Of a stretch of DNA of 64,000 nt, positions 1-64,000 are shown piece by piece. How positions within the stretch are numbered: position 1 is the first letter of the stretch; each line of letters opens with the position of its first letter. Source of the DNA: Pilasporangium apinafurcum (taxonomy: Eukaryota; Oomycota; Peronosporomycetes; Pythiales; Pythiaceae); NCBI GenBank assembly GCA_001600495.1, contig BCKE01000019.1, forward strand, positions 156,992 through 220,991, read 5' to 3'. The position numbers and the translations under genes were made by a program. The notes beneath the pieces were generated by a model. The model ran no database searches, was not told the origin of the DNA, and worked only from the letters and a program-made list of their open reading frames with translations.

Positions 1-331
1 TCGTAAACAATGAACTATCACACCAAGCAGAAGTTTGCATCTCTACACACAGTAAGAAATCGTACTTTATCAAACCCGTTCAGGTTTATCTCGTTTTCAG
101 ACCTGCTGAGTCTGATATGTAATGGAGACCCATTACATGGGCAATTCGAAAGTGATCGTGTTTCTAGTTTTAACTACCTACTGATTATCCATTTGTAAAC
201 AGCTATGCATTCTTATTGCTAAGCATTCCTTCTACCAACTTAACTTGATGGTCCAGAGGTCTCTATCTTTTTTTGAACCGTTAATAGTGTTCTGACCAAA
301 TGTACGCTTCTGGAACCTATCTTCTCGCACT
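1..331. other. No gene recognised; 5' flank of Fanzor-like pseudogene
   Basis: No convincing coding region is visible. A 62-codon open frame starts at 10 but has no recognisable features. The N-terminal part expected for a Fanzor protein is not seen here, so the pseudogene that follows appears 5'-truncated. Alignable similarity to the second Fanzor copy begins only around 333. Confidence 0.5.
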
Positions 332-1726
332 ATGCTTACAACTCTCGTTCACAACAGTGACTATTTTGAAAAGCACGAAGACAAGATAATCAAGAGTGCT
401 GTTTCACTGCTGGTCCGTGCAAACACCCAAACTCAGCATAGCTTATCTAATTTGATGTCCGCGTACTCCAGGTTCAAGAAGTATCCCATCCCTACTGAGG
501 AGATTGTTTGGATGCAGGAATTATCGAATAAAGTGAGAAACGAGATCGAACCGCTGCCACTCGACTTGAAGAGCTCTCCGGAATGTTACATACCCTTTCT
601 CCGAACAATGTTGAAAGACATACAAGCTCACGTGGATGATGGAATGAAGGGTTGCCGAGTCTGGTCTCTGGTTTCACAGAAACAGTTCAGACCCATTTTC
701 ATCAAGATCAACACCACCGTCCTGAAGGAACTTGCTAAGGCTTTGGGTGATCCTGTTGAGTTTTACACCGACAAAGCTGAATTATGGCGCACGTACTTCA
801 ATATAGATCTTGTGACCAAAGGCCAACGAAAGGAGTTTGAGCACTTTATCTCGACCGACGGTATGTTAGTTAGTGTGACAATCTTCCGTCCAAAGCTTCC
901 CACGAGAGAACAAAAAGAGAAATTTTCTCTTGAAGACCGGATCATCGGTTTAGATCCGAGGAGAAAGAAGATCTTCACTGCTGTTGTCTACAAAGATGAA
1001 AGCATGGCTATGCTGCAAAAGCCGAAAGGAGAGAACGTCAAACATGAAGTCATCCACTGGTCTAAGGGTCGTTTCTACAGAGAGTGCGGCTACCACGGAC
1101 GAACAAAGTTGACGAAAGAGTGAATTGATGCTGAGCCTGACATAAAAACCTTCAATGAAAAGGTTCCTTCGGCAAATGTTGCGAATCTTGTCTCCTATTT
1201 GAAACGGGTGAGATTTTCTCTCGTGTATTTGGATCGTCTTCTTGACGTGTATTCATCAAGGAGGATGAAGAGGCTACGATGATTGACCTACATCTATCGA
1301 CAATAGACGTACGAGAAGGTAGTCAAGAGCCTTAAAGGTGGCGATAAACGAACCGTTATTGCGTATGGAGATGCAAGTTTCACAAGCTTGGGTAAAGGCA
1401 ACATTGCTGTTCTCACAACGACCCTACGGAAGAAAATTGGTTCCAGGTGTCGTGTTGTTGATGTGGACGAGTTCAGGACGAGCAAGCTGTGTTGTGCTTG
1501 TCACAAGAAGATGAAGGGGTTCGTCCTTGACGGAAAAGTTGTCAGTGACGGTCTTTATGGTGTGCGACACTGCAAAAATAGTGAATGTCATCACACATTG
1601 TGGGACCGTGACATCAACGCCGCAATCAACATTTTGAGACTATTCATCGACCAAGTGAAGAAAAAGAGGAGACTCAAGGCGTTCACGAGGAAAGAGAATG
1701 AATTGGTACTTGAAATCAAAAACTGA
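332..1726 (+). pseudogene. Fanzor/TnpB-like RNA-guided nuclease, family 1 copy 1 (broken)
   Basis: This looks like a eukaryotic TnpB homologue (Fanzor), a RuvC-fold nuclease of mobile elements guided by an element-encoded RNA. All pieces lie in one frame. In order: a helical region; a TDG segment near 860; the RuvC-I motif GLDPRRKKIF near 948-980 with its Asp; a DEFRTSKLC segment near 1465 that supplies the RuvC-II Glu; a zinc ribbon (CCAC then C-x5-C); and the RuvC-III motif WDRDINAAINI near 1602. Three in-frame stops interrupt it: TGA at 1121, a TGA near 1277 and a TAG near 1301. The expected N-terminal domain is missing. All three catalytic residues survive, so the inactivation looks recent. 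Stop-codon readthrough or RNA editing is possible but unlikely. The family call rests on motif order; Fanzor versus another TnpB-like clade is inference. Confidence 0.8.
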
Positions 1727-1775
1727 GGTGATAAACGACCTCACTGTTACGATTCCGGGAACGGATGAGTGTAGC
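1724..1775 (+). ncRNA. Candidate 3'-end guide-RNA (omega/fRNA) hairpin, Fanzor copy 1
   Basis: The TGA stop of the Fanzor frame opens a hairpin: TGAGGT (1724-1729) pairs perfectly with ACCTCA (1738-1743) across an 8-base loop. The sequence remains alignable with copy 2 up to GAGTGTAGC (1775) and then diverges abruptly, which marks the element's right end. TnpB and Fanzor elements are known to make their guide RNA from this place. The RNA assignment is inference from position, structure and conservation between two copies. Confidence 0.45.
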
Positions 1776-1949
1776 TGTGCATGGGTTCAATGTTGCTGTA
1801 CCATCATTCCTCAATCAGGACAACCTGCGAAATAACTTTTTTACAAAATAATGCATAAAATAAGTCTAAAACTGGTTAAAGCCGAATATTTAGCAATAAA
1901 TCGCTGTTTCAACACAGCAGTGTGTTGTGCTCTGCAATTGTCAGTCAAC

Positions 1950-4900
1950 ATGGACGATATCGTTACGACATTAGAGGATACCTTCTATCGGCGCCACCAC
2001 TACAGCGAACAGGATGCGAAAGAGCGACAGCAACCATTCCAAACGAACGCACACGCGCTTGCAGCTATACAGTGGCGAAATTGCATCCACAAAGCGTTTT
2101 ACAGGACACTCGCAACGCGTGGCACCAACAAGTTTCTCGAATTGGAATCCATCTTGTATGATTTGATGGTACGTGTAAGTCGTGTCGCCAAGCCAGAGTT
2201 TTGGGAATTTGCAGTGCACTTAGTGCTGCTACTAGCGCGAGAACCGGAGCAACAGCAGACTGAACAAGTTCAGAGTGATCCGATGAGTTTAGTTGCAGAT
2301 GGGAAGCCAATAATGCCACCAAGCCCAATGAAAAACAAGACAAAGATGACAAAGCTGGAGAAGAAGAAGCAAACGAAAAGAAACAAAACACAACCGAACT
2401 CACCGCTGGCATTTTTAGTTGTAAATGCGTTGAAGAAGCTGACGGAAGACGAGGACATGGAACAGGCACGACACTGTCACCATGAAGGTCGAACGAATCA
2501 CACACTTCGTGCTTTTTGCATCAGTGGGCTCGAAAATCCATCAATCATGGTATGGACTTGTACATATATAGTATGTATTGCTATTCGCAAGTGTAAAAGT
2601 GAAGGTATTGGACTGAATTGCACTATTTCCTTTCTGTGTTGTTACTTGTAACATTCAGGACCAAAAATTGCTGGTGGAAGTGATTGATCTCTTTCAACTC
2701 AATGACTTCGATATCGATCTCATTCGACGCGCTGCTGACAACTTATTAGCTACCAAGAATTATACACCACTTATTAAACTTGTAGATTTATATCTTACTA
2801 TGACGTGGCCATTTGAGTCGATGATTCAGTTCATGACGCGGTCGAAGGACTGGGTATCGGCGGAATTGATGGTGCGAACGTTTGAACGTCCTGGAGAAAT
2901 TGGTGAGTGAGTTGATCTTGCTCACTTTTTTTAGCCATTCGCCTTAGTGTTACTAACAATGTGCGATTGCATGTGGTATATTTTGATGAATCGACAGTTC
3001 TTGCAAAAGTACTAGTCGATGACGCGATTCTTACCCAGGAATTTAAACGAGTAGGTCATGAATAGTAAGATCAAACTGAATATTCAATGTTTGACATGCA
3101 GATGCTCTCACGTTTATCTAATAGGCGCACCGTATTGTTTACAATTTCAAACTACAACAAGAATATCCAGATATAGGTGAGATTGTGGTTTGCCTTGATT
3201 GCATTTACTCACACCGAGCGTGGGAACTTCTAACATGAAATTCAATTGATGTGACAACAGACATGCTCTACAACCGCGACGGTTTGATGAAACTCATTGA
3301 AAAGCAAAGGTGGCAAATAGCACTCTCTTTCGTCGGAAGTGACGCCACGCTCCAAAAAATACTTTTGGATCACATGGTTGCAGCTGGAGAAATACAACAT
3401 GCCATTCACTTGGCACAACGACTCGGACTCGACAACTTCAAACCCGATGTTTCTCAAATTGCATCGCATACGATATCCGTAACCAATAGGCTCTCCCAGT
3501 CAACCAACACTGGTGCTTTCATAGGCGTTTTGGAGTTGCCACTGGAAGATGAGAAAATCGTGTTTTGCAACACGGAAGAAAGCGTCAAAGACGCGATGCT
3601 GCATTTCTTTGGTGACGATGGTGGAGAGGAACATGATGAAGAAAAGATGGTACACAATGGGGACGGTTTATTCCAGATGAACCAAGTCGTTGGTCTAGAT
3701 GTTGAGTGGAAACCGATCTCAACCAAAATTGCTACAGCCACAGGTTCCATCACGACAACCGCCGTTGCAAGTATTCTGCAAATAGCATCCATGTCGCGTG
3801 TATTCATCATAGACCTACTGGCACTCCACGTAGGTTTAATGTTGCTGTTGCAGTGTGTGCCATATGATACTTATAATTCGTTGATTATGTAGGATAACGA
3901 TTACTTGCTCGAGATCTTCCTTCCTCGACTATTTCATTCGCACCAACTTCTCAAAGTTGGTTTTGGCTTTGCCTCAGACCTCAAAGGTAATATTAGTGCG
4001 TTGATTTTCATTTTGTTAGAGCACGCGAAGTTAACTTTGCTTTCTTCAATTGCTTTCTTGAACTCAATTCCAGTGCTGCACCAAACGTTCCCAGAAAGAC
4101 CAATGTTTTTGTCAGTCTCACCGTTTTTGGAGGTAATTCTTCTTCTTGCATCAATTGATGTTTGTTACTAATGCTTTTATTTAGTTGAACTCTGTGTTAG
4201 TCAAGTCATTTGGTGCCTCGGCGGGAAAGAGTTTATCGAATGCCACCAACAGAATACTTGGGAAACCACTTGATAAAGTATGTGTGTATTTTGTGGTTGT
4301 AGTACGACGTGTGTATACTGTATCTGTGATTAGCCACCACTTTCATTTGTGTACTACGCTAGAAAATGCAACTTTCGGACTGGGACGCACGACCACTTTC
4401 GCGTCCACAACTTCAGTATGCAGCACTGGATGCCTTTTGTCTCGTTCAAATAATTGCAAAATTGTGAGTGTGGATGTCTACTAGTGTATGTCTACTGCAA
4501 GGTCAAGTTGTATAACGCGATTTTGCTACACCGTAGTTCTCATACACGACAATTGAAACAACATGGTGATCTTCCGTCTTGGAAGAAGATAAGCAGAAGT
4601 ATTGGCGAACTTGTACATTCTTCCCCACTCATCGGAGATGCGGCAGACGAAGCAGTGAATCATCGCAAGCAATACCAAGAGAATTGGCGTAATCGAAGCA
4701 CAATGAAGAGTTCTACCCAAACGTCAGAACTATTGACGCCAAAAGATATCCACAGATACTGGGATGAACGTAAATCATCATACAGTCGCTCTATGGTTCA
4801 GCACGAAAATGGAGAAATGCTGGACCTCGAGATCAAGTTTCTTCCAGTGGAAACCGTGAAAGAGTTGCTAGATCGATCACAGGATCCGTCCGCACCCGAT

Positions 4901-5983
4901 CAGTTTCTAGCTGTAAACAGCATATGTTTTTTCGCTGATGGTATGTGTTATCGATATGCTTACTTGCATTTCGTCCAAATTCATAAAAGACTGACAGTTG
5001 TCTTGTTACTCACAGAAAACCCCTGTGTAGCATGCATCAATGCAAATTATAAATTGGATACAGCTCAACTGGCATTGGTTTGTGGTGTGAGTCGACGAAG
5101 AATCAAATTGGCGACACCAAACCAGTGTGAAGAGATTTTTGGATTTAGTCCAGGCACTGTTTCACCATTTGGTCATGGACGTCAATCAGCTCCTATCCCA
5201 GAACAAATGCCATTGCAATCACCGTTGGATATCAAAATTTATGCTGACATATGCCTTCAAAATGCTAACTACCTGATTGCTGGTAGCGGTTCTTATGAGT
5301 CTTTGCTGTTGCTAAGCTCTGCTGCTTTTTTTGCGCTAATACAAATCGAAGCTGTCGGAGATATTCAGCGTGGATTACCATCGGCTGCTACACGACCACT
5401 GCCAGATTTAGATGATACTTCCGACGGAGAAAGAGAAGACGTGGAAGCTCTAGAGTACAAATTTCTGGCTGACTCGATGGTTGCACGTGTCGGCAAGTGG
5501 CTTCGCACGATCGGCATGGATGTGATCATTTGGGACCCGTATGCGGTTCCAAAGAAAACTACCAACCAGGATCACAAAAGTGCACTACTAGCGCTTGCTG
5601 TTAAAGAACATCGGATTGTAATTACTCGTGACAAAAGACTCGCAAATCGTCGAGATGCAGGCGCATGCTTTGTGGTGTCAAGCGATAATCCGTATCAGCA
5701 ATTCCAGGAAATAAAGAATCACTTTGCGCTTCAGCTCAAGAAAGACGAAATGATGACGCGATGTGCGCGGTGCAACAGCAAGAGCTTGAAAATCGTGGAC
5801 GTTGATTTTGTACGCAATCAAACTGAAGAAGAGGTATATGAAAACATCCTCCATACGGTGGATGAGTTTTGGGTCTGTACTGAGTGCCATAAAATCTACT
5901 GGGAAGGACCCAAGTATGCGTCTGCATATGACAACTTGTTGAGTATGTTCGATGAACAAAGTATAATCGAATCCGGCATGTGA
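1950..5983 (+). CDS. 3'-5' exonuclease / YbaK deacylase-like / Mut7-C nuclease fusion, paralogue A
   Basis: A multi-exon gene related to EXD3/mut-7. Exon 1 is 1950-2549 and exon 2 starts at 2659; further acceptors lie near 3263, 3894 and 5016. An N-terminal helical region (about 350 aa) leads into a DEDDy exonuclease: VVGLDVEWKP (motif I), then YAALDAF (motif III). Next is a YbaK/ProX-like aminoacyl-tRNA deacylase domain beginning at NSICFFADG, with FGFSPGTVSPFGHG and IKIYAD. Next is a Mut7-C PIN-like nuclease (LADSMVARVGKWLRTIG, then DKRLANRR) and a zinc ribbon (RCARC then CTEC). Animal EXD3 combines exonuclease and Mut7-C; the inserted YbaK domain is the odd feature. A role in RNA or tRNA quality control or small-RNA trimming is inference. 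A start at 1851 is also open, but the paralogue supports 1950. Tail-to-tail with DGAT2 copy A. Confidence 0.85.
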
Positions 5984-6611
5984 GTATTGTGCTTTGAAGC
6001 GAAGAATATTGACATTGATCTAAATTCACTGGTGCGTAATCAAACACTTTATGATAGAAAACAGCGTTTTTGTGTTGTTCTACATGAAACGCAAAACTCA
6101 AACACAGTGTATTGATCTTAGCATGGCAAAATTCTGACTGAACAATATGAAAACTATATATTGTCTCTCCCTATACTATCCTTGTCAGGCAACATAAAAT
6201 CCCAGTGTATTAGGGATTGTCAATTGCATCCCACTCGCCTCCTCGAGCACATAACCAATTGAATTCATTTGAGCTGATGATATATAGCGCGCTTGAATAA
6301 TCCGAATTCAGTGGCGTGTAATCAAACATCCTAAGCACCTCATTGTGTAAGTAATGATGGTATGGCTCCTATGAAATGTCAATCCAAGTTTGGCGTGTTT
6401 TCGATCACAGAGACGATGTGTTTGTGGCAGTAGACATATCACAAGATACCATTTGTGTAATCACATGATTGGTGATATATGCAGAGGCTAGGCCGCGAAA
6501 AGGTGACTTTGTGATTCGTGTTCAGGTTTAGTGAATCTCTCTCGTATGCGTAAGAGCTGTAAGGAATTCACATTTGTTAGTATGCTGACTATCGATACGT
6601 ATGTCAATTCT
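5984..6611. other. Intergenic, with a short imperfect direct repeat
   Basis: No gene is seen between the two convergent 3' ends. A short direct repeat of the form AATTCA-TGG-G-GTAATCAAACA occurs near 6023 and again near 6304. The equivalent gap in the right arm of the duplication is only about 130 bp, so roughly 500 bp was gained here or lost there. Confidence 0.5.
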
Positions 6612-8079
6612 CTAGGTGATGACCAATGTTTCGTCGTCATCATAGCCAAAGTCTTTCTTATACTGATTGAACAGACGTTCGACTTCGGCGACGTAGACTG
6701 CATGCACGGCGCGGATTTCTTCTTCGGTAGGTTCTGCCGTCAGTTTGGTAGGGATAGGCTTGCCATAAACCACACCAAAGCGTTTCCCTGCTGGGGATTG
6801 CTTAGGGATCCACATGAACTTTCCCCAGAAAAGGATCAATGGAATCTGCAATGTCTTGCGGAAGAATGCGATCACGTTCTTTGGAGGATTCCAAACACTA
6901 CAACATCGATCACAATCAAAGGTAAGTATATACTCCATCACCAAAACAAGATTCTATCTACATACTTGTAGAGCCATTTCTCGCCAAAGACAAAAGTNGG
7001 TACGAGTTCGGCACCGTGGCGCATCGCCAACTTCACGAATCCCAAGCGCTTCTTCAGTACGAGCACGTTCTGAATAACAGTCAAAACGTAGAAAGTAAGT
7101 GTCGCTGCTTGTTTACTCACATAATGACTCGAACAAATGGTAAATGTGTACCTCTTTGGACTTTGGATCGACCAAGAAGATCTCTGGGACGCCACCGGGA
7201 TAGACGACCACGCTTATGCCAGCATTCAAGACGTTATCAGCCGTGGAGCGAGATGCATCAACAGCACCCAACCTGTATGCAGCATACACAAATGATTAGC
7301 AAGGAATACGCAGACAGATACGGAGATCTTGGCTCTACCATAAGCAGATTTCGCGACAGAAGGGCACAAAGAAGAGGGTAGAAGCTCCCAATAAACGTAA
7401 AGAAACATCGGGAAACACTTTTTCCCAGATACCTCCAAAGCCAACAATGCGTGATAACACAATGATACCATGTGGATGGTATCCGAAGACGTACTTCTTG
7501 TTTCCATCCAGTTCTTGCTCACGAATGATCTTCATCCTAGAAACAATCATGATATGTGAGGAATGTTGGCAAAAGTAATGATGTACAAACGTCACACCTG
7601 AGGTAATTTGCGCTCATTCTCCACAGACTCATCTTACGGAAAGCACGCCATTCACGTCCCTTGCCGGTTCTTTGGTCGCCGTTCAAGAACGACGGCAAAT
7701 ATAATGCGACACAAGCAACGACAATCATTCCATAGCCGATCTAACACAATTGCACATATCGCATGAACAAAGGCATTCAACTCATTACGGCAACACCAGA
7801 TAGATTAGAGTATACAGAATTAGGCACATTTACCTGGTACAGATAGTAAAAGAGGACCAAGACTGGGAGAGGATAGAGATTGTAATGGATCACCACCCAG
7901 TTAAAGATATCAACAATCCATGACTGCAGCCACTTGGGTACAATGCTCTTTTCAGAAAACCATTGCGGTGGTTCATAGACAAAAACCGAGTTCTGCGTGG
8001 TAGTAGACGTTTTGGTTGGTTGCTCTTGTACTGTTCCAGCTGAGACAGACTTTGATTCTTGGAGCTCCTGGGCCACCAT
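6612..8079 (-). CDS. DGAT2: Diacylglycerol O-acyltransferase 2, paralogue A
   Basis: DGAT2 adds the third acyl chain to diacylglycerol to make triacylglycerol in the ER and lipid-droplet membrane. The protein starts MVAQELQE at 8079. A hydrophobic hairpin (LVLFYYLYQ plus the next exon) is followed by the catalytic HPHG motif in GYHPHGIIVLSRI, then YPGGVPEIF and a conserved C-terminal domain ending DDDETLVIT. At least five short introns follow GT-AG rules, for example around 7820 and 7550. The 5' two thirds has clearly diverged from copy B (QESKSVSAG versus QEPTSSTAQ). From about 7205 to the stop, exons and introns are almost identical to copy B. An N at 6998 is the third base of a proline codon and so is silent. 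Confidence 0.93.
6616..7205 (-). repeat. Near-identical tract shared with DGAT2 copy B (left member)
   Basis: About 590 bp in inverted orientation to 11563-12152, covering three exon parts and the introns between them. By eye I find about three substitutions, all within the intron near 7090-7130, and the N at 6998 mirrors the N at 11770. Identity stops sharply at the stop codons (TAG here, TAA in B) and just upstream of the YPGGV segment. The form suggests gene conversion; assembly collapse is the alternative. Confidence 0.85.
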
Positions 8080-8978
8080 ACTTTACTGGCTTTCGTTTCA
8101 ATGGATGAGCGATTATTGGTAAAAAGTGGAATGGCATTCAACTTCAGTTGGAGAAGCACATCACTTCAACAGTATTGCCGTTAAAAGGATGGCGAGTGAA
8201 AGGATCCAATGGGGTCAGAGCAGTGCAACTTATCCAAAACGTGCTAAAATAAAGCTCTTTTTTCAGTGCTTTGTAAGACTGTGTTGTATGTTTCACATCA
8301 TCAGAGTGCTAAGATATAAAGGTGAAGACCATACTTGGCAGTGTTTCATTAATATAGCGCTTTCCAGCATGCTAAAATAGCAATGATGAGCAAATCATGT
8401 TTACGAATAACCGTCATCAACTATCCAGAATGAATTTATTGGATAAAATAGAGTTAAAATTTGGTTTAAAATAATTTTATTGGTAGAAATGAGAATAAGA
8501 TAACATTCGAGCATGATGAAGACACTCTTTGAAAGATCACCGTCACTGTGCAGCCAAAGACACCCTTTCAAGTCTGTAAAAATGGAAATGGTTGGAAAAC
8601 ATCGATGCAAAGAAAAATAATATATTGCGTCATGAGATAGATCATGTACGGGCTCTTTCTGTCAAGTTTTTTGCTTATAAATGGTTATACACATTACTAG
8701 TTTACGCTTTATCTATTGTACCGTCATCTACAATGTCCAGACATCACACGCCACAAGATTGTCAAAGCCTATCTCCGTCTTGACTTGCAAAAATACCACA
8801 ATTCTATGTCAGACCAATGCCTTATGAAATTGACCCACGTAATGGTGCATTTCAAGCGTCTGTCACCGTAATGAGGGCTAAAACGTTGATGGATACACCA
8901 AGTACACTGGGGACAGTTCCTTGACCAACCTCGAGGGCTTCTGTAATGAGAGAAGCAACTCTATCTTGTTTTAGTCAG
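8080..8978. other. Intergenic spacer of the inverted duplication, no gene seen
   Basis: An AT-rich stretch of about 900 bp upstream of DGAT2 copy A and downstream of the next minus-strand gene. It has several short open frames but none shows domain signatures, signal peptide or splice support. It probably holds the DGAT2-A promoter near 8080-8300. Confidence 0.4.
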
Positions 8979-9971
8979 TCAGGCATATTCGGCAGTACAC
9001 AGATGTGGGACTTCATCAATCAGCATGGCAATGGACGTGAACGCACGGTCTTCGTCACCCGACCAGAGTCGGAGGCATTCGAATGCGGTGGCGATCATAT
9101 CCGATCGATATCCGACGACTTCGTTGTATGTGGAAAAAGCTTGTAAGAGCCGAGTCACGCTTTTGATATCGTACTTACTCTGCGGATATTGTGAGTATTT
9201 GGAAGCATAGTCTTGGACGTCTTGGGTGATGGTCTTGTACTGCGGACATTCCCCGCAGCCGCATAGATAGTCTTCAAGATAAATGACAAATGGTTCGAAG
9301 CAATCAGAAGCAGCCAGACGCAATAAACAGTCAACTGTAGTCTCGCAGTTATGTTTTTCATTATAGCAATCATCTTCATCGTTGTAGTAGTAATGGGACT
9401 GGTCGCTATCACTGAATTCCTCTTCTTCTTCCGATAAAGCAGCAGTAGCTTCGCTAGCACAAGAACAGCAGTCGTCGTCTGTGTCTGTCTTGACAACTTG
9501 GGTCGTATAGGTCGATGTTAAACTCATTTTTTTGCTAATATCCTCCCCAATATCTAAAGGTTCCATCATTTGTTGTACAGGCTTGGTTGCAGCTTCGTTC
9601 CGTCTCTTCAACATTAAATTTGGCTCAAAAACTTCGAGAAATTCGTCGAAGAAATCGTCTTTGACCTCCTCAATCTCGAGTGGTTGCTGAGGGGAAGGAC
9701 ACAGAAATGCGGCATGCAGTGAGTCTTTGCAGCACTGAACTGCATTGGCTACCCAAGGGTTGCAAGTAACGTTATTGAGCTTCAGAAAAGGTGATGTGTG
9801 AGTCGCTAGGTGCTTGATGAGGTTTAATCTTGCTAGATGGGGTGGGTCAATGGTAGACCAATCGTCATCCAAAATATCAATTGCAATGTGTGGACAACTT
9901 TCGAACTGAGTACGTATAGCGAGCGAATCATCATGATTGCATGGTAACTTGGATGATACGAAGTTGCCCAT
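8979..9971 (-). CDS. Predicted N-myristoylated protein of unknown function (330 aa)
   Basis: Single-exon open frame starting MGNFVSSK. Gly2 followed by Ser at position 6 fits the N-myristoyltransferase signal, so membrane attachment is plausible. The middle (about residues 170-215) is a very acidic, serine-rich stretch including EEEEEFSDSDQSHYYYNDEDD. The C-terminal third has several Cys (CGCGECPQYK) and a helical segment (FSTYNEVVGYRSDMIATAFE). I recognise no domain. It lies between the two arms of the inverted gene-pair duplication and appears single-copy here. The length and uninterrupted frame argue for a real gene; the function is unknown. Confidence 0.7.
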   Translation of the reverse strand: MGNFVSSKLPCNHDDSLAIRTQFESCPHIAIDILDDDWSTIDPPHLARLNLIKHLATHTSPFLKLNNVTCNPWVANAVQCCKDSLHAAFLCPSPQQPLEIEEVKDDFFDEFLEVFEPNLMLKRRNEAATKPVQQMMEPLDIGEDISKKMSLTSTYTTQVVKTDTDDDCCSCASEATAALSEEEEEFSDSDQSHYYYNDEDDCYNEKHNCETTVDCLLRLAASDCFEPFVIYLEDYLCGCGECPQYKTITQDVQDYASKYSQYPQSKYDIKSVTRLLQAFSTYNEVVGYRSDMIATAFECLRLWSGDEDRAFTSIAMLIDEVPHLCTAEYA

Positions 9972-10013
9972 ACTTGATTGTGATCTAGTCGTTCAAAACA
10001 ATGGTTTGTTGGC

Positions 10014-10336
10014 TTGCTGGTACTTGCTGTCGTTGTTGCTTGGTTGCAAATTGCAGAATGCGCGCTCATCTCCATCAAACACCGTCCAGCTTCCCTTCTA
10101 AATCTATTCGACTTCATGTCTTGTATGAGCGGTCATGGCAGTCATGGAAACGACCGGTCAAACGTGAACAATTGCGCATTTCCCACCTTTGTCGAAGCTG
10201 CGAGCATTTTCATCAGCAACAGCAAAGGTAATTTTCTACAAATTCATCTATTTTATTGGCTGAAATTTGTAACTAATTAGAGTTCTACAATATGTTCCAC
10301 AAGATGATATGGAGCGCTCCACATTGTAACAAATGA
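10014..10336 (+). CDS. Candidate small secreted protein (about 89 aa)
   Basis: Two-exon model: 10014-10227 and 10281-10336, with donor AAAG|GTAATT, acceptor ACTAATTAG and a CTAAT branch-like site. It begins MLVLAVVVAWLQIAECA, a plausible signal peptide. The mature part is short with a few Cys and ends SAPHCNK. No RXLR-type motif is clear. The start lies 42 bp from the divergent start of the myristoylated protein, so this could merely be its 5' leader read on the other strand. Low confidence. Confidence 0.28.
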
Positions 10337-10656
10337 CAGCATGGTGAGCGTGTCTGTGACACCGCACGCTTTGGAAGCCATGTTAGGTATGGCCCATCGC
10401 ATGTTCTTTTTTCTACCAATAGCATTCTATTTATAGGACTTGTAAGCAATATTTTATCCAATGAAATATTACCTGATTAATGGAGATTGTTCTACGTCAA
10501 CAAATTTCGGTCAACATGTCATGACTGCCACACACCACTGAGAATTGAGGGCATCACCCGCCATTTGCTGTTGTGATTTGAGCGTCATTCGTTTTTTTTC
10601 TACCTCCAAAGACCAACGAAGCAGCAGATTGTGAATTAGACACGTCCAGCAACGCA

Positions 10657-12156
10657 ATGGTAGCCCAGGAGCTCCAAGAACCTACATCATCAACAGCTCA
10701 AGACCAGTCAAAGGCAACAACAACTGATGCCACAAAAGATGGCGCGGTCTTCGTGTACGAACCACCACAGTTCTTCTCGGAAAAAAGCGTTGTGCCCAAG
10801 TGGTTACAGTCATGGATCGCCGACACTTTCCACTTTGTAACGATTCATTACAATCTCTGGCCATTCCCAGTGCTGGCGCTCTTCTACTACTTGTACAAGG
10901 TATTTACGCATGTGATGGCTGGTAGCGTAGGCTTGATGTATCTTCCTCACTCACGTTCTGTGGTTTGTTTGTGATATTTTGCATAGATCGGCTATGGGTT
11001 TGTCGCTATTGCTGCTATCGCGTTGTATTTGCCGTCGTTCTTGAATGGTGACCAAAGCACTGCCAAGGGCCGCCAATGGGATGCCTTCCGTGGCATGAGC
11101 TTGTGGAATATGAGCGCGAATTACCTTGGGTGAGTTGCATTATCCATTTTTTTGCTTTGGTGGCTATTGTAGTAGATGGATAAAACGCTTACTTTGGTCG
11201 TTGTTGATGCTATTTAGAATAAAGGTGATTCGCGAGCAAGAGCTGGATGGTAACAAGAAGTACATCTTCGGATACCATCCACATGGTATCATTGTGTTGT
11301 CTCGCATTGCGACCTATGGCGGCAACTGGGAGAAAGTGTTTCCGAGTGTTGTTTGCCGTGCGCTGGGAGCCTCTACCATGTTCTTCGTACCGCTTGGTCG
11401 TGAACTCTGTTTATGGTATGCTTAACATCCTCTGCTGCTACCATTTTGATCCACACTCAGCTCATGTATAACCGTATCTGAAATGTTTCTTATAGGTTGG
11501 GTGGCGTCGATGCATCTCGCTCCACGGCTGATAAAGTGTTGAAGGCTGGTATGAGTGTGACCGTCTATCCCGGTGGCGTCCCAGAGATCTTCTTGGTCGA
11601 TCCAAAGTCCAAAGAGGTACACATTTACCATTTGTTCGAGCCATTATGTGAGTAAACAAGCAACGACACTCACTTTCTACGTTTTGACTGTTATTCAGAA
11701 CGTGCTCGTACTGAAGAAGCGCTTGGGATTCGTGAAGTTGGCGATGCGCCACGGTGCCGAACTCGTACCNACTTTTGTCTTTGGCGAGAAATGGCTCTAC
11801 AAGTATGTAGATAGAATCTTGTTTTGNTGATGGAGTATATACTTACCTTTGATTGTGATCGATGTTGTAGTGTTTGGAATCCTCCAAAGAACGTGATCGC
11901 ATTCTTCCGCAAGACATTGCAGATTCCATTGATCCTTTTCTGGGGAAAGTTCATGTGGATCCCTAAGCAATCCCCAGCAGGGAAACGCTTTGGTGTGGTT
12001 TATGGCAAGCCTATCCCTACCAAACTGACGGCAGAACCTACCGAAGAAGAAATCCGCGCCGTGCATGCAGTCTACGTCGCCGAAGTCGAACGTCTGTTCA
12101 ATCAGTATAAGAAAGACTTTGGCTATGATGACGACGAAACATTGGTCATCACCTAA
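10657..12156 (+). CDS. DGAT2: Diacylglycerol O-acyltransferase 2, paralogue B
   Basis: Triacylglycerol-forming acyltransferase like copy A, in opposite orientation. Starts MVAQELQEPTSS at 10657. Exon 1 ends FYYLYK before GTATTTACG. Exon 2 (IGYGFVAIAAIALYLPSF) completes the membrane hairpin. HPHG lies in GYHPHGIIVLSRI near 11270. Later exons carry LGGVDASRS, YPGGVPEIFLVDPK, RHGAELVPTF and a C-terminal block ending ETLVIT. The N at 11770 is at a silent proline third position, and the N at 11827 is intronic, where copy A reads the equivalent of G. Convergent with the second exonuclease fusion gene, mirroring the left arm. Confidence 0.93.
11563..12152 (+). repeat. Near-identical tract shared with DGAT2 copy A (right member)
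   Basis: Partner of 6616-7205 in inverted orientation. Introns are as conserved as exons, which purifying selection on the protein does not explain. Divergence resumes immediately outside the tract on both sides. Confidence 0.85.
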
Positions 12157-12285
12157 TTTGAAAACTGTATCAGTAACTCTACAAATTTTGTCTTGGACAA
12201 TCAGTCATTGGTTGCAATTAATTTCTACAAAATGCACACGATGAATATTTGAGTTCGTAAAGGCTTTTCATGTAACATGAGGGGC

Positions 12286-15200
12286 TTATACATTGGTCGC
12301 TGGTGCTAGTTGGTGACGTCGGTGACGCTGTCGTCGGTTTCGTTCCGTAGGACGATAGAAAACTCCATTCTCCGTCAAAACTGCTGTGGTGTACTTCGGC
12401 CCTTCCCAATAAATTTTTTCGCAGTCATTGCACATCCAATAATTGGTCACGACCTTCAAAACTTTGGGATGGATCTCTTCTTTGGTTTGGTTACGAACAA
12501 AGTCGATATCGACAGTCGTGAACTCGGTACAATTGCATCGTGCACAGCGCGATGTCCGTTCTTCTTTCCTTTCATAAAGACCAAATTGGGTCTTTATTTC
12601 TCGGAATTGTTTGTAGCAGGCGTCATCAGAAAGCAGAAAGCACGCGCCAGCGTCGCGGCGAGTAACAAGTTGCGTATCTCTTGTCAAAAGAATTCGATCT
12701 TCTTTTGCAGCAAGCGCCAGCATCATGCTCTTATGATCTCGTCCACCGGTGGTTGATACTTTTGCAGGATCCCACGTAATCACATCCACTCCAATTGTTC
12801 GCAGCCATCGACCTACTTGAGCAACCATCGAATCACACAAAAACTTGTGTTCAGGATAGAATTCATCATCGCCTCGCTTTGTGTCTTGGAAACTGTCGTT
12901 TTGCTTAGAATCAGTGTAATCTTCTACGTTAGCACTGCGACCAGAGCTTCCTTTAACCAATGCGAAATCACCAATCTTTTCAATGTCGATGAGGGTGAAA
13001 AACGCACTGGAACGAAGCCAGCTGACCATGGTATGGGAACCACTTCCGGCAGCAAGATATTTTGCACTTTGCAGACCTTTATCTGCGTAAATTCTAATTT
13101 TTGCTGGAGAAGCCGTGGTCGTAGTAGTGCAGGATCGGTGTCCAAACGGAGGAACTGTACCTGGCGAAAAGCCAAAGATCTGTTCACACTCTGTGGCTGT
13201 GGCAAGTCTCAATTTACGTCGACTAACGTTACAAAGGAGCGCCAATTGTACCACATCGAGCTTGGATCGGGAATCAATACATGCAACGGATGGCGACCCT
13301 ATGCAAAACAATGAAGTGTAAGCACCCAGCAACCGGTATTCTTGGCAACAAATTTTCAGTGTACGGACGAACCATTTGCGAAGAAGCAAATGCTATTGAC
13401 TGGCAAAAAGTTTTGAGTTTTTCCTGATTCTTCGCCCTGTTTCAGTAACTCCTTGATCGTTGCAACAGGAAGAAATTTTAGATCCAAATCCGGTAGTTCA
13501 CCTGCATTACACATTCTGGATGCATAGGATGAGTATTGCTGATTCCAATATTGCTGAACGTCTATCATCGTCGATAAACTGGATCCTGGTGTTGAGTTTC
13601 GTTGGTTAATTTCTTCCAGCCACGCCACCCTATACTGTTTTCGATAGGCAATTGCCTCGGACCTCATTTCCTCGCTTAACGGAGAATCGTGGGTAAGTTC
13701 CTGAATGCAACCGCTCAAATTTTCTTCTAAAGTTGCAAGGTCTGTGTTGACGTTTTTGGCGGTGCTAATTGCATAGTTGATTGACAATAATATTTTCGTT
13801 AGCATTAAATAGATCACTCAACAAAGCAAACACGATATAACATACCAAGCTTCAGTCATTTGTACGAGACAAAATGCGTCTAGTGCTGCATACTCAAGCT
13901 GGCTGTATGATAGTGGACGGTTGTCCCAGTTTGAAAGTTGCATCCTCTTCAAAGCAGAGAAATGTTGGTATTAACAGAAGCACACTTAGCATAGTAGGAC
14001 AAACTTACTTTGTCGAGTGGTTTCCCGAGTAACCGGTTGGTTGCATGAGATAAACTGTTCCCGGCCGACGTGCCGAATGACCTGAAAATGGCGGTGCTGA
14101 TCTGTGAATTCGGCGACATACATGATATAAGCAACTTGATCTATCATTCTGTCTTACGTGAAAGGACTACACACCTCTACAAATGGGTATATCGAGTTAA
14201 AGGCGGCTCGCTCAGGAAACGTTTGCTGCAGTACTGTTATTTGGAGTATTAGAATGCCAAATTCCTTGTGTTACATACATACCCCATTGGATGTTATGAA
14301 AGATACACAGCGCCTCGTACCTCGTAGATCTGAATGAAACCCAAAACCAACCTTCAGAAATCGCTCCGAGGTTAACAATTGCCATAAAAAATCATCAAAC
14401 AGGAAGTCATTATCCTGTGGCATTATCACAAGTTAGTATAGCAGTAGATTTCAGCAATTAAAAGCGTCTATCTCTTACATGAAGCGCGAGTAAGTCAATG
14501 ATGAACACATGTGACGAAGATGCGATCTGTAAGATACTTGCAATTGCTGTGTGTACGAATGTGTCAAATTGAGCAGCCCTTGCTGTAATCGGTTTCCATT
14601 CGACATCTAGACCTACAACCTGTCTCGAGCCAAAGGGAGATGACTTCGTGGTTTCTCCATAATCTGTTGCCTTTTCGTTGTGATCACCAAAGAAGTGATT
14701 TATTGCTTCTTGTATATGTTCTTCTCTGTCGCAGAAGAGTACTTTGTCATGATCAAGTGACATGCTTAAATACTCTTTTGTTGAACATGTGTCTTCAATT
14801 TCACTCTTGCCGCATTGTGTTGTAATCTGTGAGGCATCCACTTCAAAGTCGGACAGCCCCATTCTTGTTGCTAATTGCTTCACATGCTGAAACTCACCCG
14901 CTGCCACCATTTGTTCAAGAAGGACATTTTGAAGTGTGGCATCACTACCTGCAAATGTAAGCGCGAGCTGCCATCGTTTTTTTTCAATCAATCGGAGTAG
15001 CCCATCTCGACTGTAGAGAGTATCTATGGTCAGTCAGCAGTGTAGCGGTTGGTATTGGCGAATACAGATGAAACGATATTCGTGATATTGCTCTTACCGA
15101 TGTCAGGATAATCAGTATGCAGATTATAATTCTTTACCAGACGATGTGCCTGTTAATGATCGCGCGAAAACGTGTCAGTGTTCGCCAGCGATGAAAACGA

Positions 15201-16255
15201 TAGAGGTAGCACATGTTACCCGTCCGAAATCTTTCACCTCGATGCATTCGTCCACAAGAGTCTTAATTAGAGCTACACGGTTGCACAAATGCGTGGAAAC
15301 AAGAGCATTTTAGCAAATGGTGTTGCTGCTTACGAAGTGTTTCAGGTCACGCACCTTTCGTTGTGTCATTATCAAATGTCCGTACGAGTAACTCGGCCGA
15401 TGTCCAATCTTTTGCATGCACCAATCTCTTAACGATTTCCTTAAATGACCAATCAATATTGCTGAAGGTAGAGCACAATTTTATCACAGCGGAGTGATAT
15501 TTTCTGTCGAGTAAATAGTCTAACGCACGCCGAATCCGCGTTTCTTCCATTTCCGTCAATTGAAACAGGTCGAGAATTTCAACCAGCAGCTTTTGATCCT
15601 AATAATGAAACGACAATGAGAAAAATATGCCCGATAGGTTATCAGCCGATTATTAAACAAATCTACTTACCACTGTTTGCGGTGTTTCCAGCGCGTTGAT
15701 ACAAAATGAGCGAAGTTCAGCGTTCGTCTGCCCTTCATGTCGACAATACTCAGTGTGCGCTTTGTCCTCTCCCTCAGTAAGCTTCTTCAACGCATTCACT
15801 ACCAGAAATGCCAGTGGTGCATTTGATTGTAGTACTTTCTTTTTTTTCTTCTCCTTCTTAGCTGTCGTTTCTCGCTTGTCACTGTTGTCATGCATGGGTT
15901 GCTTCTCCATAACATCAAATGGAGATCTATCGTCTAGAGAGGACGTTTGCCGCAGCTCTTGCGCTAGAGCCAAAACAACATGCACTGCAAATCGCCAAAA
16001 CTCCTGCACAGCCGAATGACTTATATCAGCAAATACGTCACTCAATGTCGCCTCCAGCTCTGCAAACTTGTTGATTCCTCGCGTTGCCGGTGCACCATAG
16101 AACGCCGCATAAATGGCTGCCGCCCAACTCGTTGCAGCCGTCGCGTCTGCGTCGTGTTGTATTCGTTCGGCTCCATTCTCAGTGCTGTTGATGGATTCAT
16201 ATCGCGCCAAGAAACTCGCCACCAACACCTTTCGCATGCTTGTCGTGTCTGCCAT
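12286..16255 (-). CDS. 3'-5' exonuclease / YbaK deacylase-like / Mut7-C nuclease fusion, paralogue B
   Basis: Paralogue of the left-arm gene with the same domain order and matching intron positions where I checked. Starts MADTTSMRKVLV at 16255; exon 1 ends near 15671. Landmarks: VVGLDVEWKPI near 14615; a YbaK-like domain (FGFSPGTVPPFGH near 13150); Mut7-C (LCDSMVAQVGRWLRTIG, then DTQLVTRRDAG); zinc ribbon (RCARC then CNDCEKIYWEGPKY). By eye, protein identity to paralogue A is only around half, so the duplication is old. The C-terminal tail after the zinc ribbon differs and is basic. The second copy indicates that the three-domain fusion predates the duplication. Confidence 0.85.
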
Positions 16256-16739
16256 TTTGGCTAATGGGTGCAGAATGCGGAATGCTGGTCAACAAGGAAA
16301 CTTGGGTTGATTTTTGGCTATAGAAAGCTTAAGTTCGTGTGTGAGCAATGAAGATCTATCGCACTTAATATGAAGTAGCACCAGCCATGGAAAGAAATAT
16401 TTGGTTTTGGACACTCTTGCAAAAAGCGAATTTATACTAAAATATTTCATGCACTAAAATAATAAATTTTGTACTTGTACAATATTTCATTTCGTAATTT
16501 ATGTATTTTTCATCTCATTTTGTAAGAAAAAAGCAATATATAATGAAACTAAGTTCTATAAACCTGAAATTTACACTTCGTAATTTTTCGAATCTCATTT
16601 AGCATATTCGAGTTGTAATGCGTAATTACGCTCACATATTTTACGACCTCTTTTTACCATCAACTCATCCAAGAGATGCGGGTAAAAAAGCGCGGGAAAG
16701 CTACAAGGCACGAAGAGCTACCAAAGCATATCGGCAACA
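16256..16739. other. Divergent promoter region, no gene seen
   Basis: AT-rich spacer between the divergent starts of exonuclease fusion paralogue B and RFC5. It probably contains both promoters. No RNA gene or repeat recognised. Confidence 0.4.
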
Positions 16740-18120
16740 ATGGTGGAGGACGTGGAAATGAAATCAGCGGACAACAGCACGCCGTCTTTTGAGGGGATTT
16801 CCTCCAAGAATCGTGCAACTGAGTCGTGGCCATGGGTAGAAAAATACCGGCCGTCCAGTCTCGATGATCTGATCGCACATCAAGAGATCGTGTCAACGCT
16901 CAACCGGCTCATCGATGCGCAGAAACTGCCCCATTTGCTCTTTTACGGCCCACCAGGCACTGGGAAAACGTCCATGATCATCGCGGCAGCTCGCCGACTG
17001 TATGGCAAGAATTACGGCTCAATGGTCTTGGAGGTATGTGTTTGTTGTTGAATTCCTTTAGTGAAATTTGTGTGTGGTGAGGTATATGTTACAGACAAAA
17101 TGCATTTGATGTAGCTTAATGCGTCAGACGATCGTGGCATTGATGTCGTTCGCAACCAGATCAAAGAGTTTGCAGGCACAAAAAAGCTCTTCAGGTATGA
17201 TGACTAATGTCTATTTGTCTCATTTAACATCTGGAGATCTAAACCAGCAACTGATATTTGTTATCCATTGTACCATTTTGCAGTGCGGGCGTGAAGTTAA
17301 TTATTTTGGATGAAGCTGACTCAATGACAAATGATGCGCAATTCTCACTTCGTCGAGGTAAGTAACAATAGCTGTTGACACAGCATATCAGAATTGACTC
17401 TTAGCTATGCTGTGGTGTTGCTGCCATAGTAATCGAAAAGTATACCAAGAATGCGCGGTTCTGTTTGATTTGCAATTATGTAAGCAAAATCATTCCCGCG
17501 CTACAATCACGCTGCACGCGATTTCGCTTTGCACCGCTGAAGGAATCACAAGTCGAAGATCGAATCAAGCACATTGCAGAGCTAGAAAAGTGGGTTATTT
17601 GTGTACCTGTTGCTGAATTGGACGGATATCATAATGAGCTCACGGATGTGACGTGTGTTACAACAGCCTCAATATGACCAAAGATGGCTTCCAGGCAGTA
17701 CTTCGCTTGGGTCAGGGTGACATGCGTCGTATTCTCAACATCCTGCAGGCCACATCGATGGCGAATGAGGTCGTCAACGAAGCCAACGTGTATCTTTGCA
17801 CGGGTAACCCACTGCCGAAAGATATTGAATCTATTGTCCATTGGCTGTTCAATGAAAGTTTCTCCATGGCGGTACAAAAATGCACTGAGATGCAAAAGAT
17901 GAAAGGTTACGCCACGAGCGACATCCTGCAAGATGTCTATCAGTACACGCTCGATCTGGAGTTGCCACCGAGCTGTCGCATGTATTTATATGACGAACTA
18001 GCGAAGCTTGAACATCGCCTTGCAAGCGGTACGACCGAGGAATTGCAACTCACATCACTTGTCGCAGTGTTTACCATCGCTCGCGAGCAAATGGCTACTG
18101 GTATGACCATGTCCAAGTAA
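16740..18120 (+). CDS. RFC5: Replication factor C small subunit (RFC5-type; yeast Rfc3)
   Basis: AAA+ subunit of the clamp loader that places PCNA on primer-template junctions. Exons: 16740-17033, 17115-17194, 17284-17357, 17430-17589, 17667-18120, all GT-AG. Motifs: [15 protein letters not shown] at the N-terminus, Walker [20 protein letters not shown] across the first junction, Walker B ILDEADSM, the SRC box QSRCTRFRF and sensor-2 GDMRRILN. The length of about 350 aa is normal for this family. The first exon matches the RFC5/Rfc3 branch better than RFC2 or RFC4 ([15 protein letters not shown]-like ending). The exon 4 donor (GTGGGT) is slightly unusual; the other sites are strong. Confidence 0.93.
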
Positions 18121-18297
18121 GTAGATCACCCAAAAGTAATCAACCATCACATCACAATGTAAAACCGCTTTTTATTTGATTGGTACTGGCAGGAGAAGCC
18201 TAATCTTTTCGCACTGTCAATGAACATGATTGACAAAGCACACGCAGGGACACTTACAGGGATCTTCTCCTCCGTTCTCCGTCCTCATATCTACTGC

Positions 18298-20217
18298 TTA
18301 CTTTTCCAATTTCAGGATCTTACCAATGGCGATCGTCTTGCCTTCGTCTCGCAGCGTCAGACGCCCCAATTGCGGGAACGTCTCAAACGTTTCCACCGAG
18401 ATACTTTGCTCCACTTCGATACGACAGATCACGCTCTGACCTTGCTTGATGAATGTCACATGCTTCTTGACAGGCTTCTGCGTCTTCGGGTCAATCGGGA
18501 GCAACAACTTGGTAATCGTACATTCTTGCGCGATCGTGTGCACGTGCAAGATGCACTTGTACCCAGCAGTCAACAGCGGACGATGCTCCAACGTATCGAC
18601 CAACGCGATTTGCGCAGCAAACGTGCGCACTGCGCGCGGTTGCGGCTCACGCTTGGGGTCACACAATACAAAACCCTTGAGCACATCCTCCAGCCCACAC
18701 GACAGCCGAATCGTCACATTTTCACCCGGTTTCGCGGTGCGCACGGGCTGTTCGTTAATATACACCTGATTCACAACAGCCGACGAGTTCGTGGGCATCA
18801 GGAGCACCTTCTGGCCGGTTTTTAGCACTCCTGACTCGACTTTACCCAACGCAATCGTGCCTCGTTCCTGGTAGCGGTCCAAGATGGGCACACGCAATGC
18901 ACTTTCTGGGTTTCGGTCAGCGATATGCATCGTGTCCATGAAGTTAATGAGCGAATCACCATCATACCATGGTGCCTTGGCAGAATCAATGCGCGTCTTG
19001 ATGTTCTCACCCGTCAGTCCCGACACAGGGATGAACGCAACGTCACGCTTGACCGCAAACCCGCATGTGCGAAGGAATGGACGTAGCTTGTTGGCGCATT
19101 CATCAAACCGTTCCTGTCCCCAGTTGGCTTCGTCCATCTTATTGATCACCACAATAAGTTTGTTGATCCCCAACGTCTTGGCGAGCATGGCGTGTTCGCG
19201 GGTTTGGCCGCCACGTTCGAAACCAGTTTCGAATTCGCCTTTACGTGCTGAAATTACGAGAATACCAATATCGGCCTGCGATGCGCCTTGAATCATGTTA
19301 GGAACGTAGTTCTTATGACCAGGCGCATCCAATATCGTGAAGCGACGGTTGACGGTGTCGAAATGTGCGCGACCAACTTCGACAGTCTTCCCCTTCGCCC
19401 GCTCTTCTTCGCTCGTGTCCATGATATATGCTAGGAACCAACTGTCACGGTTGCGTGCCTTCGCTTCTTTCTCATATCGCTCGATCATTCTTTTGTCGAC
19501 CATTTCCATCAAGTACAGAAGGTTACCCGAGAGCGTCGACTTGCCAGCATCGACGTGACCGATCAGCACCACATTCAAGTGTTCGCGTGGATCTTCATCA
19601 CCAACTTCTTCTTCTTCCACGAATTCGTCGTTTTCCTCTTCACCATCAACATTCTCACCAGTTTCTTCGGTTTTCTCGTTCAACTCGAGCTTCTCCACTT
19701 TCTCTTCCAACGCCTCAGTATTAGCAGCAGGGGAAGCGGCAGGGGAAGCAGCAGGGCTCGCTACCTTTGGAGATTCTTTGACAGGAGATGGTACCGGTGT
19801 ACTCTTCTTGGCAGTGATAGCTGGACTGTTTGGAGCAGGTGCAGCAGCACTACCCAACGTCACGGCAGCTCCTCCCTTCTTTGGCACTGGCATGACTGGG
19901 TTGAACGATGGTGTTGCCGGAGGTGCAGGTGGAGCGGAAGGTGGTGGTGGTGGCGGTGGTGGCGCATACGATGGCGCCCATGAAGAAGCCCCAGGATTGA
20001 AGGTGAATGACTTGGCGCTAGCGCTCAAACTCGATTTCTTTTCTGTATTCACACACACAACAACATACCCAATTTGTGAGCAAAGATTCGTTTAGAACGG
20101 AACTGCAGTGGCCGCAAGAAGTAGCTGTTCGCTATCCTAATGCGTGCATCAACATATAACAGACACTCATAACATAGACTTGACCAGATTGAGCGTACCT
20201 GGATTGTTTGCGTCCAT
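18298..20217 (-). CDS. GSPT1: Eukaryotic peptide chain release factor GTP-binding subunit eRF3
   Basis: Translational GTPase that acts with eRF1 in stop-codon recognition and release. A tiny 19-bp first exon (20199-20217, encoding MDANNP plus one base) is spliced to 18298-20042. This replaces an intronic ATG reading MCVNTEK. The N-terminal extension is rich in Pro/Ala/Ser (PPPPPPPPSAPPAP) and acidic residues instead of yeast-like Q/N repeats. GTPase motifs: GHVDAGKST (G1), DAPGHKNYVPNMI (G3), VVINKMDEANW (G4), then domains II and III ending ILKLEK. IMDTSEEERAKGKTVEVGR and the extension separate it from EF-1A and HBS1. Confidence 0.92.
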
Positions 20218-20582
20218 TGCGGTTGATCAGAGAAAGAGAGCAAGCGAGATGTATGTGTGTGTGTCTTTCCCCGTTAGTGCTTTCTAGTTGCAGGTGATGA
20301 CTGGAAGAGCTCCCCGCCACTTCGTTTAAGTGCGCTCAATATTGTAATATCTTGTTTAAGTATCATATTTAATGGATTTCAGTATTTCACGTACAGAATA
20401 GATACTTAAAAAAGAAAATACAGTTCTAGTGCATTTATGTGGGACCGGTTCAGCTCCAGAACCGTGCACAAATTTGTCAAAAATACACTTTTTTTGACAT
20501 TATCGACAGATCTGTGTGATGATTGGCGAGTAGGAAATGTAGCCATCTTGCTTGGTCTCACGAAGCCAACGAAAGAGAGGAG

Positions 20583-21554
20583 ATGCAGGCGAGCAGCATT
20601 GTGACGGAGATCGACGCCGCCATCGAGCGCGTCGTCGCGCACTTTGAAGAGAACGATTTAGCACTACGTATTGATGTACTCCGTAGTCTAAGCGAACAGG
20701 CGCGATTGGCGCTGGAAACGGAGCGCATCAAGGAGCGGCTCCATCAACACCCAGTAACAAAAGATTTAGTTGCTGCTGTCGCCACGCGTTCCACTGTCTT
20801 TGAACGGCTTATGGCGGGGTTGCGCGTAGAAGAACATACGTGTAACTATGATGTAGAGCGCAATGTCACGATGAACACGTTGGTCCGCTGGAAATTGGCG
20901 CCATCACCTGCTTCCGAACAAAAGCACAAGAAGCGCAGGAAAGGCAGCAAGAATGAGAGCGCATGTGCAGAAACTCTACTGACCATGTTGTTGGTGCGTT
21001 ATATATACACACGCCATTTGAATGAGAATGGAGAATCGCTGGTCGAGTTTAAGGTGGATGTTTCCTTAGGGGCGAATGCAGCACCGAAAGAACTTGTGCA
21101 TTTCGCTATGACGAGCACATCAATCTACCCGCGTAGCTTTTATGAAGAGAATCACGACTTAGATAACGCCTCTGAGGATGACGAAGAAGAAGACACGAAC
21201 GATGGGTCTGTAGATGTGAAGAAAGTGGATCAGGAGGATGAAAGTGATGAAGCAGCAAGTAGTGTAAAGCGTGAAGCTAAAGAGGAAGAAGACGAAGAAG
21301 AGGAAGACGATACACTCTATGGAGAGGCTGTTCAAGCGTTCAACTTTGATGACAGTGTGCTGGCCGAGATTGCCGAGTGGATGCATGCAGATAAAGAGCA
21401 GGTAGACCCGACCAACATCATCGAGTTCTTTCTGGCGTTGCCGGTTTTCGAAGATGAATGGTTGCTGGATGAACGTATTTGCGAGATTCTCTTCAGTTCC
21501 CCCACAGAGTTTGACGTCGAGAGTGAGAGTAATGACAGTGAGGATGATAAGTAA
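20583..21554 (+). CDS. Acidic hypothetical protein (about 323 aa)
   Basis: Single-exon frame. I prefer the Met at 20583 (MQASSIVTEIDAAIE); an in-frame upstream ATG at 20523 also exists. The N-terminal third is predicted helical, followed by a basic patch KHKKRRKGSK (possible nuclear localisation). Then a folded region ends near YPRSFYEENHD. A long Asp/Glu run follows (about residues 200-270). A C-terminal helical segment has ALPVFEDEWLLDERICEILF. No domain recognised. It ends head-on to the large EF-hand/FN3 gene. Real by length and codon regularity; function unknown. Confidence 0.7.
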   Translation: MQASSIVTEIDAAIERVVAHFEENDLALRIDVLRSLSEQARLALETERIKERLHQHPVTKDLVAAVATRSTVFERLMAGLRVEEHTCNYDVERNVTMNTLVRWKLAPSPASEQKHKKRRKGSKNESACAETLLTMLLVRYIYTRHLNENGESLVEFKVDVSLGANAAPKELVHFAMTSTSIYPRSFYEENHDLDNASEDDEEEDTNDGSVDVKKVDQEDESDEAASSVKREAKEEEDEEEEDDTLYGEAVQAFNFDDSVLAEIAEWMHADKEQVDPTNIIEFFLALPVFEDEWLLDERICEILFSSPTEFDVESESNDSEDDK

Positions 21555-21638
21555 AACAAATAGATAGTTGGTGTGATGTAGATGAATACTCTTATCAAGT
21601 CCATATTACGAGTCTCATAGTCCATATTTATTCTGCAT

Positions 21639-24600
21639 TTATTTTTCCCATGTACTTGGATGTCGTGCCTGTTCATCGTGCCACTCTTTGCGAAACGTAT
21701 CATAGCGATACAGACTTCGTTCCTTCCGTGAGATCTTGAGATCTGCCGCAAGTACATAACCAGCACTCGTTATTGCAATTGCATGACTCGACGTGTGAAC
21801 TGAAGAAGTGGATCGAACAGCATTTTTGCCACGTATTCCCGTACTTTTGCTTCCGGAGATGGACGACTTCGACTTTGGTAAGACATCGTCATATAGCTGT
21901 ACAGTGCACCAGATGATCACCATAGTAATTACATTACCATATTTCTCATGAACCTTCACACCAACGACACGAGCAGCAATTGTTCTCTCCCCAATAGGAT
22001 CTGAGGATGCTCCGATATTGGTAGCACTTGAAACCGAGTAAACAGACGATATTGATTTGCTAGATCGAAATGCTGATGCGCCATTGCTGATGCTTTCTTC
22101 TGTGACGACTTTTCCTGTTTCGCTACGATAGATCCGTTCACAGAAGAGAATCGTATCTCCTGCTACAATATCGCCTTCTTCACAACACTCGATGGTGAAG
22201 TTTGCAGCAGCGTTCGATGGTCGAAGGATGACTCCATTCACACGTTCCTCATCTTTCGTGAGTGTACAGAACTGAGAGACTGTCGATTGTTCACTCATTA
22301 CACCGATACGATTTACCGCAAACACACGAAGGCGATATACCGAACTCGGTACTAAATCCGACAGCATCGTCATCGAATCACTCCCTTCATACACGCGAAC
22401 CCAGTCAGTAGCAACCTTTGCGTTGTTATTGTTGTTTGCAGCTCCCTTCCTTCCCTGTTGCTCAAATGCAATCGTTTCAACGAATTTGCATTCCACCAGA
22501 TATCTGTAGGCACCATTAACACCAGGATACCAGCAGATTTGGGCACTCGAAGACAAGACGGTGATCATTCCAGCACAAGACGGCGCATTGGGCGCTGTCC
22601 AGACTTCTAACGCCTCACTTAACTGGCTTGAAGCGTGCGACGACACCAGTCGCAGTCGAAAATTGTACAACGTGTTCGCCTCCAAGCCATTGATAACAGT
22701 AATTGTTTCTTTTCCCCGGTACGATACCAAACTCATTTGATTGGAGGAGGATGATGTCACACGTGAGGATTGTTCATCATCATTGCCTCGTTTTCCATGA
22801 TCGCGCTTCAAGACGTAACATACGTCTGTCTTGTTCCACCACTTCGTAAACTCACTGAACGAAATTTTGCCATCATTATCGGTATCAAAGTCTTCCATGT
22901 ACGCCGCCAGTCGTTCTTCCGTGGGAGGGACACCTAATTCTTCTAGTAGCGTCTTGAACTCCGGTAGCTCAATGAAATTGCTTTTATCCGTGTCATACCG
23001 ATCAAATTTGGCGCGAAAATCGACAGTACCGTCGTCTAGACTGGTTTCTTGAGCCCACTCCTTTAAAATCCGTGCGATTTGGTCGTCTGTCGATGGTGCA
23101 CCACCTCCCCCACTTCGCGTAATTGCGACTTGTTTGGAACGAGCTTGTAAGGCTTCATGTGACAGACTCGGTTTTGCAGAACAGGAGCTCCATTTCAACT
23201 TCACAGAAGAACATGTGAGTACCAGTCCAGTGCTACTCGATTCGACGATAACTGGCGGTGCAGGCGTCTGTAGCAGAGTATTTACCACAACCGACTCGCT
23301 GTGGAGGCTGTACATATTTTCCTCATTATATGCCTGCACGCGAAATTGATACGTGCTCCCACTTGCAAGCCCATGCACTACAAACGAGCTCTTTGTACCG
23401 CGATAGATTTCGACATATTCACCTGTAGCTTCATTCGCGCACTGTTTGAGGATGTATCGACATTGCGAGATCCCCGTAGTCTGTCGTTTTGCTGATTTAC
23501 TTGCCGATTTGCTAGACATCGTGGCTTGCGATCCTAAAGATTTCGTAGATGCGGATAACTTTAGCGTTGAGGACGATGACTCTATTTCCGTTTTTTCATC
23601 CATAAACCCGTGGAAAAACCGCATGAACTCCTCCCATGATATGCTTTCGTTGTCATCTGTTTCGATGGCATCAAAGACACTCAGCGGAACCCCTTTTGCG
23701 CCGGATTGAGAGGATGTTACTGTCGTCTTCTGAAGAAACTCCAACAATCGCGGTTTTCGACGCTCGATTTCCTCCATGAACTCATCTCTCGAGATTTGAC
23801 CATTGCCGTCGCTATCAGCTTCTTCGAAAACTTGACGTAGTTCTCGAAGTTGTCTCCGGTAGTAGCTGGAGCTTTCCCATCCAAGGTGAATGCTATTCGG
23901 ACCAACCTTAATTGCTAGAGGTGCCGGTGGAATTGCTGGGGCTGTGAAGAAGTAGCAAAACGTGTATGGACCAGCTCCAAAGCCGTTCAATGCACGTACA
24001 CGAAAGCCATACTTGGTATTGGGTGAAAGCCCTGATACAACGTAATGGTAGCGAGGCTGGCCGTTGTTGTCCAAGTAATCTTTTGGATCCCTGTAAATTT
24101 CTCTGTATTCATTCAGTCGAAAGCTTTGTGTACCTTCCGCACCGATGGTCTCCAATTGATAAAATGCGGCGCCGTTATTTCCCGTCACTGGAGGCGGATG
24201 CCACCGTAACAAGATCATCGTGGTCGGGTCCAGTGCTTCGTCATCGTCACGAAAGAGCGTAGGAGCGTCAGGCGGCCTTCCCTCCGTCACTAGTTGCTGT
24301 AGCACCTTCTGCTCGCGCTGTTCAGCTGACCAAAGCTCTAATTTCTTGAGAAACGGAGCTGCTTGCTCATCGTTCCAAGTTGAAAATGCGCATCGTTGTG
24401 GGGCTTTCACTTTCACATCACGCATATCACACTCTGGCTGACAGTCGAATCGTGCGCTTTGCTCGCGTCGCTTGATGTGACCTGGCAATTCTGAACGCAT
24501 GCGATTACAACCCGGTTTGGTGTTGCCAATAACCAATTGGAAGGCGTTCAGCATTCCGCATTCGTGGCAAACAGTTTCCCACATGCATACTTGCTTGAGC

Positions 24601-27070
24601 AAGATGTCGGTGTCGCCATGACATTGCGTTTGGCGCTCCTCGCCGACCACATCAAGGAATTCTTTCATACTCACTTGATGATCGCCATTCGTGTCAAAGT
24701 ACTCCATCAACCGCTGCACTTCCTCAGGTTGCAGCACAACACCGAGATCCAATAGCAACTTCGTGAACTCCTTGGTGTTGAGCAATGCAAACCGTTCCAT
24801 CTGCTCCTCTTCGGTCATTTCGTCTGGTACCGAGTCGCCATCACCGCGTGCTAGTAGCTTCTTGTGTTTACGCTCGCAATGATCCAGAAAAGCCTGTTTG
24901 TAATTAATGCCTTTGCGATGCAGGAGCTTGAGAAAGATGTCGCGAATAGCTGATGATGTGCAGTGCACGTCGCACGCGATAGGTGCAAAGCTTTCCCAGA
25001 GGATTCGACATCGTGTGGCGCTTCTGTATCCATCACTCCATTTGACCCATTCATCCAAGAGTCCTCGATCAATTGCCTTGAGTGCCTTGCCTACCTCTTC
25101 CCATCGTACCGACGCAGGGACAGCACTATCATTTTCATCATTGTCTTCAGGCGTTGCCTTCGGTTTAGGAAGATGCTGCAAAAACTTGACTGCCTTGTCC
25201 CTCATAGCCTTATGAGCGACCCAGGCAGAGTAGCTTTCCTTGCTCTGCATCTGACGAAACTTGGTACTCTCTTTTATTTTCTTTAGTGTTGGGTTGTGCT
25301 CCTTCTCAAACAAATAACGATCTTTGGAGAAAGGGTTGCCATCGTCATCATCACCTCCGCGACCACTATCAAAATTCGCGCGCAAGATATGTCCTTTCTT
25401 GACGAGCACTTGCTTACACTTTTCGAGATCGCCACCGCGCCCTTGAAAGCCTTCGTTCATGGCGTGGACATATTTCAGACCACTGTCTTTCATCATTTCT
25501 ACTGCGGATGACGGCATTTTGATGTTCTTCTTGCGAACTATTCCACGTCCTGATGAGAAATCAAAACGCGTCGGCGCGCCACTTGTTGATTTTCTGACTG
25601 TACCTAGGTGACTCTTTTCCTTCTCTGGTGTCGGCAATCGAACTCGAAGTCGATCTTTTCGCTTCACCCACGCATTATGCGCGACCACGCCTCCTTCTGC
25701 TTTCTCTTTCGCCTCTTCTTTTTTTTGCTCTTCAATCGCTTCCTGGTCTTCCTCTAACCATTTCATTATTCGACCAACTCCAAGCTGATTCAAAATGTGA
25801 AGCTCCATTTCGGCTGTACTTCGATGTTGTTGTTGCTGCTGTGATTTCTTCGACATTTTTTCAGTATACTCGTTCATTTTGCTTTGTAAATGCTCGACTA
25901 CCTGGTGTTGCGCATTCATCCAATACTTTTTGCACAGACTCAGGAAGAACTATATAAGCAACACATAGGAATGACAATGATTTAATACCAACGAAAACTA
26001 ATCAAGAAAACACAAGAGAATAAATAGCATACGGCATTTTGTTTCTTTTGATCCGCAGTCAGCGCACGTCGAGCAGCAATTTTCGCAGTATCACCCTTTT
26101 GAGGCTTTGCAGCCTGATGCCACTTCAGCGTCATAAAGTAAGTCTTGTTCGCTTCGTCGAACTCCATCATCTGGCGGGTGCCATTGGAGAATTTCATGGC
26201 TTCCTCTTCAGTTAGAGGCACTTGTGAGAAGGTGTGGTACTTTGTCGTCCATTTCACCCAGAAATCGCCCAGAGATCGTACTGGACACGAACAAGGGCGT
26301 TGGATCCGCGTGCCGTCTTGGTTCTCCAGAATGCTGCACTGACTTAGTACAGCTTGCGCCATTCTTAGGGCTGCAGTAGTGATCTTCAGCGGACCACTGC
26401 CTCCTTTGATGTCGAGACTTCGGTTCTCTCCTGTCTGAACAATCAGCTCCGCTAGCTCCAGGATTGTTTGGGCTGGTTGCACTCGATACGGACTGAGCGT
26501 AGCGATCATTTTTTCCGAGATTTGCCCTGGCGTTGTGCCGATGCATCGTCGACAGAGCGAACATTTCTTGGCAGGACATTGGCAGCGCGTGCGTTGCTTC
26601 GTGACTGAATGAGAAATGTCACGGCAGACGCCTGCGCAATCACATTTTTCAGATTTTCCCGTTTTCAACAGACAGTCCGTGGCGGCTAGCGAGACAGCAA
26701 CTTCAAGCCACTTATCGTCATCGGCCGCGCGTTCAGTGTTTAATTGAGTGAGCGCGCGCGCGATCCGTTCGTACTTATCTTTCCGTGCTACCCAAATGTC
26801 AAATTCGATTTTTTTACCGCCGGCAGGTTGCTGTTTGCTCGTTGCTTTGCCCGTAGTCTGATTGTATACGCCCTGTTGAGGATGAGATGATGGTAAAACT
26901 TCCGTCGTTCGCTTTGTATCGAACGACAGAACGCCTTGCCTAATGCCTTCGTTCTCGTCTTCATCAAAGGCATTATTTTCATAAAGGTCATCAACATTGT
27001 CAAGTGTCGAAATTGGCAAACGCATCGAATGCTGCTTCATCGATGAACGGGAGCGATCGTCAATTGCCAT
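21639..27070 (-). CDS. Very large EF-hand and fibronectin type III repeat protein
   Basis: Two exons, 26033-27070 and 21639-25949, joined in phase (GCC|GTATGC to TATATAG|TTCTTC), giving about 1,780 aa. Exon 1 (MAIDDRSRSS) holds a Cys cluster (RCQCPAKKCSLCRRC). Exon 2 has FN3-like modules (for example PNTKYGFRVRALNGFGAGPY and GSTYQFRVQAYNEENMYS) interleaved with EF-hands: FDTNGDHQVSMKEFLD, EADSDGNGQISRDEFME, IETDDNESISWEEFMRF, YDTDKSNFIELPEFKTL and DFDTDNDGKISFSEFTKW. All carry canonical Ca-ligand spacing. No signal peptide or membrane segment is obvious, so an intracellular calcium-responsive scaffold is my inference. The function is not known to me. Confidence 0.85.
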
Positions 27071-27273
27071 TTCCGTAATATAGCACAAGAAATACGAGCG
27101 AAACAAATTAATTACACACGATGATGGTGGAGGCTTGATAGTACGCTGCTTCCGTGGCAGTTGACCATCAGCTTCCTACTCATTCCAAATAAGTAGCAGT
27201 TAAAATAGACAATTAAAATGTAACCACCAACCTTTGCAAAACGATGGTCAAATTGGTCCTATATATTTGGTTC

Positions 27274-29472
27274 CTATGCGAGCTGGATCTCGCGGATGAG
27301 TTCACACAACTCGTCATCTACATAGGCAGGAAGTCCTGTTTTTCCTTTTCTCTTCCCTTGTTCTTTCAGCTGCTTTAGCATAGTCGGCGCTGCTTGAGGA
27401 GAACGTTGCTTGCGGATAAATACAACACTGTTCACGTCCTGATCGCTTGGTCGCAACGAGAACACCGACGTTGCAGCAGCAGCACCAGAACTGAAGATGC
27501 GACGAAGCCTATCTAGAATCTGCTGGTAGAGAGCGCTATCTCGACACGAAATATTAATCAACAAGATACCGTTGTCGCCCAACAATCGATGGACATTATT
27601 CAAGAATGACTCTTCCACAAACGAAATTGGTGGACAGCTCATTCCAACTTTGCGCTCTTTGGCATCGACATCGATAATAATCGAATCATATAGATCAGCT
27701 GCATCACTGTTCGCGCGTTGCGCAATATATTCAATCCCGTCACCAATCACCACCGTCATTCGTTCATCTTGCTGAAATCCGAAATACTTTTCAGCGACTT
27801 CGACAATACTCGGATCCAGTTCACATGCCGTCATCGCGACATTGGGAATATTGTCGTGAATATACTTGGCCAGACAACCTCCTCCTAAACCAATGATTAG
27901 AGATTTATGGCTTGAAGAACTTGTATTCGCTGCATCGGGAGCAGCTAATGAAGCTGCATGCAACACTGCCACCATTCCTTTATGGTAATCAAAGGCCAAG
28001 TACGACGTATCTACACTGGTAGCTGCATTTTTCTTCTTGTTTTTCTTCTTGTTGGATTTCTTCTTGGCTGCAGTGGCTCCGGAGGATGACGTAGAAGTAT
28101 TACTTGCTTGAACCAATTTCACTTCGCTCTGAATAACATTGGTGTTGCTGAGAAAGACGAGACGACGTAGATGATCGCCACCGTCGATAACCTCTTCAAT
28201 GAAATACTCCCCACTGAGCACACTGTGCCCTTGATAAACTATGTTTCTGGATCCCAATCCTTCTTCCACAGTCAAATAAGGAATTTTTTCATTCGCAAGC
28301 ATCGTGTCAGGGGCTAGTTCCAGAATTTTAGCATTCAATTCTTCCTGAACTTGAGGTGTACTCTCAAAATGGTGACCACGACCAACGGAGGCCAAAATTA
28401 AGCGACTAAACCCAGCACCACTGGCCAGCTCCGCAGCTCCCTCCTCTGTGGAGAACATCCATTCATGCTCTCTCCCTTGCGGAATGAGAAATACAGCACA
28501 GCTACCGTTGGGACCCTTCACACTGTGGTCCACAAGACGTAGCGTAAAGCGTGGCACTGGCGCAGTCGCACTTGTAGACTGATCAATCGCGGCTTTCTGC
28601 CCTTCGGAATCATTCACAATGAGTTCAATGACCTCCTGGCGGCCAACCAGGATTTTCTTCAAAGCTCCCTGCGTCATCGTGTACCATTGCGTCGCTTCAA
28701 CCTCATGCACCAGCCACTGTTTTCTCGCTGCTCCATTCGAGGTAATAAACTGCTTCGCATTGTAGGTTGCTTTGTTACTACTGCTACGAGCACTTTGGGA
28801 ACACTTAGTCGCCGTCATCAGGAACGGTACAAATGGTTTCCGTGCATCCCGTGGAATTTCCTGCACGGTCATGGCCCAACTCTCTTCCGCCTGCTCGCAA
28901 AAATACGCGAGCAGATGATGCAAGATGAAATCCTGCGCCATGGTCACACAAAAGTACCTTCCACCCGCAGCGAGCACACGTTGGATCTCAAGGAACATCT
29001 TGGTCGCGTCAATCTTGATTTCCTGTGTGTCGGCTGCCATCAATGCATCTAACGCTCCTTTATCGACAATCAAATCGAAGCTGCCACTTGCAAAATCGGT
29101 CATACTGGTCATATCCATGACACGCCATTGCATTTCCGGATGCTTCTTTTTCATTTCGTCGATCACCAACTCACTGAAATCAATACTGATAATGTTTGTG
29201 AATCCATCGTCGTAAATTTCTTTACTCAACTCCGAGTTACCACACCCAATCACCAACACCCGCAAGCCACTTTTAATTTTCGTTTGGATGCGCGCCATTG
29301 CCGTATCAGATGATGACAACGCGGTCAAATTGAGTTGGCGGTACATACAGGCGCGTAGATGCTCGTACTCGCCATACCACTCGAAGGCTTTTTCATTGCG
29401 CTTCTGGAAGAACTCATCCCAGTACTCCTTCTTTCGGAAATCCTCATATTGTCGCGGTAATAGGTCGCTCAT
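27274..29472 (-). CDS. METTL13: METTL13-like eEF1A lysine/N-terminal methyltransferase
   Basis: Single-exon 732-aa protein with two methyltransferase domains, as in METTL13 (eEF1A-KNMT), which methylates the N-terminus and a lysine of eEF1A. The N-terminal class I domain begins LLPRQYEDFRKKEYWDEFF, with SAM motif I LVIGCGNSELS, then IISIDFSELVI and DKGALDALM. The C-terminal spermidine synthase-like domain has LIIGLGGGCLAKYIHDNI, ACELDPSIVEVAEKYFGF and SIIIDVDAKE. A lysine-rich linker (AKKKSNKKKNKKKN) separates them. Length is close to the animal protein. A separate, shorter methyltransferase of the same superfamily lies at 59-60 kb. Confidence 0.92.
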   Translation of the reverse strand: MSDLLPRQYEDFRKKEYWDEFFQKRNEKAFEWYGEYEHLRACMYRQLNLTALSSSDTAMARIQTKIKSGLRVLVIGCGNSELSKEIYDDGFTNIISIDFSELVIDEMKKKHPEMQWRVMDMTSMTDFASGSFDLIVDKGALDALMAADTQEIKIDATKMFLEIQRVLAAGGRYFCVTMAQDFILHHLLAYFCEQAEESWAMTVQEIPRDARKPFVPFLMTATKCSQSARSSSNKATYNAKQFITSNGAARKQWLVHEVEATQWYTMTQGALKKILVGRQEVIELIVNDSEGQKAAIDQSTSATAPVPRFTLRLVDHSVKGPNGSCAVFLIPQGREHEWMFSTEEGAAELASGAGFSRLILASVGRGHHFESTPQVQEELNAKILELAPDTMLANEKIPYLTVEEGLGSRNIVYQGHSVLSGEYFIEEVIDGGDHLRRLVFLSNTNVIQSEVKLVQASNTSTSSSGATAAKKKSNKKKNKKKNAATSVDTSYLAFDYHKGMVAVLHAASLAAPDAANTSSSSHKSLIIGLGGGCLAKYIHDNIPNVAMTACELDPSIVEVAEKYFGFQQDERMTVVIGDGIEYIAQRANSDAADLYDSIIIDVDAKERKVGMSCPPISFVEESFLNNVHRLLGDNGILLINISCRDSALYQQILDRLRRIFSSGAAAATSVFSLRPSDQDVNSVVFIRKQRSPQAAPTMLKQLKEQGKRKGKTGLPAYVDDELCELIREIQLA

Positions 29473-29744
29473 GCTTGAATGGATGCTTGTCCGACTGCGT
29501 GAGAGTGTTGCTTCTTGGTTTGACTGGCAAAGGAAACACGAACTTAACAGCTAAAAAGCAGACTGCGTACTTAGTGCGATTGGAGATTTTTTAACACATG
29601 TTATAACGGTTAAAAGTACTAACAACAGCTAAACGACCAGGAACATGGAGAGCGGAAGGGGCGTGAATATCGCGAGATCACAGACATTACCTGCAGTAGT
29701 GATCTATATTTGCAGGTGTGCATTAGCTCAATTTGTATAAATCG

Positions 29745-30438
29745 ATGAGTGCACGTGCAAGATCGTATCAGCGCGTGCCGCAGGCAGAGGTGAATGCGAT
29801 TCCATCCGCGGCGGATGGGAGTAGCATCGATGATGACGATATGTTCGAGCACAGCGATGATGGTGACGAGGCGGACAACGAAGGTGACCTAAGTGAGAGC
29901 GACAGTGAGAAATTGCGGAAAAAGAAGCAACAGAAGCATCGATCTCAACAGGCCGCGGTGTGGAGCACGCGTCTGCATGCGTTCCTGTGGATTGTGTTAG
30001 CTGGATCGATCGCGTACGCAATTGATTTCTTCCATGTGATCTTCAATGATCCTCATGTCAAAAGGTAATAAATTATCCTCTACATGTTTGACCTATTAGC
30101 TCACGTATAATTCGATAAATGGATAGCTCATATATTGTGCTTTCTTGTTACACGTTGCGGGAAACAGAGGATATTTCAATGTTGCACTGGTGTGTACCGG
30201 CGTGAACATTTGCATCACAGCATATCTTGCGATATATTTGCCGTACATTAAGCGCATTCATCTCGAATGGAATGTATACTGTCCGCGCATGATCCCAACA
30301 GCGACAATTGTGGGTGGAATCGGCACATTCTGCTACATTTGTGCATTCTGGCCCGTTTGGGGTTTGTTCACGCCGGGTTTACTCGCGTTGTTCTTCATCG
30401 GGATGCTCATGACTGCCCATTTCCTGCCTTCTATCTAA
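29745..30438 (+). CDS. TMEM128: TMEM128-like four-pass membrane protein
   Basis: Two exons (29745-30064 and 30168-30438; AAAG|GTAATA to AAACAG|AGG). The first exon encodes an acidic Ser/Asp-rich cytosolic head and the first membrane helix (FLWIVLAGSIAYAIDFFHVI). The second encodes three more helices (NVALVCTGVNICITAYLAIY, MIPTATIVGGIGTFCYICAF, GLLALFFIGMLMTAHFL). Order of helices and the WPVWGLFTP segment resemble TMEM128, an ER-membrane protein of poorly known role. The start at 29745 (MSARARSYQ) is preferred over 29733. Divergent from METTL13, so the two probably share a promoter region. Confidence 0.8.
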
Positions 30439-30553
30439 TTAAAATCCAATACTCAAGGTGACGACAAATTATTGAAAGAGATGTAGCTGTTGTTGTTCAC
30501 ATAATCTAAACGTAAAATAAATAAAAAGCAACTTGTCCTTTGTAAAAATTTGA

Positions 30554-31560
30554 TCATAGGATGATCTGGTCGTAATGACAGTCTCGACAAACAATTCGAA
30601 TGGCGTCGAAGCTGTTCTGGAACTGATCGTGCGCAATCGCTTTCTCAAACGATGGATCGGAATAACAGTTCTCACTGAAAATAAGATTAACTCGTCAGAT
30701 TGATACAATGTGCTGACTCAATGGGATGCGAATATCGAACGTACCGATGCGTCATAAATGCGCTCACAACTTTTTCTTGAAAGTCTTCCAGCACGCCATG
30801 GAAAATTTCCTTCATTTTGAAAGTAAACCCACAGCTACAACTGAGAGATGGTGGCGTTGTGGATGCATGTTCTCGGAGCGTTCCCTTTTTACAAATCGGA
30901 CAGAGCACAGAAATTCCTAAAAAAAATACCGAATAACTATAAATCAAATACAGTATGCAACCACCACAAAAGCATAAGTCAGAACGTACCGGATGTACAT
31001 GGGCCAACATCATCCATGCCATAATCATAGTACTCATCGTCCATTGCGTCCAAATCCATGCCTGCTAGCATCGCTTCCAAGGATGCTTCTTCAAACTCGA
31101 CCATTTCCTCCGCCAAGTGCTCTTCTTCTTCTTCCGCTTCTAAGTACATTTCCGCCACCAGTGCATCCTCTAACGAATGTACCAGCTCTAGATACTCTTT
31201 CTCCGATAACTTGCCCATCGCCATAAGATCATCAATCGACGAATCCGCCAACACATTTATACTATCATGATCGTCGGATTCGTTCTGGAAATCAAACACC
31301 GGGTGGCGACTTAGTTGAGACCGTGTGGTGGGTGGTTTCGCATCTCTTTTATCTCTCCGTCCTTCCTTGTCCACCAATCGCTTCATTTCATCCGTGATAC
31401 TTGCTTTCCCATCTGGACTCCGTAGTTTCGCCAGCAGCTTGTGCCGGTCCTGCCGAAGTCGTTCCATACAACGCTCCTTTAGCTGCTCTTTCCATACCGG
31501 TGGTGACAGCGAAGTGCGTGAAGACGCTTTTAAGGACGTTCGTCTATTCTTCATTGTCAT
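30554..31560 (-). CDS. RPAIN: RPA-interacting protein (RPAIN-like)
   Basis: Three exons: 30990-31560, 30745-30916, 30554-30674. RPAIN/RIP binds replication protein A and carries it into the nucleus. The basic N-terminus (PPVWKEQLKERCMERLRQDRHKLL) matches the family's importin/RPA-binding start. The middle is acidic and helical (EEEEEHLAEEMVEFEE). The C-terminal zinc domain has VLCPICKKG, CSCGF and, in the last exon, IVCRDCHYDQ. The intron phases join THR|ENCYSDPSF cleanly. Convergent with TMEM128. Confidence 0.85.
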
Positions 31561-31917
31561 ATTCTAGGTACACACTCACAACCTTCTCTGTTAATCGCGC
31601 GAGTTGTCGATGTTCCTGTTGATGTTTGCGCGGGAAATGGTTTTAGTTTAGATGCGAAGAATGATGGCGTACTTGAATACATCAAAGGTTTCACGAAGGT
31701 GACAAGAATGTCGCTTGAATGCGTAAGGTCGACGGTTCGAACATATCCGTTATGATCCGATATGTTGCCACGTTCCTAACCGTGAACGAACAGGTACATC
31801 TCGACTGATCTGGCAGAGGTGACGTAGGAAGGGTACGATTACGTGGAAGAGGGAGCCAGAGAGTCGACTCTTCCCGCCACATTGAGAGGTGCCAGAGCGC
31901 AGGATTCACTTGGAAAG

Positions 31918-34237
31918 ATGGACACGATGGAGGCCAAGATGCAGGCGTGGCGCAAGCGTATGCCCACGAAGCGTCAGCTGACGTCCACGCTGAATCAATT
32001 TGTGCAGCAGAAATCTGTCTCGGTGTTGTATACGCCGACAGAACAGGAGCGTATCAAAACCATGACTGAGATGATTACCAAGGCAACCAGTGACTACGAA
32101 TCGGATGAGGATTGGGACCGTATCCTCCGCGTTGTTGATGCACTTAGCAATATCAGCAGCCGGGCAGTGTGAGTTGAAACTTTGAATGGGATGATGTTTC
32201 TTCTGTAATACCGACTGTGTCTGCTTTGTTTGGCAGCTTGAAAGAGTCGATTCGATATTTGCGTCTGCGTTTGGGTGATCCATCACCTCGTGTGGTGATT
32301 TTGGCGCTTACCTTGACCGAATCAATCGTGAAGAATTGCGGCAATCTGGTTCACCAGGAGATTGCCACGGAGTCGTTCATGAACGAATTGGAAGATTTAT
32401 ATCGAGTGAGTTCAATTGTTTCACAGGCTATATGGAAGCATGGTTATGTATTCGACAGCTCTTTATGGCGACTAATACCTGCTATTACTGTTGCGTGTCT
32501 GCTATGTGATAGTCACATGCAAACAAACGTGGTCGTGACAGTCTAGAGATTGCTGCGCGTGTGTTGGAAATGGTGCAAGCGTGGGGAGAGGCGTTCCTTC
32601 CGTACAGAGTACGTTTTGTGCTTCATATCAATGCTTTAGATGTATATATTCTAGAGCTATCAATATCTTTTTATGCTTTTTCGTTTCTGTAGCACGAATT
32701 CCCATTATTTATCGAGACATACCATAGCATGCGCAAGAAAGGCGTCAAATTCCCAGAACAATACGATGACACCAAAGTGCCAGTACTCACACCGCCACCA
32801 GCACATACGATCTCATCCTCCAGTAATAGCAACAGTAGCCGTCATGCACGCAATGGCACAATCAGTACGTCGTCCGAATCCAGTTCCATTCATGGGTATG
32901 GTGGATTATCACCAGAAGAATTGTATCGCGTGGCAACGAATGTCGTGGACATGTTTGAAGATATGCTTTATGAGGTGCAAAAGTCTATGTCATCGATCAG
33001 TACACGTGGCGTCATTCAAGAACTGGCGGCACAAGCAAAAGAGTTGGCGCAGCGGATGGAAGGACTTATCCAAATTGCCGTCATAGAGGATAGCGATGTA
33101 TGTTGGTTTTGCTTGTGATGTATGCAGTGCCTTGAGCTTGGGTAGCGATGATCAAAGATTATATGTGTTTTTTCTGTTTCGTAGGACATTGGCAAATATC
33201 TTTCGATCAACGACAGCCTGCACAACGCGCTGAACACATACGAGGAGCTGCAGCGGAGGGCTGAGACAGATAACCAACAAGAGGCAACAGAAAAGGTTGC
33301 GACAAGCAAGCACACTAGTAGACGAAGTACACAACTGATCGACCCATTTGGATTGGATGATGAGCCTTCCAAAAACCAGCAGGACAACGATGATACCGAC
33401 GATGATGATCCGTTTGCTGAGTTCGTACGTGCAAGGGCAGGCTCGAGTGCAAAATCCAGTGACGGTGGTCATACGAACCTAGCTGCTGTGACAGCTTCGA
33501 CTTCAAAGAAAATACAGGAGAAAGTTCTCCAGGATGAAGATGAAGACGATCCATTTGCAACTTTCGTGCAACAGCGAGCGACGAAGATACTTAGCAACCA
33601 AGATGAAGAGCCTGAACAGAAATCGCCAGCGGTCATAAAGGACTTGATTGATTTATGGGATGGTAAGATCAATCATCAAGATATTGTTGGTTATAAATGG
33701 CTAACACTGTTGCGTATTGCGTTTTAGATGTTCCGACTTCTACTGAGTCAAAGCCTGCACCGACGCCAATAAAGAATGACCTATTGCTTGACGATCCGTT
33801 TGGCAGCTTTGAAACACCAGTACCACCAGCACCGATCCCCGTAGCTCTCAATACTCCATTGATTGACAATCTTTGGAATAGTAAGCAGCACCATTATAAT
33901 CAAGCTGAGTGCACATGCAACGATGTGGCTGATTAGTGTTTGTTATTCTTAGCAAAATCTGCAGCTCCCACCCCAGCTGCGCCATTTGCATCGATCCCTC
34001 AGCCATTGAGTACTACGAGCAACACAAGCAACCCATTTGACTTATTGGACTTTGAGCAAAAGGTAAGGAGCAAATAACGTACAGTTAAGCAGATCCTACT
34101 AGTTTTGCGATGGCATTGAATGGTGCTTTATGTATTTTTCATAGACCACCATCTCGGCACCAACATCAAACAACCCATTCGACATTCTCGCCCCACCGCC
34201 TCAAGCAACCAAACCAGCGAATCCGTTCGACTTTTGA
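31918..34237 (+). CDS. VHS-GAT domain trafficking adaptor (TOM1/TOL-like)
   Basis: Eight exons: 31918-32168, 32237-32405, 32513-32608, 32693-33097, 33185-33662, 33728-33890, 33953-34062, 34145-34237. The N-terminus is an extension, then a VHS domain (RVVILALTLTESIVKNCGN, NKRGRDSLEIAARVLEM, AWGEAF, then YHSMRKKGVKFP). A helical GAT domain follows (EELYRVATNVVDMFEDML to LQRRAETD). The tail carries repeated adaptor motifs: DPFGL, DDDPFAEF, DDPFATF, DDPFGSF, NPFDLL, NPFDIL and a final NPFDF at the C-terminus. TOM1/TOL proteins sort ubiquitinated cargo at endosomes; DPF/NPF motifs bind AP-2 or EH domains. An earlier in-frame ATG exists at 31843. Confidence 0.9.
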
Positions 34238-34670
34238 AAGGTACCGAGTCACAAAAATGGAGTTAGACGGAGGTGGAGATTTCAGTCATACACAGCAGTC
34301 GTATTGTGCATATCAAAATAACAAGTAGAAATCCGTATTCCGCGTCATCATGTTCCAGACCTAGTATACAAAATTAGAAATTGCATTTTGGATATTGGCC
34401 AACATACTGAGAAGGAGAGAATGGCTGTAAATATATTCGTGACGTTCACATACCCATGCGGCTTCACACACACTGTGCACACGAAAAAAAACGACTTTGG
34501 ACTTAATAGCATTCTGAAAATTATGAGCAGTGCACCAAACAATAAAAGTAAAAACAAAACACATCAATTTTTTCTTTCCCTGAGAAAATATGCAAGAAGA
34601 AAAGCTAAACCAAAAAAATATGTCGGCTAAATAGAAACGATGCTAAGGTTCGCAGCATGGATCATTCGCC

Positions 34671-36158
34671 TTACTGCTTGGTCTTCGTCGATTCCTTCGC
34701 GTACTGGGTTTCATCTCTCGCAGCTTGTCCAAAATGGTGGGCTGCCTGCTTGCCTGCCTCGACACCCTTACCGGCATTTTGCTTTGCACTTTCAGGAACA
34801 GCTTCACCTGCTTTATCGGCTACTTCGCCCGCCTTTCCCTTCGCTCGTTCCTTGGTCTGGTTGGCTGTTTCCTTCGTCTGCTCCTTCATTTGAGAGCCTC
34901 GCTCTGCCGCCAAACCAGCCGCTTCGTTTGCTTTTCCTTTGGTACTCTCCGCGGCTTCCTTTGCTCCTTCTTTGGCACTTTGCGTAGTTTGCTGGGCTTT
35001 TCCCGTCATTTCACCCACCATCTCTAATGCAGCGTCCGTCAGCTCACCTGCCTTCGCCTTGACGCCTTCCTTCACTTCCGTCGCCTTCGTTTGCATGGCA
35101 TCAGCTGTCTCCGATGCTCTCTCTAGCGCGCGATCCTTCATTTCCATGCCTTGTTCTTTGGCAGCGCCTGCCATCTGCATACCCTGCTCTGTCGCGCCCT
35201 GAGCAGTTTCTACGGCGCTTTGCTTCGCCTCCAATCCCTTCTGCTGCGCTGTGCCTTGCATGCCAATGGCCTTACCTTTGACCGTTTCCCACGTTTCCAC
35301 AGCGGGTTTTACGGTCGCTTCCTTCATCTCGCGCGCTTGTTGAGCCATCACACCTGTAGCTACTTTAGCACCTTCTGTCGCAGACAACACGCGCTCTTCG
35401 GCCGCTTGTGCCGTGGAGGAATTGGTGGCAGCGAGCTTGGCCTGTTGCAATGTTTCCGTGACGTATTCGATCGTTTCGTGCACCATCTCGGCACCCATGT
35501 TCACAGCCTTGGCGCCTAATCCGCCCGTCACTTTCGCATCAATCTTGCTCGCCGTTTCGGAGACGTGCATGCGCTTGTCGAGGTTCCTGACTGTCTCGGT
35601 AATTCCGCCACCGACTTTTCCACTCACACCTCCAAGTTTTTCATCGACCGTCTCGGCCGCGCGCACCGCTTCGCCCAATGCAACTTGCCCACCATACGCC
35701 ACATTGCTGGCTACATATCCGAGATCTTTTCGCACTCGCGTGAGCTGCTCGCTCGCCATTTCAATGGCATCCATTGCGTGTTGTCGCGTTATGTTCACAA
35801 TAGCCTCCACCGTGCCTTTCGCTTCATCGGTGTTCATCTTCAAATCATAATTACGTGCCGATTCCTTCAGCGCATCTAGTGTCTGTTTGACCTTTTGCAG
35901 CGCTTTATGTGCTGTCTCCAGCGCCTTCTCAGACGATTTTTCCGTGAGCTCCTTGCACGAGAGCTTCAGTTCATCAACCGAGGTATGGACGTTGCCGATC
36001 TCCTTCTCCAATTGGTCACGCGCTTTGGGAGAGAGCTTCGAAGTTTCGTCGTAGTTGTTGATCTTTTCCTGAAGCTGCTCGATGTAGGATGTAGCCGTGT
36101 CCGAGCTCTTGATGAGCTGCGTCTTGAGTGACTCCACTGGGTGTTGCACGTCGGTCAT
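34671..36158 (-). CDS. LEA/apolipoprotein-like coiled-coil protein 1 (about 495 aa)
   Basis: Single exon; start taken at MTDVQHPVE (36158), since the upstream in-frame part (from 36221) is mostly a Thr run from a GTT microsatellite. The protein is almost entirely amphipathic helix. The first 110 aa (SLKTQLIKSSDTATSYIEQL, then YDETSK) form an N-terminal module shared with two paralogues at 37 and 57 kb. The C-terminal half is LEA_4-like 11-mer repeats (TKGKANEAAGLAAERGSQMK, QTKERAKGKAGEVADKAGEA). Such proteins are linked to desiccation or membrane protection, or to lipid-droplet coating; the role here is inference. No signal peptide. Confidence 0.8.
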   Translation of the reverse strand: MTDVQHPVESLKTQLIKSSDTATSYIEQLQEKINNYDETSKLSPKARDQLEKEIGNVHTSVDELKLSCKELTEKSSEKALETAHKALQKVKQTLDALKESARNYDLKMNTDEAKGTVEAIVNITRQHAMDAIEMASEQLTRVRKDLGYVASNVAYGGQVALGEAVRAAETVDEKLGGVSGKVGGGITETVRNLDKRMHVSETASKIDAKVTGGLGAKAVNMGAEMVHETIEYVTETLQQAKLAATNSSTAQAAEERVLSATEGAKVATGVMAQQAREMKEATVKPAVETWETVKGKAIGMQGTAQQKGLEAKQSAVETAQGATEQGMQMAGAAKEQGMEMKDRALERASETADAMQTKATEVKEGVKAKAGELTDAALEMVGEMTGKAQQTTQSAKEGAKEAAESTKGKANEAAGLAAERGSQMKEQTKETANQTKERAKGKAGEVADKAGEAVPESAKQNAGKGVEAGKQAAHHFGQAARDETQYAKESTKTKQ

Positions 36159-36177
36159 ATTTGCTTGTTGGACTGAG

Positions 36178-36205
36178 TTTGTTGTTGTTGTTGTTGTTGT
36201 TGTTG
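36178..36205. repeat. GTT/AAC trinucleotide microsatellite
   Basis: About nine tandem GTT units (ACA/AAC on the minus strand) just upstream of the preferred LEA-like start. Read in frame from 36221 it would encode a Thr run. It is likely length-variable. Confidence 0.85.
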
Positions 36206-36689
36206 CTTTGCTAGATTGCAAATTCGGAAATGAGCTTGAGGGTAAAGAGGTGGCAAATGACGGAACTACCTGGAAGAACCAACGGGCTCATCGAAGCCAA
36301 TATCAAAAAAGCAAAAAAATTAGCGTTCGCAACGACACTCTTGTCCCACACATCTTTCCAACCGCGCTAAATGGCCCACAAACACATAAAAAGGATCAGG
36401 CCGTTAGTTTCAACAAGAGAAAAAAACAAAAGAAAGCGATCCAATATACCCGTCTCATGTCGCATATGCCACATGGAAGAAGACGTCTTTTCCTGAAGTT
36501 TTGTTTGGCTTCCTCTAACTGCCACATGTATCATTCACCAGTAAATAAAATAATCAGCCATCACAATCATTCAGGTTTACTCGGCGTTACTTCTTCAGTT
36601 TCTTCGTTTGTCTTATCCTTTATTGCCCATTTCTCGTACCAGTAGGATACACTTGGACGTGTTTTTTAACGTGAACAGATCCACGTCGA

Positions 36690-36990
36690 TGGAAGCCAAA
36701 ACTTGTTTCTAATTCTCTGGAACAAAATCTTTTCTCTGCTATTCTTCTTTTCAAGAATGGATGCGAGGCGATGACAGCGCATGCGTGAGGAGACTGAGTG
36801 CATGAAAAATCAAAGCGATTGTCCAGAATACATGGCGTGGTAGTATTGGTACAAAATGAAGGTAAACATCACACTAGAAATATCTTTCTTAAGAGTGAGC
36901 ACTTATTCATTGACTTTAGATGTTGGACATGGCTACTCTGCGGTTGTCTATTTTAGCTGGCTTTTATTGTTGAGTCGGACTCAAAGAAAA
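36690..36990 (+). pseudogene. TnpB-like family 2 remnant, copy c (zinc ribbon deleted)
   Basis: Aligns to the reverse complement of 62130-61735. Shared blocks: TTCTTCTTTTCAAGAA near 36743, the GATGCGAGGCGATGACAG block near 36760, then TATCTTTCTTAAGA near 36881, and finally GCTTTTATTG with GAGTCGGACTCAAAG near 36960. Between CATCAC (near 36870) and ACTAGAAATATC about 130 bp present in copy a is missing; this removes the zinc ribbon and part of RuvC-III. Translation of the end reads TRNIFLKSEHL. It sits between two LEA-like genes and is non-functional. Confidence 0.7.
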
Positions 36991-37141
36991 AAACAGGAGA
37001 TTCTTCCTGAGGTACTTTGGTATCTCATATGATCTCTTCGAGGTTCTGCGACATTGAAAACGGTTTTGGCTACGCAATAAGAAAACGGAAAAAAGAGAAC
37101 CTTACTAATTTTACTGATTGAGGCGTGACGCACTTGTTTTT

Positions 37142-37933
37142 TTACGCAGTCTTGGTGGCTTCTGTGGCGCTCACTTTCGCACCACTGAATTTCTCGCTGA
37201 TGTATTCTACACCGCTGTGCACCAACTCGGATGCCTTGCCTAGCAATGATGACCCGGCTTCTTTCGCATCGGACGCTGTGTTTACTACCGCTTCACTCGC
37301 GTTTGACGCCGTTTCCGAGACTTTTTCAGAGGCGGATGCTGCACCTTCCGCGAGAGACTTTTGCACGGTAGCAAGCTGTGCCTTTAACACATCAAAGCCA
37401 GAGTGGGACTTTTCTCGCGTAGTGGTCACCAAACTCTCGAGTGATTCCTTGGCGGATGCAGCTGCATTTGTGAGTGTGCCTTTAACCGCTTCCGCAGCGT
37501 CAGCGGCCTTGTCTTTGGCTTCTTCAGCAACATTGGTTGCCTTGTCCTTGGCTTCTTCAGCAGCATCGCCCGCCTTGTCCACGGAGTTTTCCAGCGAATC
37601 CTTGATCTTGTCATCATATGACTTGCCTTGTTTCTTTAAGTCTTCCAACGCATCATGCAGTTTATCAAGCGAGTCCTTGGCTGAATCCACAAGTGCTTGC
37701 GACGTCTTGTCTGATTGATCCTTGATCTGGTTGCCTACCTTCTGTAATTCAGCGAGAGACGCATCAGCCTTGTCGAGACCGTCCTGGAGAAAAGCCGACG
37801 CTTTCTCCTTGACGCTCTTGTCATCGTCATAGGCCTTCAGCTTGTCTTTCAGTGAGGACAAATAGGTCGAGGTCTCGTTGGCGCCTTTCTCGATTTCAGC
37901 TTGGAGCTTGGCGAGTTCTTCTTGCACGGTCAT
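37142..37933 (-). CDS. LEA/apolipoprotein-like coiled-coil protein 2 (263 aa)
   Basis: Single-exon helical protein, MTVQEELAKLQAEIEKGANE. Its first 110 aa align with paralogues 1 and 3 (TSTYLSSLKDKLKAYDDD, LVDSAKDSLDKLHDALE). The middle has KAGDAAEEAKDKATNVAEEA, an alanine-rich 11-mer repeat. It ends with the shared module LVHSGVEYISEKFSGAK. Shorter than paralogue 1, with fewer LEA repeats. No membrane segment or signal peptide. Separated from paralogue 1 by the TnpB remnant. A stress-protectant or lipid-associated role is inference. Confidence 0.8.
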   Translation of the reverse strand: MTVQEELAKLQAEIEKGANETSTYLSSLKDKLKAYDDDKSVKEKASAFLQDGLDKADASLAELQKVGNQIKDQSDKTSQALVDSAKDSLDKLHDALEDLKKQGKSYDDKIKDSLENSVDKAGDAAEEAKDKATNVAEEAKDKAADAAEAVKGTLTNAAASAKESLESLVTTTREKSHSGFDVLKAQLATVQKSLAEGAASASEKVSETASNASEAVVNTASDAKEAGSSLLGKASELVHSGVEYISEKFSGAKVSATEATKTA

Positions 37934-39449
37934 CTTCTTCTTTTTGCTTGACTTTTTCTTTGACTTGCTTGCTTTGTGGCAAATTGGGGAATGAGCTGCT
38001 CGATGAAAGCGCGCAAAGCTTCAAGTTGGTCATGTTGCCCTAAGAACTCTCTATTAGAACATAGATCGGATTAACCCTCCGATATAGAACCTATACAAAT
38101 TTTAAGATAAAAAAGTCTGAATAACCTCTGAAATTTAATGTGAAACTTGAAGTGGATCCAACAAACAATAGTGAACAAAGCGAATTTGATCCTTTTAAAA
38201 TTAATATTGGTGTTATGAGGAATAGTGCGTGACATGTGAGAAGCTCTGAACGGATTTTCTGTATGGATGGGCGGAAGATGACGCTGTGCCAATGAATGCA
38301 AGCGAGAGAACCCACTCATTTGCACTGATTGCCACGTAGTTGGCATGAGAAAAGATTGTGTGTGTGTGCTTTTTGTATCTTGAGAAAAGTGTATCTCAGG
38401 AGAACCAGCGATGTCGAGTTGACGAAAAGTAGCTCTGTAATATATGACTCATATATCGTGCTTCAGTGGATACTATTGGCACTGGCATACCAGTAATAGT
38501 TGTCGACAATTCATTCGCATGGATGACCATCAGTATAACCACAGTAGAGAACTAGAGATATGGAATAGAGCTATCAAACAGAATCGTCAGCAGAGAATTC
38601 CTTAGCCACATCATTTGAAGGATAAGTGATCTCGGCGTTTTTTTATCGTGGGTAAAAAAAGGCGAAGATGCTGAGATGGATCGGGGCAGTTGGCCAGGGG
38701 GTGGAGGCAGAGCAAGTTGAAAAGCGAGCTCCTTGAAGTTAAGAAGATGGCTCGACAATTTTTTGTTTGACGATATCCTGATTTACTCTTATCTGGTATT
38801 TTGTAAAGAGTCCATAGAGCTAAGATATCGTATATATGAATTATACATTTGTAGCCATGTAGTGAAAAATGGGTTTCGAGAAAACTCCCACCATTGATTA
38901 CTGATTTTCTTTTTCTCTGTCAAAACATGCTTACGACAATAGGTTTGCGGAGCTACCAGTATTGCGCCTTCCATGAAGCGAAGCATATGAATTTGAGCCC
39001 ATTCTGAGCGAACCTTGCAGAGAATAGAGAATCGCCAGCTAAACATAGGTGATAAGGAGGTGAACCACAGCCGCATGGTCTCCTTTCTTCCTTCCATCCA
39101 TCATTCATCCCAGAAACAATGCTGCAACGGATTCCTCGAGCAGTGAGTGGTTGTAAAGCTGCATTTCTAAATTTGGTCATTGTTTAAATCACACGGTGAG
39201 CTTTTCTTGGCTTGATCATGATAGAGGGGTCTCTCTTAACCTCCAGCTCAGACGTGGAAGCCTCTTCTCTCCCTGTGCGCTAGATGTCAAAAATAGCCGT
39301 ACACTGAGGCATTGCAGGGTTGTTTTCTAGCTCACTTTTCTCCTTTCGTTGCTCTCATTCAAGCGCCTCACGAAAAAAAAGTCATTTGACCGGATTCCGG
39401 CAACTCAGTGAGCGTTCTCAATCAACAGCTATAAGAACAGAAGAAAACT
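37934..39449. other. Intergenic, no gene seen (about 1.5 kb)
   Basis: Several open frames under 105 codons occur, none with splice support, domain motif or signal peptide. It probably contains the LEA-2 promoter and the RGS-gene promoter. The high frequency of stops in all frames suggests no coding sequence. Confidence 0.45.
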
Positions 39450-40623
39450 ATGAGCAAGAAAGGCGAGAATGAGATTTTCACACTCATGAAGGTCCTAGAG
39501 AAAGGCAACAAGGACAAGCGCGATATCAACATCGATGACATCATCTCGAATCCGGTGTCGTGTGGCTATCTACTCGATTTCTGTCAGAGAAGTGTACGTT
39601 CATAACGTCCTACTGGTATGCATTGTAAACTTCTCACTCTGATTCAAAACGTTTCTTTATTGTTTAGTATTGCGCCGAGAACCTCAATTTCTTCATGGCA
39701 GTCGATAAATTCAAAGATGAGGTCAATCTGCTCGACTTCCGAGACCCAGAGTCGGTCACAACATGCAAAGAACTGGCTGACAAGATCTGGGCAGATTATT
39801 TGTCGCTCAACTCTCCAAATGAAGTGAGTTTGCCATCGGAAGATCGGGAAGTGACGATGGAGCGAATGAAAACGCCTGCGCAGTACAAGACCAAACTCTT
39901 CGACGTTGCCATGCAGGACGCTATCAAGACGCTACAGAAAGATACGCTCATGCGGTTCCTCAAGTCACAACAGTACACAGAAATGGCCGCTAAAGTCACA
40001 GCTGTGCATGAATTAATGATCACGAAAGCGCTCGAGGCTGATGGCGCCTATCAGATTGACTATCCGGCGACCACATCACTCACGGACGCCAAGATCATGG
40101 GCACTAAAGACTTCTCACTCGACGAAATCCTCAATGATAAGATCCTCTTTGGCGAAATGCTCGAGTACCTGGAGAAAAGTGAGTCAATGTCCATATTTTA
40201 TCTCGCTATCTTCAGATTGTTCTCACCATCATACATTTGTCCTTGTAATCAATAGAGTTCAAGGCCGAAAACCTCAAGTGCGCGCGGCAGATCCGCCGGT
40301 TTGAGGAACTCGTACAGACACAGAAGGCAGACGATCTCAAGGACTTTGCTTGGGACGTTTACCTCTACTTTATTGCGCCAGGATCACCTTTTGAGGTGTC
40401 GTGCACGAACTTGGATCGGAAATCTGTGCAATTGCGACTCGGATGCCCGACCAAGAGCATGTTTGAGCCTATTAAGGAGAACACGATGCTTGTGCTCAAG
40501 CAGGACCACAAGGCGTTCTGCGCGCAAATCCAACCGAAAGTGCTCAAAGACCACCTCAAGGCTGACAAGAGTGGTCATGCCCCTGTCAAGAGCAGCTTCC
40601 TCTCCAAGATTAAAATATTCTAA
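39450..40623 (+). CDS. RGS-domain protein with two RGS boxes
   Basis: Three exons: 39450-39593, 39668-40178, 40256-40623. Starts MSKKGENEIFTLMKVLEKG. RGS domains speed GTP hydrolysis by G-alpha subunits. The first box has NPVSCGYLLDFCQRSYCAEN, LNFFMAVDKFKDE, then MQDAIKTLQKDTLMRFLKS, where RGS proteins have the terminal helices. The second RGS-like half starts SLDEILNDKILFGEMLEYLE and KFKAENLKCARQIRRFEEL. It ends with KSSFLSKIKIF, a basic C-terminus. Binding capacity of the second box is uncertain because its end does not show the usual helix. Confidence 0.8.
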
Positions 40624-40887
40624 AACACACACAGACCGAGAAAGTAGTTAATCCCATATTGTGGGTTTGGGTCTTTTTGACGCATGAAACGGAATATATA
40701 GATATGATCTAACCAACAGTGGCGCAGATGCTAGTATTTCTTATCACACTTAAAATTTGGATGCAGCCAAACGCATGAGGATGATCAGTGATCTATGCAT
40801 TCATTGAGCTAAGGTACATGCAATTGGGCCAAAATGGTAATAGTAGTAATCTACAGTATCGTTCTGCTTCATCTATTTGGTTTACGT

Positions 40888-41460
40888 TTATGTCTGCCGA
40901 TGTAATGTCTGCTCTGCAATCGCGACGGCCGCGAGTTCCATCTCGACATTCTGCAGCAATGCACTAAGTTGCTCCTCATCCATCGCTGTCATAGGCTCTC
41001 CATTTTCGTGCACATAGAAGATATTAGTATCAGCATCATTATCTGCTTCAATTTCTTCTTCATCATCGTATTCCTCTTCCTCTTCTTCTTCTTCTTCTTC
41101 GTTTTCGTCGTCACTGGCACTTTCAATGTCAGCATCCAATTGTGCCACCGTACGCACCTGTGGACCATTCTGCAGCGCTTCCTGCGTCACATCCAGTGCA
41201 TCGACAATCTCTTCATCATCGTCGTCGTACACAAATCGCGTGTGTTTGCCTTGGAACACAGGTAACCCTTTTTGGATGTTGTTTGTATCTTGGAAGAATG
41301 TGGATTTTGCGCCAATCTCGGGCTGATTGCGCACGTCGGCATTGAGCTGCTCGACCATCTGTGTCGTGTACTCAACAGCCTGACGGTCATATTCGTCAGT
41401 TGTAATGCGCTGCGCGAATGATGGCGCATTGAACGTCGATCTGTTCATGTCTGCTTCCAT
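40888..41460 (-). CDS. Acidic hypothetical protein (about 190 aa)
   Basis: I take the start at MEADMNRSTFNAPSF (41460); an upstream in-frame Met at 41565 lacks support. The N-terminal part is conserved-looking (FAQRITTDEYDRQAVEYTTQ, GLPVFQGKHTRFVYDDDDEE). A run of ten Glu with Asp follows (about residues 125-150), and it ends in a helix (LSALLQNVEMELAAVAIAEQ). No domain recognised. It is divergent from the UreG gene across about 340 bp. Confidence 0.6.
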   Translation of the reverse strand: MEADMNRSTFNAPSFAQRITTDEYDRQAVEYTTQMVEQLNADVRNQPEIGAKSTFFQDTNNIQKGLPVFQGKHTRFVYDDDDEEIVDALDVTQEALQNGPQVRTVAQLDADIESASDDENEEEEEEEEEEYDDEEEIEADNDADTNIFYVHENGEPMTAMDEEQLSALLQNVEMELAAVAIAEQTLHRQT

Positions 41461-41803
41461 TGCTCCTTTGCTTGGTTGATCTGATAATCCAACAAAAAAA
41501 ATGGCTGGAAGCGCTGGAATAGGTGATGCTAAATAACAGTATTTACTGTTATTACTGTTATTCATACTAAATAGGGTAATATATGAGTCAGGTTTTCATC
41601 AGGGAATGTCATTGGTTGAAATGAAATGAATTTTGTATTTTTATTGGCCAAAATAAGAAGCACGAGATCGATTTTGCAGTCGCATCACCAAACAACAAGA
41701 CAAGGGAGACGGGAAGAAAGATTGAGTCTCCGCCCCATTTCCGCACATTCAGCCTCTTTCCACAGCACGTTGACACAGAAATACCCGTCGTAGTACGATA
41801 CCA

Positions 41804-43025
41804 ATGGAGCATTCCCATGACCATGACCATGGCTACGGCCACAGTCACAGCCACGACCATGACCACGGTCACAACCACGACCATAGTCACGATCATGATC
41901 ACAGTCATAACCATGACCACAGTCACAATCACAGCCACGGTGTGGTCATCGATGGTGACGAATTGGTGCGCCGCTTCAAGCTGAGCAAGGGCCGATTGCC
42001 TACGCCGGACGAGGAGAAGCAACTGCGCGAGCATGGCCACACGCATGAGCACTTTGAGCACGCTGGCGAGTTCCACGCGCGCGATCTGGTCAAGCGCGGA
42101 CGTGATTACAGTTTGCGCGCATTCACTGTCGGTATCGGTGGACCAGTGGGTAGCGGGTAAGTAATATATTTGCAGATCTGCATTTTGCATGTGTATGTTC
42201 GTGTGTAGCCCAATTGAATTGGGAAGATTGTGAATTGAAGATTGGTTTTTGAGAGTCCACGATAGATAAACGAACTCAACGTTTTGTATCTTTAGGAAAA
42301 CGGCGCTGATGCTAGCGCTCTGTCGCACACTTAAGGATTCCTACAGCATCGCCGCCGTGACCAACGATATCTTCACTCGTGAAGATGGAGAATTTCTCGT
42401 GCGGCATCAAGCACTGCCAGAAGAACGTATTCGAGCGATTGAGACTGGTGGATGTCCACACGCTGCCATCCGCGAAGACATCTCGGCAAATCTCCAGGCC
42501 TGTGAGGACCTCACGGATGAATTTGAAGCCCAACTCGTACTAGTGGAATCAGGAGGAGGTGTGTCCTTGATTCTATATGGTCATTACAAGTACTTAAGAT
42601 GATCTAGTAACCATAGGAATTTCTATAATGCGTAGACAACCTGGCGGCCAATTTCAGTCGCGAACTGGCGGATTTCATCATCTATGTCATCGATGTGGCT
42701 GGTGGCGACAAGGTGCCTCGGAAAGGTGGACCAGGCATCACGCAGGCTGATCTCCTGGTACGATCTATACTCTCTTGATTGCCTCTGGTAAATTTTGGTT
42801 GACTCATGGATAGAGTGAAATGGCATTCACTGACGTACTTAGGTGGTGAACAAGATCGATTTGGCTCCACATGTCGGTGCAGATTTGGATGTGATGGTTC
42901 GAGATTCGAAGCTCATGCGTGGCGATGGACCGACGGTGTTCTCACAGATCAACGCCGGAAAAGGTGTCGACGATATTGTGGCGTTTATCCTTGCTTCTTA
43001 CAGAGCCTCCACTGGGAGGCATTGA
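41804..43025 (+). CDS. ureG: Urease accessory GTPase UreG with His-rich N-terminus
   Basis: Four exons: 41804-42156, 42296-42558, 42636-42757, 42843-43025. UreG uses GTP to deliver nickel to urease. The protein opens with about 45 residues of alternating His/Asp/Ser/Asn ([19 protein letters not shown]), a metal-binding region known in plant UreG and HypB. Motifs: Walker A GGPVGSGKT split by intron 1; [16 protein letters not shown] with the metal-binding Cys-x-His in [25 protein letters not shown] across intron 2; and [13 protein letters not shown] with the NKxD box. All key residues are present. It implies that the organism makes nickel urease. Confidence 0.95.
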
Positions 43026-43303
43026 GTTTGGCGAACAATGGTGGTGCAAACATTCAACGTTGTCTAGTTATTTGAGTAGAAGATAAGAGTACATGCGTGG
43101 GATGTTGATATGGATTCATCGATTTTTCTTCTAAATTGAGCAGTCGGATCCCATCTGATTTAGTTTTTCACTCTATATATATTTTTGGATCCATTTCGAT
43201 TAGATTCATATCTTTTCTAGGCATTATATACCTTTACTAGACGTCACTTTCAAAATTTAGAAACAAGATCACAGCACACAAAGCAGAAGATAACGAACGC
43301 ACC

Positions 43304-45604
43304 ATGACGCTCATGGCTCCACCTGCTGGAAGCGCTTCTTTGAAATATACTGGCGCCTGTCCGCGCGTTTCGATTACGCCATTAGAGCAGTTTGTGAGTC
43401 AGCGGCTGCAGCATCTGCGTGCAGTCAGTGTATTTGTGCAGGATCTGCAGAAAAATGTAGCCAAATACGCCGACGATAGCAGTAAAGTGCCATTTCAAAT
43501 TCCAGCTCAATGGAAAGCGACGTCATTACTAAATCGCCAGCCGCAGCTTCAGCGCGTCTGCGGCAATCTCGAAAAATTTCTGGCACAGAAGAATGCGTTG
43601 ACAGCTAATTTAGCCAACGAACTCCAAGACTCGGTTGTGAGTCCGTTTCAAACGTTCGTGGCTCTACAGACCCAGCAAAGCACAGACCTACTTGCAGATA
43701 TTTACGAGTTATTGCAAAAGGAAAGAGCATTCGATGTGGCCGTGCAAAAATTCCAAGCAAACGTGTCGACAGAAAGCAGGGTGAAGACGCATCCACTCGT
43801 TCGAAGCAATCAGGAGGACGAAGAAAACGAAGAGCTCCATGATGGCCAGTCTAAAGCAGGCAAAATTCCAAAATTGAAGCGAAAATACAAGACAGAATTG
43901 CGTCGGAAACGCGATGTGACGCGGCAAATGATCCGCCAGCGGTTGCAGGAGCTTTGGCTCTCAGATCAACAGCAGCTCGCGGTACGCAGCAGCATGTGGC
44001 TGCGTACATTTGAGGTATACGGTGAGTTTATCACCGACTGTCAAGCACGCATCGATGAGCTTCATGTTGCGCTGAAAGCAACAGAACAGCAAGATGCAAT
44101 CATTCATTGCAATATTAACAATAAGGATGTAGAAGAAGAGTCGATAGAGAAGATCTGCTTGAGCAATTACATCTGTCAGCAAGACATGACGACGTGGCTG
44201 AATGAACTCTTCCTTAAAGTGATTCCTGTGGAAGGAAGCATGGTCAAACGGCTGCAAGCACTGGGGAAGATGCATACTTCGATCAATATCTTTACGCATA
44301 CAACACTATCATCATCGTCCACTCTTCCACCGCTTCGCTCGGCTAGTGCTTCGATTCGTCTCGTAGACGAATTCATCAATTTCCACAAACTACTCACAGT
44401 CAATCTCCTCGATCCGATTTGTCGGACGCTCAAGTTTTCCCGGCAAAAACAAGAACAGATCCGCAAGGAGTTAGTCGAAGCGCTTGATGAAACCATTAAA
44501 GTGATCACCAATAGACGCGCGAAACTTCAGGAAAGCGAGGCCAAGTGGTGGATGAAGCACGGATATACGAATAATCACCAAACAACGGGGCTGCATCCAG
44601 GTGGAGAGCGGAATGTAGCCGTCATGGAGAGTGTCCGACTCAATCTGGGTAATTTTGGTCTGCGAGGCGCTGCCGTTGCTAGGAATCATCGCCTGTTGAG
44701 TCCAAGGTCGTCAATCCCTCCAGGATGCAGTGAGAGTGATCAGAGCGCCACAACATTTGAAGACAAGTTCTTAGAAATAACACCAGGCGGTAAATCAATT
44801 ATGGAGGCACGCGCCGCTTTACACGCGCTTGAAAATGATGAGGCCATTCAACGACACGAAATGGTGACAACGCTACAGAAAACGTCGCTCTTGAGCGTGC
44901 AGACGATGGAGCTGATGATTTGCGACTACCTCAAGCACATGAACAAGGCGTTGCGCGCATTGAAAGAGGGTATGGATAAGTACGAAGCAATGCTACACAC
45001 CATGACCCGCGAGGCGAGTGCCGATTTTGCGTTGTCTGGGTTGGAAATTCCAGCATCTTGGGGAACTTTTGTGAGTTTCTCACCTGATTTGCCTGAAGAA
45101 ATTGGACCGGAAGAAGAGAGTGATACTGAGGATGAAGAAGAAAGCGAACAATATGATGGTAAACATGACGGATCAGTGGGAATTGGGAGGAATATCGACA
45201 AGCGGAAGCGAAGCAACATGTATGGAAACCGAACCAACACGAGCAAGGATCTGACTGGAGCTATATTTATTCGTGATTGTTTGCTTTCTCGCGATAAGAG
45301 GGTCTTTGCGTGGCTATCATCACATCTTCAAGCATTCTCTGCACGACATTGTATTACTAGTGCTTACAAATCATTTTCTTTACTGGATGTGGAGAAATGG
45401 CTTTGTATGATAACGTGGGTAGCTGTAGGCGTGGGGCTGCTAGTAGCGTGCTACGCATGGAGGAGTCTTACACGTCTGAACGCTTCTTGGCAGGAACTGT
45501 CAGAGCTACAGCAGCTGAACGCTGATGCATTCGTCGTTTTGCGTGAGATGATTCCGCTAGAGAGAAATAGGTACTCCTTAAACCATCAATCAGCTTTCAT
45601 TTGA
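43304..45604 (+). CDS. Coiled-coil protein with C-terminal membrane anchor (766 aa)
   Basis: Single-exon frame starting MTLMAPPAGSASLKY. The N-terminal 250 aa are long helices (FVSQRLQHLRAVSVFVQDLQ, LLADIYELLQKERAFDVAVQ) in a BAR/F-BAR-like arrangement. A basic stretch follows (KIPKLKRKYKTELRRKRD). A second long helical region runs to about residue 560. An acidic linker (EEIGPEEESDTEDEEESEQY) precedes a single membrane helix near the C-terminus (WLCMITWVAVGVGLLVACYA). A membrane-shaping or tethering role is inference; I recognise no family with confidence. Confidence 0.72.
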   Translation: MTLMAPPAGSASLKYTGACPRVSITPLEQFVSQRLQHLRAVSVFVQDLQKNVAKYADDSSKVPFQIPAQWKATSLLNRQPQLQRVCGNLEKFLAQKNALTANLANELQDSVVSPFQTFVALQTQQSTDLLADIYELLQKERAFDVAVQKFQANVSTESRVKTHPLVRSNQEDEENEELHDGQSKAGKIPKLKRKYKTELRRKRDVTRQMIRQRLQELWLSDQQQLAVRSSMWLRTFEVYGEFITDCQARIDELHVALKATEQQDAIIHCNINNKDVEEESIEKICLSNYICQQDMTTWLNELFLKVIPVEGSMVKRLQALGKMHTSINIFTHTTLSSSSTLPPLRSASASIRLVDEFINFHKLLTVNLLDPICRTLKFSRQKQEQIRKELVEALDETIKVITNRRAKLQESEAKWWMKHGYTNNHQTTGLHPGGERNVAVMESVRLNLGNFGLRGAAVARNHRLLSPRSSIPPGCSESDQSATTFEDKFLEITPGGKSIMEARAALHALENDEAIQRHEMVTTLQKTSLLSVQTMELMICDYLKHMNKALRALKEGMDKYEAMLHTMTREASADFALSGLEIPASWGTFVSFSPDLPEEIGPEEESDTEDEEESEQYDGKHDGSVGIGRNIDKRKRSNMYGNRTNTSKDLTGAIFIRDCLLSRDKRVFAWLSSHLQAFSARHCITSAYKSFSLLDVEKWLCMITWVAVGVGLLVACYAWRSLTRLNASWQELSELQQLNADAFVVLREMIPLERNRYSLNHQSAFI

Positions 45605-46049
45605 TCTAAATAAGTTGGTTCCAGGTATTGAAAAACAGGCAAGCAACAACATCTTGATACATATGTACCATTAAGTAGTTTATAAATGGTTATGCGCGAT
45701 CGCTTTCCAAGATCCAATGTCGAAATATTTCAACCTTCCTTGAACTCTTAGGATCGCGTTTGTCTGTGATTGATGGTGTCCATAATCGGACGATGATGTT
45801 TAGAGCAAGATCGAGGAATGGTCTTCTTGTATATCACCCACTTTCTCTTTGAGTAAGTGAGAACATGTTATGGAATCTGCCCACTCAGAGAAACCATAAA
45901 TACCTGCAAAAGTCATTTCGTTGAGCATCATAGTCATTTACGTCAACAACAAATCCCTCACATCGAATAGAGAACACGAAAACATTACAGTCGACTCATT
46001 CTACGGTTCTCAATCAGTAAAGACACCTTAAGTCTAATTTCAGAGCGAA
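45605..46049. other. Intergenic, no gene seen
   Basis: About 440 bp between the coiled-coil gene and the carboxypeptidase gene. It probably holds the carboxypeptidase promoter. No RNA gene or repeat is evident. Confidence 0.4.
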
Positions 46050-47390
46050 ATGAAGTTTGCTGTGGTTTTGTGCGTTATTTCGACCAGCATCTTCTTCGGT
46101 GAAGCAGATTCTGCAGCTGCAAGCAGCAACGCAGTCTTTCACGTTCAAATACCAAGACGCCTGTTCGATAAGATCTTGCAATGGCCCAATATTGACATCT
46201 GGAAGGCTAGGCTGCTTGTAAACGATGTCGTTCACGCAGAGATTTACACGTCTGCGTCTACCATGGATCGACTACAAGCGAGTGGAGCAGTTCATGAAGT
46301 TACACTGCGAAGATTAAACGAAGTGGATGATCAAGCGATAGAGGAACAACTGGAGATCGCTGCTTGCCATGAACGAACGGCTGATTACCTTACAGCTTTA
46401 AATTCCGGTACATCCACGACAATAGCAAAGTTTACAGCCAACCAGTTCTTCGATTGCTGGCGAACAGCAGACGAAATTTTTGCCTTCTTGGATGCTTTAG
46501 TGGCTAAAAATGCGAAGTATATGAAAATTGTGAATGCAACAACGACCAGTGAAGGCCGGTCCGTGTTAGGCTACAAGATCTCTACTGGTGATTCGACTGA
46601 ATCTGCCAAAAAGGCGCTCTATACCCAATCACTCATCCATCCGCGCGAATGGCAGTCAGGAAGTGCGTTACTGTATGTGATGGCAGGATTTTTGGATGGT
46701 CTTGCCGCTCAAGATCCTGGAATTGTGAATATCTTCAAGACCGTGGACTGGTATTTTGTACCGATTGTCAATTTGGATGGCTATTTATATACATGGGAGA
46801 ATACTTCTAATCGCTTTTGGCGCAAAAATCGCCGCGTTATCTACTCCAACGGCGAAAATTACATCGGTGTGGACTTGAATCGCAATTTTGGACCCGTGGA
46901 GTTTTTTGCGCTGGACGGCTCGAATAAGAATCCTGAACTTGAGACTTTCCCGGGTGAGTCAGTGCTCAGTGAACCAGAAACCAGCGGCATCTATGCGTTC
47001 TTACAGTCAATTCCGCATCTCTCGGGCGTTATTGACATTCACACGTATGCGCAGAGTGTGCTTCGACCCTTTGGCAACCAACCTCATGAGGCGGCGGAAC
47101 CGTTTGGCACAAAACTCAAAGTGCTAGGCGATGCGGTTCGTGACGCCATACAAGGAAAGGACTCTAACGTAGTCTACGACAGTGCACCATCGTACTCGGG
47201 ATTGTATTTTTCCTACGGCACGTTTAAGGATTGCGCGTTTTTAGAGTTTGACCGTATCCCATCGTATACACTCGAACTGGAAGGTGAAGGTTTCATCACG
47301 CCACAGACTTCGATCCGAGCAGTTGCTGTTCGCACACTAGCGGCGTTTGAAACGTTCTCAACTCGGATCGAAGCGTACTTCAGTCAATGA
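46050..47390 (+). CDS. Secreted M14 zinc metallocarboxypeptidase
   Basis: Single exon, 446 aa, starting MKFAVVLCVISTSIFFGEAD, a signal peptide. A pro-region (to about residue 120, ending near FTANQFFDCWR) precedes the catalytic domain. M14A landmarks are all there: zinc ligands His and Glu in SLIHPREWQSG, substrate-binding Asn-Arg in VDLNRNFGP, the third zinc ligand in IDIHTYAQ, and catalytic Glu in YTLELEGEGF. The family removes single C-terminal residues from peptides. Secretion suggests extracellular digestion. Zymogen activation is inferred from the pro-region. Three Cys are visible in the mature part. Confidence 0.93.
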   Translation: MKFAVVLCVISTSIFFGEADSAAASSNAVFHVQIPRRLFDKILQWPNIDIWKARLLVNDVVHAEIYTSASTMDRLQASGAVHEVTLRRLNEVDDQAIEEQLEIAACHERTADYLTALNSGTSTTIAKFTANQFFDCWRTADEIFAFLDALVAKNAKYMKIVNATTTSEGRSVLGYKISTGDSTESAKKALYTQSLIHPREWQSGSALLYVMAGFLDGLAAQDPGIVNIFKTVDWYFVPIVNLDGYLYTWENTSNRFWRKNRRVIYSNGENYIGVDLNRNFGPVEFFALDGSNKNPELETFPGESVLSEPETSGIYAFLQSIPHLSGVIDIHTYAQSVLRPFGNQPHEAAEPFGTKLKVLGDAVRDAIQGKDSNVVYDSAPSYSGLYFSYGTFKDCAFLEFDRIPSYTLELEGEGFITPQTSIRAVAVRTLAAFETFSTRIEAYFSQ

Positions 47391-47419
47391 TTTTACTATT
47401 TGGTAACTATAATTGCACT

Positions 47420-47485
47420 TTAACCTTTATTTCCCAGGTGTTCTGTTCTGCGCGTGGTACAGAACACCTGGGGAATAAAGGCTAC
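47420..47485. repeat. Palindromic unit 1 (22 of 23 bp arms)
   Basis: Left arm 47424-47446 and right arm 47459-47481 match as inverted repeats at 22 of 23 positions, with a 12-base loop. Arms read CCTTTATT-CCCAGGTGTTCTGT. The outer part, TTAACCTTTATTCCCC, recurs at 48819, 48974 and 62200. It abuts the right end of Fanzor copy 2. It may be an element end or a small independent palindrome. Confidence 0.75.
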
Positions 47486-48020
47486 ACTCATTCGTTCCCG
47501 GAATCATAACACTGAGGTTGTTTATCACCTCAGTTTTTGATTTCGAGTACCAATTCATTCTTTTTCCTCGTGAACACCTTTAGTCTCCTCTTTTCCTTCA
47601 CTTCGTCGATGAATAGTCTCAAAATGTTGATTGCGGCGTTGATGTCACGGTCCCACAATGTGCGGTGACATTCACTATTTTTGCAGTGTCGCACACCATA
47701 AAGACCGTCACTGACAACTTTTCCGTCAAGGACGAACCCCTTCATCTTCTTGTGACAAGCACAACACAGCTTGCTCGTCCTGAACTCGTCCACATCAACA
47801 ACACGACACCTGGAACCAATTTTCTTCCATAGGGTCATTATGAGAACATTAATGTTGCCTTTAGCTGAACTTTGAAACTTGCGTTTCCATATGCGAGCAT
47901 TTGGCCGAATAAGCTATACTGAGTTTGGGTGCTTGCACGGACCAGCAGCGAGACAGCATTCTTGATTATCTTGTCTTGGTGCTTTTCAAAATAGTCACTA
48001 TTGTGAAGACGTATCTACAA
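47486..48020 (-). pseudogene. Fanzor/TnpB-like family 1 copy 2 (internally deleted)
   Basis: Homologue of copy 1. From the 5' side it keeps SDYFEKHQDKIIKNAVSLL and then jumps directly to the YGNASF segment. It then carries WKKIGSRCRVVDVDEFRTSK, the zinc ribbon and WDRDINAAINI, ending at 47530. Compared with copy 1 exactly 900 bp is missing, between GCGTA at 461 and GCGTA at 1361 in copy 1 coordinates; this removes RuvC-I. A further 1-bp deletion shifts the frame after ASF. The 3' hairpin (47512-47533) is kept. Non-functional as a nuclease. Confidence 0.82.
47512..47533 (-). ncRNA. Candidate 3'-end guide-RNA hairpin, Fanzor copy 2
   Basis: On the minus strand CTGAGGT pairs with ACCTCAG as a 7-bp stem with an 8-base loop. 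The TGA stop of the frame lies in the stem, as in copy 1. The outermost pair is C-G here but mismatched in copy 1. The RNA role is inference. Confidence 0.4.
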
Positions 48021-48086
48021 GCGCATCTACTTACATAACCGGGAGTAGAACGTCAATCGGTTGCTGACTTGAAAATTCTGCCTTGC

Positions 48087-48647
48087 TTATTGCGCGGTCA
48101 TAACCAACATCTGAGTCATATAGAATTTCTTCTCTGTTGGTTCATAAACTGAAGGGTGCTGGGTCCTGTAAATATTCCGACTGGTCTCCAAATCAGAATG
48201 AACCTTTCCGCTGTCGGCCAAGTTGGCTATTGCAGATGTGCATCGATTGAAGAAGTTATTATCCAATGAAGGAAGTTCTTCGCCAGCTTCCAATAATCGC
48301 AGAATATGAACAGATGCCAGTATNGATGCCTCACATGGTATTCTTGAACAAAGTCGCACAGCCTCATCAATCTTTTTTGCTATTCTTTTGTCTTTGCAAA
48401 ACTTTCTCCAGCCAGTCTTCACAGTGGTGTATACGCTTTGCTTTTGTCGAACTTTCCGTTCCGCAAAATCCGGACGGGCTTTCCGCTTTTTAGCGGTGTT
48501 CTCTTCAATACTGTCACTCGTTGCTGTCATTTTATCACAACGTTCAAAAACAAGGACGCCTCGTAGTTGCTTTGATTTTTTGATTATGCTGTTTCTCAAA
48601 GCTGCAGTTCTTTCTATCTTGGCAAATGGTGTTGAAGCAACACTCAA
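48087..48647 (-). pseudogene. Open frame upstream of Fanzor copy 2, possible N-terminal domain
   Basis: A 186-aa frame on the same strand, just upstream of the Fanzor copy 2 fragment. Basic and helical: KKRKARPDFAERKVRQKQSV, then TGWRKFCKDKRIAKKIDEAV, ASVHILRLLEAGEELPSLDN and NFFNRCTSAIANL. The last segment resembles my recollection of the helical N-terminal part of Fanzor proteins, but I cannot verify this. An N at 48325 makes one residue unknown. About 70 bp of stop-containing sequence separates it from the next recognisable piece. It could also be an unrelated host gene. Confidence 0.4.
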
Positions 48648-48818
48648 TGGATGGGTGCTAGGACGTGAGGTGGTAAATACTTCAATTCATATCAATATGT
48701 TTCGCTTTTGAGAAGCCCGAAACAATTAATTCAAGAGATGCTATCGAAACGAGAAACTCTCAAACTCCTGAGAAGTACCTTGTGGTATATACTTAATGTT
48801 TCTAACTCCATATATCTT

Positions 48819-48836
48819 AACCTTTTTTCCCCATCC
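48819..48836 (+). repeat. Half copy of the TTAACCTTTATTCCCC motif
   Basis: CTTAACCTTTTTTCCCCA, similar to the outer arm of the palindromic units at 47420 and 48974. No matching right arm follows within 60 bp. Confidence 0.45.
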
Positions 48837-48973
48837 AAGGTGTATAATTTCATTTTTCTGGAAACGCGATTGATTGTCAACATGGCCATTCAAGATGATT
48901 GCGCACGCAGCAAGAGCCACCAAGGAGTTTCTCCATCCAATGAATCCTAAAATCTACTCTTAAGACAATCTTA

Positions 48974-49035
48974 GTTTTAACTTTTATTCCCCACGTCATT
49001 TGTACAACGCGTTGTACAAGTGGAGAGTAAAGGCT
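48974..49035. repeat. Palindromic unit 2
   Basis: Inner perfect 20-bp palindrome TTGTACAACGCGTTGTACAA (49000-49019). Outer arms 48981-48994 and 49020-49033 match at 11 of 14 positions and resemble the outer arms of unit 1; the inner part differs completely. A 5-base insertion (GTCAT) unbalances the left side. Confidence 0.72.
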
Positions 49036-49149
49036 AAAGCCGTTTCGAATTGCCTCATTTTATGATAATGAGTATGATTTAGTAGTATCTGCGGTGTTTG
49101 GTTGTGTCACATCACCAACCAGATCATTGACGAGAAGATTATGGATCTG

Positions 49150-49750
49150 TTCGAAATATCATTCCTCTAGCTCTTCTCTCCTTCCCTCCTGGAAGATATA
49201 TTTTGAACACTTTACTGTCCATAGCGAGCTTAGCTAAAGCGTCAGCCATTTGATTGAAATGTCTGCGAACATGTCGTCATGCGGCCCATCCAAACCATTG
49301 CTAAAGCTGCTCGGCTTCGGCTGTCAATGTAGCAAGGTGTGGTACAGTAAGACGCAACTTGACTTCTAAATGTTTAACTACAAGCTGCTTATCCTCTACG
49401 ATTTCCATGTGAATGCGGTTAGTGTGTCTGAACATGACGATGCACCATGATCCATCATTCAAATTCGATCCTAGTAGCACTCAGTCGCTGCCAGCTTGCT
49501 CTGGGTTGCCTCTTGATCCCCTGTCGAAGAATATTCGCCAGCTTTGCCTCTCCACACTTGTCCTGGCGGTGGTGGAGAAGTAATTGCATCGATCTGCATG
49601 TCTGCTTATGCTTCCTTCGGGATCTAATACCTCGATGTTCATGCATATCTTCCAGATGTGGTTGTACAGACGTCCTAATATTCGAATTGGGGTTACGCAC
49701 GAGATTATTGTTATTGGCTTATCAATAATTATTGTTTCATACCCAACCAA
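49150..49750 (-). pseudogene. LINE-type retrotransposon RNase H remnant
   Basis: One frame on the minus strand, interrupted by three stops, reads as an RNase H domain: RIFFDRGSRGNPEQAGSD (first catalytic Asp; DGGSRGNPGPAG in intact ones), then VLLGSNLNDGSW, and much later RHVRRHFNQMADALAKLAMD, the C-terminal His-x-x-R-x-x-N-x-x-A-D-x-L motif. The central part with the Glu motif is missing between RIHMEI and VEDKQL. Such domains end many oomycete LINE polyproteins. No reverse transcriptase remnant is seen in the window. Confidence 0.75.
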
Positions 49751-49759
49751 TTATTATTA

Positions 49760-50574
49760 GGGACAATTAAAATAATGGGACAATTAAAATAGGGACAATT
49801 AAAATAATACGCCAATAAAAAAATTAAATAAAAAAAATACGCCAACTTTTCAAAAAATAAAAATAATAAGCCATGTCGAAAGAAAACTACGTTCCCAGTG
49901 CTCAAAAGCGTAAAATTCATAAAAAATAACACTATCAATCGAAAATATAAATCAACTATTTAGACAAAAATATGTCTCTCGACCTTGTAATCTGAACTCG
50001 TTCCTATAGCTTAATAGAAAAGCGCCGCGTTCTTGCGTTGGAGATCGAAGGTTCATATCACTCTAGGAACGTAATTCTGGATTTATCTTAATTTTCTCCC
50101 ACACGACACGAAACTACCAAAAACAACCAACTATATGAAGAGTGAGTCAGGCTTGGCGCCAGTACACTAAGTCTAATCGGCGGATACTCCTTCTAGAAAG
50201 AGGTTTGATGCGATAGTACAATCGATAATTTCAGGTCTTAGCAGCTCCAGGTGTACAGAGTCAAGTCACATCACTGTTTTGTTGTGGTGCACCTTAAAGT
50301 GATTGTGTGGATGGGTACAGAATGAGAACACACGAAAGTCATTGAGCAACCATCAATGAAGTGTCATGTACATTTGTATTTTTTAGGATTAAATACAACA
50401 ACAAAGCATATCTGATGAATGTAAATGAATGCCTCGTTACCATAGACTCGTCATAAAAATTAATTACGGTATTTTTCGAATTTCTTTCGACATGGCTTAT
50501 TATTTTTATTTTTTGAAAAGTTGGCGTATTTTTTTTATTTAATTTTTTTATTGGCGTATTATTTTAATTGTCCC
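49760..50574. mobile_element. Non-autonomous MULE-like element with 94-bp TIRs and 9-bp TSD
   Basis: Terminal inverted repeats 49792-49885 and 50481-50574 appear identical over 94 bp (GGGACAATTAAAATAATACG at the outer end, CCATGTCGAAAGAAA at the inner). The left end has two extra tandem copies of the outermost motif, starting at 49760. The element is flanked by direct repeats TTATTATTA at 49751-49759 and 50575-50583. A 9-bp duplication with long TIRs is typical of Mutator-like elements. The roughly 600-bp interior has no transposase. The 9-bp repeat is low-complexity, which weakens that single point. It ends 30 bp before the WRAP73 start codon. Confidence 0.85.
50000..50070 (+). other. tRNA-like pseudogene inside the MULE-like element
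   Basis: A perfect 7-bp acceptor-like stem (GTTCCTA 50000-50006 with TAGGAAC 50064-50070). A D-stem GCTT/AAGC follows. An A-box-like TAGCTTAATAGA and a B-box-like GGTTCATATC are at about normal spacing. A possible CTT anticodon lies at 50032-50034. The anticodon and T stems pair poorly and no CCA-type context is visible, so it is probably a decayed tRNA or SINE head. Confidence 0.45.
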
Positions 50575-50603
50575 TTATTATTATTATTGTAAACTGCATA
50601 GTT

Positions 50604-52784
50604 ATGACCAGACAACGAGGCAACACAGGCGCGGAAATGAAAATGGCGGAAGAGCAGGACGAGCAGGAAGCAGAGATCTCGGCGCTGATGAAGGTCAATC
50701 ATGGCTTGGTGCAATGGTCGCCGAGTGGATTGTACTTTGCCGTCGCTACCGCCAACCGCTTAGCCATTCGCGAGAAGCAAACGCTGCAGATCACGCAGCA
50801 ATACTCAACCGTAGACCTCATTCAGGTCAATCATTTTGATCACATGTGCCATTTGTCCGATTATCATGTTATCTAATATGACTTTTATCTGATTGCTCCT
50901 CTATTTTTGCATGACAGGCGATATCCTGGTCGGATGATTCACAATTCGTTGCCACTGTTATGTACAAGCGTGCTGTTGTGCAGGTTTGTCGACTACCATT
51001 TTGTCCAAGTGGCTACAATGGAGCTGCTCACAAATCCTGAATGAGTTTGTCTGATTTCTTTACGTCTGGATCCATGTAGATTTGGTCGATTAACGATTCT
51101 TCGTGGACGTGTAAGATCAGCGAAGGCATTGGCGGAATGGTAATTGCGTTCACTGCTACTGTCTCGTCAATCGAATCCCTTATTGTAATGTTGCTTGGCT
51201 GGGTAGGTGTATGCAAAATGGACACCAGATTCGCGGCACATTATCACTGTTTCCGACTTTCAGTTGCATGCGACCGTATGGTCCTTGACGGATTGCGCCA
51301 AGTACGTTATTCGCAACCCAAAACTTGCCGCAGAAGGGCTGACGTTTAGTCCGGATGGCGAATTTTTGGCCGTTGCTGAACGTCATGAGTGTAAGGTAAT
51401 GTCCAAAGCACCTGCCTATTAGTTGATCATTATGTATTGCTGCTCACAATTACCGATAAGTAGGACTTCATTGGCATTTACAATTGCGAGTCATGGGAAC
51501 TGGTGGCTCATTTCCCCATCGAGAGTTACGATTGCGCCGAGATTGTATGGTCACCAGATAATACGTACGTCTCTACTGGAATACATGGTGCACCTTGCGG
51601 TAAATGGGCTAATCTTAGAGTCTCTGGTATTCGTTTTCCATGAATATATGTAGCACGATTGCGGTGCGAGATATCCATCTCGAGTTTCGGATACTACTGT
51701 ATTCCCTCAATGGCTCACTGCTGTCCAAATACCAGGTGATAAATGAGCACACAAGACAAGCGCAGCTCGCTTGCCACTGATCTCTGACGATATACATGCT
51801 TATTGTTGCAGGCGTACACCGATGCTTTGGGGCTGAAAACCATGGCTTGGTCGACTTCGGGCCAGTTTTTGGTGCTGGGAAGCTACGATGAACACCTCCG
51901 AATACTGAGTCATCTTAACTGGAAACCCATTGCAGAGTTTGATCACGAAGCCATAGCTGTGACGCTCACACGTTCCAATCAATCTGCGGTATGGTCTTGC
52001 GAAAGTTCCCATTTTGTGAAGTGAGTATCTGAAGCTGTCTGGTCATGGGGTCGCTGCTAGGTGGAGTACGAAGAGCATTTTGCTGACAGTCAAATCACAG
52101 AACGTCCTCAGGGCAAGCGAATACCAATCACTCAACGCAATACGTCATTTTTATCAAATTCCTCATTAGCTGCTTCAGCCGCCGCACAAGCAGCTGGAGG
52201 TAAATCAAATCGAGAGATTTGCTTCGTAGTTCGCGAACCGCCCTTCTCGGTGATGACTGTCACACCAGAACCTTTGTACGTATCTTAACATTCGAAACCT
52301 TTGTAGTTGTCCTGACATGGTTCATAGTTGATGCTGACACGTTGGTGTATCTCAAGGAAAGAGAACCCAAAAATGGGTGTCGGACGAGTTGCTTGGAGCG
52401 CCGATTCGTCATTCCTTGCTACCAAAAGCGATCAAATGCCGCATAACGTCTGGATCTGGCAAATGGAAACGATGAAGTTACATTCTGTGGTTTCACTCAT
52501 GGAAACTGTGCGCAGCTTCCGATGGGACCCTGTGGGATGTCGTCTTGCAATATGCTCTGGAGAAAATCGGGTTCATCTTTGGTCCCCTGAAGGCATCTCA
52601 TGGATAGATATCCCCCATGGTAAGTCCTTTAGATATCTTTTTCAAATATTTGTTCTGAAAAACAGCAGCTGACAACAGCTTGTGGTTGTAAGATGATTTC
52701 AAAGCACTAGGACTGCGATGGAGTTCAACTGGTGATTCCATTATCGCTGTTGGAAAGCAAGTTTTTTGCTGCTTAACACTTTAA
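50604..52784 (+). CDS. WRAP73: WD-repeat protein WRAP73 (WDR8)
   Basis: Ten short exons, first 50604-50825, last 52693-52784. WRAP73 is a centriolar/spindle-pole WD40 protein that works with SSX2IP in ciliogenesis and mitotic spindle anchoring; that fits an organism with flagellate zoospores. Landmarks: VQWSPSGLYFAVATANRLAI in exon 1, then YAKWTPDSRHIITVSDFQL, FSPDGEFLAVAERHECKDFI, ENPKMGVGRVAWSADSSFLA, QMPHNVWIWQ and ENRVHLWSP. These match WRAP73 order. I take the exon 7 donor at about 52015 so that the next exon (VEYEEHFADSQ) stays in frame; exon 9 begins at 52357. The start codon lies just 30 bp from a transposon end. Confidence 0.88.
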
Positions 52785-53014
52785 TATTATTAGCCTTGGA
52801 GTGGATGGGTGTCAATGAAATCGTACCGGTCACTTGATCACAAAAATGTAATCATGCGGCGCAATGAGTTCATCGGGTGTTGGATTGGTGAATACGTACG
52901 CTGGAGAGATGTGAGAATTCCCTCCACGAAAGATACCAAGTGCCATGGTATTCTACGCAGTCAATAAACGTGGAATCAATTTAAAGCAATCCGTTAGCAT
53001 GAACAACACAATAT

Positions 53015-56000
53015 TTATCTGACTGGCTCATTTACCTCGTTATGGAGCAATCCTTCAACAAGTATCCCATATGGACGAAAATGGTAGCACACAGGGGCCG
53101 GAATTTGTAACAAACGATGCTTCAATCGAGAATCTTGATCCGGTAGATTCGTCCTCATATTCCCACTTATAATAAGTTGTGCGATCATATCGATAAACAA
53201 AGGACTATGAGAAGATGAACCGATAAGTGCGTCCACAAAATTCGAGAAGTAAATGTGACCAGAAGCGTACAACGGGCTCAAAAACGATTCATCGAGATAT
53301 TCTGCTTCCTTTAGGAGATCGCGTCGGCGGTTGCTGTGATCAGTAGCTTGTTCATTATATAAAGAACTGCTGCTATCAGTCAAAAATTTGACGTTGCTTG
53401 GTCGTATCATCTCCGCAACAATGAATGGCGAGGGTTGCTTTGTTACTATAGAACCCCGTGTGCGAATAGCTGCATTTTGGCAGATCTCACTAATAAACCG
53501 ATGGGTCGTAATTGCGTCTACATCGGCCATGTTTTCATCTGTGTGCTCCATCTCGTTTTGATTTTCTTGAATTTCCATCCCACAATAAGACATAATCAAG
53601 ATACCTCGTGCATGAACCATCCGAGCTTCTTGCAGTACATGCATGTTCACAGGTGATCCACGAATAAAATATATATCCTTGTGTAAAAGATAAGCCTGGT
53701 AATCCTTCTCCGTCAATTCACGTGATGTAATAAACACGACCGGGATGAGTTCCTCATCAACGTCACGCAAATTCGCTAGCAGATCAGCATAATTGCTCGG
53801 AATCCCGCAGACAACGTAGTGGTTCGCTAAATCGACAGGTGGGGACTTACGACTAATTGAGCGAAATATTGAAGCTCGACGAAGACGTGATGATATGCTT
53901 CTCTTTTTCCTCTCTGCGACTGAATCTCGATAAAGTACCGTCGTGCTATCGTTGCGAAGCAGTGCGCTCGTATTATTGCTATCATTATGGAATGCGTTAG
54001 AATTCTCTTGAATGGATTCGGTGCCAACCAAATCATTTGGATATGGATCGTTCATCGAAGTTGTCTCAGAGGCTTCGGTTTCGTTATTAGTATCTTGCAC
54101 CAAGTTCCGACATGATTTTGACGAAGGAGATTTTTGTCCGGATTCTCTGCCGCTATATGCCGATCGATTGGATAGAGGTCTTATTGCAGTCTCTACTCCA
54201 CTTCGTGGTGAAACAAGACTTGTTGCTTTCTTCACTAGCTCGGCAGGGGTAAGCGCAACGACAGGTAGTACATTTCTGATAGGCTGTGCAGTGGATCGAT
54301 ACGAGCTCTCGATTAATCTAGAATCTTCATATTCGGATACTTGACCAACCAAGCGTTGTTGGAGTGCAACATTATGCGATAATCCGTGCGGACGCTCTCG
54401 CTCACTGTGTCTGCGTGAATGTGAATGCTGAAATGACGTAAAGTCTCCATGGAAATGGCTTCCACCATCGAGTGGTATGATCTTCTCAACTCCCCGTGCC
54501 ATCATCCTGCCAATACTTGTTCTATTTTGGCTTACTCGTGAACTAGCCATAGAGATACCTTCGTCATTGAATCCAATCGACATGCTGCGAAAAGGCAATT
54601 TGTTTTCCATAGCAGCTAATATTCCTGTCATTGAGAGATTGGTTTTGCTTTGCGCTGCTTCCATGTTTGGCAATATGTCAGTATGATGCGTTAATACCGT
54701 AGCGCTCATTTTTTCGATCTTCAACGCAATATCTTTAGTTTTGCCAATAAAGAAAATGCTTTGGAAATTCACTTCACAGAGATCTTGGTCGACGGGGTAA
54801 AGTATCACAGTTTCTTCAATAGTTCGAAGACCCAAAATCGGTACGCCAAATTCCCGATAGATGAGCACAGCTAAAGAACGAAAGGTTGGCATCGTGAACA
54901 GAAATACAGGTATTGCAGCTTCGTAAATACTCTGCACGGATCCTGTCAGATAATCAGACAACCAAAACCCTCTACACCCACGTTATTTTGCAACAAACAC
55001 ACTTTTTAACACCAACGGGATAAGTAAAAATGTAATTGACAAAATTACTGACCTTGTTTCTTCTGCGCCGCCAAATTTCTGAATTAAATTACCCATGAAT
55101 GAATTGAAACCACGGATCCACAGACTCTTTCCAAGCATGGCAAGTCGTAGCTGTTCGAGGCACACAACTGCAGATGCTCCCGATATATCTACATGCCGGT
55201 AATTATCATACTTGGATACTTGGACATATAGTGGTGCTATTTTCCATAATACAAATGAGTTCAAAACTTCGCATGGTACACATAATAGCGTCACAACAAT
55301 AGAAGCTATTTACCATGGTCGTTATTTTTCCGCACTGAACACGTTAAGAGGTTAACAGCGGTGTCATTTTGGTCAAGTGTTTCGCTGTGTTTTTTTACCA
55401 TTATGAAGCAGTATGCAGCTGTCGATGCTGCTGCTCGCTGAAGATCTGCAGTTGCCATTGCAGATCCTTGTAGATAAATAACTCGCTGTTCATATTCGCG
55501 ATGGATCAGTATCCGTCGCAAAGCGCTGGACGGTAACATTGGCGACAAAATGATGACCTTACGCCGATTTTCACGGTCACCGCCCTCCGTGTGCAGCCAG
55601 TTATGCAGAAAAAAACGAAGCGCAGTGTTTTCGATGTCGCCACAAAGCAGTACATGCTCAATGCTTTTGTCAGGGATATATCGTTTGTCGAATGCTGTCT
55701 GGTGAAGAGAAACTGTTTAGTGCTCGAAAAACAATCAATCACTTATCAGAAATAGCGAACCTCTCGACTGATGATATCGGTGTATCCACTGAGTTGGATT
55801 GGGATTAGTACACCAGTAAACATGATGAGACATATGTCCACCACCTTGCCCACACGAGTCTTTGGCGCTACATCCCCATAACTATAGAGAGAATGGCAAT
55901 AGGGATTAATACGCCTCGAAACACAAGTTGATTGTTTGAGTAACGTACCCGACAGTTCCGATTGTAATACATACAAAGTAAACTGAATCTAGGAACGTCA

Positions 56001-56889
56001 AATTCTGACAATTGATTCCAGCTTGAGCTGTTGGAACGGCTGGGTCGCAGTATTCGATAGTCTATCAACAATGTTATGAGCTTGGTGTCTAAACTCATAT
56101 AACTCAAATTTCAGCCTCGAACATATTACCTGAATGGATACGGCAGCGCAAACGATGATGCAAATCGTAGTTAGTCCGATCAAACAGCTCTGCCGTGATT
56201 TGGCTGTTTTTGCCAAGCGCAACAGGCGATATAGTTGCAGGATCCGAGTTGTCCGCGCCATAAGCAGGAAGCGAAATAAATATTTATTGTTGTCAATCGT
56301 ATAGATCGTGGAGAGTAGCTCCAAGGTCAGCGCTGGCACGCAGCACAGATCCGAGAGGGACAGCCAATGCAATAGAAATCCTTTGCGATTACTAGTTGCG
56401 TACCATCTACAAAGAAGTCAACAAAAGATATTGTCAATAATGAAACTATTATCCTCAGTCATCCATCCATAAAGCAGCCCACAATACCAACCTGAGACAG
56501 AAATTAACAATGATGCCAAACAAATTCATCACGTCCACTGTGATTGCCGATTCAGGGTTTGTATAGCTTGAATTGGCCCAATTCTGGTCGATGATAGCCT
56601 GCACCATGAGCAAACTAGAGAAAATACCGTCAATATGATACACAGCTGTGCATCTATCTATCCATGAAAAATCCACACGTAACACTTACCTCAGAAAACA
56701 CTGTATGAGATCAAGAGCTACACCGGCTTCTGAATCCAAGAGATTGCGCTCAAGCCATTTCCGATGGCTTTCCCCTCTCATGCGGCGCTTCACCGACCGC
56801 CGTAGGCGCGTGGCACACCTTCGATAGATTGCCTTCAATGCATACCTCTCCCGGTATGTTTGCCACGCGCCAGTTTCACACTCGTTCAT
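53015..56889 (-). CDS. Slo/BK-type potassium channel with RCK domains
   Basis: Eight or so exons on the minus strand, first 56690-56889 (MNECETGAWQTY), last 53015 to about 54962. Membrane part: S1-S2 region (LLMVQAIIDQNWANSS), S3 (LSDLCCVPALTLELLSTIY), an S4-like helix (RFLLMARTTRILQLYRLLRL), then the pore, whose filter TVGYGD is assembled across an intron at 55965-55890, and S6 (VVDICLIMFTGVLIPIQL). The cytosol has RCK1 (IEHVLLCGDIENTALRFFLH) and RCK2 (NHYVVCGIPSNYADLLANLR, YFIRGSPVNMHVLQEA), with a long Ser-rich linker between. This is the plan of calcium- or ligand-gated BK channels. No Asp-rich calcium bowl is obvious. Splice boundaries near 55700 are uncertain. Confidence 0.85.
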
Positions 56890-57545
56890 TTGTGTGGCTC
56901 ACCGCCTCCTTCGTGCGGTGAAAAACACAAACGAGCAACCACGATGCAAACGATGATGATATCACCGAAAGCGGATGAGATAGACATAGACGACTACAGA
57001 TCAGTCAATGTCATCCACCTCGGTCTGTGTGGTCGTTATCACGTTATTAATATCTTCCTTCCTTCATGTAGCGACGCTTCCTGCTCTTTTTCGATGTCAT
57101 TGTATTGACCAATATTCTCGGTGTTCTCATTTTTTAGTAACATAATAAAATCTGTTCATTGGATAAAAAGGAAATCTTTTCATTCATTCTAGCCAATAAA
57201 AATAGTTTAATTACTTTTCATCCAATCAGATTTCAAGTAATTTCTTTCCCAATATGATCACTTTGGAGAAGTGGAATGCATCAACATAAATGGACGACCA
57301 GAGGTGACACGCAGCACATATAATGCACTCAACGTGTCGCACGTCTTGTTAGATTATCGCCGAGATATCCATCTACCCTATATGCACGCATGGACTACTA
57401 GAACTACATTCGTCAGCTAGACCACTTTGTTCACGTTGTCGACGCTTGAATCTGCGATAATCCATTCGAAGCGAGACGACTTGATGGAAATGAATTAACT
57501 GCACCAATCAACCAGCAGGAAAATATGACGGTCAACACCAAATTC
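56890..57545. other. Intergenic, no gene seen
   Basis: About 650 bp upstream of the channel gene and downstream of LEA-like gene 3. AT-rich, with many stops. It probably contains the channel promoter (near 56900-57100). No repeat of note. Confidence 0.4.
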
Positions 57546-58703
57546 CTATGGCGTGGGTGTCGTCTCCTCTACTGTTTTGGCGGTTGGTGAAGGTTTGGTG
57601 CCTTCCGCCTCTGCAGTGGCCGTGGTTTTGGCGTTTTGAAGCGCTTCCGAGACGTATCCGACTGAACTATTCACCAATTCTACGCCTTTATGCAACAGCG
57701 TTGCGCCGATGCCGCCCGTAATCTTTTCGTCCACCTTTGCAGCTGTTTCAGAGACACCGAGGGATTTGTCTATGTCCACAACTGTGTTGGTGACTGCAGC
57801 GACTGCACCAGAGATGGTGCCTGTGACACCATAGCGCTCATCCAGTTTCTCTGCTTTCGCGACGACTCCGCCAGTGACAACTACGTCGTACGAATAGCCC
57901 AGTACAATGAGTTAGCTCCGTTACTATGGGGATTACCTTTTCAAAGATCATAACAAACTGCTCACCAACAACTTCATGTCCATAAGACGCAAGTGTTTCT
58001 TTGAGTTGTTCAAAACTCGAACTCGTCTTTTCACGAGTAGCAACCACAATGTGTTCAATAGAGCTCGAAACAGTTGTCGACGCAGCCACGACGCCGCTCT
58101 TGGCACTGGAAACCGAAGATGCTACCGTGTTCTATGTGTCAGGAAACGTTAGGGTAGACGGAAAGAAGCACAAGCTCAGTGACTGTGGCAGCAACTAACC
58201 TTGAACTTTTGGTCGTATTCACGACCAGTCGCCTTTAAACCTTCTAACGCCGCATGGACTTTATCAAAAGATGCCTTAGCAGCATCGACCACGGCATCTG
58301 ACTTGTCCTTTGATTGTTGCTTGATCGTTCCACCCAAAGCCTTCATCTGCAAATAGGGGTGACATCATAATTTCATTGTTTAACCAAACAAATCCAGTTC
58401 GACTGTAGTCAATTGTCACCACACACCTCATCAGCCGACTTGTGCGCACGATCCATCGCGGCATCTAGATATGAAGACGCTGTTTCCGACACTTTATAGT
58501 GTTCGTCATATTCTGCTAGTTTTTCCTTCAGCTACAAATTACAATCGCATTCAAGTTTAGAATCAGACTAGTGCTTCAGTTTACAAAATTTCAAGAAGAT
58601 ACATTACACTTACCGACACCAAGTACGTCTTCGTTTCTTCTGCACCCTTGTTCAGCTGTTCCTGTAGCTTTTGCAGATCCTCTTCCGACGTATTCGCTGC
58701 CAT
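57546..58703 (-). CDS. LEA/apolipoprotein-like coiled-coil protein 3
   Basis: Five exons: 58614-58703, 58427-58531, 58200-58346, 57966-58131, 57546-57880. Starts MAANTSEEDLQKLQEQLNKG. The first three exons encode the module shared with the two paralogues at 34-38 kb (TKTYLVSLKEKLAEYDEHYK, VVDAAKASFDKVHAALEGL). The last exon matches a segment of paralogue 1: LGVSETAAKVDEKITGGIGA against VSETASKIDAKVTGGLGA, then VGYVSEALQNAK. It lacks the long LEA 11-mer region. It has four introns whereas the paralogues have none, which suggests intron loss (retrocopy origin) in the others. Function unknown. Confidence 0.8.
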
Positions 58704-59172
58704 TCTTCTAGTCTTCCTCTTTTACTTTTCTTTCCGCTTAAGGTGCTCGCTTTGTTCGCTTCTTGTCGTTTTCACAACTGGGATAAGCCATGACAATTGA
58801 AGATAAAAAAACTACGTATCTCTCTACAAGGACAATTTTGTACAAGAACCATACAATTTCCAAGATAGTTCACCGATTTTTTCTCACATCTTGCGCCTCT
58901 ATGTGCGTGTGCATCACATTTAATTCTCAATGTGCGCAAGAAACATTAACGTGACGAACCTCCAATAATGAATAAAACAGTCCCACCCATCTTTAAAACT
59001 GTATTGATATAACTACAACAATTACCCGTATAATTTGATAATTGTGACATGGTGAGTCAACAGACCCCAAGGAAATGGCTTCTTTCCTGTTTTTCTCTGG
59101 CCATGTAAGAAACTCCCAAGTTCTAGAAGCCAGGAATGGACGCAGTTCATGCATTATATCCACTAGTGTCTA
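58704..59172. other. Intergenic, no gene seen
   Basis: About 470 bp, probably with the LEA-3 promoter. No distinct features found. Confidence 0.4.
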
Positions 59173-60338
59173 TCAGGGAGCTTTTGCATAACATAGAAGA
59201 AGTATCCCAACCCAATGTCTGCACCATTCAGAATCATAAGTCCAGCGAGTCTCTTCAGCAAAAAGGATGCAAAAAGTGTTGGATGGTTTTACCGATGTTG
59301 TGATATTTGTAGCTCCAACCGTAGGTACGACTGACGTCACCTTCATAGCCTTCACCCTACGAACCCAACGGGATTAAATTGTTGACAAACAACTGCAACA
59401 ATTTACAGTATCAAGGACATACCAGAAGAAAACGCTTGCGAAAGTGTGGCTGGCCAAATGAGATCTGAAGGAACGTGCCTTTTTCCATCAAGATAGAAGT
59501 GATACCATGGCACATCATTGTGCCTTGTTCAATAACGCGCTCCGAGGGTGACCACACATCGCCTTCGTCGCACTAATCGATACAAATCGTCAAAAAATAA
59601 AGGCGATGAATGGGAACATTTACATTTTGCCATCCCACCATGAGAGCATCCATCGCTGCTTTATCGATAACGACGTCAAAGGACTCGACGGAAAATACAT
59701 CACCTAACTTGGTCATGTCTGCTACGACCCATTTCATCTCAGGCATTTCCTCCTACGCAATCGTCACACATACAAATGATTCGGCACTTCGATCAAGAAC
59801 AGCAGTAACAAAAATCGGTACTTACGCTGTATTTAGCGCTCATCCGCTCAATGACGACTTGTGAGAAATCAATGTTGGTAATCTGATGATATCCCGCCTC
59901 GTACTAGATACAAATAGCGACACCACGGATCAGTATAAATCATCCTGTAATCAATATCAAGCACTGATAATATTGTTTTACCATGTCGATACTAAAGGTC
60001 GAGTTCCCACACCCAACCTGAACCATCAACAAAACAACAATTACTCAGAGCACTGCCTTTATTCTAATCGACGACGTGGAACAAGCGGCTTCACCTACCA
60101 TCAGGATACGATCCGATTTCTTCACATATTGAGCTAGTAATCCCGCCACATTCTCATATCGTGCTAACCAGTCGTATGATTCTTCACTGCATGTAGGCGC
60201 CAAGTTTTGAGGAAGACAAAAAAATGAACCACCAAGTGTATGTTGAACAGCACCTGTCTACCCACCTGTGGAAGCGCTCATCCCAGTACTCTTTCTTCTT
60301 GTATTGTTTGTTGTCCTTCGGCAAGTACTCAGTCATGA
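59173..60338 (-). CDS. Class I SAM methyltransferase, EEF1AKMT4/METTL13-like
   Basis: Compact gene of at least seven tiny exons: 60266-60338, 60099-60186, 59982-60017, 59826-59903, 59639-59752, 59423-59572, then from 59356. Starts MTEYLPKDNKQYKKKEYWDE. Landmarks: SEESYDWLARYENVAGLLAQ, SAM motif I LMVGCGNSTFSIDM, YEAGYHQITNIDFSQVVIER, MKWVVADMTKL, FDVVIDKAAMDALM, and EQGTMMCHGITSILMEKG. This matches the single-domain eEF1A-lysine methyltransferase 4 type. The end is uncertain: a C-terminal YFFYVMQKLP reads well near 59180 but is out of phase with the upstream exon, so either an unseen splice or a frameshift exists. It could be decaying. Confidence 0.78.
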
Positions 60339-60579
60339 TCTTCTTCCGCGATTCCTCCTTCCTCGGTTTCTATGAGGTCTACTATTGGACAGCTCTGGTC
60401 CATTGTTGCCGTCGACCAACACTCTATACGAAAATGATGGTCATTGGTAATTGACAATCTCATGTATTCAAGTTTATTTCCTCAATGAACCAATTTTGCT
60501 CCGTGCACTAACAATACAAATCTGTTCACTTCTTTCTACTCTATCCAAAGCATTGGGTTCGATAGAAGTCTCGTTATTT

Positions 60580-61134
60580 TTACAGCATCAATGCAACGAC
60601 GGATCCCGTAAGAACAACAGCAGCAGAGCTGACTGTCACAACCACACTACCTGATGTTGTAGGCGCCGGTGTTGTGATTTCTTCCGAGCTAAGGGAGGAC
60701 GAACCANTTCCGACCTCACTTCCTGCACTCGTAACTTCACCTTCTGTCGATCCAGAACTGCTCGAAGAAACTTCAATATCGCTTGTAGCTGAGGAAGAGC
60801 CTGTCGAAACACTGGTGGTGTCGATTCCACAGATGTTGGTAACGTAGTAGACCAGATCCTCTAGCAGACTGATATGGTCGCCGAGAGGAATGGTACATTC
60901 CGTTGGATTCAATGCCAAGACCGTCGTGAGCACCGACTGACACGCAGTAGACGAGCACATGGCTTCGGCTTCCGTTTCCGTTGGTTGGACACCTGTCGTA
61001 AAGTCATATCCCGAGTCTGTACCGCATTGAGTGAGATTGGGATCCGCGAGCACTGAGGCGAGAGTGGTTGTGTCACAATCAGCAGCACGGACGACGGCAA
61101 AAGTAGCGGTGAGAGCAAGAGCGAGAACCTTCAT
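60580..61134 (-). CDS. Elicitin, Ser/Thr-rich C-terminus with hydrophobic tail
   Basis: Single exon, 184 aa, starting MKVLALALTATFAVVRAAD, a signal peptide. The elicitin domain (about residues 20-115) has six Cys in the family pattern (ADCDTT, QCGTDSGYDF, MCSSTACQSV, NPTECTIPL, NICGID). Elicitins bind sterols and are oomycete-specific. A Ser/Thr/Gly-rich region follows and the protein ends in a hydrophobic stretch (VVVTVSSAAVVLTGSVVALM), consistent with a GPI-anchor signal. An N at 60707 leaves one residue open. Signal peptide, domain and 5' flank are nearly identical to the kinase fusion gene at 62441-63946. Confidence 0.93.
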   Translation of the reverse strand: MKVLALALTATFAVVRAADCDTTTLASVLADPNLTQCGTDSGYDFTTGVQPTETEAEAMCSSTACQSVLTTVLALNPTECTIPLGDHISLLEDLVYYVTNICGIDTTSVSTGSSSATSDIEVSSSSSGSTEGEVTSAGSEVGXGSSSLSSEEITTPAPTTSGSVVVTVSSAAVVLTGSVVALML

Positions 61135-61190
61135 GATGACTTGTAAGAAAAGAGAAAGAGTGTGGGCTTGTTTGAATCTTGTTGTGGAAG
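61135..61190 (-). promoter_or_regulatory. 5' flank shared by elicitin and elicitin-kinase genes
   Basis: About 54 bp upstream of the elicitin ATG is the same as upstream of the kinase gene (63947-64000), for example GATGACTTGTAAGAAAAGAG read on the plus strand. The identity reaches the window edge, so its true extent is unknown. The two genes probably share 5' leader and promoter. Confidence 0.75.
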
Positions 61191-61336
61191 AAGCAAATTG
61201 GATGATGAAAGTAAAAGNAAGAACACGATGTTGTTGCTTTGGTATATGCGGAAGAGGCATGTAGCGGAACAGAGTCAACGTCTTCGATCAGATTGATGTT
61301 GAACTTTGTGTGAGTGGAAGAGAGAGAGAGAGTAAG

Positions 61337-61510
61337 ACTCTCTTCACTGCAAGTTCGTTCCTGATAGAGATGTCAACGCTGCCAGGAACATCTTTCCCAA
61401 GAATGAACACTTACTCTCCTGGATTCAGCGAATTTAGGTGCTGGAGATGCCTACTCCGCGGTTATTTAGTCTTAACTAGCTTTTATTAGTCAAGTCGGAC
61501 CCAAAGAAAA
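61337..61510 (+). pseudogene. TnpB-like family 2 remnant, copy b
   Basis: A 5'-truncated 3' end of the family 2 element. It starts within the zinc ribbon (HCKFVPDRD) and continues DRDVNAARNIFPKNEHLLSW, then a stop. The 3' end aligns with copy a, including ACTCCGCGGTTATTTAGTC, a GCTTTTATTAGTCAAGTCGG block and an AAAGAAAAAATAG end. It lies 203 bp upstream of the elicitin start codon, in its promoter region, in opposite orientation to copy a. Confidence 0.75.
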
Positions 61511-61778
61511 AATAGAAGGTCATCCCTGAGTTACTAGTGGCTCATATGATTTCTTGAGGTTAAAACCCATGATGCCTGTTCCATTCTCGCGACAGTTGCT
61601 ACCGAGCTGACTCAAGGCTTTACATTGGTCCAATGTTGATCTGAATTTGGTGCGCAGAAAATGATCATGGAGAAGATGACGGATTCCACATTAGATGTGG
61701 TGAGTGTACAATTAACCGTTATTATTTGGGGTCCGACTTAACTAACAAAAGCTAGCTTAGACTAGACACGGCGGAGTA

Positions 61779-61812
61779 GGTGTCTCCGACACCTGGACTC
61801 GATGAGTCCAGG
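61779..61812 (-). ncRNA. Candidate 3'-end guide-RNA double hairpin, family 2 copy a
   Basis: Two adjoining hairpins: CCTGGACTC/GAGTCCAGG (9 bp, 3-base loop, 61792-61812) and GGTGTC/GACACC (6 bp, 3-base loop, 61779-61793), overlapping by two bases. Copy b (61418-61438) keeps the 9-bp stem in RNA despite three changed positions, one of them C-G to U-A and two G-C to G-U. It lies where TnpB elements encode guide RNA. The RNA role is inference. Confidence 0.5.
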
Positions 61813-62189
61813 AGAGTAGGTGGTTATTCTTAAGAAAGATGTTCCTCGTAGCATTGATATCCCTATCGAGAACGAGCTTGCAGTGAGAACAGTCAAAGAT
61901 TTTTTGGTGCTTCATATTATGGTTGATTCTCCCACACTGAGAACAAGTCTTTGTTGTAAAGTGTTCCTTACAGTCGTATCTGTGATCTTTGCCTCCCTTT
62001 CGCACCGATACTACCGTGTCACATTTTCTGGACAGTCACTTTGATTCTCCACGCACTCGATCTCCTCGAGCATGCACTGTCATCGCTTCGCATCCGTTCT
62101 TGAAAAGAAGAATGGCGCTCATTGCGGAGAATTGGAAACAAGTTTCTGCTTCTATCGATAGAGAGGAAAAAATACGCCAAAGTATATCC

Positions 62190-62222
62190 CACCGGTGGGA
62201 GAAGTGGGGGAATAAAGGTTAA
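62190..62222. repeat. Half palindromic unit with TTAACCTTTATTCCCC motif
   Basis: CCCACCGGTGGG palindrome (62189-62200) followed by GGGGGAATAAAGGTTAAG, the reverse complement of the outer arm of palindromic units 1 and 2. No left arm found. Confidence 0.5.
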
Positions 62223-62440
62223 GTAGGATTTCTTAGTCGATCGTTGATGAGAAACTGATGTTTGCTTAATATTGTTTTAATTACGAGAAATGGCAAATCT
62301 TCGAATTGGAGGCGGCATTTCGTTCTGCGGTCACATACACTGAAACAACATTGATACTTTCCTTTGTACCGATACCGATGAAAACGAATATGCTTATCAT
62401 CACTCAAGCATGGCTAATACCCAAGTAGCGACTACACCTT

Positions 62441-63946
62441 TCAAAAGAGAATTCGTTGAACAGTACGCATCGTGTACGCAACCTGTGGTGCAGTTGGTCG
62501 GTCTTCAGGGCGGTGGGCCAAGCAGCGATTCGCCAATGAGAGAATTTCTGGTAGACAGGAACTGCGGAAGGTTGGTCGAAGACTTCCTGCCGCGACCATT
62601 TGCAAAATAACAGCATCCGGCAATGTATTGCCATTCGCACCTTGAGCATCTGCGTATGGCACACGATGGGTGTCCAATTCGGATAGCAACACACCAAACG
62701 AGTAAATATCCACTGCCTGGCCGTAATCATTACTACCCGAAATCACCTCCGGCGCCAGCCATCGACTGGTACCGACACCAGCCACCATCGTATTGTCCAC
62801 GGAGCGAAACTGCGACACTCCAAAGTCAGTGAGCTTGCCCCTCATATCCTCAGACAAGAGCACATTGCGGGACTTGAGGTCGCGATGTACTAGAGGTGGC
62901 TGGAACGAATGTATATACACCAATGCTTCAACCACATCGATGGCGATCTGAATTTTCTCTCGGTTCCATTCGCGCGGCGTGCTCGCTTCAACCAAGTATT
63001 CGTGTAAATCACCGTTCTTCATGTACTCAAACAGCGCTTGCAAATCGCTCTCCATGGTCCAAGCGACACCAATAAGTTTCACGATGTTTGGGTGGTCAAA
63101 TTTTGCCACCAATTTGATCTCATCCACAAAACCCTGCGTGCGTTCACGGGTAACGCGATCTTTTTGGATCCGCTTAGACGCTAGTAATTGCGTATTCCGA
63201 TACTTGACGAGCCATACGACACCATACGCACCATTACCGATCTTCATAATATCCTGAATGTGCTCTGCACTCATTTGAAGCGCAAGCAATTCCGGATCAT
63301 TCCAAAGTGATCCAGTATTGTCGTGCTCCTGTTTATTAGCTTTAGAATTGGTAGAACTGGATGGGCTTTGCGCTGTATGGCTGGCATACGAAGCGGATGT
63401 CTCAATAGTGTCGGTGTTACTTGTGAAATTGTTTCTATATCGCTGATCACGGTAGCGCAAGGATATAAGGGCAATTACAAGGATAAGAAAGATTACATCA
63501 ACAATGATGAACGCAATGCTGATGGATCCACCGCCGATGCCACTAGACAAATCGCTGGTGCTCGCCAAAGGGGTTGCCGAAGGGGTTGCGGAAGGGGCTG
63601 TCGAAGGGGCTGTCGAAGTACTGGCGGTGGTGTCGATACCGCAAATATTGGCAACATAGTAGAACAGATCCTCTAGCAGACTGATACGGCCGCCAACAGG
63701 GATGGTACATTCCGTTGGATTCAATGCCAAGACCGTCGTGAGCACCGACTGACACGCAGTAGACGAGCACATGGCTTCGGCTTCCATTTTTGTTGGGTGC
63801 ATACCTGACGTAAAGTCATATCCCGAGTCTGTACCGCATTGGCCGAGATTGGGATCCGCGAGCACTGAGGCGAGAGTGGTTGTGTCGCAAACAGCAGCAC
63901 GGACAACGGCAAAAGTAGCGGTGAGAGCAAGAGCGAGAACCTTCAT
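62441..63946 (-). CDS. Elicitin-domain receptor-like protein kinase
   Basis: Single exon, 501 aa. Residues 1-20 are a signal peptide (MKVLALALTATFAVVRAA). About 20-115 form a complete six-Cys elicitin domain (VCDTT, QCGTDSGYDF, MCSSTACQSV, NPTECTIPVG, NICGID). A Ser/Thr/Pro linker (STAPSTAPSATPSATP) leads to one membrane helix (SISIAFIIVDVIFLILVIAL), then a basic stop-transfer RYRDQRYRNN. The cytosolic kinase has GNGAYG, the Lys in LLASKRIQK, HRDLKSRN, DFGVS, APEV and a final Arg in RPEDRPTA, so it looks active. It resembles the TKL class. Elicitins bind sterols, so a lipid-sensing receptor is a natural inference. Ectodomain nearly identical to the adjacent elicitin. Confidence 0.93.
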   Translation of the reverse strand: MKVLALALTATFAVVRAAVCDTTTLASVLADPNLGQCGTDSGYDFTSGMHPTKMEAEAMCSSTACQSVLTTVLALNPTECTIPVGGRISLLEDLFYYVANICGIDTTASTSTAPSTAPSATPSATPLASTSDLSSGIGGGSISIAFIIVDVIFLILVIALISLRYRDQRYRNNFTSNTDTIETSASYASHTAQSPSSSTNSKANKQEHDNTGSLWNDPELLALQMSAEHIQDIMKIGNGAYGVVWLVKYRNTQLLASKRIQKDRVTRERTQGFVDEIKLVAKFDHPNIVKLIGVAWTMESDLQALFEYMKNGDLHEYLVEASTPREWNREKIQIAIDVVEALVYIHSFQPPLVHRDLKSRNVLLSEDMRGKLTDFGVSQFRSVDNTMVAGVGTSRWLAPEVISGSNDYGQAVDIYSFGVLLSELDTHRVPYADAQGANGNTLPDAVILQMVAAGSLRPTFRSSCLPEILSLANRCLAHRPEDRPTAPQVAYTMRTVQRILF

Positions 63947-64000
63947 GATGACTTGTAAGAAAAGAGAAAGAGTGTGGGCTTGTTTGAATCTTGTTGTGGA
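63947..64000 (-). promoter_or_regulatory. 5' flank of elicitin-kinase gene, shared with elicitin gene
   Basis: Same sequence as 61135-61188. It continues past the window edge. Confidence 0.75.

What the first reader, a model, noticed from the sequence alone, without database searches (positions are those of the whole stretch)
62441..63946. Elicitin ectodomain fused to a complete receptor-like kinase
A six-Cys elicitin domain, one membrane helix and a kinase with all catalytic motifs are in one exon. Elicitins carry sterols, and many oomycetes cannot make sterols, so a membrane sterol- or lipid-sensing kinase of the organism itself is an attractive hypothesis. Oomycete RLKs are known in kinome surveys; I cannot say whether this exact fusion is described.
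Basis: partly seen in the sequence, partly recalled or inferred. Interest (0 to 1): 0.78.

Follow-up and report, generated by a model that had tools for sequence, protein, structure and literature searches.

The report
Elicitin-kinase chimeric receptor of an oomycete
A water-mould gene joins a lipid-carrier-like protein (an elicitin) to a membrane kinase in one chain; it looks like a join of two known kinds of gene, one with a close relative right next door and one with a close relative on another contig, and it resembles in one molecule a sterol-sensing pair that a related mould makes from two proteins.

Summary
One uninterrupted 501-codon frame (62441-63946, minus) encodes a signal peptide, a six-Cys elicitin domain, one membrane helix and a protein kinase. 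Both parent lineages can be named at DNA level. The 5' half (leader, signal peptide, elicitin, start of linker) is 91.6% identical to the neighbouring solo, GPI-type elicitin gene. The 3' half (linker, membrane helix, kinase, 214 bases past the stop) is 84.3% identical to an intron-containing LRR receptor-kinase gene on other contigs. The join is confined to about 32 bases of a Ser/Thr linker. The architecture occurs once more in this genome, in two Pythium insidiosum proteins and in two unnamed JGI proteins; kinase data reject one clade for all six, so such receptors probably arose repeatedly. My searches found no paper describing the fusion. In Phytophthora sojae a receptor kinase (SSRK1) senses sterol with separate elicitins, so a single-chain version is plausible. 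It is not shown: ligand and transcript are untested, an almost invariant activation-loop Thr is Val here, and two conserved elicitin positions are changed. No oxidosqualene cyclase was found in the genome, consistent with sterol auxotrophy. An assembly gap starts 54 bases upstream of the ATG, so the promoter is unseen.

The parts
62441..63946 (-). Elicitin - membrane helix - kinase fusion gene, 501 codons, one exon
63947..64000 (-). 5' leader, 54 of 54 bases identical to the leader of the solo elicitin; a 1635-base N gap follows directly past 64000
   Evidence: first mismatch at base 96 counted from 64000
63893..63946 (-). Signal peptide, residues 1-18 (boundary by inspection)
   Evidence: no amino-acid difference from the solo elicitin
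63641..63889 (-). Elicitin domain, residues 20-102, six Cys
   Evidence: PF00964, 74.2 bits; sequence match to cryptogein and cinnamomin; structure, modest model
63527..63640 (-). Ser/Thr/Pro/Ala-rich linker, residues 103-140, with 12-base repeats
63565..63596 (-). Interval that contains the join: elicitin-side homology ends at 63597, LRR-receptor-kinase-side homology begins at 63564
   Evidence: blastn
63461..63523 (-). Single membrane helix, about residues 142-162, followed by basic residues
   Evidence: hydropathy mean 3.18 over 19 residues
62480..63253 (-). Protein kinase domain, residues 232-489, TKL type by its relatives' names, catalytic residues intact
62783..62785 (-). Codon 388: Val where 66 of 67 aligned kinases have Thr (activation segment); R379Q lies just before it
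62227..62440 (-). 3' flank still homologous to the LRR receptor-kinase gene (with a further piece at 61650-61713)
60580..61134 (-). Solo elicitin gene, 184 aa, with a hydrophobic GPI-signal-like C-terminus (by hydropathy only): nearest relative of the 5' half
61336..61505 (.). Copy of a dispersed repeat, inverted relative to the next one
61726..61894 (.). Second, inverted copy of the dispersed repeat, between the two elicitin genes

Best explanation
Shown by sequence: this is a chimeric receptor-like kinase gene. The 5' part of a GPI-anchored-type elicitin gene, of which the sister copy sits 1.3 kb downstream, is joined inside Ser/Thr-linker coding sequence to the last exon of an LRR-receptor-kinase-type gene, in place of that receptor's LRR ectodomain and of the elicitin's GPI-type tail. 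Inferred: the protein sits in the plasma membrane with the elicitin outside. It most likely works as a single-chain lipid- (most plausibly sterol-) responsive receptor or co-receptor: a lipid held by the elicitin changes association with other receptor kinases or with itself and so changes activity of the kinase, the job that P. sojae divides between free elicitins and SSRK1. Because of T388V, signalling through a partner kinase is at least as likely as autonomous activation.
For: Single open frame with both domains over curated cut-offs. Two-parent DNA anatomy with a bounded breakpoint. The LRR parent has LRR exons separated by introns (by inspection) that score 63 bits as LRR_4 when set together. 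Kinase half: dN 0.069, dS 0.282, ratio 0.24; elicitin half: dN 0.060, dS 0.154, ratio 0.39. Kinase tree places it with the LRR receptor kinase L020 at 100/97, elicitin tree with the solo elicitin at 100/99. Same architecture in 4 of 120 listed database relatives and in one more own-genome gene. SSRK1-elicitin precedent (passages). No oxidosqualene cyclase match, and the one squalene-epoxidase-family match is a UbiH/COQ6-family hydroxylase.
Against: No transcript, localisation or ligand data. T388V and R379Q in the activation segment. D86G and V95F at elicitin positions that are D/E and V/I/L in 13 of 13 near elicitins (printed there one number higher). The fused elicitin shows more unique changes than the solo with all five outgroups (8:1, 4:1, 5:2, 5:2, 4:1), but only one comparison passes chi-square 3.84. 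The pairwise dN/dS values average both branches, so constraint on the fusion branch alone is not shown. The control genomes named in the cyclase answers are prokaryotes, so the absence is not calibrated on a eukaryote.
Confidence: 0.5

Rival explanations
1. A young chimera without an autonomous signalling role: weakly active, dominant-negative or on its way to decay.
For: Loss of an activation-loop Thr found in 66 of 67 kinases, R379Q; more unique changes in the fused elicitin than in the solo, over chi-square 3.84 in one of five comparisons; promoter side lies in an assembly gap.
Against: The 501-codon frame is intact, catalytic residues intact, pairwise dN/dS 0.24 and 0.39. The kinase branch is not clearly accelerated: unique changes window:L020 17:12, 19:7, 15:11, 13:15, 19:8 against five outgroups, two of five over chi-square 3.84.
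Confidence: 0.25
2. A receptor whose elicitin ectodomain binds a protein partner or a non-sterol lipid rather than a sterol.
For: Low identity to cryptogein (34% over 88 columns with a modest model); D86G and V95F. A V84F change in a P. sojae elicitin abolishes sterol binding, so a bulky residue in the same helix could matter; the helix register is my own count.
Against: The position that I align with V84 is Leu in both the fusion and the solo (count made with recalled cryptogein letters beyond residue 81), so the core position stays aliphatic.
Confidence: 0.2
3. An assembly chimera of an elicitin contig end and a receptor-kinase contig end.
For: A 1635-base gap begins 54 bases upstream; a 755-base, 99.87% identical inverted copy of the solo elicitin region lies at C19:235937-236691, with its two single N at the same places; contigs C78 and C101 seem to overlap without being merged.
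Against: The junction lies in about 2.8 kb without N (61219 to 64000); frame kept across it; the elicitin half differs from the solo by 8% and the kinase half from L020 by 16%, so unseen parents would be needed for both; the architecture recurs elsewhere.
Confidence: 0.05

Closest known systems
SSRK1-elicitin sterol-sensing complex of Phytophthora sojae (Pei et al. 2024, not held; seen only as described in passages of PMC12662980 and PMC12223298)
   Same: A receptor-like kinase and an elicitin act together at the membrane; a putative SSRK1 homologue, PPTG_09207, is listed among LRR receptor kinases, the class from which the kinase half here descends.
   Different: There the elicitin is a separate secreted protein; here it is the ectodomain of the kinase chain and no LRR remains. 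Orthology with SSRK1 and sterol response not tested.
Oomycete LRR receptor-like kinases (e.g. PsRLK6, passages of PMC10390575; TKL 'Oomycete Subfamily 4', passages of PMC3019232; assignment to that subfamily not tested)
   Same: Membrane helix and TKL kinase; sister gene L020/L021 is an LRR receptor kinase, 86% identical over 293 kinase columns.
   Different: Elicitin in place of the LRR; single exon; T388V.
GPI-anchored-type elicitins / elicitin-like proteins
   Same: Signal peptide, six Cys, Ser/Thr-rich linker; 91.6% DNA identity to the adjacent gene.
   Different: GPI-type tail replaced by membrane helix and kinase.
Elicitin-kinase proteins P0007 and P0032 of Pythium insidiosum (hypothetical proteins), P0060 and P0079 (unnamed JGI records on contigs of 2.9 and 2.7 kb), own-genome C78:13373-15103
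   Same: Elicitin, linker, membrane helix, kinase.
   Different: Their kinases lie on other branches and keep the activation-loop Thr; P0007 and P0032 as annotated start without a clear signal peptide, by eye.

Membership tests
Elicitin (PF00964) | Curated profile score | tested here: met
   74.2 bits against cut-off 25
Elicitin (PF00964) | Six conserved Cys | tested here: met
   Cys 20, 37, 60, 65, 80, 102
Elicitin (PF00964) | All-helical elicitin fold | tested here: inconclusive
   Model mean pLDDT 66; the five best of ten PDB matches are elicitins (cryptogein 1beo E 1.1e-3, TM 0.59/0.65), but none of the ten has E <= 0.001
Elicitin (PF00964) | Sterol binding | not testable with these tools
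   Pocket position V84 appears as Leu by a count from the last Cys with recalled cryptogein letters; V95F and D86G noted
Oomycete LRR receptor-like kinase | Kinase with catalytic residues and one membrane helix | tested here: met
Oomycete LRR receptor-like kinase | LRR ectodomain | tested here: not met
   Only Elicitin and kinase families match at E <= 0.001
Oomycete LRR receptor-like kinase | Activation-loop Thr shared by relatives | tested here: not met
   V388; T in 66 of 67
SSRK1-elicitin sterol receptor | SSRK1 orthology | not tested
   SSRK1 sequence not identified among fetched proteins; PNAS paper not held
SSRK1-elicitin sterol receptor | Sterol-induced Ca2+ and MAPK response | not testable with these tools
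   Needs living cells
SSRK1-elicitin sterol receptor | Sterol-auxotrophic organism | tested here: inconclusive
   No oxidosqualene cyclase match (PF13243, PF13249); squalene-epoxidase-family match is a UbiH/COQ6-family hydroxylase; control genomes named in the answers are prokaryotes

The most novel reading that the evidence does not exclude
Elicitin receptor kinases are a recurrently evolved class of single-chain lipid receptors in oomycetes, so far seen in Pythium insidiosum, this genome and unnamed records: natural cis versions of the SSRK1-elicitin sterol sensor, made at least three times by putting an elicitin in place of the LRR ectodomain of a receptor kinase.
Probability: 0.3. Interest if true: 0.8.

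Novelty: new variant of a known kind. Interest (0 to 1): 0.6.

Why it matters
Oomycetes that cannot make sterols must sense and take them up, and a receptor kinase acting with separate elicitins was reported in 2024 (as cited in papers seen here). A set of genes in which nature has joined the two kinds of partner would give independent, evolutionary support that they belong to one pathway, and offers a one-protein handle to test what an elicitin signals to its own cell. The window gene also catches a receptor ectodomain swap with close relatives of both parents still present in the genome and the join mapped to about 32 bases.

Tried and rejected
Searching the elicitin part alone in the protein database gave nothing twice: residues 1-215 (7994 candidates scored, none at E <= 0.001) and 1-106 (690 candidates, none at E <= 0.01). 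This is odd, since the full-length search lists four elicitin-kinase proteins; I take it as a limit of that search and not as evidence that relatives are absent.

A full-length AlphaFold model was poor (mean pLDDT 42.8) and was not used. The ectodomain model is modest (66.1) and is used only to say that its nearest solved folds are elicitins.

The squalene-epoxidase-family match looked like evidence against auxotrophy; family scans show a UbiH/COQ6-family hydroxylase (TIGR01988 over its cut-off, the narrower COQ6 model TIGR01989 below its cut-off). The SQS_PSY match was not followed up.

A six-Cys pattern scan found the elicitin pattern in 2 of 30 own-genome kinase loci (L019, the window gene, and L030) but in only 1 of the 4 database proteins that Pfam marks as elicitin, so it undercounts and I do not use it as a census.

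One common origin of all elicitin-kinase genes was considered: the kinase data reject it (AU p 8.7e-5 for all six; 2.8e-5 for window plus L030). The elicitin data reject it for all six only weakly (p 0.031) and do not reject window plus L030 (p 0.11) or L030 plus P0060 plus P0079 (p 0.41). For the last three the kinase data are borderline (p 0.048). The test groups were set by architecture, but the smaller sets were chosen after seeing the first tree. In the elicitin tree the C78 elicitin went unlabelled through a naming slip; labels it.

The difference in synonymous divergence between the halves (12 of 83 against 49 of 208 sites, rounded) is not significant (Fisher p 0.11), so I draw no timing from it.

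Literature searches for the fusion: (full lists in 8, 27, 28, 61 and 66; none found in 62; only 25 of 47 listed in 23, 20 of 285, 10 of 7,301). No title or abstract start listed, and no passage read, describes it; the library lacks most subscription papers.

Full report
WHAT IS THERE. On the minus strand, 62441-63946, one exon encodes 501 residues. Pfam finds Elicitin at 20-102 (74.2 bits, cut-off 25) and a protein kinase at 232-489 (179.7 bits, cut-off 31.7). Six Cys lie in the elicitin part, a strongly hydrophobic stretch starts at about 142, and the glycine loop, the lysine at 258, HRDLKSRN, DFG and APE are present. Among PDB sequences the kinase scores best against CTR1, then TNNI3K and others; the ectodomain matches cryptogein, cinnamomin and sylvaticin, and a modest model of it has elicitins as its five best structural matches. 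The window is part of an unnamed 36.5 Mb assembly of 136 contigs. The best named relatives of the protein are from Globisporangium, Phytophthora and other oomycetes, so I take it to be an oomycete; I could not name the species.

TWO PARENTS. Read from 64000 downwards, bases 64000-63597 match the neighbouring solo elicitin region 61188-60788 at 91.6%; the first 95 bases, which include the 54-base leader, are identical. Bases 63564-62227 match L020/L021 (C78:2166-3377 and C101:51591-52802, apparently the same gene on two overlapping contigs) at 84.3%, running 214 bases past the stop codon, with a further 64-base piece at 61713-61650. The solo gene ends in a hydrophobic GPI-signal-like tail (hydropathy only). 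L020 has a Cys-containing first exon and several short LRR exons with introns (by inspection) before a last exon that carries linker, membrane helix and kinase; its LRR exons set together score 63 bits as LRR_4. The join therefore lies inside about 32 bases of Ser/Thr-linker coding sequence and within the last exon, not at an intron. Both parent sequences contain TTCGAC near the join, so recombination at a short shared word is a possible route; that is inference.

CONSTRAINT AND CHANGE. Pairwise estimates are dN 0.060 and dS 0.154 for the elicitin (105 codons) and dN 0.069 and dS 0.282 for the kinase part (288 codons); nine other own-genome kinases compared with it have dS of 2.0 or more or saturated. 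Both halves are thus diverged from their nearest relative, yet conserved in protein, averaged over both branches. Against a simple working-receptor reading, T388 in the activation segment is Val here alone among 67 aligned kinases, and R379 is Gln where 64 of 67 have Arg. In the elicitin, D86 and V95 (my numbering; printed one higher) have become Gly and Phe at positions that are D/E and V/I/L in 13 of 13 other near elicitins. Relative-rate counts lean towards faster change of the fused elicitin, but only one of five comparisons passes chi-square 3.84; for the kinase two of five do.

HOW WIDESPREAD. Of 687 proteins with E <= 0.001, 120 were listed and 4 of these 120 carry PF00964: P0007 and P0032 from Pythium insidiosum, P0060 and P0079 from unnamed JGI records. 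No listed row named Phytophthora, Peronospora, Plasmopara, Bremia, Hyaloperonospora, Nothophytophthora or Globisporangium does; the 567 unlisted were not seen. In this genome 50 elicitin matches and 91 matches to the whole fusion protein were found, lower bounds. Elicitin and kinase matches start within 3 kb of each other at three places: this locus, C78 (a second, 576-residue elicitin kinase) and C1, where they are separate and on opposite strands (which used 79 of the 91; the 12 left out were elicitin-part matches). In a tree of 67 kinases the six elicitin kinases need four changes of label, starred branches force at least three, and 0% of 200 bootstrap trees have one. The tree used 38 of the 120 listed database proteins and 28 of the 30 own-genome kinase loci (L019, the window gene itself, entered as the window row; L021 dropped as a copy of L020). 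The AU test rejects one clade for all six (p 8.7e-5) and for the window gene with the C78 gene (p 2.8e-5). The elicitin tree of 42 rows agrees that the window elicitin belongs with the solo gene (100/99), but its tests are weaker (p 0.031 for all six, 0.11 for window plus C78). That tree holds part of this genome's elicitins plus four outside proteins. Counts of changes cannot tell gain from loss; for the window gene the DNA anatomy favours a separate join.

COULD IT BE AN ARTEFACT. A 1635-base N gap starts right after 64000, 54 bases before the ATG. A 755-base, 99.87% identical inverted copy of the solo region lies at C19:235937-236691 with single N at the same two places, so the assembly here has near-identical repeats. 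Still, the junction is inside sequence without N from 61219 to 64000, the frame is kept, and both halves differ clearly from the copies seen elsewhere.

MECHANISM. In passages of PMC12662980, P. sojae senses host sterol through SSRK1 with elicitins: sterol-delivering SOJ5 promotes SSRK1-elicitin complexes and signalling (Ca2+ influx, MAPK activation), and V84F in the sterol pocket abolishes sterol binding and makes a competitor. PMC12223298 names PPTG_09207 as a putative SSRK1 homologue and lists it among LRR receptor kinases. The window gene puts an elicitin and an LRR-receptor-kinase-derived kinase into one chain. The genome has no match for either half of oxidosqualene cyclase, which fits sterol auxotrophy; the control genomes named in those answers are prokaryotes. 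My best reading is a single-chain lipid-responsive receptor or co-receptor, with T388V making dependence on a partner kinase likely. Steps shown by sequence: gene structure, parentage, recurrence of the architecture. Steps inferred: expression, topology, ligand, signalling.

LITERATURE. The P. infestans kinome paper (PMC3019232; 12 of 21 passages shown) has no occurrence of 'elicitin' in its main text and describes oomycete receptor kinases with LRR or short ectodomains. Passages read in PMC3681718, PMC5795050, PMC10390855 and PMC3091767 and in PMC10390575 describe no elicitin kinase. Searches gave no paper on the fusion as far as their listings and the passages read show. The library is incomplete and some listings were cut, so this is not proof that it is undescribed.

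VERDICT. Confirmed observation, new variant of a known kind, mechanism plausible but untested.

Noticed in passing
window 61336-61505 and 61726-61894: Two inverted copies of a dispersed repeat of about 188 bases lie between the solo elicitin and the fusion; about 40 places in the genome were scored (of 596 candidates), most matching on both strands.
   Followed up: partly
window 60578-61332 and C19:235937-236691 (L010:9037-9791): The solo elicitin region has a 99.87% identical inverted copy about 18 kb away with single N at the same two places: a recent inverted duplication or an assembly effect.
   Followed up: partly
L011:4374-6104 (C78:13373-15103): A second elicitin kinase, 576 aa, inside a cluster of receptor kinases, with the conserved activation-loop Thr kept.
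   Followed up: partly
C1:1030666-1030908 and C1:1031687-1032628 (L043): An elicitin gene and a receptor-like kinase stand less than 1 kb apart on opposite strands.
   Followed up: no
C101:24644-52802 and C78:2166-42840: A large receptor-kinase cluster on two contigs whose ends seem to overlap (L020 and L021 hold what looks like the same gene).
   Followed up: partly
P0060 and P0079: These two elicitin kinases carry an insert just after the catalytic loop that is absent from the window kinase.
   Followed up: no
window 21639-25919: 1426-aa frame with EF-hand pairs and fibronectin type III domains together.
   Followed up: no
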